Part shown: positions 1 through 37,458 of the stretch, piece after piece | Position numbering within the stretch: position 1 is the stretch's first letter | Layout: the number at the start of each line of letters is the position of its first letter | The notes under the pieces: generated by a model | Seen by the model: only the letters and a program-made list of their open reading frames with translations | What the model was told of the DNA's origin: nothing | The model's database searches: none | NCBI GenBank assembly: GCA_948470905.1 | Contig: CAOKQK010000030.1 | Span: 1-37,458 of the forward strand | DNA length: 37,458 nucleotides | Source of the DNA: an uncultured Lachnospiraceae bacterium | GTDB lineage: Bacteria > Bacillota > Clostridia > Lachnospirales > Lachnospiraceae | Reading direction: 5' to 3' | Translations under genes and position numbers: made by a program

Positions 1-49
1 ATCTACACTGGTACAGACACTCTTTCCCTACACGACGCTCTTCCGATCT
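1..49. other. Illumina P5 sequencing adapter (assembly contamination)
   Basis: These bases are synthetic. Positions 17-49 are the standard 33-base Illumina Read 1 primer ending CGCTCTTCCGATCT. Positions 1-8 (ATCTACAC) are the end of the P5 flow-cell segment and positions 9-16 (TGGTACAG) sit where the 8-base i5 index belongs. Genomic sequence begins at about base 50. Translated from the reverse strand, the adapter gives the tell-tale tail GRASCRERVSVPV on the sigma factor reading frame, which must not be taken as real protein. Confidence 0.98.
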
Positions 50-875
50 CAAAATGCTCCTCCACAAATTTCAGCTGCCCGTCAAATCTCCTGAGCTCAT
101 CTTCTTTCTTATAGATCAAAAAATCCGTATAATATTTGCCACCGTCAGTACACACCATAAGCTCGCCGTCCACAAGCCTGTCCACAATCGGCTCAATATA
201 CGCCGCCGGAATGCCGATCATCCTGGAGAGTTCCCCCATATACAGAGGCTTTCCATAGGCTAAGATCAACAGGTTCTGGGCGATCAGGTCGTCCTCCACC
301 AGGCTCATGGGCTCATTCTTTGCACCGGACGATCCGGCATAACTCAGATACAGTTTTCCAGGCAGATAATTATCCTTAACATCCATAGTATCAAGTCCTT
401 TCCTGACCTGATCCCGTCCCGCCGCAAGACGGCTTTTCACCGTCCCCACCGGGATCTGCAGCCTGCCCGCGATCTCCTCCACACTGTTTCCGCCAAAATA
501 ATACAGGATCAGCGCCTCCCTGGTGATGCGTGCAAGGTAGCTCACCTCCTGCCGGACCTTTGCATATTCTTCACTGCAGTCCATGATTCGGTCAGCTTCT
601 GCATCATCTCCCGGAATCTCCACACAATTATCAAGATTCACGATCACAGGTCTTCTGTACCTGCGCCGCAGAGAATCGTTGTATTTATGCATCAGCGTGT
701 TGGCAAGCCAGGTCTTGGGATGCTCAATGATTCCGCCCCGGCTGACAAAGGCAACCGCGGCAAGCATGGTCTCCGACACAAGCTCCTCCGCATCATAGCG
801 CGACTCACACCTGGAGGCGGCAAGACGGTTCAGGTCATCATAAAATTTTAAAATATCCTCTGTTTTCATTTCCAT
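50..875 (-). CDS. ECF-type RNA polymerase sigma factor with C-terminal extension, 3' end missing
   Basis: This is a sigma-70 family factor of the extracytoplasmic function group, which directs RNA polymerase to a dedicated promoter set. Residues about 10-75 carry region 2 (YDAEELVSETMLA, then HPKTWLANTL). Residues about 110-160 carry the region 4 helix-turn-helix (SVEEIAGRLQIPVGTVKSRL). Beyond it lie more than 100 residues absent from minimal ECF factors, with a winged-helix look (MGELSRMIGIPAAYIEPIVDRL). Such extended factors are familiar in Clostridia. The last genomic codon is the Phe at 53-51; everything after it is adapter, so the natural C-terminus is unknown. ATG at 875 has AAGG too close; the ATG at 869 is better spaced and may be the true start. 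No anti-sigma partner is visible because the contig ends here. Confidence 0.85.
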
Positions 876-1052
876 ACCTTCAGCACTTATGCGGATCTGT
901 CCGGACTTATCCGCCCTGTGCCCTTTGAAAAAGCGTAGAAGAAGCTCTCTGCCGGCTTCTCTGCTTCGGTTTTGAATCGATTCACCTATATAGTCGCCGT
1001 ATTGCGCCCCCGGTTCGGACTTTTTACTTTTTTTAATTGCCTGAGCCGTCTC

Positions 1053-1718
1053 TCATACACAGATCACCTGACAGGGTTTGATATCCGTACTTTCCGCCGG
1101 TATTTCTTCCACCATCTGGCACCTGAATCCCACTGCAACCGTGCGCAGCTGCAGCGCCTCCCTGCCTGCAAGATATCTGTCATAAAAGCCGCCCCCATAA
1201 CCGATACGGTTCCGAAGGCTGTCAAAAGCCGCCCCCGGCATCAGCACCAGCGTGCGCTCCGCCCTCTCCGCCGTACAGATATACCTTTCCGAATCACCGG
1301 CCGGCTCCAAAATCCCCCTGTAGCCCGCTTTCAGCCGATTTAAATCCTGTATCCTGAAAAATTCCATGAAATGTTCTTCTTCCATGAAATTTTCTTTTTC
1401 CATGGAATGTTCTTCTTCCTTGTGCTGCGAAGCTTCCTTTCCCCCTTGCAGCACCTTCGGCACATACACCTTTTTTCCGGCTCTCAACGCCTCCCTTATA
1501 ATTTCCCCGGTGTCGATCTCACTGCCATAGCTCACAAAGCACAGCAGCTCCTCCGCCCCGTAAAACCACTGATGCCCCAAAATCCTCTCCGTCAAAAGCA
1601 GTGCGCCCTTTCTGCGCTCCTCCCCGCTAAGGGCATCCCGCACCGCAAGCACCGCCTTCCTGAGAGCCTTCTTTTCGGCAAGGACTACATCGTTTCCAAG
1701 CATTTTCCCTATCTCCAT
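1053..1718 (-). CDS. 5-formyltetrahydrofolate cyclo-ligase with an 18-bp repeat insert
   Basis: The enzyme converts 5-formyl-THF to 5,10-methenyl-THF using ATP, salvaging one-carbon folate in the cytosol. Family hallmarks are an N-terminal Lys/Arg-rich helix (EKKALRKAVLAVRDAL), the VYVPKV strand, MEFFRI, GILEP, and the C-terminal nucleotide-binding motif RIGYGGGFYDRYL. The open frame runs upstream to 1928 inside proB, but the first ATG fitting the family is at 1718, with another at 1703 that has a GGAGATAGGG ribosome binding site. The product is about 216-221 residues, slightly long because of a charged insert (EEEHSM, EKENFM, EEEHFM) between the VYVPKV strand and MEFFRI. That insert is three 18-bp units. 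The gene follows proB by about 150 bp. Confidence 0.9.
   Translation of the reverse strand: MEIGKMLGNDVVLAEKKALRKAVLAVRDALSGEERRKGALLLTERILGHQWFYGAEELLCFVSYGSEIDTGEIIREALRAGKKVYVPKVLQGGKEASQHKEEEHSMEKENFMEEEHFMEFFRIQDLNRLKAGYRGILEPAGDSERYICTAERAERTLVLMPGAAFDSLRNRIGYGGGFYDRYLAGREALQLRTVAVGFRCQMVEEIPAESTDIKPCQVICV
1365..1418 (-). repeat. 18-bp in-frame repeat, three copies, in the cyclo-ligase gene
   Basis: Three adjacent 18-bp units lie at 1365-1382, 1383-1400 and 1401-1418. Read on the minus strand they approximate GAAGAAGNNCATTCCATG and encode EEEHSM, EKENFM and EEEHFM. The array abuts the conserved family motif MEFFRI. The same unit occurs in the PhoH, MFS and BofC-like genes of this window. 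Confidence 0.9.
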
Positions 1719-1872
1719 CTGCCACCCCGCAAACTCCTGTCCCCGATAAATCCCGTTCCCTTCCACGGCATTCCACCCATGCAGACATGACCATTTTCCC
1801 CGACAGTCCTGTGACCTTGTTTGTACCGCTCCCATTTTCCTCATTGTCAGCCTGGAAAACAGCCCAAGCGGC

Positions 1873-2742
1873 TCACGCTTTATGTAAGCTTCCCACAAAC
1901 ACAGGCAGGTCAAATCTCTCGTCCTCATGGGCTACAAAGAGGGTGCCTTCATTTTCCCCGTCCAGTATCCTGTGCAGCACTCCGATATCCCTGCTGTTTG
2001 CAATGATCATATCCACGTTGGATTTGGTTGCAATCTGCGCCGCCACCAGCTTGGTGTTCATACCTCCCGTTCCCACGCTGCTGCCGGTGGTTCCCTTCCC
2101 CATCTCCAGCAGCTCGTCCGTAAGCTCATCCACCTGCCCAATAAACTCCGCATCCGGATTCCTTCTGGGATCGTCCGTATAAAGCCCGTCGATATCCGAC
2201 AGCAGGATCAGCAGATCCGCATCCACCAGTGCCGCCACGATGGCGGACAGGGTATCGTTGTCTCCGATCTCTATCTCATAGGTTGCCACTGTGTCATTTT
2301 CATTGACAATGGGAATTGCCCCCAGTTTCAAAAGTTCGGAGAAGGTATTGTGGGCATTGTAGCGGTTCAGATTGTCCAGGATCGTGTTCTTCGTCATCAA
2401 AATCTGCGCCGCCACCTGATTATATTCCGCAAAAATTTTCTGGTAAGTCATCATCAGCCTGGCCTGCCCTACCGCAGAACACGCCTGCTTAACCGCCAGG
2501 GACTCCACCCTGCTGTCTACGCGCACATCCTTCATATTGAGGGCATTTTTGCCCGCCGCAATGGCGCCGGAGGTCACAAGGATCACCTCCCTGCCCTGGT
2601 TCCGGATGTTGCTCAGCTCCCTCACCAGCCTCTCCATACGGATGTAATCCATGTCCCCTGTCTCCCTGTGGGTCAGGGAAGAAGACCCTATTTTGACCAC
2701 AATTCTCTTTTTATCCCTCATTTGTTCCCGTAAATGATTCAT
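1873..2742 (-). CDS. proB: Glutamate 5-kinase (proline biosynthesis), PUA-less form
   Basis: It phosphorylates glutamate to gamma-glutamyl phosphate, the first step of proline synthesis. The amino-acid kinase fold is evident: IVVKIGSSSLT near the N-terminus, VTSGAIAAGKNAL, the substrate segment VNENDTVAT, LLSDIDGLYTDDPR, and GTGGMNTKLVAAQIA near the C-terminus. At 289 residues it lacks the C-terminal PUA domain of the E. coli type, as is common in Clostridia. The ATG at 2742 has CAGGAG six bases upstream. The usual partner proA is not next to it; the next gene downstream is 5-formyl-THF cyclo-ligase. Confidence 0.95.
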   Translation of the reverse strand: MNHLREQMRDKKRIVVKIGSSSLTHRETGDMDYIRMERLVRELSNIRNQGREVILVTSGAIAAGKNALNMKDVRVDSRVESLAVKQACSAVGQARLMMTYQKIFAEYNQVAAQILMTKNTILDNLNRYNAHNTFSELLKLGAIPIVNENDTVATYEIEIGDNDTLSAIVAALVDADLLILLSDIDGLYTDDPRRNPDAEFIGQVDELTDELLEMGKGTTGSSVGTGGMNTKLVAAQIATKSNVDMIIANSRDIGVLHRILDGENEGTLFVAHEDERFDLPVFVGSLHKA

Positions 2743-2810
2743 ATCCCGCTCCTGTCACATTGTATCGAAAGTGAATAATAACCCATATCCCCTTAAAGTG
2801 CAGCCCGCCT

Positions 2811-4730
2811 TTATAAAAAAGGCTCATACTCCGCCGCAATGGCCTCAGCCACCCGGATTCCGTCCATAGCCGCAGAAGTGATCCCCCCGGCATAGCCTGC
2901 GCCCTCGCCGCAGGGATACAGCCCCTGCACCATGGACTGCAGCGTCCCATCCCTGCATATCCGGACAGGTGAGGAAGTCCTGCTCTCCACGCCCAGCACT
3001 ATGGCATCCGGCCTGTCAAAGCCTCTGATCTGCCTGCCAAAAGCTGCCATGCCGTCCACAAATGCCTGGTTGCACGCCGGAGGCAGGATTGTGCTCACAT
3101 CCGCCCACTGGCACAGCCCCCTGCACTGAGGGACAATGACGCTGTCAGGCATGGGATCTCCCGCAGACTCCGTATCTTTGGGAGACGCACCCTCCACGCA
3201 TTCCTTAAAATCCCCATACCTCTGCATGGGGATCCTGCCCCCGCAGAGATCATATGCCCTTTTTTCCAGAAGCCTCTGAAACGCAATCCCTGCAAGGGGA
3301 TGATTCATCCCGTCCTCTGTTCCAAAGTCTTCTGGCGTCACTGCCACGATGACGGCGCTGTTGGCATTCTGCCCGTCCCTTCCGCTGTAGCTCATGCCGT
3401 TTACTGCTGTCATCCCCGGCTCCGATGATGCGTTGACCACATAACCGCCGGGGCACATGCAGAAGGAGTAGACAGCCCGGCCGTTTCGTCCCCTGGCCGT
3501 CACCTTGTACGCCGCAGCCCCCAGCTCGCCCGGCTCCCGCATTCCGTACTGGCTCTCGTTGATCATGGACTGGGGATGCTGCACCCGAAGCCCTACCGCG
3601 AAGGCTTTCGCCTCCATGGGAACCCCGTGCCCATGCAGCATCTGAAAGGTATCCCTTGCGCTGTGTCCCACGGCAAGCACCAGCTGCCCGCAGCGTATCC
3701 GTTCCTTTCCATTGATGACCACCCCCGTCACCCTCTTTTTCTGATGCCTTGAAGTCTCCAGGACTGATCCCCTGTTCACACCGCCTCCCGGACCATCCCC
3801 CGGATTCAACACATCTTCCGGCTCCAAGCCGCCTTCCAGATCCAAGCTCGGTTCCAAGCCACTTTCCGAATCCAACCCCCGATTCAAGACACTTTCCGGA
3901 TTCGATCCCGAATCCAAGCCGCCTCCCGGACCATCCCCCGGATTCAAACCACTTTCCGAATCCAAACCCGGCTCCAAGCCATTTCCTGTATCCTCCGATT
4001 CAGTATCAGCATCCTCCAGGCAGATGTCCGTGACCTGGCTCTCAAAACGCACTTCCCCTCCCAGACGGAGGATCTCCTCCCTCATCCGCCTGACCACGTC
4101 ACACAGCACATCCGTGCCAATATGAGGCTTTGCGTCATAACAGATACTTTTATCCGCCCCAAATCTTACGAATGTCTCCAGCACCGCCCCATTTCTGCCA
4201 TCCCTGTCCTTTACCAGAGTATTCAGCTTACCGTCGGAGAAAGTCCCCGCACCTCCCTCGCCAAACTGTACATTGGATGCCGGATCCAGTTTTCCTGTCT
4301 CCCAGAAAGCCTCCACATCCCTCTGGCGTTCCTCCACACATTTTCCCCTTTCCAGCAAAATGGGCTTATAGCCATGGAGTGCAAGAAAATAGCCACAGAA
4401 CAAGCCTGCGGGGCCCATGCCTGCTATGACTGTGGGAAATTTCTGCTTTCGTGTGCCGGGGGTTGGAAAAGAATAAGCCACTGTGTCCGACCTGCTTACA
4501 AGATTTTCTTTCCCCTGAAATCTGCGGAGTACCCTGTTCTCATTTCTGACCTCCGCATCCACGGAGCAGCTGTAATAAATCTCCGGCTTCTTTCTGGCGT
4601 CAATGGACTGACGGACGATTTTCACAGACAGCACCTCCCGTACAGGCACCCCCAGGATCTCCGCCGTCTTTTTCTTAAGCTGCTCCGGATCATTCCTGGT
4701 TTTCAGCTTCACCTGATTGACTCGCAACAT
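2811..4730 (-). CDS. COG2509-type FAD-dependent oxidoreductase with a large repetitive insert
   Basis: A flavoprotein of the uncharacterised COG2509 family; its substrate is unknown. Residues 1-90 form the family's N-terminal domain (LRVNQVKLKTRNDPEQLKKK). The FAD Rossmann motif follows (VIAGMGPAGLFCGYFLALHG), then NVQFGEGGAGTFSDGKLNT. A second FAD contact is GEGAGYAGGITSAAMDGI near the C-terminus. Residues about 237-330 are a low-complexity insert rich in Gly, Asp, Ser, Glu and Pro, with imperfect repeats of the GLDSESGL and NPGDGPGGG kind. This makes the protein 639 residues, roughly 90 more than I expect for the family. The ATG at 4730 has an AGGGA ribosome binding site. It lies between an HI0933-type flavoprotein gene and proB on the same strand. 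Confidence 0.88.
   Translation of the reverse strand: MLRVNQVKLKTRNDPEQLKKKTAEILGVPVREVLSVKIVRQSIDARKKPEIYYSCSVDAEVRNENRVLRRFQGKENLVSRSDTVAYSFPTPGTRKQKFPTVIAGMGPAGLFCGYFLALHGYKPILLERGKCVEERQRDVEAFWETGKLDPASNVQFGEGGAGTFSDGKLNTLVKDRDGRNGAVLETFVRFGADKSICYDAKPHIGTDVLCDVVRRMREEILRLGGEVRFESQVTDICLEDADTESEDTGNGLEPGLDSESGLNPGDGPGGGLDSGSNPESVLNRGLDSESGLEPSLDLEGGLEPEDVLNPGDGPGGGVNRGSVLETSRHQKKRVTGVVINGKERIRCGQLVLAVGHSARDTFQMLHGHGVPMEAKAFAVGLRVQHPQSMINESQYGMREPGELGAAAYKVTARGRNGRAVYSFCMCPGGYVVNASSEPGMTAVNGMSYSGRDGQNANSAVIVAVTPEDFGTEDGMNHPLAGIAFQRLLEKRAYDLCGGRIPMQRYGDFKECVEGASPKDTESAGDPMPDSVIVPQCRGLCQWADVSTILPPACNQAFVDGMAAFGRQIRGFDRPDAIVLGVESRTSSPVRICRDGTLQSMVQGLYPCGEGAGYAGGITSAAMDGIRVAEAIAAEYEPFL
3749..4033 (-). 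repeat. Degenerate in-frame repeat region inside the COG2509 flavoprotein gene
   Basis: The stretch is built from variants of a Gly-Leu-(Asp/Glu/Asn)-(Pro/Ser) unit. An exact 29-bp direct repeat begins at 3781 and again at 3919, 138 bp (46 codons) apart. The reading frame is preserved throughout on the minus strand. The opposite strand is also open (a Pro/His/Ser-rich frame), but that is a by-product of the repeats. Confidence 0.8.
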
Positions 4731-4872
4731 CTATGTATTCCCTGCCTTTCCAATCCTCACACGCGGTTCCATTCTGCCCCCTACACACCACATTGCTTCG
4801 CCTCCGCGGCACGTCGGAGGCTTCCGGGCTGTTCTGCCCTGCGCTGATACCTGCCCTCTGTCCGGCCCGGCA
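4731..4872 (-). other. Intergenic spacer with a GC-rich hairpin
   Basis: This 142-bp gap separates the HI0933-type and COG2509-type flavoprotein genes. It contains a perfect 7-bp inverted repeat, GCCTCCG at 4800-4806 and CGGAGGC at 4815-4821, with an 8-base loop. No T-run follows on the minus strand, so it is not a clear terminator. The short open frames here are not convincing genes. Confidence 0.5.
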
Positions 4873-6099
4873 TCACCCTCTGCCTGCCGCCGCTGTCCCG
4901 GCAATGTATCCGCTGCTCCAGGCCCACTGCAGATTGTACCCTCCGCACCTGCCGTCCACATCCAGAATCTCCCCGGCAAAATAAACGCCCGGCAGCTTTA
5001 TGGATTCCAGATCCTCCGTCACCTCCGTAAGAGGGATACCCCCTGCGCAGACCTGCGCATTGTCATAGCCGCTGTGTGCTGTCACATGTACGGTAAACCG
5101 TCTGCACAGGGCAAAGACCTGCCTAATCTTCTCCCTGTCCGCCGTCTCCATATCCTCTGTGGCTTTTAGTCCCGCCAGTCTGATAAAAAGCAGCATCAGC
5201 TTCTTGTTGAGCATTCCTGCAAAAAATTCCTCCACCGTCCGCTGTCCCTGCAAAAGCAGCCTGCTTATGTATAACTGTTCATAATCTTCGGGCGTGTAAT
5301 CCGGCAGGAAATCAATGGCAATCTCTATCTCCTTTTCCCTTAAAAGCCTGTAATTGACCTGACGGCTCATTTGAAATACCGGTATCCCGGAGATGCCATA
5401 ATCCGTAAGCTGCAGCTCGCCGCGCTCCCTTATCCTGCATTCCCCAGCCTCCACAAGCTCAAGCTGTGCCTCCGCCCGAACCCCGGAAACAGATTTCAAA
5501 AAAGGCTCCCGACACTTGAGCTGCACCAGCGCAGGCACCGTAGGGATCAGGCTGTGCCCCAGCTGCTGTGCCAGCAGATAACCGCTGCCGTCTGAGCCCA
5601 TCTTCGGCGCCGCCCTTCCGCCTGCGGCAAGGATGACCCTGTCAAAGACAAAGCTCTTTCCTCCTCCCTGCACCTGCAGGCCAGCCGTCCGCTCATCCCC
5701 CGTTATCCGCTCCACATGGCAGCCCGTGACAACGTCTATCCCTGCAGACGCCGCCTCAAAACGAAGCACATCCAGCACGGAGGATGCCTGCTCGCTGGCC
5801 GGATAAAGATAACCATTTTTGCTCTTGATCAATAGCCCGATACTCCGGAAGAAAAGAACCATATCGTCCACAGAAAAACGCTGAAAGCACTTTTCCAGAA
5901 ATTCCGGTTCCCCGGTGTAATATCCTTCTGGATCAAGTCTTTCATTTCCCAGATTGCACTTCCCATTGCCGGTGGACAGGATCTTTTTGCCAAGCCTGTC
6001 GTTGGCCTCCAAAATAGTCACCCTTGCTCCCTGCCCGGCTGCGGATATCGCTGCCATCATTCCTGCGGCGCCTCCGCCGATCACTCCTATCGTCCTCAT
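4873..6099 (-). CDS. HI0933/YhiN-family FAD-dependent oxidoreductase
   Basis: A flavoprotein of the HI0933 (YhiN, BaiN-like) family; members reduce unsaturated substrates or have unknown roles. The N-terminal FAD motif is IGVIGGGAAGMMAAISAAG, followed by LEANDRLGKKILSTGNGKCNLGN, a family signature. The C-terminal signature GVYFAGEILDVDGRCGGYNLQWAWSSG is intact. The length of 408 residues is typical. The ATG at 6099 has AGGAGACAGG directly upstream. It is transcribed toward a second, unrelated FAD protein 142 bp downstream. The physiological substrate cannot be read from the sequence. Confidence 0.92.
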   Translation of the reverse strand: MRTIGVIGGGAAGMMAAISAAGQGARVTILEANDRLGKKILSTGNGKCNLGNERLDPEGYYTGEPEFLEKCFQRFSVDDMVLFFRSIGLLIKSKNGYLYPASEQASSVLDVLRFEAASAGIDVVTGCHVERITGDERTAGLQVQGGGKSFVFDRVILAAGGRAAPKMGSDGSGYLLAQQLGHSLIPTVPALVQLKCREPFLKSVSGVRAEAQLELVEAGECRIRERGELQLTDYGISGIPVFQMSRQVNYRLLREKEIEIAIDFLPDYTPEDYEQLYISRLLLQGQRTVEEFFAGMLNKKLMLLFIRLAGLKATEDMETADREKIRQVFALCRRFTVHVTAHSGYDNAQVCAGGIPLTEVTEDLESIKLPGVYFAGEILDVDGRCGGYNLQWAWSSGYIAGTAAAGRG

Positions 6100-6277
6100 C
6101 CTGTCTCCTGTCCAAGCCTGTTTCCGGCTCTGTCCAATCTCATAACACCCAAGCTGACGGGGTATCCATCCTGCAGCGCAGCAGAGCGCAATGCGTCCAA
6201 AGGGCGCTGTGGGCTTCCCCCTGTGCCGCCGGCGCAGGAGGCGTCCGCAAAGCGTCCGGCGGCTGCACCGCTAATCT
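6100..6277 (-). other. GC-rich spacer with an 8-bp stem hairpin
   Basis: Between the BofC-like and HI0933-type genes lie 178 bp of GC-rich sequence. GCCGCCGG at 6225-6232 pairs perfectly with CCGGCGGC at 6256-6263. No run of T follows on either strand, so an attenuator or structured leader for the flavoprotein gene is possible but unproven. Confidence 0.4.
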
Positions 6278-6991
6278 TTAGCTGGAATATGTCTCCAGGA
6301 AATCGTAAAGAGCCTCCTGGTCCTCCACCCACATCATCTGCATGATCTCCTGCTGCAGTTCTTCCGGCAGCATGTCCACACGGATATCCGTCTCTATATA
6401 GACAGTCTGCCTGTCCTCCAGGTAGACCCATACCTTGTTGTCATATGCGGCGAGATAAAAACTCGCGCTGGGCTGGATATACTTGTAGTTCATCCGCACC
6501 ACCACCCGTTCCCTGGAAAAGGAGACTACCTCCAGCCCCACAAAGCCTCGCTGCTGCTCAGAAAGCGGCGGAAACGCCTCATAGATATCCATCACCGTCA
6601 GAAACTGTTCCCTGTTCATACCAATATACTTTTGGGGCAGACGCCTGACAATCTCCTGCTCCGAGTTGTCCAGTATATTGGTTTCTTTTAAAATATAATC
6701 CGTGTCCACGCAGAGAGTCTCGGAATTTGCCAGAACCTCCTTTGCATCCCCGCCCTCCGTCTCTCCGGCCACGCCATAGTCCGTGGGCACATCCAACTGC
6801 TCCAGGGGCTCCGTCATATCCTGCTCCTGCCATCCGCCCGGTTCTGTAATAGAACGGTTCTCATTGGAATGTTCTTCCATGCCCTGCTCCGGGTAAAAAA
6901 AATGCGTGGACTGCACCCCTGCATAAAACCCAACCGCCAGCATTACAAGCGGATATATGAAAAATAAGCTGATACGTTTTACAATCCTCAT
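6278..6991 (-). CDS. Membrane-anchored protein with a BofC-like C-terminal region
   Basis: One hydrophobic segment near the N-terminus (ISLFFIYPLVMLAVGFYAG) suggests a membrane anchor with the rest outside. An acidic linker follows. The C-terminal part (about residues 110-237) has NREQFLTVMDIYEAFPPLSEQQRG and then YDNKVWVYLEDRQTVYIETDI, LPEELQQEI and a final LYDFLETYSS. This resembles the C-terminal domain of BofC, which in Bacillus restrains the SpoIVB protease during sporulation. The match is from memory of the family pattern and is moderate. The frame opens at a TTG (7009), but the ATG at 6991 with GAGGG upstream is the better start. The linker holds a short form of the 18-bp repeat (MEEHSNE) at about 6862-6879. 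Confidence 0.55.
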   Translation of the reverse strand: MRIVKRISLFFIYPLVMLAVGFYAGVQSTHFFYPEQGMEEHSNENRSITEPGGWQEQDMTEPLEQLDVPTDYGVAGETEGGDAKEVLANSETLCVDTDYILKETNILDNSEQEIVRRLPQKYIGMNREQFLTVMDIYEAFPPLSEQQRGFVGLEVVSFSRERVVVRMNYKYIQPSASFYLAAYDNKVWVYLEDRQTVYIETDIRVDMLPEELQQEIMQMMWVEDQEALYDFLETYSS

Positions 6992-7097
6992 ACGCGGCCC
7001 TCGCACCAATAATATGGGCTGTCGTCCGGCGCCACTGCCAAACGGTTACTGCCCTCGCAATCAGTATCAGCTATTTTCCAAAATTTATACAATTTTT

Positions 7098-7125
7098 ACA
7101 ATAGAATTCAGGTAATAAACTTCAA
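7098..7125 (-). promoter_or_regulatory. Possible promoter for the BofC-like gene
   Basis: In the 194-bp AT-rich gap upstream of the BofC-like gene, the minus strand reads TTGAAG (7125-7120), a 16-bp spacer, then TATTGT (7103-7098). The match to the vegetative consensus is partial. The gap suggests the gene is not simply part of the flippase transcript. Confidence 0.35.
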
Positions 7126-7185
7126 TCTTTGATCCCCGCACCCGATGAGCCGGAGTCTGCCAAAACCCCGGCAATGCCGCAAAGG

Positions 7186-8793
7186 TCAATATACACGCAG
7201 CATCTGTCCCAGCATGCCCAAGGTCTTCCCGCCCGGAATAAACTCCAGCTCCTGTTCCCTGAAATTACGTGTCAGCAGCAATAGTATCCAGTAAACCAGG
7301 GCAGAGATCACAAGCAGTATGAGCAATGTCACCAGGCTGCCGAGATGGGGCGCAAATACCCCCTCCAAAAAGACGCCCGCCAGGCCTGCTGCAAAACCTG
7401 CGATCAGCGGCATGACCAGGAGCCTAAGCCAGTCAATCCTCATACGCAGCTGTCTGTACAGAAACATCCCCATCAGCACGCAGACGATACCGCCTGAGAT
7501 AAGGCTGCTGTATACCAGCGCCAGAATGCCGAGCCTGCCAAGGTTCAGCAGCACTGCCGCAGAAATCATAAACAGCACATTGCCCAGCACATAGACACCT
7601 ATCACAAGATACTTCCTGCCCAGCGCTGTCAATATCCTTGCAAAATATCCCGACAGTACCGCCGTCAGGATCACCGCAGAGCCTCCCCGGAACATTCCCA
7701 GGGCAATATCGCCGCTGTCCCGGCACAGCAGCCCTGCAAACTGTTCTCCCATCACTGCCACAAAAACTGCGGCAAAAATGCCGTTCACAAAGCACACATG
7801 TACACCGCTCTGAAAAGCTGTCCTGGCAAAGCGCTGTTCCTCTTTTTTCATCGCCGCAAACCCTTTTCCAATCACCGGCAACACCGTCATTGTCACAAGA
7901 GCCGCCCAGATACCGCATACCACCAGGTATTTCCCCATATATATGCCGTATTCCATGGCTGCCACATCTTCTTCCTGCACAGACTTTCCGTAAAAAAGCC
8001 ACCCCAGAGGGAGAGGCATAAATGCGAACAGCCCCGTCACGATCTCACTCCACCTGCTCCCCCACAGACAGCGCAGGCAGTCCATGGAAGAATCCGTGGT
8101 CCTCATGCCGCTCTCCGGTTTCGACCTCCTTATCCTGCGGCTGTTGCCCTTATACAAAAGGAACAAAAAAAGAAGTATGAAAACCTCCGCCGCTGTAACT
8201 GCCGCCGCAATCCCGACACCACTGTACATTGCCACGAAATTATGCTGTTTCAGCAGTTCGCTTACCTGCCCTCCATACTTCTGCAGGCCGCCTGCAAAGA
8301 GATATCCAAAACCCATTATAAAAAGCTGTCGCAGAATTCCTGTCATTGCAGTGGGAAGCTCTGAGCCCTCCCCCTGAAAATATCCCAGCAGCACAGACGA
8401 GACACTGCGCAGGAATATTGCCGGCGCCAGCACCATGAGGATCAGCGTGCTGTAGCGCACCTTGAACACAAGCTCCGCCGCCGGCTGTGCCGCGGCCAGG
8501 AGCAGGATGCTTCCTGCTCCTCCCGCCACAGCCTGAAAAACCAAAGTGAAGCTTCTCATCTTCTCTGCATTTTTATACTGTCCCTTATTGTTCCTGTTCC
8601 GCAGCAGCCTGCCCAGGGAATCCGTCAGCCCGCCTCCCACCGGCATCCACACAAGCAGGAACATCTCATATGCCACCACCACATAGGTGATCCCGTTGTT
8701 TCCCGTCAGATTTCCCATCACAGCCAACGTGATCCATGTGAGTATCTCCGCAAGCGATTCCGCCTGCCTTCTCTTTACCTCTGCACGATTCAT
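7186..8793 (-). CDS. SpoVB-like polysaccharide/lipid flippase (MOP superfamily)
   Basis: A polytopic membrane protein of about 535 residues with some 14 predicted hydrophobic segments, belonging to the multidrug/oligosaccharidyl-lipid/polysaccharide (MOP) group that includes SpoVB and MurJ. These move undecaprenyl-linked saccharides or similar lipids across the membrane. The N-terminal ILTWITLAVMGNLTGNNGITYV..MFLLVWMPVGGGL and the C-terminal EFIPGGKTLGMLGQML are characteristic. The frame opens at a TTG (8817) directly after the ybeY stop; the ATG at 8793 with AGAGGA upstream is preferred. It follows ybeY by 24 bp and is probably co-transcribed with it. Substrate unknown. Confidence 0.85.
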   Translation of the reverse strand: MNRAEVKRRQAESLAEILTWITLAVMGNLTGNNGITYVVVAYEMFLLVWMPVGGGLTDSLGRLLRNRNNKGQYKNAEKMRSFTLVFQAVAGGAGSILLLAAAQPAAELVFKVRYSTLILMVLAPAIFLRSVSSVLLGYFQGEGSELPTAMTGILRQLFIMGFGYLFAGGLQKYGGQVSELLKQHNFVAMYSGVGIAAAVTAAEVFILLFLFLLYKGNSRRIRRSKPESGMRTTDSSMDCLRCLWGSRWSEIVTGLFAFMPLPLGWLFYGKSVQEEDVAAMEYGIYMGKYLVVCGIWAALVTMTVLPVIGKGFAAMKKEEQRFARTAFQSGVHVCFVNGIFAAVFVAVMGEQFAGLLCRDSGDIALGMFRGGSAVILTAVLSGYFARILTALGRKYLVIGVYVLGNVLFMISAAVLLNLGRLGILALVYSSLISGGIVCVLMGMFLYRQLRMRIDWLRLLVMPLIAGFAAGLAGVFLEGVFAPHLGSLVTLLILLVISALVYWILLLLTRNFREQELEFIPGGKTLGMLGQMLRVY

Positions 8794-8817
8794 CCACTGT
8801 TCCTCTATTGTATCCAA

Positions 8818-9321
8818 TCATTCATCCCGCGTAATCCCCAGGCCTTCCAGTATCTTTTCCTGTTTCTGTTCCATCACCGCCGCTTCCTGTTCCTGCATGT
8901 GGTCATAGCCGCAGAGATGAAGCATGCTGTGCGCCACCAAAAAGGCAAACTCCCTCCTGACACTGTGCCCATAGCTTTCCGCCTGCTCCTCCACCTTGTC
9001 CACGGAGATCATAATATCCCCCAGAATCAGCTCTCCCGTATCGGGGTCAAAATAATCCGCCTCGCTGTCCTCATCTATGTCAAAGACACCTTCCTTCTCA
9101 AAGTCCACATTGGGAAAAGAAAGCACATCCGTGGGCTTGTCTATCCCCCTGGCTTCACGGTTGGTCTCGCGGATGCCCCCATTGTCCGTAAGCACCACAT
9201 TCACCTGAACCTCATAGGGGCAGGCTTCCTCCGCAAGCACCGCTTCACAAACCAGCCGAACCGTATCTTCCACAGAAAAGCGGAATGCCTTCTCCGTTTC
9301 ATTCTCCACGTAAAAAGTCAT
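8818..9321 (-). CDS. ybeY: Endoribonuclease YbeY (rRNA maturation)
   Basis: A metal-dependent single-strand RNase used in 16S rRNA 3' processing and ribosome quality control. The catalytic zinc motif H-S-M-L-H-L-C-G-Y-D-H is intact near residues 131-141, preceded by the family strand ELILGDIMIS. The N-terminal NREARGIDKPTDVLSFP is also diagnostic. The length of 167 residues is normal. It lies 28 bp downstream of phoH, a widely conserved pairing, and 24 bp upstream of the flippase. Confidence 0.97.
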   Translation of the reverse strand: MTFYVENETEKAFRFSVEDTVRLVCEAVLAEEACPYEVQVNVVLTDNGGIRETNREARGIDKPTDVLSFPNVDFEKEGVFDIDEDSEADYFDPDTGELILGDIMISVDKVEEQAESYGHSVRREFAFLVAHSMLHLCGYDHMQEQEAAVMEQKQEKILEGLGITRDE

Positions 9322-9349
9322 TGCAAATACTGCCCTCCTTCAAATCCTC

Positions 9350-10441
9350 CTAACGCTCCCTGCGGCGAGGTCCCTCATTTCTTCCGGACCGCTCCCTGCC
9401 GCCAGGTCTTCTGCCCTCGGACCTCCCTGCATTTACCTTCGCCTCATAGTCCTCATATGCCTTGACAATCTTCTGCACCAGAGGATGGCGTACCACGTCC
9501 TTGCTTGTAAGCTGGCAGAATGCGATATCTTCAATCTTGCCCAGAACCTTTGCCGCAACATCCAGACCGGAATTCGTCCCTACCGGCAGATCCTTCTGGG
9601 AGGCATCCCCCGTGACCACCACCTTGGAGCCGAAGCCTATGCGCGTCAGAAACATCTTCATCTGTGCCGGCGTGGTATTCTGCGCCTCGTCAAGAATGAT
9701 ATAGGCGTTGTCCAAAGTACGCCCGCGCATATAGGCAAGCGGCGCCACCTCGATGAGCCCCTTCTCCATATTTCTTGCAAAGCTCTCCGCCCCCATGATC
9801 TGATACAGCGCATCATATAAGGGCCTCAAATAAGGATCAACCTTGCTCTGCAGATCCCCCGGCAGGAAGCCCAGCTTCTCCCCCGCTTCAATCGCAGGCC
9901 TGGTCAGGATGATCCTGCTGACCTCATTATTTTTGAAGGCTGTGATCGCCATTGCCATGGCGAGATAAGTCTTGCCCGTTCCCGCAGGCCCCAGGCCAAA
10001 TACGATCATATTCCTGCGGATCGCATCCACATAAGCCTTCTGCCCCAGGGTCTTCGGCTTGATCGGCTTACCGTTTACCGTATGACAAATACAATCGGAG
10101 TCTATCTCCGTTATCACATTTTCCTTTTCTTCCATACCCATCGTAATCGCGTAATCCACACTCTGCTCCTCAATTTCATTTCCCCGCCCTGACAAAACGG
10201 CGAGCTGCCGCAAAACACCTGCTGCCCTGTTCGCCATCTCCCCGCTGCCGGTCACTGCCACACTGCCGTTACGGTTCACTATGGAGACGCCGAAATCCTG
10301 TTCCAGCTTTTTCACATAGGCGTCCTGCATCCCAAATATCTTCTGCATATGTTCCGCAGGCATATCAAGTTTTACTGTAATATCTTCCATGGAATGCCCT
10401 TCCTCCATACTGTCTCTATAAAAACCTTCCTCAAGGCTCAT
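9350..10441 (-). CDS. phoH: PhoH-family ATPase with an Arg/Gly-rich tail
   Basis: A cytosolic P-loop ATPase of the PhoH/YbeZ family, usually tied to RNA metabolism together with YbeY. It shows Walker A GPAGTGKT, Walker B YIILDEAQN, and the family segment VVVTGDASQKDLPVGTNSGL. The ATG at 10441 overlaps the yqfD stop in an ATGA, indicating translational coupling. Two oddities: the first 18 residues include one copy of the 18-bp repeat (EEGHSM) just before MEDITVKLDMP, which could itself be the ancestral start (ATG at 10390). The last 30 residues or so form an Arg/Gly/Glu-rich tail beyond the ATPase domain, possibly RNA-binding. Confidence 0.95.
   Translation of the reverse strand: MSLEEGFYRDSMEEGHSMEDITVKLDMPAEHMQKIFGMQDAYVKKLEQDFGVSIVNRNGSVAVTGSGEMANRAAGVLRQLAVLSGRGNEIEEQSVDYAITMGMEEKENVITEIDSDCICHTVNGKPIKPKTLGQKAYVDAIRRNMIVFGLGPAGTGKTYLAMAMAITAFKNNEVSRIILTRPAIEAGEKLGFLPGDLQSKVDPYLRPLYDALYQIMGAESFARNMEKGLIEVAPLAYMRGRTLDNAYIILDEAQNTTPAQMKMFLTRIGFGSKVVVTGDASQKDLPVGTNSGLDVAAKVLGKIEDIAFCQLTSKDVVRHPLVQKIVKAYEDYEAKVNAGRSEGRRPGGRERSGRNEGPRRRER
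10388..10405 (-). repeat. Single 18-bp repeat unit at the phoH 5' end
   Basis: On the minus strand this reads GAGGAAGGGCATTCCATG, encoding EEGHSM, and is followed by GAA as in the other copies. It matches the unit found in the cyclo-ligase and MFS genes. Confidence 0.8.
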
Positions 10442-11649
10442 TTGTCAACCTGGTCAGCCCTCACCGTCTCCTGTACCACACCCACGGGTTCCTGCACCAG
10501 AAATTCCCCCGAGATCACCCAGGAACTGCTGTCCGTATCTATTTTAACATCTTTTTCAATAATTTGTACCCCTTTTTCCTCTAAACTTGTAAGAAATAGT
10601 ACTAATTTTTCCTTGAGCAGCTCCTGCGCCTCCTTCAAAGTATACTCATGCTCTACATTTTGATACTCTCTGTTTGTATTACTGCCCCAATATATGGGTA
10701 TGGAAAGTTTTTCCAGGATCAGGGGCCTGCTCTCCCGGATCACGCTGTCATAGACCAGAAAGGGTTTTTTGTCCGCAAAGCCCCACTCACTGCTGCCCAC
10801 CCTGAGATAATAGTTGGTCTTTTCCCTGCCTGTGTATTCTTTTTTTATGTAGTCAAAGGGCAGGCTTTCCGCAAAGCTTCTGGTATGCTCCAGGACGATA
10901 TCCGCATCCGCGTCCACATAGAAATATCCCCTCAGAGTGGAATCGTCATTATAGATCGGAACCTTCCCTTCCACCAGGACAGCTCCAGCCTCCACTGTGT
11001 CTCCGATCGTAACCTTGGGCACGCCGCTCCTCACGATCATGGACACGATGGTTCCCTCATAATCCGATATCAGATCTGTCCCGTCCGTCTCCTTCTTGGT
11101 CTCGATAGTGATGGGGGCATCGTTTTCTTTGATGTCAATATGCAGTCTGGTGCCTGACAGCTTAACGGACGTCCATGTGATCTGCGCAAACTGCCTGCGG
11201 ATCTCCTTCTCAAGCTGCCCGATGTCCAGCGCATCCTTGCGCATGCCCACCGTGACCTGACTGTTCTCCAGAAAGCTCTGAAAGACATCCTCCGTGATCT
11301 GATAATTCCCTGCAAGCTCTATGTCCCATATGTAAAAGGAAGACCATATCCAAAAGGCAACCGCCAGGAGAAGCCCCCCAACAAACACCTTTCGCTTAAA
11401 AAGCTTTGGTATGAAAAAGGGCAGCCCATATTTCTCCAATATGGCTACCCTTGTCCCTGACTTTTTTACAATGGGCTTCAGGCTCCAAAAGCCCTTCAAA
11501 TTGACGTTCATGTAGTAGACATCGCCTTCCCGGACAATGTTCCACAGAAGGATCCCCTTGTTGCTGCAAAGGTTCATAAAGCGCTCCGGTGAAAAGCCGC
11601 TCACCCTGATGCGCAGATATCCCCGGATATATTTCAACAATTCAAGCAT
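10438..11649 (-). CDS. yqfD: Sporulation protein YqfD
   Basis: A membrane protein of the YqfD family, conserved in endospore formers and needed for mother-cell events at stage IV. The N-terminus has RGYLRIRVSGFSPERFMNLC, then a cytoplasmic part and one transmembrane segment near residues 87-105 (KVFVGGLLLAVAFWIWSSFYIW). A large extracytoplasmic domain follows, with IWDIELAGNYQIT and VPKVTIGDTVEAGAVLVEG. The 403-residue length is typical. ATG at 11649. It sits between yqfC and phoH in the classical order, and its stop overlaps the phoH start. Confidence 0.95.
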   Translation of the reverse strand: MLELLKYIRGYLRIRVSGFSPERFMNLCSNKGILLWNIVREGDVYYMNVNLKGFWSLKPIVKKSGTRVAILEKYGLPFFIPKLFKRKVFVGGLLLAVAFWIWSSFYIWDIELAGNYQITEDVFQSFLENSQVTVGMRKDALDIGQLEKEIRRQFAQITWTSVKLSGTRLHIDIKENDAPITIETKKETDGTDLISDYEGTIVSMIVRSGVPKVTIGDTVEAGAVLVEGKVPIYNDDSTLRGYFYVDADADIVLEHTRSFAESLPFDYIKKEYTGREKTNYYLRVGSSEWGFADKKPFLVYDSVIRESRPLILEKLSIPIYWGSNTNREYQNVEHEYTLKEAQELLKEKLVLFLTSLEEKGVQIIEKDVKIDTDSSSWVISGEFLVQEPVGVVQETVRADQVDK

Positions 11650-11780
11650 GGGTTTCTAACCCCTTTCCACATTCATTTCACACCCGCCAATACGCTGATC
11701 CTGTCAGTACAGATTTTCAGCGGGCTCACCTGCCGATATGGGGAAATCCGTTACTGTCCACAATAGCGGAAATCTCACTT

Positions 11781-12065
11781 TCACGCCTGATACCTGACAC
11801 AGGTGATGCAGCCGCTGATCTTCATATCTTCATTTGTGTAATAATCAATGGAAAGCCCGGTGCCCTCGAAGGCAACCTGGCAGGTTTTCGCCTGAAGCAA
11901 TATCAACCCTTCCGTGTACTCCAGAATACCACGGTAATTTTCTATCCATGCCTCATGGCAGCCTGTCATAGTCACCTTAAGCGCTCCCATGCAGATATCC
12001 TTGGGAAGCTTCAGGGACTCCACCAGCAATTCTTTTCTTTTTCCGCGTTCATTATTTTTCCTCAT
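11781..12065 (-). CDS. yqfC: YabP/YqfC-family sporulation protein
   Basis: A 94-residue protein of the YabP/YqfC family, found only in endospore formers and usually under mother-cell sigma control. Recognisable features are LKLPKDICMGALKVTMTG, the IENYRGILEYTEGLI strand pair, and LSIDYYTNEDMKISG near the C-terminus. It lies 131 bp upstream of yqfD in the expected order. The start at 12065 is awkward: GGAGC is immediately adjacent and a TATAAT-like string (12076-12071) lies only a few bases upstream, so initiation may be unusual or the start misplaced. Confidence 0.9.
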   Translation of the reverse strand: MRKNNERGKRKELLVESLKLPKDICMGALKVTMTGCHEAWIENYRGILEYTEGLILLQAKTCQVAFEGTGLSIDYYTNEDMKISGCITCVRYQA

Positions 12066-12156
12066 GCTCCATTATATTACCCGGCACCGGAAACTATGCC
12101 CTTTCTCTGCGCGTTAAGCCTGCATCGCCTTTCGTCCGCCCCGCACACCGGGTGGC

Positions 12157-13461
12157 TCACGAGATGACCCCCTTGATAAGTGGCGACTTCTCCGGCGGGT
12201 TGTCCGACAGGACGCAAGCCCCAAGGAAACGCTCCTCCGCCTCCTTTAATCTCCTCTCGTCGCCTCCATGCAGCTCTGCCAGAGGTTCTCCTGCCTTCAC
12301 ATAATCCCCTGCTTTTTTGCGCAGCACAAGCCCCGCGGACAGATCCACAGCGCTCTCCTTGGTCTCCCTGCCCGCCCCCAGGATCAGGGAGCAGATACCC
12401 ACCTCATCGCAGGTGAGCCTGTTTACGTACCCGTCCCCGGGCGCCGCCACCGTCCTGACAATGGACGCCTGGGGCAGCTTTTCAGGCTGATAGACCGCCG
12501 TCCTGTCCCCGCCCTGAGCTTCCACAAATTCCGCAAGCTTTTCCAGGGCGCTGCCGTCCCTTATGGCATTCTCCAGCTTTTCCGCAGCCTCCTCCACACA
12601 CTCCGCCTTTCCCCCGGCAATCAGCATCCGGCTCCCCAGGGTCATGCAGAGCTCCGTGAAATCCTCCGGCCCTCTCCCCTTTAAGGTCTCTATGGCCTCT
12701 TTCACCTCCAGCGCATTGCCCACCCCAAAGCCCAGGGGCTGATCCATATCGGAGATGACCGCAATTGTCCTTCTCCCGGCATTCCTGCCTATCCTGACCA
12801 TTTCCTCCGCCAACGCCCTGGCGTCTTCCTCCGCCTTCATGAAAGCGCCGCTTCCGGTCTTTACGTCTAACACGATGGCGTCCGCCCCCGCCGCCAGCTT
12901 CTTGCTCATAATGGAGCTGGCGATCAGGGACAGATTGTCCACGGTAGCCGTCACGTCCCTCAGGGCATAGAGCTTCTTATCCGCAGGCGCCAGATCCGCA
13001 GTCTGCCCCATAATGGCGATACCGATGCGGTTTACATTGTCAATGAACTGCCGGGTGGTCAGCTCCGTGGAAAAGCCCGGGAAGCTCTCCAGCTTGTCGA
13101 TGGTGCCGCCGGTATGCCCAAGCCCCCTCCCGCTCATCTTTGCCACGGGAATCCCGCAGGCTGCGACCATGGGCGCCAGGGCGATGGAGGTCTTGTCCCC
13201 CACGCCTCCCGTACTGTGCTTATCCACCTTTATCCCACGAATGGCGGACAGATCCAGCATATCCCCGCTGTGCGCCATTGCCATGGTGAGGGCAAGGGTT
13301 TCCGCCTCTGTCATCTTCCGGAAATAAACAGCCATCATCAGCGCCGACACCTGATAATCAGGTATCTCGCCTCTTGTATAGCCCTCCACGAAGAAATCAA
13401 TCTCCTCCTTTGTAAGTTCCCCTCCGTTTCTCTTTTTCAGGATAATGTCATACATCCGCAT
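12157..13461 (-). CDS. pdp: Pyrimidine-nucleoside (thymidine) phosphorylase
   Basis: It cleaves uridine, thymidine or deoxyuridine with phosphate to the free base plus (deoxy)ribose-1-phosphate, in pyrimidine salvage. The family signature [17 protein letters not shown] is intact, as are [16 protein letters not shown] and the start-domain helix [18 protein letters not shown]. The length of 434 residues is standard. The ATG at 13461 has AAGGGGGG about seven bases upstream. Downstream lies yqfC; upstream is the YwqG-like gene, 68 bp away. Confidence 0.96.
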
Positions 13462-13529
13462 AAGTCCGCCCCCCTTTCAATTTGTCACCATGCCATCCAA
13501 AAGAGCCCCTGGTGTCTGACACCTGGACA

Positions 13530-14408
13530 TCAGCAGCAGTCCCAGTTATACAGCACTCTGGAAAAGTCCTTTTTCGCCAGATCCTCCGCGGCGATAAAGA
13601 AATTCGCCACGCCGCTGTCGCCCCACATGATTTCCTCATCCGTATCGATCTGCAGAAGCACCGTATCGAACCTGCGGTAACTCTCCTCATACTCCCGGGG
13701 ATCCGTCTGCGTGAAGAAGGGATATCCTCCAATGTGGGCCCCGTCACAGCAGATCTGGTCCATCAGCTCATCCTCCACATCAATGCCGCCATCGAACAGT
13801 GCATCCGAGAACTCCGGATCATCGGCTTCGATACTGCCGTCCGCCCCATAAACAGTCCTGACATTCCTGCCAAACGCCCTGTTGTATGCCTCACAGGCAT
13901 ACATGTCAAACTGATAGTCCTCCATTGGCACGGTCCTGGATACCGCCTCCGAAAATTTCAGCGCAAACTCTCCCTCAAAGGGAAAATCGTCCTCGTCAAA
14001 CTCCGGCACATCCTCCTGCCCACAAAGCAGGCTTTCATCTGTGACAATCTTCTCATGATAGATCACACGGAAGGTGTTCTGCTTCACCGGATCGTCAAAA
14101 TCCAATCCGTATACATCATGCCCCTCACAGCCCACATAAAACTGCAGGATTCCCTCCGTGGGAAATCCCTCTATATGCGGAATCTGGGCAAAATTAAGCT
14201 GTGCCAGAAAACGGATGGGCTTCCCCTTAAATTCCCCCTCCTGCACTTTCGGATATTCCATATCTCTGGGGAAATACGGCACCCCGCCGAATTTGCTGGA
14301 AAAGACCGTAGTCTCCCCGCGGTAAGGTGTGATTTCAACCATAGGCCTGGCGGGGGAAAGCTTTGCCATTTCGTCCGTGAATCTCTTGATTTTTTCTGTG
14401 ATTTCCAT
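13530..14408 (-). CDS. YwqG-family (DUF1963) protein
   Basis: A soluble protein of the DUF1963/YwqG family, function unknown. Family features include the N-terminal proline-rich strand SPARPMVEI, SKFGGVPYFPRDMEYP, the strand FLAQLNFAQIPHIEGFPTEGILQFYVG, and late HIGGYPFFTQTDPRE and WGDSGVANFFI. The frame extends upstream to 14489, but the ATG at 14408 has a clear GGAGG eight bases upstream, giving 292 residues. It is the last of three closely spaced genes (kinase, AviRa-like, YwqG-like). Confidence 0.88.
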   Translation of the reverse strand: MEITEKIKRFTDEMAKLSPARPMVEITPYRGETTVFSSKFGGVPYFPRDMEYPKVQEGEFKGKPIRFLAQLNFAQIPHIEGFPTEGILQFYVGCEGHDVYGLDFDDPVKQNTFRVIYHEKIVTDESLLCGQEDVPEFDEDDFPFEGEFALKFSEAVSRTVPMEDYQFDMYACEAYNRAFGRNVRTVYGADGSIEADDPEFSDALFDGGIDVEDELMDQICCDGAHIGGYPFFTQTDPREYEESYRRFDTVLLQIDTDEEIMWGDSGVANFFIAAEDLAKKDFSRVLYNWDCC

Positions 14409-14460
14409 GATAGGTACCTCCATCTGTTTTTTTGAAGTTAAAAATCCCCGCTTATGAGGT

Positions 14461-15186
14461 TTAAAAATCCCCTTTACGCAGGATTTCAAATTTTCTTTTC
14501 CCTACGGTCTGCCTTTCAAGGCGTTTCCATTTGTGGCAGCTCATTCTCTGCCGCTTGTCCATGCAGACCGCCAAAACCGTTTTCCCATGTGAAATTGCCC
14601 ATAACCGCTCTGCCATTTCATTCAGCGAAACATTTTCCCCATTATCCCATTCCACAAGATTTCCATAGGGAACATCCGTAATGATCAGATCCGGTAAAAT
14701 CTCCGGAAGTTCCCCGGTACAATCCGCCCTGAAAAGCTCCACAGACATATCCCGGACAAGCATATCCCTTAATCTGTCACAGCTGTCCAGCGCTTCCAGG
14801 TGTGATTTTTTCCCGTATTTGTCATAAAGCTGCCGAATCTCATCTTTCCTTTTTCTTATTCCGTCCTCGGTCAATAAGGCTGCGTTTTTCTTCGCAAGGT
14901 TTATCCTGTTTTCATCGATATCGCTGCCGTATATCCTGCCAATCTCCTTATTCTTAAAAAAGCCAAGCACAGCAAGACCATAGCCCCCGCCGCAGCATGG
15001 ATCATAAATCGTGATATCCCTTTCCCAAAGCCCCAGAGGTTCTGTTGATTGCAGCCAGCTCCGGGCACGGCCATAGATTTCCAGCAGCAGGCGGACAGGG
15101 AAATTAGGAACTCCCCCTGCGCCATGGAGGACACGGCCGCTTGCAAAATCTTCAAAATTACTGTTTTGACAATATAGATATTCCAT
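14461..15186 (-). CDS. AviRa-like 23S rRNA methyltransferase
   Basis: The protein resembles AviRa of Streptomyces viridochromogenes, which methylates a guanine in 23S rRNA and gives resistance to avilamycin. Shared landmarks recalled from AviRa are GRVLHGAGG-P-FPVRLLLEI near the N-terminus, the SAM-binding motif YDPCCGGGYGLAVLG, the acidic motif GSDIDENRINLAKKN, and the catalytic-type motif DLIITDVPYGNLVEW. The order and spacing agree over almost the whole 241 residues. The frame opens at 15252, but the ATG at 15186 with GGAGAG upstream fits. It lies 44 bp after a zinc-ribbon P-loop kinase gene. Whether it confers resistance or does housekeeping modification cannot be told from sequence. Confidence 0.8.
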   Translation of the reverse strand: MEYLYCQNSNFEDFASGRVLHGAGGVPNFPVRLLLEIYGRARSWLQSTEPLGLWERDITIYDPCCGGGYGLAVLGFFKNKEIGRIYGSDIDENRINLAKKNAALLTEDGIRKRKDEIRQLYDKYGKKSHLEALDSCDRLRDMLVRDMSVELFRADCTGELPEILPDLIITDVPYGNLVEWDNGENVSLNEMAERLWAISHGKTVLAVCMDKRQRMSCHKWKRLERQTVGKRKFEILRKGDF

Positions 15187-15230
15187 TTTGACAACTCTCC
15201 ATAAGAAACCTGCCGTTCCTCCACATACTC

Positions 15231-15836
15231 TTATCCGTGCGCCCTCAGCCACGCCAAAACAGCCTCCGCCACTTCCGGGATCCCCTTTCCCTCTGTATCC
15301 AATGTATCGAACCGCACATCACCGATCTGGTCATGTGTCCTGAAATAGTTATTGTACTCCACAGAACTGTTGATCCAGCCGTCATCTGTAATATGACGCC
15401 CCTCTGTCATCCGCCTGCGGAGACTTTCCTCACCACATACCAATGCCAGCACAGAGATCCCGTCAAAAAAACGGTAATGATACAGAGAGGGGAACTTGTC
15501 AATATTTCCCGCCATTGTCCACAGTACCGGCTTCCCGCACTGCATGATATTTTTTGACAGGCTCCCTATCTGCTCCATCTGCGCAAGATAATCCGCATCC
15601 GTATCATGAGGCATGATATTATAAAACATATCCGCATCCAATACGACAAAATCAGAAGTCACCTTTTGTATTTCCCGCGCGGTGACAGTTTTTCCGATTC
15701 CGCTGCATCCGGTAAGAATATAAAGGGGTTTTTTTATAAAACGCCATCTTTCTTTGCAGTTCGGACACACGATCCAATCCCCGTCTACTTCCTTATCCCA
15801 TCTATGATTCCCGCATCCGGGACATATTGCGATCAT
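15231..15836 (-). CDS. Zinc-ribbon P-loop kinase-like protein
   Basis: The first 35 residues form a zinc ribbon (CPGCGNHRWDKEVDGD..CPNCKERW). The rest is a small P-loop nucleotide-binding domain with Walker A TGCSGIGKT, then VVLDADMF where many small-molecule kinases have their acidic catalytic residue, and later LVCGEESLRRRMTEGR resembling a lid region. The fold resembles nucleoside kinases or drug phosphotransferases, but the substrate is unknown. The ATG at 15836 has an excellent AGAGGAGG. It follows the GH18 gene by only 17 bp and precedes the AviRa-like gene by 44 bp, so these are likely co-transcribed. Confidence 0.7.
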   Translation of the reverse strand: MIAICPGCGNHRWDKEVDGDWIVCPNCKERWRFIKKPLYILTGCSGIGKTVTAREIQKVTSDFVVLDADMFYNIMPHDTDADYLAQMEQIGSLSKNIMQCGKPVLWTMAGNIDKFPSLYHYRFFDGISVLALVCGEESLRRRMTEGRHITDDGWINSSVEYNNYFRTHDQIGDVRFDTLDTEGKGIPEVAEAVLAWLRAHG

Positions 15837-15853
15837 ACGCAGCCTCCTCTATT

Positions 15854-16993
15854 TCACTTCAGGATATAAAACTGATTCTGCAGAAGCAGCCAGTTTGCCC
15901 GGAACCACTGCATGATCTGCCAGTAGCCGCAGCCCCGCAGGCCATACTCCCTGATCAGGTCAAACTTCGCCTGCATGCTCCTCACATCCTCAAACCACAC
16001 CTCATGCTCCACGCCGTCTTCTGCGGTATAGTTGAAATAAGGGCTCTGCGCCAGCTCATCAAAGCGGATCTCTGCGCCCTGTTCCACCGCGATCCGCACC
16101 GCCTGCACATTTCCGATGGTTGCCGCCTTTGTGACGCCTCGCTCATAGGGCAGCGGCCAGTCATAACCGTAATTGGGTATCCCCAGGTCTGTCTTGTCCG
16201 CAGGGATCTCTGTCAATGCATATTCCACCACCCGCCGCACTTGGTTGATGGGTGCCACCGCCATGGGAGGGCCATAGGTATAGCCCCATTCATAGGTCAT
16301 AAGCAGCACATGATCTGCCGCCTCCCCCAGCGCCCTGTAGTCCTTGCCCTCATACAGCAGCCCTCTCTGACCCGCACTGGTCTTGGGCGCCAGTGCCACA
16401 GAAGTATGATAGCCGTTGGCACGCATGGTTTCCGCCACCTGCCACACAAACCCGGTAAAGGCATCCCTGTCCCCCGCCAGAATGTACTCAAAGTCGATAT
16501 CCACTCCCTCATAGCCCTTGTCTTCCATAATGTTCAGAAGATTTTGGATCAGATTGTCTGTATACGCCTGGCTGTTTACCACAGAGTTGATCAGCCTGTT
16601 GTTAAAATTACCGTCCGGCCCAAAAGGCGTCAGGGTAAGGATTGGCTGGGTGCCAAACCGCAGTGCCTCCGCTATCATCCATTCGTCATCACCATAGGTG
16701 GGCGGAAGAAGCTCCCCCTGCCCGGTGAAGCCGTAGGAGAAAATGGGCAGCTCCGACAAAAAGGGCAGCGTCTGTTCCAGCACCCACGGACTGATAAAGG
16801 GGTAGGCATAGCCGCTGACAGAAATTGCAGACTGGGCATTCCTGGTATAACGATTGATCAAGAGCGCCTGGCCCACGGCAAGCCCATAAGGATATATCAG
16901 CTGATTGTCAAAAATGATCTGCTCCACATTCACATCCAATGCTGCCGCAATACTGTCCACGCTGTCACCCGGTTTCACCACATAGATCTCCAT
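15854..16993 (-). CDS. LysM plus GH18 glycosidase, spore-lysin (YaaH/SleL) type
   Basis: Residues about 2-46 are one LysM peptidoglycan-binding module (EIYVVKPGDSVDSIAAAL). The rest is a glycoside hydrolase 18 barrel with the catalytic DxDxE motif intact (GYEGVDIDFEYI), GIPNYGYDWPLPY, and EVWFEDVRSMQAKFDLIREYGLRGCGYW near the end. There is no signal peptide, as for cortex-fragment lytic enzymes YaaH and SleL, which act on spore peptidoglycan during germination. The ATG at 16993 is preferred over an upstream TTG (16999); GGGAG lies about ten bases away. The length of 379 residues is close to the family norm. Confidence 0.9.
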   Translation of the reverse strand: MEIYVVKPGDSVDSIAAALDVNVEQIIFDNQLIYPYGLAVGQALLINRYTRNAQSAISVSGYAYPFISPWVLEQTLPFLSELPIFSYGFTGQGELLPPTYGDDEWMIAEALRFGTQPILTLTPFGPDGNFNNRLINSVVNSQAYTDNLIQNLLNIMEDKGYEGVDIDFEYILAGDRDAFTGFVWQVAETMRANGYHTSVALAPKTSAGQRGLLYEGKDYRALGEAADHVLLMTYEWGYTYGPPMAVAPINQVRRVVEYALTEIPADKTDLGIPNYGYDWPLPYERGVTKAATIGNVQAVRIAVEQGAEIRFDELAQSPYFNYTAEDGVEHEVWFEDVRSMQAKFDLIREYGLRGCGYWQIMQWFRANWLLLQNQFYILK

Positions 16994-17086
16994 TTGCAAA
17001 AACTCCCTGTCATTCCTGCAATTATACTATCTTATGCGGTTTCCCGACAGGCGGTTCATGAGTCAACAACCCCGCTGCAAAGCACA

Positions 17087-17103
17087 ATGCATCCATGATG
17101 CAT
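17087..17103. repeat. Short perfect inverted repeat between nth and the GH18 gene
   Basis: ATGCATC at 17087-17093 and GATGCAT at 17097-17103 form a perfect 7-bp inverted repeat with a 3-base loop in the 168-bp gap. There is no adjacent T-run; it may be an operator or have no role. Confidence 0.4.
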
Positions 17104-17161
17104 GGGCATCAAGCTTGCAACGCTGCAGAGCACTGCCAGATCGTTTCCTGTATCATCTTCT

Positions 17162-17797
17162 TCAGATTCCCGCCTTCTTACACACATCCTGCAGGCAGCA
17201 CTTATCGCAGAACGGCTTTGTCCTTGCGGTGCAGACTGCCCTGCCGTGATCCACCAGCCTGTGGCAGAAGTCGCTTCCCTCCTTTGGGGGGATGATCTTC
17301 CAGAGCGCTGCCTCCACCTTGGCAGGCTCCTTGATGCCGTCCACAAGCCCCATCCGGTTCACCAGGCGGATACAGTGGGTGTCCGTGACGATTGCCGGCT
17401 TCCCGAACACGTCGCCCATGATCAGGTTCGCGCTCTTTCTCCCCACGCCCGGCAGCGCCAGAAGCCTGTCAAAATCGTCGGGAACCTTTCCGCCGTACAC
17501 ATCCCTCAGCATCTTCATGCAGGCGCTGATATCCCTCGCCTTGCTGTTGCCCAGCCCGCAGGGACGCACAATTTCTTCAATCTGCTCTACGGGCGCCTCC
17601 GCCAGGGCATTCACATCCGGAAACTTCTCATAAAGCTTCTCCACCACCACATTGACCCTGGCATCCGTACACTGCGCCGCCAGCCGCACGCTGACCAAAA
17701 GCTTCCACGCCTGGTCATAATCCAGTGTACAGTCCGAATCCGGGTATTCTTTTTTCAATCTTTCAATAATTTCCAACGCACGCTGTTTCTTTGTCAT
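17162..17797 (-). CDS. nth: Endonuclease III (DNA glycosylase/AP lyase)
   Basis: It removes oxidised pyrimidines and nicks abasic sites in base excision repair. The helix-hairpin-helix LPGVGRKSANLIMG holds the catalytic Lys, and VTDTHCIRLVNRMGL holds the catalytic Asp. Four Cys near the C-terminus (CTARTKPFCDKCCLQDVC) form the [4Fe-4S] site, with seven rather than six residues between the first two ligands, if the outer Cys residues are read as ligands. The ATG at 17797 with AGAGAG upstream gives 211 residues; the frame extends further upstream without family sequence. Confidence 0.95.
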   Translation of the reverse strand: MTKKQRALEIIERLKKEYPDSDCTLDYDQAWKLLVSVRLAAQCTDARVNVVVEKLYEKFPDVNALAEAPVEQIEEIVRPCGLGNSKARDISACMKMLRDVYGGKVPDDFDRLLALPGVGRKSANLIMGDVFGKPAIVTDTHCIRLVNRMGLVDGIKEPAKVEAALWKIIPPKEGSDFCHRLVDHGRAVCTARTKPFCDKCCLQDVCKKAGI

Positions 17798-17848
17798 CTG
17801 TACTCTCTTTTTTTCTATTCCCGCGGGCAGCGGGTCAAGTGCCATGTC

Positions 17849-17878
17849 TTAATACCACATTGCACAGCAATCATACAA
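17849..17878 (-). promoter_or_regulatory. Possible promoter for nth
   Basis: On the minus strand TTGTAT (17878-17873) is followed after 18 bp by TATTAA (17854-17849), about 50 bp before the nth start. The match is moderate. It lies in the 158-bp gap after the ATPase gene. Confidence 0.35.
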
Positions 17879-17955
17879 GATGCAGCATCCTGATATTTGC
17901 ATCCACCTCTTGTATATACTTAATACCGCAGCCCAGTTCTACTGTTCACTTACAC

Positions 17956-18813
17956 TTAAAGGAAATCCCTCTCATGTTTCTTGAAAAATTCATAATAAGC
18001 TCGCACGCTTTCCAGCTGCGACCATCTCTTAACATCCACCGGGTCTTCATCCATGTCATAAATCCTGGCTCCCCTTACCGCCAGCACAAAGGGCGAGTGC
18101 GTCGAAATGACAAACTGACAGCCAAAAAACCTTACGGAATCCTCCAGAAAGGATACCAGCTCCTGCTGGCGGGTTACGGAAAGACTGTTTTCAGGCTCGT
18201 CCAGCAGATACAGACCGTTTTCCCCGATCCGCTCCGCAAAATATGCCATGGCATTCTCCCCATTGGAATACTCCCTGACATTATCCATCATCTCCTGGCG
18301 CACAAACTTAGACTGCGTAAGGCGCCGGGACTGGATGACCTTTTTCAGCCGGTCATAATCTTCCATGGATTTCATTTGAAAATGTGAGTACTTCGCATCC
18401 AGATATTCCTGAAATAAATCCTCCCGCCGCAGGTCAAGCCCCTCATTGAGCGCCCTGACATTCTGCATATAGTCAAACACGTCATCGCTGGTGACGATCC
18501 GGCTTCCCGCGGGAATCTCTCCACAGACCTGTACCGTACACAGCTTAAGATAATCCTCATAAAAATTTGACCGGTTAAACCGGCTGTCCCTCTGTAATCC
18601 CAGCTTTTCCGCCATGACATTGAGAACCGTGGACTTTCCCGTGCCGTTGCCCCCATAAAGGATCGTCACAGGCTCAAAAACCAACTGTGTCAGATGATGC
18701 CTGGGCATGACCTGAAAGGGATAAAACGAGTCGTAACAGGTTCTCCTCTGCGCCAAAAAGAAATCATATTCCATATCGGCATCCGGGAATGTAAACCCCT
18801 CTAAATAAATCAT
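17956..18813 (-). CDS. ABC-type AAA ATPase (RecF/SMC-like, stand-alone)
   Basis: A soluble ATPase of the AAA_21/RecF-like kind, role unknown. It has Walker A YGGNGTGKST, an ABC-like signature SNGENAMAYF, Walker B GLYLLDEPENSLS, and the H-loop STHSPF. The first ATG of the frame (18837) lies inside an inverted repeat; the second ATG at 18813 has AGGAGGGG four bases upstream and starts MIYLEGF, so it is chosen (285 residues). No nuclease or toxin-like partner is adjacent, so this is not a recognisable defence pair such as Septu or Gabija. Confidence 0.75.
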   Translation of the reverse strand: MIYLEGFTFPDADMEYDFFLAQRRTCYDSFYPFQVMPRHHLTQLVFEPVTILYGGNGTGKSTVLNVMAEKLGLQRDSRFNRSNFYEDYLKLCTVQVCGEIPAGSRIVTSDDVFDYMQNVRALNEGLDLRREDLFQEYLDAKYSHFQMKSMEDYDRLKKVIQSRRLTQSKFVRQEMMDNVREYSNGENAMAYFAERIGENGLYLLDEPENSLSVTRQQELVSFLEDSVRFFGCQFVISTHSPFVLAVRGARIYDMDEDPVDVKRWSQLESVRAYYEFFKKHERDFL

Positions 18814-18828
18814 CGCCCCTCCTATTCC

Positions 18829-18848
18829 AGTTCCCATTTATGGGAACT
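18829..18848 (-). promoter_or_regulatory. Hairpin next to the Shine-Dalgarno of the ATPase gene
   Basis: AGTTCCCA (18829-18836), loop TTTA, TGGGAACT (18841-18848) is a perfect 8-bp inverted repeat. On the minus strand it is followed directly by GGAATAGGAGG, the ribosome binding site of the ATPase gene. The same hairpin and flank precede the TauE-type gene. Confidence 0.65.
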
Positions 18849-18979
18849 TGTCCGCCCTCTGCACTTCTACGCCCCTATGGACTCCCATTTTTGTCTGAAA
18901 GTATTATACAGGAACATCCTCCAAATTACAATCCTTATTACAGCACCGCAGATACCCCGCAGCCGGTTCCTTGGCTTCC

Positions 18980-19756
18980 TCAGCTGAGGAATGAAAATCC
19001 CAGCACCACAACCCCCAGCACCACCAGGATAACCCCCGTCGCCCTGTTCAAGGTCTTGGGCGCGGTCTTGTTGGCAAAGACCGCCGCAATCCTTGCCCAT
19101 ATAAACGTAAACACGATGCACAGCACCCAAACCAGGATATCTGGCAGCCCTCCCATGGCAAAATGTGACACCGCCCCTGTGAGCGCGGTAAAAGTCATGA
19201 TAAAGACGCTGGTGCCCACGGCTGTCTTTAATTCGTAGCCAAGGACGGACGTGAGGATCAGAAGCATCATCATGCCGCCTCCCGCGCCCACAAACCCGCA
19301 GATAAAGCCAATCAGCATACCGCATAGGACGGACTGCAGCGCCCGCTTCTTCACAGACACTCCCTCCATGGCTTCCTTTGTGGTCATCACAGGCCTTACA
19401 ATAAATTTAATCCCCAAAAGCAGGGTCATAAACACAGAGAAACTGCCCATTGTGGCAGACGGCACCAGCTTCGAGACAAAGCTTCCCACAACCGTAAACA
19501 CCAGGACGCTGCACATCATGATCAGACCGTTTTTGATGTCAAGGTTCTTATTTTTTCCGTAGGTGTAAGCGGATACCGCGCTTGCCAGCACATCCGAGGA
19601 CAGTGCCACCCCCACCGCCATATAAGGATCCATGCCCAAAAAGGTGATCAGCATGGGGCTGATCACCGCCGCGGCGCTCATCCCGGCGAACCCGGTGCCA
19701 AGCCCCGCCCCCATCCCCGCAAAAAAAGCGACAAGAACCGCCAACAATATCTCCAT
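18980..19756 (-). CDS. TauE/SafE-family membrane exporter
   Basis: A 258-residue integral membrane protein of the TauE/SafE (sulfite exporter) family, with about eight hydrophobic segments in two repeats. Typical family pieces are GAGLGTGFAGMSAAAVISPML in the first half and GFICGFVGAGGGMMMLLIL in the second. Family members export sulfite, sulfoacetate or other small anions, or take up sulfur compounds; the substrate here is unknown. The ATG at 19756 has AGGAG six bases upstream, and a hairpin lies just before that site. The next gene downstream is the ATPase, 166 bp away. Confidence 0.9.
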   Translation of the reverse strand: MEILLAVLVAFFAGMGAGLGTGFAGMSAAAVISPMLITFLGMDPYMAVGVALSSDVLASAVSAYTYGKNKNLDIKNGLIMMCSVLVFTVVGSFVSKLVPSATMGSFSVFMTLLLGIKFIVRPVMTTKEAMEGVSVKKRALQSVLCGMLIGFICGFVGAGGGMMMLLILTSVLGYELKTAVGTSVFIMTFTALTGAVSHFAMGGLPDILVWVLCIVFTFIWARIAAVFANKTAPKTLNRATGVILVVLGVVVLGFSFLS

Positions 19757-19773
19757 ATTTATCTCCTAATTCC

Positions 19774-19793
19774 AGTTCCCACTTGTGGGAACT
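19774..19793 (-). promoter_or_regulatory. Hairpin next to the Shine-Dalgarno of the TauE-type gene
   Basis: AGTTCCCA (19774-19781), loop CTTG, TGGGAACT (19786-19793) is a perfect 8-bp inverted repeat. On the minus strand it is followed by GGAATTAGGAG and then the start codon. Arms and flank match the module before the ATPase gene; only the loop differs. Confidence 0.65.
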
Positions 19794-19858
19794 GATCTCG
19801 CATATGGGAACCTGTCCCGCCTGTGAAAACCGACCCGCCTGTGGGAACCCGTCCCACC
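19784..19858. repeat. Array of four ~19-bp direct repeats
   Basis: Units at 19784-19802, 19803-19821, 19822-19839 and 19840-19858 follow the pattern TGTGGGAACCYGTCCCRCC (plus strand), with one unit 18 bp long. The first unit overlaps the right arm of the hairpin upstream of the TauE-type gene. A further single copy begins at about 18840. There are no spacers, so this is not a CRISPR. Confidence 0.75.
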
Positions 19859-19883
19859 CCTGCACTGCAGACCCCTACTTACT

Positions 19884-20669
19884 TCAGCCTTCTTCTATAC
19901 ACTTTCTCCTGTTGCTCTCCTCGATTTTCTGCCGGATTTCCTGCATTTTCGTATCCAGCCTGGCACTCTCCAGCGAACACTGCACCAGCTCGTCCGAAAG
20001 CTCCCCCAGAAGGTGTGGGTCAATGTCTTTCTTATACCGCAGCTTATGCTCCAGGCTTGCCCAGAAATCCATGGCGATCGTCCGCAGCTGTACCTCCACC
20101 TTCATCATACGTTTCTCATTCTTCAGAAAGATGGGAACCTCCACAATCAGGTGCAGGCTCCTGTAGCCGCTGGGCTTGGGATTTTCAATATAATCTTTCC
20201 TCTCCACCAGCCGTATGTCGTCCTGCTTCAGCAGACAGTCCTCCAGGAAATAGATATCCTCCGGAAAAGCACAGATCACCCGCACGCCTGCGACATCAAA
20301 AATATTTTCCTCCAGCGCCCTGAAATTCAGCGGGATCTGTTTCCTGTTCATCTTCCGCGCGATACTGTCCGGGCTTTTCAGCCGGCACTTTATGCTCTCA
20401 ATGGGATTGTGCTCCTTCTCCAGGGAAAGCTGTTCGTTCAGGACCCTGAATTTTGTCTCTATCTCCATGGCGGCGCACTTATAAAAAGCCATCAATTCCC
20501 TATATGGCTTTGCATTTTCCTCAACCAAATTCAGAAAATCATCCAGGCTGATGCGTGAGCCTGACAATTCTTTTTCCTGTACTTGACGGACAACCGTGCC
20601 CGGCGATAAAAGTTCGATTCCTGTCCCTGGACCTTCCTGTAATGAATTCAATCTGTACTCTCCCTGCAT
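19884..20669 (-). CDS. Small alarmone synthetase (GTP pyrophosphokinase)
   Basis: A single-domain RelA/SpoT-type synthetase that makes (p)ppGpp from ATP and GDP or GTP; no hydrolase, TGS or ACT domain is present, so it is of the RelQ/YjbM or YwaC kind. Motifs seen include SIARKM in the ATP-binding part, FDVAGVRVICAF, the G-loop region KPSGYRSLHLIVEVPIF, and EVQLRTIAMDFWASLEHKLRY. The length is 261 residues. The ATG at 20669 has AGGA too close; a TTG a few codons later follows GGGAG at better spacing, so the exact start is uncertain. A promoter lies about 90 bp upstream. Confidence 0.9.
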   Translation of the reverse strand: MQGEYRLNSLQEGPGTGIELLSPGTVVRQVQEKELSGSRISLDDFLNLVEENAKPYRELMAFYKCAAMEIETKFRVLNEQLSLEKEHNPIESIKCRLKSPDSIARKMNRKQIPLNFRALEENIFDVAGVRVICAFPEDIYFLEDCLLKQDDIRLVERKDYIENPKPSGYRSLHLIVEVPIFLKNEKRMMKVEVQLRTIAMDFWASLEHKLRYKKDIDPHLLGELSDELVQCSLESARLDTKMQEIRQKIEESNRRKCIEEG

Positions 20670-20754
20670 TCCTGTTTTCTCTTATTTTCCTGCCATAAAG
20701 TTCCAAGATAGCCCCGCTTAATTTGGGGGCGGTCAAAATAACATATCTGCTGTC

Positions 20755-20782
20755 ATTTTATCACCAGCCTCATGGAAGTCAA
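20755..20782 (-). promoter_or_regulatory. Probable sigma-A promoter for the alarmone synthetase
   Basis: On the minus strand TTGACT (20782-20777), a 16-bp spacer and TAAAAT (20760-20755) form a good vegetative promoter. The predicted leader of about 80 nt contains the possible stem GCCCC/GGGGC. Confidence 0.55.
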
Positions 20783-20822
20783 TGAACTTTACACTTAATT
20801 CATAAAATTTAGACAATTTTTT

Positions 20823-22061
20823 CTAATCCTTTTCCACTGATCCTTCCATGTGCGCCGTCAGCCTGCTCACACGACGATACATTACAGCCATCAGCAGTAA
20901 TATGCCAAACAGATAAACCGGCAAGAGAGATATGGAAATCTTATCCGCAAGAATTCCAAAGACAGGAGGCATGAAGCTCGTCCCGATATAGGCGCTCGCC
21001 ATCTGCACCCCTACCATGGCCTGAGAATTCTCCTCTCCGAAATGCCCCGGAGTCGAATGGATGATACAGGGATAAATCGGCGCGCACCCCAGTCCCACCG
21101 CAATAAATCCTGCCAGAGCGACGCCATTGCCAAACGGCAGTACCATCAGAAGGATTCCCGCTCCAATGATGCATTGACCCATATGGATCAACTGCGTGTC
21201 GGTAAATTTCATCGTCAGGAATCCGTTGACCGCTCTGCCCAACGTAATCCCGAGAAAGAACAGGCTGGCGAAACCGGTGGCCGTGTATTCGGGAATCCCT
21301 CGCCTCAGCACCAGATAACTGCTCGCCCAGAGACTCACCGTCTGTTCTATTGCGCTGTAACAAAAAAAGGCTGCCATAATCTCCTTCGCTCCCTTGATAC
21401 GGACAATTTCGCGAAGCGGGATCGGGTTTCCCCCTTCCTCCCCGGAATGCACTTCTTCCATGGAATGCGCTTCTTCCATGGAAGGCTCTCCTTCCATTTT
21501 ATCCTCCTCCAATGGGGTTTTCTTCCAGAGGGGAAGGCTCAGAAGAATAACTGCCGACAGCACTACCTGCATAATGCCGATGATGCCATAACCCATATTC
21601 CATGATGAGGTATATGTAATTGCCGTGCTCATGATATAAGGTCCCACCGAAGCGCCCACGCCCCACATACAATGCAGCCAGCTCATATGCCTGCTGGCAA
21701 AATGCAGAGCCACATAGTTGTTGAGAGCGGCATCTACGGAACCGGCTCCCAGCCCATAAGGAACCGCCCACAGACAGAGGGCGGCAAAGGAATGGCTGAA
21801 TGAAAATCCCAGCAGGGCGACTGCAGTCATCGCCACACTGACTGCAGTCACCTTCCCCGCCCCCAGCCGCTTCGTCAGCCTGTCGCTCTGGAGGCTTGAA
21901 AATACGGTGCCCAGAGATATGATCATAAATATAATGCCGGAATAGGAAACCGGCACATCCAGCTCAGGATAAATAACCGGCCAGGCGGACCCCAGCAGAG
22001 AATCCGGCAGCCCCAGAGAAATAAACGAAACGTAGATAATTGCCAGCAGCAGTGCTATCAT
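20823..22061 (-). CDS. MFS transporter with an 18-bp repeat insert in the central loop
   Basis: A major facilitator superfamily permease of 412 residues with about 12 hydrophobic segments. It resembles the FucP/YfkF-like group common in Clostridia (IIYVSFISLGLPDSLLGSAWP at the N-terminus; VGLGCAPIYPCIIHSTP in the second half). Substrate unknown. The cytoplasmic loop between the two halves (about residues 190-218) carries three 18-bp repeat units encoding EGEPSM, EEAHSM and EEVHSG. A repeat in this flexible loop should be tolerated structurally. ATG at 22061. Neighbours give no clue to the substrate. Confidence 0.88.
   Translation of the reverse strand: MIALLLAIIYVSFISLGLPDSLLGSAWPVIYPELDVPVSYSGIIFMIISLGTVFSSLQSDRLTKRLGAGKVTAVSVAMTAVALLGFSFSHSFAALCLWAVPYGLGAGSVDAALNNYVALHFASRHMSWLHCMWGVGASVGPYIMSTAITYTSSWNMGYGIIGIMQVVLSAVILLSLPLWKKTPLEEDKMEGEPSMEEAHSMEEVHSGEEGGNPIPLREIVRIKGAKEIMAAFFCYSAIEQTVSLWASSYLVLRRGIPEYTATGFASLFFLGITLGRAVNGFLTMKFTDTQLIHMGQCIIGAGILLMVLPFGNGVALAGFIAVGLGCAPIYPCIIHSTPGHFGEENSQAMVGVQMASAYIGTSFMPPVFGILADKISISLLPVYLFGILLLMAVMYRRVSRLTAHMEGSVEKD
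21441..21494 (-). repeat. 18-bp in-frame repeat, three copies, in the MFS gene
   Basis: Units at 21441-21458, 21459-21476 and 21477-21494 read on the minus strand as variants of GAAGAAGNNCATTCCATG. They match the cyclo-ligase and phoH copies in both length and reading frame. Confidence 0.9.
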
Positions 22062-22116
22062 TTTTATGATCCCTCTCCGTGAAAATTTATATTCGCACTT
22101 ATTGCCATTCCTGTGC

Positions 22117-22524
22117 CTATGCCTGATTCAAAAATGCACCCAGGCTCTTATCCTCCGTTGTAATATGTGAAATCAGGACACTGATATGCCCGTTCAGTTT
22201 CCCCAGCTCCGAAATTGTCGGGCCGGATACCGATATACGGGAAGTGATCTCCTTAAGGGTCTGCTTATATTTTTCATGGAACGCCTTATGTGCTGTCATT
22301 CCCGGATAGCCGCTCTGTTTCTGAAGCTGTTCCTCATGTGAAAAATGCTTGTTCACATAGTCATTCAGGAACGTTATTGTCTCATCCATATACGCTCTCC
22401 CTTTGCCCTCGCTGCAGGCTTCCAGAAGTTTGTTCACCGCCTGAAATAATTCCTTATGTTCCTGATCTATGATCGCATTACCTGTTTCCAGTTTCTTTGT
22501 AAACTCATACCGACTCATTGACAT
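22117..22524 (-). CDS. Bacteriohemerythrin
   Basis: A 135-residue four-helix di-iron protein that binds oxygen, for storage, sensing or detoxification in anaerobes. All seven ligands can be placed: His23, His60, Glu64, His79, His83, His120 and Asp125 (motifs DQEHKELF, HFSHEE, AHKAFH, HITTED). The gene overlaps the end of the DUF134-NifX gene. ATG at 22524 has GGAGG very close; the ATG at 22518 has better spacing and overlaps the upstream stop as ATGA, so it may be the real start. Either way translation is likely coupled. Confidence 0.93.
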   Translation of the reverse strand: MSMSRYEFTKKLETGNAIIDQEHKELFQAVNKLLEACSEGKGRAYMDETITFLNDYVNKHFSHEEQLQKQSGYPGMTAHKAFHEKYKQTLKEITSRISVSGPTISELGKLNGHISVLISHITTEDKSLGAFLNQA

Positions 22525-23288
22525 CTGCCTCCATTTCCTTTACAGCCATGTTTATCTTTCCCACAATAATCCCCATTGCCGTGATGATGCCCTTCTCCAT
22601 GATGATCACACCGGACATCCGGGTCAAAAGCAAGCCTCCCCGCAAGCAGGGCATTCACCGCCTCATCCGCACTTCCGGATACCCCGCCATAAAGCTGGAT
22701 CCCCGCTTCCGCCAAGGCCATCTGTGCCCCTGCTCCGATCCCGCCGCAGACAAGTGTATCAACACCAATGGAGGAAAGCATCCCCGCCAAGGCGCCATGC
22801 CCGCTTCCATTCGTGTCCACCACCTGCGTTTCCGTAATTTTCCCGCAGTCAATTCCATAAATCTTGAATTGTTCCGTATGCCCAAAATGCTGGAACACAC
22901 TTCCGTTTTCATAAGCAACCGCAATCTTCATAATACTTACTTCCTTTCTGTTTGAATCCGTCCTGCCACACGGTTTTCCGCAGCATTTCCCCCCAGAGCC
23001 GTCACACAATTTGTAACTGCCGCCGGAAATACACAGCGCCTTTCCGTTTATGATGCAGTCGGCAATTTTAGACCTGGCGCGTTCATATATTTCCGTGACT
23101 GTAGTCCTGGAAACACCCATCTGGACAGCACATTGTCCATGGGTTCTTTTTTCAAGATCTATCAGCCGGACAGCTTCAAATTCATCCACCGTCAAAAAAA
23201 CATTTTCTGTCTTTTTAACCCCGCGGGGAACAAAGCTGTCATACTCAGGCTCTGAACATACCCTTCTGCGCCGAACAGGTCTCGCCAT
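22515..23288 (-). CDS. DUF134 HTH domain fused to a NifX/NifB-like metal-cluster domain
   Basis: Residues 1-90 are a DUF134 DNA-binding domain (MARPVRRRRVCSEPEYDSF..VFLTVDEFEAVRLID, then the helix-turn-helix CAVQMGVSRTTVTEIYERA). A Cys-rich linker follows (CDGSGGKCCGKPCG). Residues 120-225 are a dinitrogenase iron-molybdenum cofactor-type domain (MKIAVAYENGSVFQHFGHTEQFKIY). The tail is His/Cys-rich (HHGEGHHHGNGDYCGK), suggesting metal binding. In many relatives these are two adjacent genes. Here the internal Met120 (ATG at 22931) still has AAGGAAG eight bases upstream, so the NifX domain may also be made alone. A strong promoter with an adjoining palindrome lies upstream. Confidence 0.88.
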   Translation of the reverse strand: MARPVRRRRVCSEPEYDSFVPRGVKKTENVFLTVDEFEAVRLIDLEKRTHGQCAVQMGVSRTTVTEIYERARSKIADCIINGKALCISGGSYKLCDGSGGKCCGKPCGRTDSNRKEVSIMKIAVAYENGSVFQHFGHTEQFKIYGIDCGKITETQVVDTNGSGHGALAGMLSSIGVDTLVCGGIGAGAQMALAEAGIQLYGGVSGSADEAVNALLAGRLAFDPDVRCDHHGEGHHHGNGDYCGKDKHGCKGNGGRCQ

Positions 23289-23305
23289 ACATTCACCTCC
23301 GTTTC

Positions 23306-23317
23306 CGTCATATGACG
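23306..23317. promoter_or_regulatory. Perfect 12-bp palindrome at the predicted transcription start
   Basis: CGTCATATGACG (23306-23317) is a perfect palindrome, extended by near-symmetric TTT/AAA flanks. It covers roughly +1 to +11 of the promoter for the DUF134-NifX gene, a good place for a repressor. The DUF134 protein itself is a plausible autoregulator. Confidence 0.5.
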
Positions 23318-23322
23318 AAAAT

Positions 23323-23351
23323 ATTATAACTCATTTACATTTCAAAAGCAA
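23323..23351 (-). promoter_or_regulatory. Promoter of the DUF134-NifX/bacteriohemerythrin pair
   Basis: On the minus strand TTGCTT (23351-23346), exactly 17 bp, then a consensus TATAAT (23328-23323), about 35 bp before the start codon, which has GGAGGTG upstream. Confidence 0.65.
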
Positions 23352-23436
23352 TCACTTATAAACGATAGGAAACGACATGAGCCGTTGCCCTTTGCGCCGC
23401 CTGAGCTGCTGCCTCCCGTCACATGACACTGCAGGC

Positions 23437-23482
23437 AAAACAAGGGCTTCCAGCCATAGACAGGTCCGAAAGCCCTTGTTTT
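23437..23482 (-). terminator. Rho-independent terminator of the ligase operon
   Basis: A perfect 13-bp stem, AAAACAAGGGCTT (23437-23449) with AAGCCCTTGTTTT (23470-23482), and a 20-base loop begins 26 bp after the ligase stop codon. The stem ends in T4 on both strands, so it could also work in the other direction. Confidence 0.8.
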
Positions 23483-23508
23483 CCGTATTTTCAACACATA
23501 AGCTGTGT

Positions 23509-25047
23509 TTAAAACCTCTTGATTTTCTTTGTGGTGTTCTTGTCAAACTCCCTGTCACGCACCTTCAGCTTAAAGATACGTTTATATGGAGGCGCCATCC
23601 TGTTGTACTCATCAATAATGCCCTGAAGTGCGGCGCGCACATCCTTGACCTTCTTTTTGGCCGCATACTCAAGATCCGGAAATATCTCCGCCTCAATGAC
23701 GCCGTCGCTGTCGCGCACCAGGGCCTCCTGCACAAGGCGCGCGGCGCATAGCTTGTTCTCGATCTCCTCAGGGGACACATTCTCCCCGTTGGGCGTGATG
23801 ATCAGGTTCTTTTTGCGTCCGGTGAGAAACAGGAACCCATCCTCGTCCAAATATCCAAGATCCCCCGTCTTCAGCCACCCGTCCTCCAGGGTCTGTGAGG
23901 TCTCCTCCGGCATCTTGTAATAGCCCTGCATTACACTTGTGCCTTTTGCCCAGACCTCCTCATCCACAATCTTGATCTGACAGTTAGGCATTGCCTTACC
24001 CACCGATCCATCCTTCATGGCGCCGTTGCAGTTAGTGCTGATCACAGGCGCGCACTCTGTCATGCCGTAGCCCTGGAGAATGGTAATTCCAAACTTTTTA
24101 AACAGGTTGATGTACGCGGGATTCAAATACGCGCCCCCGCTGCAGATTGTATGAAACTGCTTCCCGAACACCTTCGCCTTCAGGATCGGAGCAGGGATAA
24201 GCGCCGCCTCCTCCAGCTTTTTTGCCAAAGTCTCCACCATCAAAGGCACCATCAAGATCATATTTGGCTCAAAGAGCTTAATGTTGCGGGCAACCCGCAG
24301 AAGGGAATCATTGATACAGATCACCGCCCCCAGGGAAGTCCCTTTCAGGATATCCATGCTGAGACAATATGCATGATGTATGGGAAGCACGCTCATCACC
24401 ACCGTCCCCGGCTCATATCCCATATCCAGCGCTGTGGCATTTTCCGCAAGATTCCTGTGCGTCAGCATGACCCCCTTACTCTTTCCCGTGGTGCCGGAGG
24501 TGAACAGGATCGTCGCCAGATCCTCGGGGGCAGGCTCTCTGCACGCTGCCGCACCGGCACCCGCGATGAGTTCCCAGAGATACGCCGCACCGGACACAGT
24601 ACTTTCCTCCTCCATGGCGATGAAATATTTTATGCCATGGCACCGTTCCTGCGCCATGCGCGCCACATTCTCCTTTGTCCCATCATACACAAGCGTGGTC
24701 ACATCCGCCCTTTCGATCAGCTCACACAGCTCCTCCGCAGGCAGGTTTGCATCCAGAGGGACCGCCACGCTGCCGCCGTTTACAATTCCGTAATATGCCA
24801 CAATCCAGGAGTAGGAGGTAGCTCCCACAATGGCAATATGCTTTCCCTGCTCCCCCAGGCCCTCCAGCGCCGACGTAAAATGTCCGCTGTCACTTTTCAG
24901 CTGAGTATAGGTCTTCGCCTCTATCTTTACGTCTTTTTTCCCGCCCTCATCGGTTCCCTTCACCTTATATCTGATAGCATCCCTGTCCCCGTAGGACTTC
25001 TCCGCCTCTGTAAGCAGCTCATATATGGTACTGCGCAGTCCGCTCAT
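23509..25047 (-). CDS. Acyl-activating AMP ligase (long-chain fatty acid ligase-like)
   Basis: An ANL-superfamily enzyme that adenylates a carboxylic acid and passes it to a thiol, here probably the neighbouring carrier protein. Core motifs are ILFTSGTTGKSKGVMLTHRNL (P-loop type), GYGMTECAPV, KTGDLGYLDEDGFLFLTGRKKN, and the C-terminal Lys in NTTKKIKRF. The frame opens upstream at 25146, but the ATG at 25047 with GGGGAG upstream starts MSGLRSTIYELL as expected and gives 512 residues. It is the last gene of the operon; a strong terminator follows. The long-chain acid preference is inferred from overall similarity, not from pocket residues. Confidence 0.88.
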   Translation of the reverse strand: MSGLRSTIYELLTEAEKSYGDRDAIRYKVKGTDEGGKKDVKIEAKTYTQLKSDSGHFTSALEGLGEQGKHIAIVGATSYSWIVAYYGIVNGGSVAVPLDANLPAEELCELIERADVTTLVYDGTKENVARMAQERCHGIKYFIAMEEESTVSGAAYLWELIAGAGAAACREPAPEDLATILFTSGTTGKSKGVMLTHRNLAENATALDMGYEPGTVVMSVLPIHHAYCLSMDILKGTSLGAVICINDSLLRVARNIKLFEPNMILMVPLMVETLAKKLEEAALIPAPILKAKVFGKQFHTICSGGAYLNPAYINLFKKFGITILQGYGMTECAPVISTNCNGAMKDGSVGKAMPNCQIKIVDEEVWAKGTSVMQGYYKMPEETSQTLEDGWLKTGDLGYLDEDGFLFLTGRKKNLIITPNGENVSPEEIENKLCAARLVQEALVRDSDGVIEAEIFPDLEYAAKKKVKDVRAALQGIIDEYNRMAPPYKRIFKLKVRDREFDKNTTKKIKRF

Positions 25048-25159
25048 GTCTACTCCCCTCTGCGTGCCCTTGCACGCGCTTATTCCCGCGAACAATGCGC
25101 CAAACATGCCTTCACGGACAGTTGGCCAATGCCGCAGGGGTTCCATTTTTCAACAGCTC

Positions 25160-25384
25160 CTAAGAGAGCTTCGAGAGATAATCCGCCGCCTCCTGCACAG
25201 TACGGATATTGGCTGCTTCCTCCTGGTCGATCTCCACGTCCAGCGCCTCCTCAATCTCCCCAAGCATGCTCATAAAATCAAAGGACGTAAATCCCAGGTC
25301 CTCCATAAAACGGGATTCCGGCTTGATATCCTCCCGCTTTACCTCCACATAATTCACAATGATTTCCGTCAGTTTATCAAACAT
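25160..25384 (-). CDS. Acyl (or peptidyl) carrier protein
   Basis: A 74-residue acidic carrier protein. Ser34 in EDLGFTSFDFMSML is the expected 4'-phosphopantetheine attachment site, with TSF in place of the usual DSL. Helices and length fit the family. The ATG at 25384 has GGAGG eight bases upstream. It sits between a free-standing condensation enzyme and an acyl ligase, so it probably shuttles the activated acyl group between them rather than serving primary fatty acid synthesis. Confidence 0.92.
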   Translation of the reverse strand: MFDKLTEIIVNYVEVKREDIKPESRFMEDLGFTSFDFMSMLGEIEEALDVEIDQEEAANIRTVQEAADYLSKLS

Positions 25385-25420
25385 GATCTTTCCTCCAGTC
25401 CCTTTCTCTCCTTATTGTCG

Positions 25421-26824
25421 TCACACCAATTTTATAATATCCCCGATTTTCAGGTTCGGGCACTCCGTTCCCTTGAACATGATCTTACAGATATAGTAAT
25501 AAAAATATTCCAGCTGTTCCTTGCTGTACGCCTTGGTCTGATGCTCAAAACTGAAGTCCAGGCCATTGTCCTCCGGCCTGTGCATGACTGTGAGGTACAT
25601 TCCATCCGAATAATATCCGTTGCCATACCTTTTCGTCTTATAGCGGATATTTCCCAGGTCGGTCAGCCCCTTCTCCCTCAGCGTCGCCGGCTGATAGGTC
25701 AGCGATACGGTCTCATAGCTCAGCCCCTGGGGACAGTGATAATACTCCTTTCGATAGGAGAGGTACTCGGCAGGATTGAAATTTACATACCGGAACACCT
25801 CGTTCTGTTTGTCCCGAATCTCACGGATCCCTTCTAAGAAACTCTTTGTCTCCGGAATGACTGTCCGAAAGGGAAAACAATGGATGCGGGTGCCCCCGGA
25901 CTTTTTTTCCAAAAGCGTTGCCCTGCGGGCATATGCGACCTGCATGGACACATCGTCACATTGATTGATCTTCTGGAGATAGGTACGTATCCCCATGATG
26001 AGCAGGCACTGCAGCGAAATATGCTGCTCCTCGCAGAAATTCATAAGCCTCCTGGTAGGCTCCTCCTCCAGGTGGAAAATATCGATGGCGGCTGCAAAGC
26101 TGTCCGAGCCCGTGGATGCCGCCCTGAGATTTGGATCGCCGGCTGCCTTCCTTGCCTCCTCCAGCTTACCCTTTCCCTCAATTCCGTTGTATATTGGCTC
26201 AGATTCTTCAATCTGCCTATGGAAATATTCCCTGTCCCTGGCCTGCGCCCTGCTTCCCGCCTCATATGCCAGATCCTTCTCCAGCTGCTCCGTGTAGGAA
26301 CGCATGTCGGCGGGATAGGGAACTCCCTCAAAGTTTGCGCTACAGTACAGCTCTATGACATCCTTCAGGAAACAGATCAGGGACTGGGCGTCCAGAAACC
26401 TGTGGTCGCCTGCAAGGTACATGCCCTCAAATCCGTCCGGGGTCTTGATGATGACTACTTTGTTCATGGGCGTATCTTCCCCGTCAAAGGGAATCCTCGT
26501 CCAGGCTGTCATCTCGGCTTCCGCCTCCTCCATGGACTTTCCCGTGAAATCCATGAATTCAATCTCCCGGTCCTCCTTATCGGCAATATACTGATACCAC
26601 TGATCCTCCTTACTGTCATACGCAAGCCGCGCACGCATGGATTCACAGCGCTCGTATGCCTTGTAGATTGCCTTTCTCAGCTCCTCTACATCCAATTCAA
26701 ACTCTATGGTAAGGCTCGTGCCAACATTCAAAATTTCCTTTCCCGGACTGTACTGTGCATAGTAATTGTGGAATTTCTGCGCCACCGTCAGCGGGTAGGT
26801 TTTATGGCCCTTCCTCGTTTTCAT
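25421..26824 (-). CDS. Free-standing NRPS-type condensation domain protein
   Basis: The 467 residues fit one condensation (C) domain of non-ribosomal peptide synthetases, with no adenylation or carrier domain attached. The catalytic HHxxxDG motif appears as D140-H-R-F-L-D-A146: the second His (the catalytic one, His141) and the Asp are kept, while the first His is Asp and the Gly is Ala. Such enzymes join an acyl group on a carrier protein to an amine or alcohol. The ATG at 26824 overlaps the hydrolase stop (ATGA), so the two are translationally coupled. The ACP gene follows 36 bp downstream. Confidence 0.82.
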   Translation of the reverse strand: MKTRKGHKTYPLTVAQKFHNYYAQYSPGKEILNVGTSLTIEFELDVEELRKAIYKAYERCESMRARLAYDSKEDQWYQYIADKEDREIEFMDFTGKSMEEAEAEMTAWTRIPFDGEDTPMNKVVIIKTPDGFEGMYLAGDHRFLDAQSLICFLKDVIELYCSANFEGVPYPADMRSYTEQLEKDLAYEAGSRAQARDREYFHRQIEESEPIYNGIEGKGKLEEARKAAGDPNLRAASTGSDSFAAAIDIFHLEEEPTRRLMNFCEEQHISLQCLLIMGIRTYLQKINQCDDVSMQVAYARRATLLEKKSGGTRIHCFPFRTVIPETKSFLEGIREIRDKQNEVFRYVNFNPAEYLSYRKEYYHCPQGLSYETVSLTYQPATLREKGLTDLGNIRYKTKRYGNGYYSDGMYLTVMHRPEDNGLDFSFEHQTKAYSKEQLEYFYYYICKIMFKGTECPNLKIGDIIKLV

Positions 26825-27774
26825 ATTCCTATTCTCCTCTCAAATTCCGTCAGTGCGTTCTCGTAAGCCTCCATGTCCTTGTAATAGCTCTCCGCATGGC
26901 CCGCTCCCTCCACGATCAGCTCCTGTTTGGGCGAACGGCAGCTCTCATATATCTCATGACACATACTGCAGGGGACAAAGGTATCCGCCGAACCGTGAAT
27001 GAAAAGAATGGGAACCTTCGCCTTTTTTACCTCCCGCCTGGCATTGCATTCATCCATCCCATATCCTGCCAGCCTTTTGTTGAGGAAATCGGCTCCCTGG
27101 ATCGCCGGGAACGCCGGCAGGTGATACATTTTGTTCAGCACATGGGTGAACACCTCCTTTGGCGACGTAAAGGCACAGTCGGAAACAATTCCCTTTACAT
27201 TTGCAGGAAGCTCCAGGCCGCTTGTCATCAGAACAGTCGCCCCTCCCATGGATGTGCCATGGAGCAGGATTCCCACATCTTCCCCACACTCCTGTATGGC
27301 CCAGTTGATCCACCCGAGGGCGTCCTTTCTGTCCAGGCACCCGAATCCAATATACTCTCCCTCACTTCCGCCGTGGGCCCTGGCATCCGGAAGCAGCATG
27401 GCATAACCCCTTTTCAGAAAATACCGGGCGATCGCCACATGATTGCTCAGCCCTTCTCCCGTGTAGCCGTGAAAACAGATCACAATCCTGTTTCTCTCTC
27501 CTATGGTCCTGTCCGCCGGAAAGTATGTGGCGTGAAGCTTTAACCCATCAAAGGACGAAAGATATACATCCTGGTGAGGTTTTGCCATCACAAATTTCTT
27601 TCTCTCCTCCATAAGCGGATAATACTTTTCCCAGTCGGTGCCTGACATCTTCACAGTCCGGTCCGTCCTGGCATTCCCCCGTTTCATGGTACGATTATAA
27701 AAGTATACTGTCTCCCCTATTCCCGCCGTTGCCAGCGCTCCCGCTGCCAGCACAATCTTTTTCAAAACACCCAT
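26821..27774 (-). CDS. Alpha/beta hydrolase, membrane-anchored
   Basis: A 317-residue serine hydrolase of the alpha/beta fold. The nucleophile elbow is GTSMGG (Ser175), the acid is Asp264 (GSADTFVP) and the base is His293 (GAGHAES); the oxyanion motif is CFHGYTGEG. An N-terminal hydrophobic stretch (KIVLAAGALATAGIGETVYFY) suggests a signal anchor. It may act as a thioesterase, esterase or amidase on the operon's lipid product. It begins 3 bp after a small repeat ORF and overlaps the condensation gene by four bases. Confidence 0.88.
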   Translation of the reverse strand: MGVLKKIVLAAGALATAGIGETVYFYNRTMKRGNARTDRTVKMSGTDWEKYYPLMEERKKFVMAKPHQDVYLSSFDGLKLHATYFPADRTIGERNRIVICFHGYTGEGLSNHVAIARYFLKRGYAMLLPDARAHGGSEGEYIGFGCLDRKDALGWINWAIQECGEDVGILLHGTSMGGATVLMTSGLELPANVKGIVSDCAFTSPKEVFTHVLNKMYHLPAFPAIQGADFLNKRLAGYGMDECNARREVKKAKVPILFIHGSADTFVPCSMCHEIYESCRSPKQELIVEGAGHAESYYKDMEAYENALTEFERRIGI

Positions 27775-27777
27775 TTT

Positions 27778-27942
27778 TCATTCTTCCTTTTCCAGCCTGT
27801 TATCTATAATTAAAGTCATCTGCAATTCTGCTGCCTGCACTTCCGGCATATGCATTTCTGCCGTCTGCACTTTCGGCATATGCATTTCTGCTGTCTGTAC
27901 TTCTGGCATCCGCATTTCTGCTGCCTGCCCTGTCAGATTCAT
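27778..27942 (-). CDS. Small coupled ORF made of a 10-residue repeat
   Basis: Its ATG (27942-27940) overlaps the stop of the SCP2-like gene as ATGA, and its TGA ends 3 bp before the hydrolase ATG. It encodes 54 residues. The core is a decapeptide repeat (AEMHMPKVQT and variants) copied from a 30-bp tandem repeat, and the tail is TLIIDNRLEKEE. Position and frame fit a translated coupling ORF, but I recognise no family and it has no own ribosome binding site. It may serve only to carry ribosomes between the flanking genes. Confidence 0.45.
   Translation of the reverse strand: MNLTGQAAEMRMPEVQTAEMHMPKVQTAEMHMPEVQAAELQMTLIIDNRLEKEE
27821..27940. repeat. 30-bp tandem repeat, about four copies
   Basis: Units at 27821-27850, 27851-27880, 27881-27910 and a decayed copy at 27911-27940 follow the plus-strand pattern TGCATTTCTGCYGYCTGCAC then TTYCGGCATA. 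The period of exactly 30 bp keeps a minus-strand frame open. There are no spacers. Confidence 0.85.
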
Positions 27943-28376
27943 TTGTCCAGATTCTTCGATGCCTTCTTTGCCGCTGTCCTGGCTATGGTTCCCACTACCT
28001 TATCCATTGTCTTCTTTGCCGCGCTCTTCGACTTTTGGGCAGCGTCTCTTTTCATCTCCACAATATCCTTGAGCCGAAGGGCCTTATCAAGGTTTCCCTC
28101 CACCCTAAGCCTTCCGTCCATAAACGCGCCCACAGGATCCAGCTCCCCGTCCGCAATCTTTAACAACACATCCGGCGCACAGATAAAGATCGCATCCCTG
28201 TCATAATACTCATAGGGCTCCACAAAGAGAGCGCCGTCCTTGACCTCCACATAGAAAGCGCCGCCAGCCTCCTGATCCTCAATATTGAACTGAAAAGCGA
28301 GATGCTCCCTGATATCGCTCACATCAGTTCCCATAAATTTCCCCTTAATCTCATAAAAAAAATCTGCGTATGTCAT
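27939..28376 (-). CDS. SCP2 sterol-transfer-domain protein
   Basis: A 145-residue protein with an SCP2-like lipid-binding fold (TYADFFYEIKGKF near the N-terminus, then AFYVEVKDGALFVEPYEYYDRDAIFICAPDVLLKIADGELDPVGAFMDGRLRVEGN in pieces). The Lys/Ala-rich tail is basic and probably helical. SCP2 domains bind fatty acyl and other lipid chains, fitting its place as first gene of a lipid-handling operon. The frame extends upstream to 28517, but the ATG at 28376 with GGGAGGTGGAG just before it is clearly better. It is preceded by the operator-flanked promoter. Confidence 0.82.
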   Translation of the reverse strand: MTYADFFYEIKGKFMGTDVSDIREHLAFQFNIEDQEAGGAFYVEVKDGALFVEPYEYYDRDAIFICAPDVLLKIADGELDPVGAFMDGRLRVEGNLDKALRLKDIVEMKRDAAQKSKSAAKKTMDKVVGTIARTAAKKASKNLDK

Positions 28377-28540
28377 TTCTCCACCTCCCTGCCCGCTTTT
28401 GCGGACATTCATTGACTGTTTGGACATTTCCTTCCCAAGGCTCCACCCTCCAGCACCTGTCTGTGGGACGCATTTTTTATGCTTTGACTGCTCCCTCTTT
28501 GTCCCACACTCCGGCACTGATTTCTGTGTCTTGCATTTTC

Positions 28541-28551
28541 GACCATTGGTC
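28541..28551. promoter_or_regulatory. TetR-type operator, copy 1
   Basis: GACCATTGGTC is symmetric around its central base and extends to the 13-bp CGACCATTGGTCG (28540-28552). It lies about 10-20 bases downstream of the predicted transcription start of the leftward operon. Confidence 0.75.
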
Positions 28552-28567
28552 GATTCCTTTATAGATA

Positions 28568-28597
28568 TTTATAACATATTTTTCGACCATTGGTCAA
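28568..28597 (-). promoter_or_regulatory. Promoter of the SCP2-hydrolase-condensation-ACP-ligase operon
   Basis: On the minus strand TTGACC (28597-28592) is followed after 17-18 bp by TTATAA or TATAAA (28574-28568). The -35 box overlaps operator copy 2, and operator copy 1 lies just beyond the start site. The leader to the SCP2-like ATG is about 185 nt and I see no known riboswitch in it. Confidence 0.7.
28585..28595. promoter_or_regulatory. TetR-type operator, copy 2
   Basis: A second exact GACCATTGGTC, centred 44 bp from copy 1 (about four helical turns, same DNA face). It overlaps the -35 element of the leftward promoter and lies about 175 bp upstream of the divergent TetR gene. Confidence 0.75.
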
Positions 28598-28769
28598 CAT
28601 TATTTTTCACAAATTAGCGAGAAAAACCGCACAAATTTTGAGTACTATTACTAATTGTTTGAAAAACCCCTTTGTGTTATTCTGATTCTGAAACATAAAA
28701 TGTGCCAATCAGTTAAAACCAATTCAAAAAGTTGAAATAAACCAAAACAATACTGAAATGAGGACACCC

Positions 28770-29402
28770 ATGCCGGATACAAAAAAATATGACAGAATCC
28801 TGGACGCCCTTCAAATGCTTCTGAAGGACAGCTCCATACAAAATATTTCCGTGAGTGATATTGCCAAAAAGGCTGAGATTGGAAAAGGCAGTATTTACTA
28901 CTACTTTCCCTCCAAAGAAGCGATTCTCGACGCTCTGATAAAAAGAAGCTATGAAGCACCCCTCAAGACTGCAAGCAGCCTTGCGTCAAAAACAGAAATT
29001 TCTCCGTTTACACGCATGGCTATGATCCTGCAGGCGTGCCGCAGTTCCTCCGCCGCGTTTTTAAGCCATGACAACACTTCCCCCGGCACAGACAGCAGCG
29101 CGCAGGATCTTGCGTATCTGCACCAGAAATACATGAACCACCTGATATCCGAACTGAAACCGGTTTTGACGGAAATCATAAAACAGGGGATTTCTTCCGG
29201 AGATATTCACTTTGAATATCCGGCTGCGCTTGCCGAAATCGTACTTATCGTACTTGCCGTCAAGCTCAACAACACTTTTTTGTCCGCCACCGCAGAAGAT
29301 TCAGAGGATACTATCCGGGGGCTTGTATCCCTCCTGGAAAAAGGGACCGGCATTCCTCAGGGCTCCATCAATTACCTGACCATGTCTGAAGATTCCCTAT
29401 AG
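28770..29402 (+). CDS. TetR-family transcriptional regulator
   Basis: The N-terminal 50 residues form the TetR helix-turn-helix (YDRILDALQMLL, then NISVSDIAKKAEIGKGSIYYYFPSKEAILDAL). The remaining ~150 residues are the helical ligand and dimer domain. An ATG at 28758 exists, but the ATG at 28770 has GAGGA six bases upstream and starts MPDTKKYDRIL. The gene is divergent from the lipid/NRPS-like operon, and the shared 393-bp region holds two identical operators, so it most likely represses that operon and releases on binding a lipid-like ligand. Its own promoter is not clear. Confidence 0.9.
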   Translation: MPDTKKYDRILDALQMLLKDSSIQNISVSDIAKKAEIGKGSIYYYFPSKEAILDALIKRSYEAPLKTASSLASKTEISPFTRMAMILQACRSSSAAFLSHDNTSPGTDSSAQDLAYLHQKYMNHLISELKPVLTEIIKQGISSGDIHFEYPAALAEIVLIVLAVKLNNTFLSATAEDSEDTIRGLVSLLEKGTGIPQGSINYLTMSEDSL

Positions 29403-29485
29403 CTTCATAACTTCCTTCTCCAGATTGTACAGGCATCACCGGCAAGCGTGGTTCAGCTTCGCCGGACACACAGCACCCAAAAAAG

Positions 29486-29516
29486 AACCCTCCGGAACAC
29501 ATCTGCCCGGAGGGTT
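29486..29516. terminator. Bidirectional terminator between tetR and the chemotaxis receptor
   Basis: AACCCTCCGG (29486-29495) pairs perfectly with CCGGAGGGTT (29507-29516). T-rich sequence follows on the plus strand, and CTTTTTTGGG follows on the minus strand. It lies in the 259-bp gap between the two convergent genes; the rest of the gap shows nothing else. Confidence 0.85.
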
Positions 29517-29661
29517 TTACATTTAATTTCTTTCTTATGATTTTTTCCTTAATTACAAAATATGCAAAGTCAAAGACCTCGCGGCATTCGTCAAGGTCCC
29601 CTGGACTTGTGACTCATTGCCCGCGGAAATAAGAGCCTGCGCTCACTATACTTCACTGCCC

Positions 29662-31368
29662 TTATGCCGGCAATGTGAATTTCGCGATCAGGGCATCCAG
29701 TGCCGCTGCCTGGGTCGACAGCTCCTGGCTTGTTGCAGAGGATTCCTCTGCAACCGCAGCATTGGTCTGGATAACATCCGAAATCTGGTTGACCCCTGCT
29801 TCCGCTTCTTTCATTGTCGCCGCCTGGTTCATGGATACGACACTCAACTCCTTGGAGGAATCCGCCACCTCCCTGATACCCTCTACCACAACCTCAATAG
29901 AAGCAACCGCACGGTCAGCCACCTTATTGCCGTTTTCAATCTCCATCATGGAACCTTCGATCAGGGATCTTGTATCCACAGCCGACTTGCTGCTCTGCTC
30001 CGCAAGCTGCCTGATCTGATCCGCCACCACGGAGAAGCCGCGTCCAGCCTCCCCTGCCCTTGCAGCCTCAATGGAAGCATTGAGGGAAAGAAGGTTCGTC
30101 TGGGCGGCAATGTCTTCAATCTCAGATATGATATGCCCTATCTTCTGGGAAGATTCATTGATACGGTTCATGGCATCAACCATCTCCCGCATATCCGCAC
30201 TGCTCTTGTCTGCCATATCTGCATACTTTTGGGACTGCTGATAAGCTTCCTCCGCGGATGCTGCCGCTCTCTGCGCCGCATCTGCGATGGTGGTGATCGT
30301 CGCCTGAAGCTCCTGCACCGCTCCCGCCTGCTCTGTAGCTCCCTCCGCAAGGCTTGTGGAAGTCTCTGCGAGATTGCCGGAACCTGCCGTAACCTGGACT
30401 GCGGACTCTTCAATAAACCTCATCGTCTCAACCATGCTGTCCTTCAGCTGCTTTGACGAATCAAACAGCTGCCTGAAGTCCCCCACATACCTGGAGCTGT
30501 CCTTAGACATTACAGTATAATCGGAATCAGCCATCTGGCCCAGTATATTCTCCATATCACTGATGATAAATTCAAGGGAGGACGCCATATCCCTTGCAGA
30601 AGTTATCATATCGGAAACCTCATCCTTCGTCTCCGTATCAGGAAACGCGCTGAACAGATCGCCCTTTGCAAAATTTTCAAGCCTTTCTCCAAGCTGCTGC
30701 AGGGGCCTGGATATATTGGTCGCAATACCCGCCCCAAGGCGCACGGCAAAAATGATAGCCATAGTGATGATCACTACCGCTAAAATCACAAGCCCAATAC
30801 AGACACCTGTCATAAGAGCGGACATGCTGTTCCCACGTTCAACCTTGATATCCATGATGGAAACCAGCTGGTCATTGATGGAATTATACAGCGGCAGCAG
30901 CTCCTGCATTGCCCTGTTCTGAGCTTCCTTGGACTTCCCGGCATCGGAAGAAGAACCCAGATCCAGGATTTCCTGCTCCAGCTTCCAGTATTCCGGCAGC
31001 TTATCAGATATGGAGTGGTATACCTCCTTATTCGCCTCCGACACCATCGCTTTCTCCAAATCAGCAAAACTCTGCTCGAACAACTTTATACTTTCGTCGT
31101 GGGAAACCCGCATATTTTCAATAGCGCTTACATCATCATAACCGATGCATCCTCTCAATGTAGACCTGGTCTCTGCAAAATAGGTCATTGTCTTGCCTAC
31201 ATCTCCCTGTGCAAAGCCGTAATCCGTCAGCACTCCCGAATAGACCACCGCTACCGCGATCATGCCGCCCAGCACAACCACCGCCACAAAAGCGGGAATT
31301 CCGGACGCGATCACAAATGCATGCATCAGACGCTCCCTGATTCGATACTTGTTCAACTTCTTTGCCAT
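29662..31368 (-). CDS. Methyl-accepting chemotaxis protein
   Basis: A transmembrane chemoreceptor of 568 residues. TM1 lies at about residues 18-43, a helical extracytoplasmic sensor (four-helix-bundle type) follows, and TM2 lies at about 203-227 ([21 protein letters not shown]). HAMP follows TM2, then the signalling coiled coil with the conserved tip [37 protein letters not shown] in pieces. It controls CheA kinase in flagellar or other behaviour. The frame extends upstream to 31530, but the ATG at 31368 has a perfect AAGGAGG. No other chemotaxis gene is in the window, so it is an orphan receptor here. Ligand unknown. Confidence 0.95.
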
Positions 31369-31515
31369 TACCTTTTCCTCCTTGTTCTCTCCAGAGCGTG
31401 TTTGAAAAACGCCCTGGGAATATTCATGCTTTATATTCCAATTCAGGCTGGCCGCCCACCTGGACCACTTCTGTCTCAATCCCGCCCTTTCCAAGAACCC
31501 GCCACTTTCTTCAGA

Positions 31516-31561
31516 GCAGTGTATGTACACCCCTTTGCGTTGGCACTGCCGTTTACCAACG
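31516..31561 (-). promoter_or_regulatory. Structured leader upstream of the chemotaxis receptor gene
   Basis: The leader between the predicted start site (about 31590) and the gene is roughly 220 nt. It holds two overlapping inverted repeats: CGTTGG (31538-31543) with CCAACG (31556-31561), and GCAGTG (31516-31521) with CACTGC (31544-31549). These could form alternative structures. A short ACGCAAAG string recalls c-di-GMP-I riboswitches, but the rest of that motif is not there. Confidence 0.3.
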
Positions 31562-31595
31562 ATACTTTCGTCTCATGTTCCATCCTATACCGACC

Positions 31596-31604
31596 ATTAT
31601 ACCA
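31596..31604 (-). promoter_or_regulatory. Extended -10 promoter of the chemotaxis receptor gene
   Basis: The minus strand reads TGGTATAAT (31604-31596), an extended -10 box with a consensus hexamer. No good -35 is seen. It lies in the 406-bp divergent region between the receptor and ABC exporter genes. Confidence 0.5.
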
Positions 31605-31683
31605 TACCTCCTGGCAAATTGCACTACATAATTTCCAACAGCTCATCCAAAAATATTTTTCCTGTTCAGGACGCTCAAATATA

Positions 31684-31692
31684 TGCTATAAT
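31684..31692 (+). promoter_or_regulatory. Extended -10 promoter of the ABC exporter pair
   Basis: TGCTATAAT (31684-31692) is an extended -10 with a perfect hexamer and a weak -35. An 8-bp inverted repeat, TAATACCC (31689-31696) and GGGTATTA (31733-31740), brackets the predicted start and early leader and may be regulatory. Confidence 0.5.
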
Positions 31693-31774
31693 ACCCCTAA
31701 CCAATCCCATCCTCCGACGACTATATGGATGTGGGTATTACGCACACAAAAGCACACAAAAGGAGTACGTGACC

Positions 31775-33679
31775 ATGAAAAAAACACCAAAAGAAGCCCC
31801 GTCACCAAAAGGTCCCAAAAAACCGGAACAAGCCAAAGGAGCCAAATCTGTCCAAAAAGAAAAAAAGCACAAGCCAAAATTCAACATGTGGCAGAACGCC
31901 TGGTGGATGCTGCGGCTGGCATGGACGGAAAAAGAGAAAAAGGTACTGGTCCTCTGTATCGCCACTGCCCTCCTTGCCATAGCAGGCAGCCTGACCAACC
32001 TGTTCATCACCCCTGTGATCCTGGGAACCGTGGAGGAGCACGCGCCCTTTTCCACGCTGATCCTCACCATCCTCGGCTTCATCGGGCTGGACCTTCTGAT
32101 CAGCGCCGTATCCTCGTACTTAGACGCCAATCAGCTGTATGGCAAGATAACCCTGCGCTCGGCGATCATTAACCGGATAAACAACAAGGCATGCGTCACC
32201 TCCTACCCGAATCTTGGCAAAAAAGATTTTCAGGAGCTTCGCGAAAAGGCCGGTGATGCCACCTGCGGCAATGACAGGGCTTCGGAGGCCGTCTGGAACA
32301 CAATGACACGCCTCTTTCAGAACACGGCAGCCTTTGTCATCCACCTGCTCATAATGTCCGCGCTTCCTCCCGCGCTGATCCTCACAGTGCTGGCCACCAG
32401 CCTCTTGAACTACTTTATCAGCAAGCCTCTGAACAACTACAGCTACCGTCACAAGGACGAGGCGGGCAGGATTCTGGACAGATTAAGCTACCTCCAGCGC
32501 TCATCAAGAGATCACACCATGGCAAAGGACATCCGCCTCTTTGGGCTGCGCCCCTGGTTTGAGGAGCTTCAGGACAAGGCTGTCAAGGCGTACCTTGCCT
32601 ATCTGATGAAAGAACAGAATGTCCTCGTCTGGTCCGGCATTGCCGACCTGGTCCTGGCCTTCCTGCGAAACGGCGTGACCTACGCCTACCTGATCGGGCT
32701 TATCTTAAATGACGGGATCAGCATCTCCCTGTTCCTGCTGTATTTCAGCGCGACGGGAAACTTTAACGGCCTGGTCAGCGGTATTCTGAACAATTTGCTG
32801 ACACTGCACAAGCAGAGCATTGATATCTCCATTATCAGAGAATTCCTGGAATACCCGGAACCCTTCCGCATGGAAGACGGCGAACCGCTCTCCGTGGAGC
32901 CGGACCATCCCTGCGAGATCCGCCTGGAGCATGTGAGCTTCCGCTATCCCGAAGCTGAGAAAGACACCCTTACCGATATCGACCTCACGCTCCGTCCCGG
33001 CGAGAAACTGGCTATAGTAGGCTTAAACGGCGCCGGCAAGACCACCCTTGTGAAGCTGCTCTGCGGGCTGCTGGATCCCACCAGGGGGCGTGTCCTCTTA
33101 AACGGCAGGGACATTCGGGAATACAACCGTCCCGACTATTACAGGCTGTTTTCCGCCGTCTTCCAGGACTTTTCCCTGCTGGCAGCCTCCGTCGCCGCCA
33201 ATGTTGCCCAGTCGGAGGATGATATCGATATGGACCGCGTCAGGGAATGTGTGGCAAAGGCATCACTCACCGAGAAGATCGAATCCCTTCCCGACAAGTA
33301 TGAGACAAAGCTGAACCGGGAGATCTATCTTGACGCCGTAATGCTCTCCGGCGGCGAGACCCAGCGCCTGATGCTGGCCAGGGCGCTTTACAAAAACGGT
33401 CCCGTGGTGGTGCTGGACGAGCCAACCGCCGCCCTGGACCCCATCGCGGAGTCGGAGCTGTACCGGAAATACAGCGAAATGACCAGGAACCGTTCCTCCG
33501 TGTACATCTCCCACCGTCTCGCCTCCACCCGCTTCTGCGACCGCATCATCCTCATCTCGGACGGCCGCATTGCCGAGGAAGGCACCCACGAGACTCTGCT
33601 CCAAAAAGGCGCCGCCTATGCGGAACTTTTTGAAGTACAGAGCAAATATTACAGAGAGGAGACCCCCGCCAATGCCTGA
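31775..33679 (+). CDS. ABC exporter half-transporter 1 (permease-ATPase fusion)
   Basis: A type-IV ABC exporter subunit of 634 residues: a Lys/Pro-rich cytosolic leader (residues 1-40), about six membrane segments, then an ATPase domain. Walker A is GLNGAGKTT, the signature is LSGGETQ, Walker B is VVVLDEPTAALDP and the H-loop ISHRLAS, all canonical. The frame opens upstream at 31523, but the ATG at 31775 with AGGAG nine bases upstream is correct. It overlaps the second half-transporter gene by 8 bp, so the two form a heterodimer. The substrate may be a peptide, lipid or drug; no peptide precursor or processing gene is nearby. Confidence 0.92.
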   Translation: MKKTPKEAPSPKGPKKPEQAKGAKSVQKEKKHKPKFNMWQNAWWMLRLAWTEKEKKVLVLCIATALLAIAGSLTNLFITPVILGTVEEHAPFSTLILTILGFIGLDLLISAVSSYLDANQLYGKITLRSAIINRINNKACVTSYPNLGKKDFQELREKAGDATCGNDRASEAVWNTMTRLFQNTAAFVIHLLIMSALPPALILTVLATSLLNYFISKPLNNYSYRHKDEAGRILDRLSYLQRSSRDHTMAKDIRLFGLRPWFEELQDKAVKAYLAYLMKEQNVLVWSGIADLVLAFLRNGVTYAYLIGLILNDGISISLFLLYFSATGNFNGLVSGILNNLLTLHKQSIDISIIREFLEYPEPFRMEDGEPLSVEPDHPCEIRLEHVSFRYPEAEKDTLTDIDLTLRPGEKLAIVGLNGAGKTTLVKLLCGLLDPTRGRVLLNGRDIREYNRPDYYRLFSAVFQDFSLLAASVAANVAQSEDDIDMDRVRECVAKASLTEKIESLPDKYETKLNREIYLDAVMLSGGETQRLMLARALYKNGPVVVLDEPTAALDPIAESELYRKYSEMTRNRSSVYISHRLASTRFCDRIILISDGRIAEEGTHETLLQKGAAYAELFEVQSKYYREETPANA

Positions 33680-35603
33680 TAAAAATAGTAAAGATAAAAA
33701 TGGTAAAATGAAAGAAAAGCTGTCCAAAGAAAAAAACAAAGAACTGCTGTCCTGGAAAGAGACCTGGAAGTACAGCCTGCGGGCGCTGAAGCTCTTTTAC
33801 CGCTACCGCCCCGGCCTGCTCTGGATCCACACCTTTTATACCGTCTACACGGCGCTGACTCCCTTTGTCAACATTTTCCTCTCCGCGCGGATCATCGAAG
33901 AACTGTCAGGAGGGCGGGACCCCCACAGGCTTACCTTGCTGGTGCTTCTCACCCTGGGGCTGGCAGCGCTCCTCTCTCTGATCACATCCCTGACCAGAAG
34001 GCATTTCAGGGTGGAAGACCAATATCTTTACTGGCTGGAGCGCACGATCAGGGCAGACAAGATACTGAATATGGATTACGCCCTGGTGGACGATACCAAA
34101 ATACACGAGAAGCTGGACACGCTGGAACAGTATTCCAGCGGCGCAGGCAGAAGCCTCCGCAGGGTCATCTGGTTTTATGATATGATCTTGTCCGGCGTCG
34201 TCTCGCTCTTTGGCGGCTTCTCCCTCTCGGTCAGCCTGTTCACCAGCCGGGTGCCGGAGAGCGCCGGGGGGCTGACCGCATTAAACAATCCTCTGTTCGT
34301 GGTGCTGATCGTGGGCCTGCTGATTGCCGTGACCTATCTGGCTCCTTTCTTTGTCGTAAAGGCGGATGCCGTCTGGGCAAAGAGCGCCGGCAGCCAAAAC
34401 CTCGGCAACCGCCTGTTCAGCTTTTACGGTTATCTGGGCCACCGGAGCCACAAGGCGGAGGACGTGCGCCTGTACCGTCAGGAAGCCCTGTGCGGGAAAT
34501 ATAACAAAGATAAAGAGGGCACCTTCCATTCCAGAGGCTATTATGCCATGCAGACCCGCGGCCCTGTGGGCATTTATTACGCGGTTGCCTCCGTCTTTTC
34601 CGTGATATTTACCGGCGTGATTTACCTGTTTGTATGCTCCAAGGCATGGGCGGGGGCATTCGGGCTGGGCATGGTGACTCAGTATATTTCCACCACCTCC
34701 AGGCTCTCCGGCAAGGTATCCTCCCTGTTCCAGGTACTGGGCCAGGCGCGCAATCACGCCACCTTCCTGAAGCTGAACTTTGATTTCCTGGACATTGAGA
34801 ACACCATGGCCCAGGGCAGCAGGCATCTGGAAAGGCTGCATGACACCGAATACACGATTGAATTTCAGGATGTCTCTTTCCGCTATCCCGGCAGCGAGCA
34901 GTACGTGCTGCGCCATATCAGCATGAAATTCCATGCGGGACAAAAAATTGCCGTGGTGGGACAGAACGGCTCCGGCAAAACCACCTTTATCAAGCTGCTC
35001 TGCCGCCTCTACGATCCCACGGAAGGCGTCATTCTCTTAAACGGCGTGGACATTCGGGAATATGACTACCAGGAGTATCTCTCTATTTTCTCCGTGGTAT
35101 TCCAGGACTTCTGCCTGACCAATTTCACCCTGGGACAGAATGTGGCGGCAAAAGAAGAATATGACAGAGCCCATGTGGAGGACTGCCTGGAGAAGGCAGG
35201 CTTTGAGGAACGCCTGAGAAGTCTCCCTCTGGGCACAGACACTTACCTGTCCAAAGACTTAAGCGACGAGGGCGTGGACATGTCCGGCGGCGAGAAGCAG
35301 AAGATCGCCCTGGCCAGGACGCTCTACAAGGACGCCCCGTTCATCATCCTGGACGAGCCCACAGCCGCCCTGGATCCCATTGCCGAGGCTGAGATCTACA
35401 GCAGGTTCAATGAGCTCGTGGAAAACAAGACGGCGATCTACATCAGCCACCGCCTGTCCTCCTGCCGCTTCTGCGACAATATCCTGGTATTCCACAAGGG
35501 CTCGGTAGTCCAGCAGGGCAGCCACGACAGCCTGGTACAGGACAGCGATGGCAAATACCATGAGCTGTGGTTTGCCCAGGCACAGTATTACACAGGCAGC
35601 TGA
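33672..35603 (+). CDS. ABC exporter half-transporter 2 (permease-ATPase fusion)
   Basis: The partner subunit, 643 residues, has a strongly Lys-rich first 30 residues, about six membrane segments and an ATPase domain. Walker A is GQNGSGKTT, the signature is MSGGEKQ, Walker B is FIILDEPTAALDP, H-loop ISHRLSS. Both subunits thus look catalytically competent, unlike heterodimers with one degenerate site. The ATG at 33672 lies inside the end of the first gene, with GAGGAG ten bases upstream, indicating coupled translation. Its last 16 bp overlap the 3' end of the convergent asparagine synthetase gene. Confidence 0.92.
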   Translation: MPDKNSKDKNGKMKEKLSKEKNKELLSWKETWKYSLRALKLFYRYRPGLLWIHTFYTVYTALTPFVNIFLSARIIEELSGGRDPHRLTLLVLLTLGLAALLSLITSLTRRHFRVEDQYLYWLERTIRADKILNMDYALVDDTKIHEKLDTLEQYSSGAGRSLRRVIWFYDMILSGVVSLFGGFSLSVSLFTSRVPESAGGLTALNNPLFVVLIVGLLIAVTYLAPFFVVKADAVWAKSAGSQNLGNRLFSFYGYLGHRSHKAEDVRLYRQEALCGKYNKDKEGTFHSRGYYAMQTRGPVGIYYAVASVFSVIFTGVIYLFVCSKAWAGAFGLGMVTQYISTTSRLSGKVSSLFQVLGQARNHATFLKLNFDFLDIENTMAQGSRHLERLHDTEYTIEFQDVSFRYPGSEQYVLRHISMKFHAGQKIAVVGQNGSGKTTFIKLLCRLYDPTEGVILLNGVDIREYDYQEYLSIFSVVFQDFCLTNFTLGQNVAAKEEYDRAHVEDCLEKAGFEERLRSLPLGTDTYLSKDLSDEGVDMSGGEKQKIALARTLYKDAPFIILDEPTAALDPIAEAEIYSRFNELVENKTAIYISHRLSSCRFCDNILVFHKGSVVQQGSHDSLVQDSDGKYHELWFAQAQYYTGS

Positions 35604-37438
35604 ATCTTACTTTCCTCAAAGTAAACCTGATGCCACAGCAGGAAGATATAGACCGTCCATATTTTCCTGCTGTTGTCCTCCCTGCCTTCCCGGTGATCCT
35701 CCAGCAGCTTCAGCAGATACTCCTTCTGAAAATAAGTTCCCGCCGTCTCCCCGGTAAACATTTCCTTTACATGAAGATACCAGTCGTCCTCCTTCAGCCA
35801 GTTGCGGATGGGAATGGGAAAGCCCAGCTTCCTGCGGGCAGCCACCTGCCCGGGCAGGATGTCCTCTGCAGTTTTCCGCAGGGCATATTTGGTGACGCCC
35901 CGGCGGACCTTCATCCGGCGAGGAAGCTTCCTGGCCGTCTCATAGACATCAATGTCCAGGAAGGGCACACGGACCTCCAGCGAATGTGCCATACTCATCC
36001 GGTCCGACTTCCTCAGGATATCTCCGGGAAGCCAGTACAAAAGGTCTATGTTCTGCATTTTGTCAGAATCCTTAAGCCCCTTCATGCTGTCGTAAGCCGG
36101 GCGCTGCAGCTCCTCCGGGTCCGCCCCCAGCCTGTGCTTCAGCAGCTGTTCTTTTTCCCGGGGACGAAAGATATAGGCATTGCCAATATAGCGCTGCTGC
36201 ACAGGCTGGGCGCCGCGGATCAGATAGTTCTTCCCTTTTATATGCCTGGGGATCTTCCGGGCAACAGCCGCCGCTGCCCGGCGCAGCGGGGCCGGAAGCC
36301 ACTGGATATAGCGCAGACTGTCCGGCTCCAGATAGATATTGTATCCGCCGAACAGTTCGTCAGAGCCCTCCCCCGACAGCACCGTCTTGACCTTCTTCGA
36401 CGCCATCTCCGCAAGGAAATAGATCGCCACCGCGGAGGCATCCCCCAGAGGCTCGTCCATATAATAGACCACCTTGGGCAGCGCTTCCTTAAATTCCTGT
36501 TTGGTGATATATTTGCGGCTGTTGCCTACCTTAAGCTGCGCCGCCAGCTCTGCAGCATATGCTGTCTCGTCATACTTGTCCCCTTCGTGCTCGAATCCAA
36601 CGGAAAAGGTTTCCTGGCAGCCAGAGACAGCCGCCAGAAGGCTGGAATCCACCCCGCCCGACAGAAAACTCCCCACCGTCACATCGCTGACCAGGTGCCT
36701 GTCCACCGACATTTTCAGAATGTCGCGTATCTCCCCGGTGATCTCCTTTTCCTTCCCCCTGCGGGCAGGCGTAAGCTCCGGCTTAAAATACTGCACTGTC
36801 CGAAGCTTCCCCTCCTTCCAGACAAGGTAATGCCCCTGCTGCAGCTGATAGACCCCCTTAAAGAAAGTCTCGGGCAGGACGGAATACTGGAAGGACAGAT
36901 ACTGTTCCAGCGCCTCCTCGTTGACCTTTCTCTGAAAGCCCGGATACTGCAGGATGCTCTTGATCTCAGAGGCAAAGACCAGCATATTGTCAACTTCCGT
37001 GTAATAAAAAGGCTTGATGCCAAAGAAATCCCTGGCGGCAAACAGCTCCTCCTTTGCCTCATCCCATATGGCAAAGGCAAACATGCCCCTGAGCTTCTCC
37101 AACAGCCCTACACCGTACTCCTCATATCCGTGCAGCAGTACCTCCGAGTCCGACTGGTTCTGAAATACATGCCCTTTTTTGATCAGCTCCTCCCGCAGTG
37201 CCCGATAATTATAGATCTCACCGTTGAAGACAAGCACCTTGTCCCCTGTCTCGTTATACATGGGCTGCATGCCCCTGTCCAGATCGATGATGCTCAACCT
37301 CTGGAAACCCAGCGCCGCCTTCCCGGACAGATAAGCATCACTTCCATCAGGTCCCCTGTGCCGTATTGCCCGCATCATGGCTTCCAGCACATCCTTCTTC
37401 TCTGTGGTATCCCCAATGAACCCACATATTCCACACAT
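35588..37438 (-). CDS. asnB: Asparagine synthetase, glutamine-hydrolysing
   Basis: It makes asparagine from aspartate, ATP and glutamine. The N-terminal nucleophile Cys2 (MCGICGFIGD) starts a class II glutaminase domain, with RHRGPDGSD and VFNGEIYNYRALREEL. The synthetase domain has the PP-loop SGGVDSS at about residues 257-263 and SGEGSDELFGGY. The length of 616 residues is normal. The ATG at 37438 has GGGAGG about eight bases upstream; its promoter lies beyond the window. It converges on the ABC exporter gene with overlapping stop regions and no terminator between. Confidence 0.96.
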   Translation of the reverse strand: MCGICGFIGDTTEKKDVLEAMMRAIRHRGPDGSDAYLSGKAALGFQRLSIIDLDRGMQPMYNETGDKVLVFNGEIYNYRALREELIKKGHVFQNQSDSEVLLHGYEEYGVGLLEKLRGMFAFAIWDEAKEELFAARDFFGIKPFYYTEVDNMLVFASEIKSILQYPGFQRKVNEEALEQYLSFQYSVLPETFFKGVYQLQQGHYLVWKEGKLRTVQYFKPELTPARRGKEKEITGEIRDILKMSVDRHLVSDVTVGSFLSGGVDSSLLAAVSGCQETFSVGFEHEGDKYDETAYAAELAAQLKVGNSRKYITKQEFKEALPKVVYYMDEPLGDASAVAIYFLAEMASKKVKTVLSGEGSDELFGGYNIYLEPDSLRYIQWLPAPLRRAAAAVARKIPRHIKGKNYLIRGAQPVQQRYIGNAYIFRPREKEQLLKHRLGADPEELQRPAYDSMKGLKDSDKMQNIDLLYWLPGDILRKSDRMSMAHSLEVRVPFLDIDVYETARKLPRRMKVRRGVTKYALRKTAEDILPGQVAARRKLGFPIPIRNWLKEDDWYLHVKEMFTGETAGTYFQKEYLLKLLEDHREGREDNSRKIWTVYIFLLWHQVYFEESKIQLPV

Positions 37439-37458
37439 AGTATATCCTCCCTTTGTCA

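Follow-up and report, generated by a model that had tools for sequence, protein, structure and literature searches.

Gene content of the locus

The window, i.e., the whole analyzed stretch of 37,458 nucleotides from an uncultured Lachnospiraceae bacterium, carries an operon whose genes all lie on the minus strand and a divergent tetR gene on the plus strand, as given by the window gene calls and Pfam. In transcriptional order, the operon encodes an SCP2-fold lipid carrier with a lysine/alanine-rich tail (145 amino acids [aa]; 27939..28376; PF02036, 5.4e-14 on a longer frame); a membrane-anchored alpha/beta hydrolase with a hydrophobic N terminus (317 aa; 26821..27774; PF12146, 9.1e-15); a free-standing condensation (C) enzyme (467 aa; 25421..26824; PF00668, 5.4e-33), whose gene overlaps that of the hydrolase by 4 bp; an acyl carrier protein (ACP; 74 aa; 25160..25384; PF00550, 1.5e-11); and an AMP-binding acyl-ACP ligase with the motif TSGTTGKSKG (512 aa; 23509..25047; PF00501, 1.8e-63). 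The divergent regulator is a TetR family protein of 214 aa (28758..29402; PF00440, 5.2e-13, and PF21303). These genes had been named in an initial annotation of this DNA, and each of them has a Pfam match; the two residues singled out there were likewise recovered, namely, His141 of the C enzyme (with Asp145, in GDHRFLDA) and Ser34 of the ACP (in LGFTSFD). The operon is closed, as also claimed there, by an intrinsic terminator (AAAACAAGGGCTT ... AAGCCCTTGTTTT; 23437..23482, minus strand), a stretch that folds strongly (-37.9 kcal/mol, z -5.2, for RNA of positions 23420-23512).

Two earlier start calls were corrected. The ligase frame is open up to 25146; 512 aa is the commonest ligase length among relatives (34 loci), followed by 502 aa (22 loci), and the start most likely lies at 25047 (512 aa). 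Similarly, SCP2 most likely begins at the ATG at 28376 (145 aa), and MTY forms the N terminus of all 19 sequences in alignment A3, for which start codons were picked by script. A small open reading frame that had been counted as an operon member was rejected as a gene: its source is a 30-bp tandem repeat (3.7 copies; 27817..27928) that is not kept in relatives. The gap between the SCP2 and hydrolase genes is 164 bp in the window; it ranges from -8 to 133 bp among 121 of 123 relatives and is 247 bp in the remaining two records, which apparently represent one genome. A phage origin was also rejected, as neither the C enzyme nor SCP2 has a PHROGs match.

The condensation enzyme and its known relatives

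A free-standing adenylating ligase, an ACP, and a free-standing condensation enzyme are encoded together in the window, as in the NRPS-like clusters of the fatty-acid amide (FAA) pathway known from gut Clostridia, and the titles of named relatives are mostly Lachnospiraceae, some with gut sources. A split ligase-carrier-condensation route joining fatty acids to amines in such bacteria, which the initial annotation had cited as background, agrees with this pathway and with OaaC (PDB 12KH, chain 12kh_A), the closest solved protein to the window C enzyme (E 1.3e-106, 39% identity). The window enzyme aligns over nearly its full length (residues 7-466) to this member of an amide-forming family, and the score of 360 bits, against 30 bits for the solved chain ranked second, places it closer to OaaC than to the C domains of modular NRPSs. 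It also carries, as DHRFLDA, the CFAA motif, i.e., (D/H)HxxxD followed mostly by Ser or Ala; the last place is reported as Ser in 42%, Ala in 36%, and Gly in 17% of cases (PMC13142362). CFAA enzymes are also characterized by a homodimer that loaded ACP releases. In the tree, the window enzyme belongs to a supported clade (clade I; 39 proteins, 99/95) that lies apart from OaaC. The last motif residue is Ala at all 130 clade I loci of the redundant set in which the motif was found (it was missing at 1 of 131) and Ser at 17 of 19 OaaC-side loci.

OaaC acts in the oleoyl aminovaleric acid system of Coprococcus eutactus (OaaA/OaaACP/OaaC), which resembles the window in its separate ligase, ACP, and condensation enzyme and in its DHxxxD motif; in vitro, OaaC joined the acyl group of acyl-ACP to aminovaleric acid or GABA as an amide, and oleoyl-CoA as donor gave no product (PMC13142362). 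The acceptor amine of the window enzyme is not readable from its sequence, and an Arg follows its catalytic His (likewise at 4 of 38 clade I loci in the sample and at 51 of 130 in the redundant set), a feature shared with OaaC, whose tested acceptors bear a carboxylate. The enzyme might accordingly acylate an amino acid, an alcohol, or a membrane amine; the product would then be a lipoamino acid or an ester in place of a neurotransmitter-type amide. We regard this as quite improbable, since CFAA-type enzymes are described as selective for specific amines, with proteogenic and nonproteogenic amino acids excluded as acceptors (PMC13142362). Starter condensation domains of lipopeptide synthetases are similar to the window enzyme in their PF00668 fold family and fatty-acyl donor (PMC13142362). 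In contrast to these domains, the window enzyme is free-standing, and its operon encodes one ACP and lacks an acceptor carrier.

The window order of TetR, SCP2, hydrolase, C enzyme, ACP, and ligase recurs in one relative genome that we take to be Eubacterium rectale, in which the C enzyme is 62% identical to that of the window (motif HHMVVDA versus DHRFLDA) and tetR matches in two reading frames. Chang et al. reportedly studied the E. rectale lauroyl tryptamine system in 2021, and because the layout is the same, that study may already show SCP2 and the hydrolase. E. rectale DSM 17629 has been reported as a lauroyl tryptamine producer (PMC11561910), and the E. rectale-like locus may make this amide.

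SCP2 and hydrolase beside the predicted amide genes

At 80 named loci, counted where the contig reaches, SCP2 is present at 77/77, the hydrolase at 80/80, the ACP at 78/78, and the ligase at 77/77; carriers include Claveliimonas bilis, Schaedlerella arabinosiphila, and Lachnospiraceae bacterium A4. Order and direction are fixed for SCP2 (77/77) and the hydrolase (80/80) at these loci, and in the genome sample they hold for 36/38 and 38/38, respectively. Homologues are thus kept together and not scattered; since the genes co-occur and the C protein aligns to a family that transfers acyl groups to amines, the interpretation offered initially is supported. From sequence, we consider it likely, with good confidence, that the window holds an inducible FAA operon, which very probably couples fatty acids to small amines to give hormone-like lipids, with such an N-acyl amide as the predicted product. 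Several points weigh against this reading: the C enzyme is 39% identical to OaaC and falls in another clade, with a final motif Ser in OaaC and a final Ala in the window; the E. rectale link depends on a tentative species identification; TetR scores weakly against FadR and has no match at 10 of 73 named loci; the hydrolase family is broad (131 of 397 genomes matched at E 1e-40), and SCP2 also occurs without the other operon genes; and in Blautia, an SCP2 protein encoded close to a condensation protein has been read as a cholesterol-converting enzyme (PMC13029680).

The SCP2 assignment itself is clear in score (52.8 bits versus a curated cut-off of 21.3), and the protein matches solved SCP2 proteins; lipid binding by it is predicted. 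SCP2 is not exclusive to the operon, as it is present in 15 sample genomes that have no clade I C gene (at least 50% identity over at least 80 residues; counts read by eye); in genome G039, the SCP2 match covers 51 residues. At 20 SCP2 loci outside the operon, compared by BLAST of open frames of at least 80 aa, the only neighbors besides SCP2 recurring at more than three loci were TetR (5/20) and a chemoreceptor-like protein (4/20). Such independent occurrence would suit SCP2 and the hydrolase being chance neighbors of the amide genes, a view that the fixed order and direction render scarcely credible and that is close to refuted already for the hydrolase. At OaaC-side loci, SCP2 was found in 0/19.

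SCP2, TetR, and the operators persist where the enzymes are lost, and at one locus (L231) pieces of the ligase adjoin the SCP2-TetR pair. This persistence, together with a regulator, a lipid carrier, and a hydrolase that suit a lipid stress response, would fit an operon that mainly guards the cell against toxic free fatty acids or other lipids, with TetR as sensor, SCP2 as buffer, amine conjugation as disposal, and host signaling as a by-product. In Blautia, an SCP2-like gene is upregulated in the presence of cholesterol (PMC13029680), and it may belong to the same gene family. We take this protective role as a genuine possibility without favoring it: SCP2 has no TetR match at 15 of the 20 loci outside the operon, and protection would be compatible with amide synthesis.

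The same Blautia work bears on a further alternative, in which these genes form a pathway for handling sterols, with SCP2 binding and oxidizing cholesterol, and with sterols modified by the condensation protein and the hydrolase. The SCP2-like protein RS03310 of Blautia hominis is reported to bind cholesterol, to rise under cholesterol, to have an NAD-dependent activity read as cholesterol oxidation, and to be predicted to associate with the nearby condensation-domain protein RS03300, two locus numbers away (cf. SCP2-hydrolase-C in the window); among the literature matches listed, this is the only source joining SCP2 with a condensation protein (PMC13029680). Six N-terminal pocket residues named for RS03310 (10, 21, 22, 28, 30, and 63, in the same numbering) are identical in the clade I SCP2 proteins of loci L051 and L055. 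In contrast, its six named residues at 101-109 mostly differ in these two proteins, and the C-terminal ones do not fit the window; moreover, RS03310 was reported to bind with low affinity (Kd about 0.56 mg/mL; PMC13029680), and a ligase, an ACP, and an HxxxD condensation enzyme constitute acyl-transfer machinery matching OaaC. A sterol pathway is therefore very improbable.

The hydrolase scores 55 bits against a Hydrolase_4 cut-off of 27, its triad (Ser175/Asp264/His293) is invariant in alignments A2 and A5, and its N-terminal anchor suggests a membrane substrate. An alpha/beta hydrolase with an invariant triad could be an editing thioesterase that removes wrong loads from the ACP, as type II thioesterases do beside peptide synthetases, and its presence in each of the 39 sampled genomes of clade I (read by eye), which ties it to a carrier-protein pathway, is a point in favor. 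We nevertheless consider this unlikely: none of its 10 Pfam rows is a thioesterase family, solved relatives include, by name, esterases and monoglyceride lipases, and the anchor points to the membrane. The Oaa system is presented as a trio of proteins, with SCP2 and a hydrolase unmentioned in the main text of PMC13142362; because the hydrolase gene is kept as steadily as those for catalysis, a partner used in clade I may be missing from the ligase-ACP-C scheme in print. SCP2 and the hydrolase had been put forward as the novel part of the locus. Neither gene, however, is peculiar to the window genome, and a link between SCP2 and a nearby condensation protein had already appeared for Blautia (PMC13029680).

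A candidate paired operator and the proposed switch

The operon promoter (28568..28597, minus strand) consists of a -35 box (TTGACC, 28597-28592), an 18-nt spacer, and an extended -10 element, TGTTATAAA (TATAAA, 28573-28568), and lies between two palindromes, i.e., candidate operator 1 (TTGACCAATGGTCGA; 28583..28597), which overlaps the -35 box, and candidate operator 2 (TCGACCAATGGTCGA; 28539..28553), downstream of the -10 box. The initial annotation had called the promoter clear, which comparison with relatives, where the same arrangement is kept, bears out, whereas a plain consensus promoter scan of the window did not pick it up. Two GACY-N3-RGTC palindromes surround the promoter in 93 of 102 TetR-SCP2 intergenic regions, and at least one occurs in 101; single-base shuffles of the 102 regions gave 0.68 regions on average. 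Two palindromes are present in 87 of the 96 distinct region sequences, and across 16 genomes there were 14 paired sites, 13 of them just upstream of SCP2, one per genome. A divergent TetR accompanies 63 of 73 named loci; among the 10 with no TetR match, paired sites occur at 4 and are absent from 6. No TetR match was found beside the operon of S. arabinosiphila. The candidate operator sites are conserved, and TetR is presumed to bind them and to respond to a ligand. The nearest named model, which is also represented by a solved relative, is the FadR-type TetR of Bacillus, and the score against the Bacillus FadR NCBIfam model (39.9 bits) is far below the cut-off of 200. The Bacillus FadR operator presumably differs from the window palindromes. 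The portion of the literature covered states no trigger that switches on FAA genes.

By the chemistry shown for a homologue, the ligase would adenylate a free fatty acid and load it onto the dedicated ACP, and the C enzyme would acylate a small amine that diffuses freely, releasing an N-acyl amide. A PF00282 decarboxylase as an in-cell source of the amine was not matched in the window genome (about 90% complete; PF00282 only). TetR would occupy the two palindromes, which bracket the promoter at a spacing of about 44 bp, and hold the operon off until a ligand releases it; the probable ligands are a fatty acid or its CoA ester, some other lipid, and the amide itself. SCP2 may buffer or carry the fatty acid or the product inside the cell. 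The active site of the membrane-anchored hydrolase probably faces the cytoplasm, where it would preferably supply the ligase with fatty acid released from a lipid ester or, as a second choice, clear stalled acyl-ACP or surplus amide.

Three features are less expected: the operon's own switch, the constantly present hydrolase, and the SCP2-TetR pair that outlives the enzymes. A broader scenario, which we advance tentatively and judge somewhat unlikely as a whole, is that the clade represents a self-contained lipid-responsive device, in which TetR with one paired operator per genome would turn on FAA synthesis upon encountering a fatty acid or other lipid, SCP2 would feed the ligase or lift the amide off the C enzyme, and the membrane hydrolase would set the level of free acid or amide. 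The SCP2-TetR module would then be the original lipid-sensing pair, kept by some lineages after losing the chemistry, and the published cholesterol effects on such SCP2 genes would be a side view of the same switch. Bacterial fatty-acid amides are reported to act on human receptors (PMC13142362). As the dedicated regulator and paired operator are kept with the operon across many genera, induction by diet fat, a sterol, or an amine would be directly testable.

Operon anatomy and the family of the condensation enzyme

All genes of the operon described in the initial annotation could be located in the window: on the reverse strand, SCP2 comes first (27939-28376), followed by a hydrolase (26821-27774), a free-standing condensation enzyme (C enzyme; 25421-26824) whose gene has four bases in common with the hydrolase gene, an ACP (25160-25384), a ligase (23509-25047) and the expected terminator (23437-23482), with tetR (28758-29402) divergent on the forward strand. 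The small open reading frame listed as a further member was dropped, being a 30-bp tandem repeat (27817-27928) between SCP2 and the hydrolase gene whose in-frame translation is a repetitive peptide; the gap holding it measures 164 bp in the window versus -8 to 133 bp in 121 of 123 relatives. The lysine/alanine-rich tail of SCP2 (27942-28043) may bind membrane; SCP2 varies in length through this tail (at most 120 aa in total in 58/123 relatives, at least 135 aa in 39/123). Beyond the terminator, a single open frame (22515-23288) combines a DUF134 with a dinitrogenase iron-molybdenum cofactor domain and overlaps a bacteriohemerythrin gene (22117-22524).

Among solved proteins, the C enzyme has 12kh_A as its best match (39% identity, alignment A1). 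This is OaaC of Coprococcus eutactus, a fatty-acid amide (FAA) enzyme, which couples ACP-bound fatty acids with free amines (PMC13142362). His141, noted at the outset, is indeed kept and, together with Asp145, is invariant across the 13 sequences of A1. The two enzymes belong to the same family and lie on opposite sides of the tree: among 59 C proteins, that of the window falls within a group of 39 (clade I; support 99/95), and OaaC is placed opposite, with 17 of the 19 rows labelled clade II beforehand, the remaining two (L083 and L085) being long branches. Likewise, the last motif residue is Ala in 130/130 clade I loci with the motif found (one of 131 lacked it), versus Ser in 17/19 OaaC-side loci; these 131 loci represent 123 distinct C proteins, some genomes having been fetched twice. 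The window motif, DHRFLDA (26387-26407), has Arg directly after the catalytic His, as does DHRLMDS of OaaC. This Arg, perhaps a marker of amine preference, occurs in 4/38 sampled clade I loci and in 51/130 of the redundant set, in which 73/130 have Met or Leu there. The core chemistry of the operon is likely that of the known FAA pathway, to which the operon belongs as a further member.

Conservation of SCP2 and hydrolase, and placement of the hydrolase

C protein matches (E ≤0.001) were found in 78 of 397 sampled genomes of the family, many of the weaker ones sitting in very long frames, like ordinary NRPS; clade I accounts for 39/397, the window's own genome included. Within the window's genus, 14/101 genomes matched, 11 of them at ≥63% identity (own included). 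In a scan of named genomes, in which the best 80 of at least 528 relatives were retained, the hydrolase was present in 80/80 loci. SCP2, ACP and ligase were present in 77, 78 and 77 loci, respectively, and cut by contig ends in the other 3, 2 and 3; divergent TetR was present in 63, not found in 10 and cut in 7. Co-occurrence of SCP2 and hydrolase is conserved. Similarly, of the 38 sampled clade I loci besides the window, all 38 carried the hydrolase, 36 carried SCP2 and 32 had TetR (partial in two). On the OaaC side, profile searches detected SCP2 in 0/19 loci and the hydrolase as a strong match in 7/19, five of which had themselves been in the search profile, plus one weak match; in 3/19, neither ACP nor ligase was matched in the vicinity of the C gene. 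Among the matches listed, which were judged by eye, hydrolases at ≥48% identity occurred only in the 39 clade I genomes (best elsewhere, 45%), with the 48% line drawn after the gap was visible. SCP2 is not exclusive to the operon: it was also found, at ≥50% identity over at least 80 residues, in 15 genomes with no clade I C gene.

The hydrolase triad is invariant in alignments A2 (18 sequences) and A5 (30 sequences). Membrane proteins generally follow the positive-inside rule, and cysteine is rare outside Gram-positive cells. Across 118 distinct hydrolases (sequences <300 aa or containing X were left out), the 20-residue segment following the hydrophobic stretch had a higher net positive charge than the part preceding it in 97, an equal one in 13 and a lower one in 8, and the median cysteine content was 8 (range, 5-11). 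From this charge pattern and cysteine content, the hydrolase most likely faces the cytoplasm, which weakens the case for extracellular digestion of dietary lipid; supply, editing or turnover would be the roles left.

Paired operators and a probable TetR switch

In the tetR-SCP2 gap of the window a 15-bp palindrome occurs twice, with a single mismatch in one of the copies, against an expectation of 0.05 in the shuffled window. We surveyed 102 such regions: that of the window plus those of 101/131 clade I loci (of the remainder, 27 lacked a TetR match and 3 were left out by gap length). GACY-N3-RGTC sites numbered two in 93 regions, one in 8 and none in 1 (87, 8 and 1, respectively, of 96 distinct sequences), whereas single-base shuffles gave a site in 0.68/102 regions on average. 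Spacing was 43-45 bp in 92 of the 93 two-site regions and 54 bp in the other. Operator 1 contains the -35 box and operator 2 lies downstream of the -10 box, so that the pair flanks the promoter.

Among 16 genomes searched, 13 had the paired pattern; 13 of 14 paired sites lay directly upstream of SCP2 by position, one (in G497) lay elsewhere, and a reversed-pattern control gave 0 sites. Twenty further genomes (12 of the genus, 8 of other families) yielded one site, in another family. Judged from sequence, a TetR dedicated to a single operon fits this distribution best, and the operon is likely regulated by it, as initially proposed. In the parts of the literature examined, we met no comparably well-defined regulatory anatomy. 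Among the 10 named loci lacking a TetR match, SCP2 is preceded by two operator sites in 4 and by none in 6. Loci L130, L131, L150 and L182 have paired sites upstream of SCP2 with no TetR match beside the operon; their regulator may have moved or diverged.

Outside the operon, 5 of 20 SCP2 loci taken had a divergent TetR (43-64% identity), three of which (L231, L233 and L241) kept paired operators; the other two, from a single genus, had only single sites near SCP2. At L231 (6451-7581), TetR, SCP2 and paired operators are followed, directly downstream of SCP2, by three separate ligase pieces, and neither C, ACP nor hydrolase was detected. Given these fragments beside the retained genes and operators, we read L231 as a probable decayed FAA operon with surviving SCP2 and regulator.

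Possible relation to a cholesterol-responsive locus and to a known product

In Blautia hominis HA2291, cholesterol is reported to upregulate 29 genes including SCP2-like RS03310, whose product binds cholesterol, has slow NAD-dependent activity and is predicted to partner with the nearby condensation-domain protein RS03300 (PMC13029680). That work offers a rival view of SCP2, as a cholesterol-binding protein with NAD-dependent activity. The six pocket residues named there at positions 10-63 are identical in SCP2 of the relative loci L051 and L055; those named at 101-109 mostly differ, and the window SCP2 has 3 of 12 named residues in common. By their locus numbers, RS03310 and RS03300 would be an SCP2 gene and a C gene with one gene between them, as in the window. 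We think that the Blautia locus is probably the same operon, viewed from the SCP2 side; the reported rise under cholesterol would then be a first hint of a lipid raising expression of the FAA operon.

Genome G518, which we tentatively take to be Eubacterium rectale ATCC 33656, has a single C match with the full gene set (G518:C1). Beside its operon, tetR (L216, 6675-7509) is matched in two reading frames, frameshift-like; this operon may be less tightly controlled, or the assembly may be in error at tetR. One report names E. rectale DSM 17629 as a maker of lauroyl tryptamine (PMC11561910). If both E. rectale links hold, SCP2 and the hydrolase may already have been drawn in Chang 2021, and clade I would contain a proven FAA producer.
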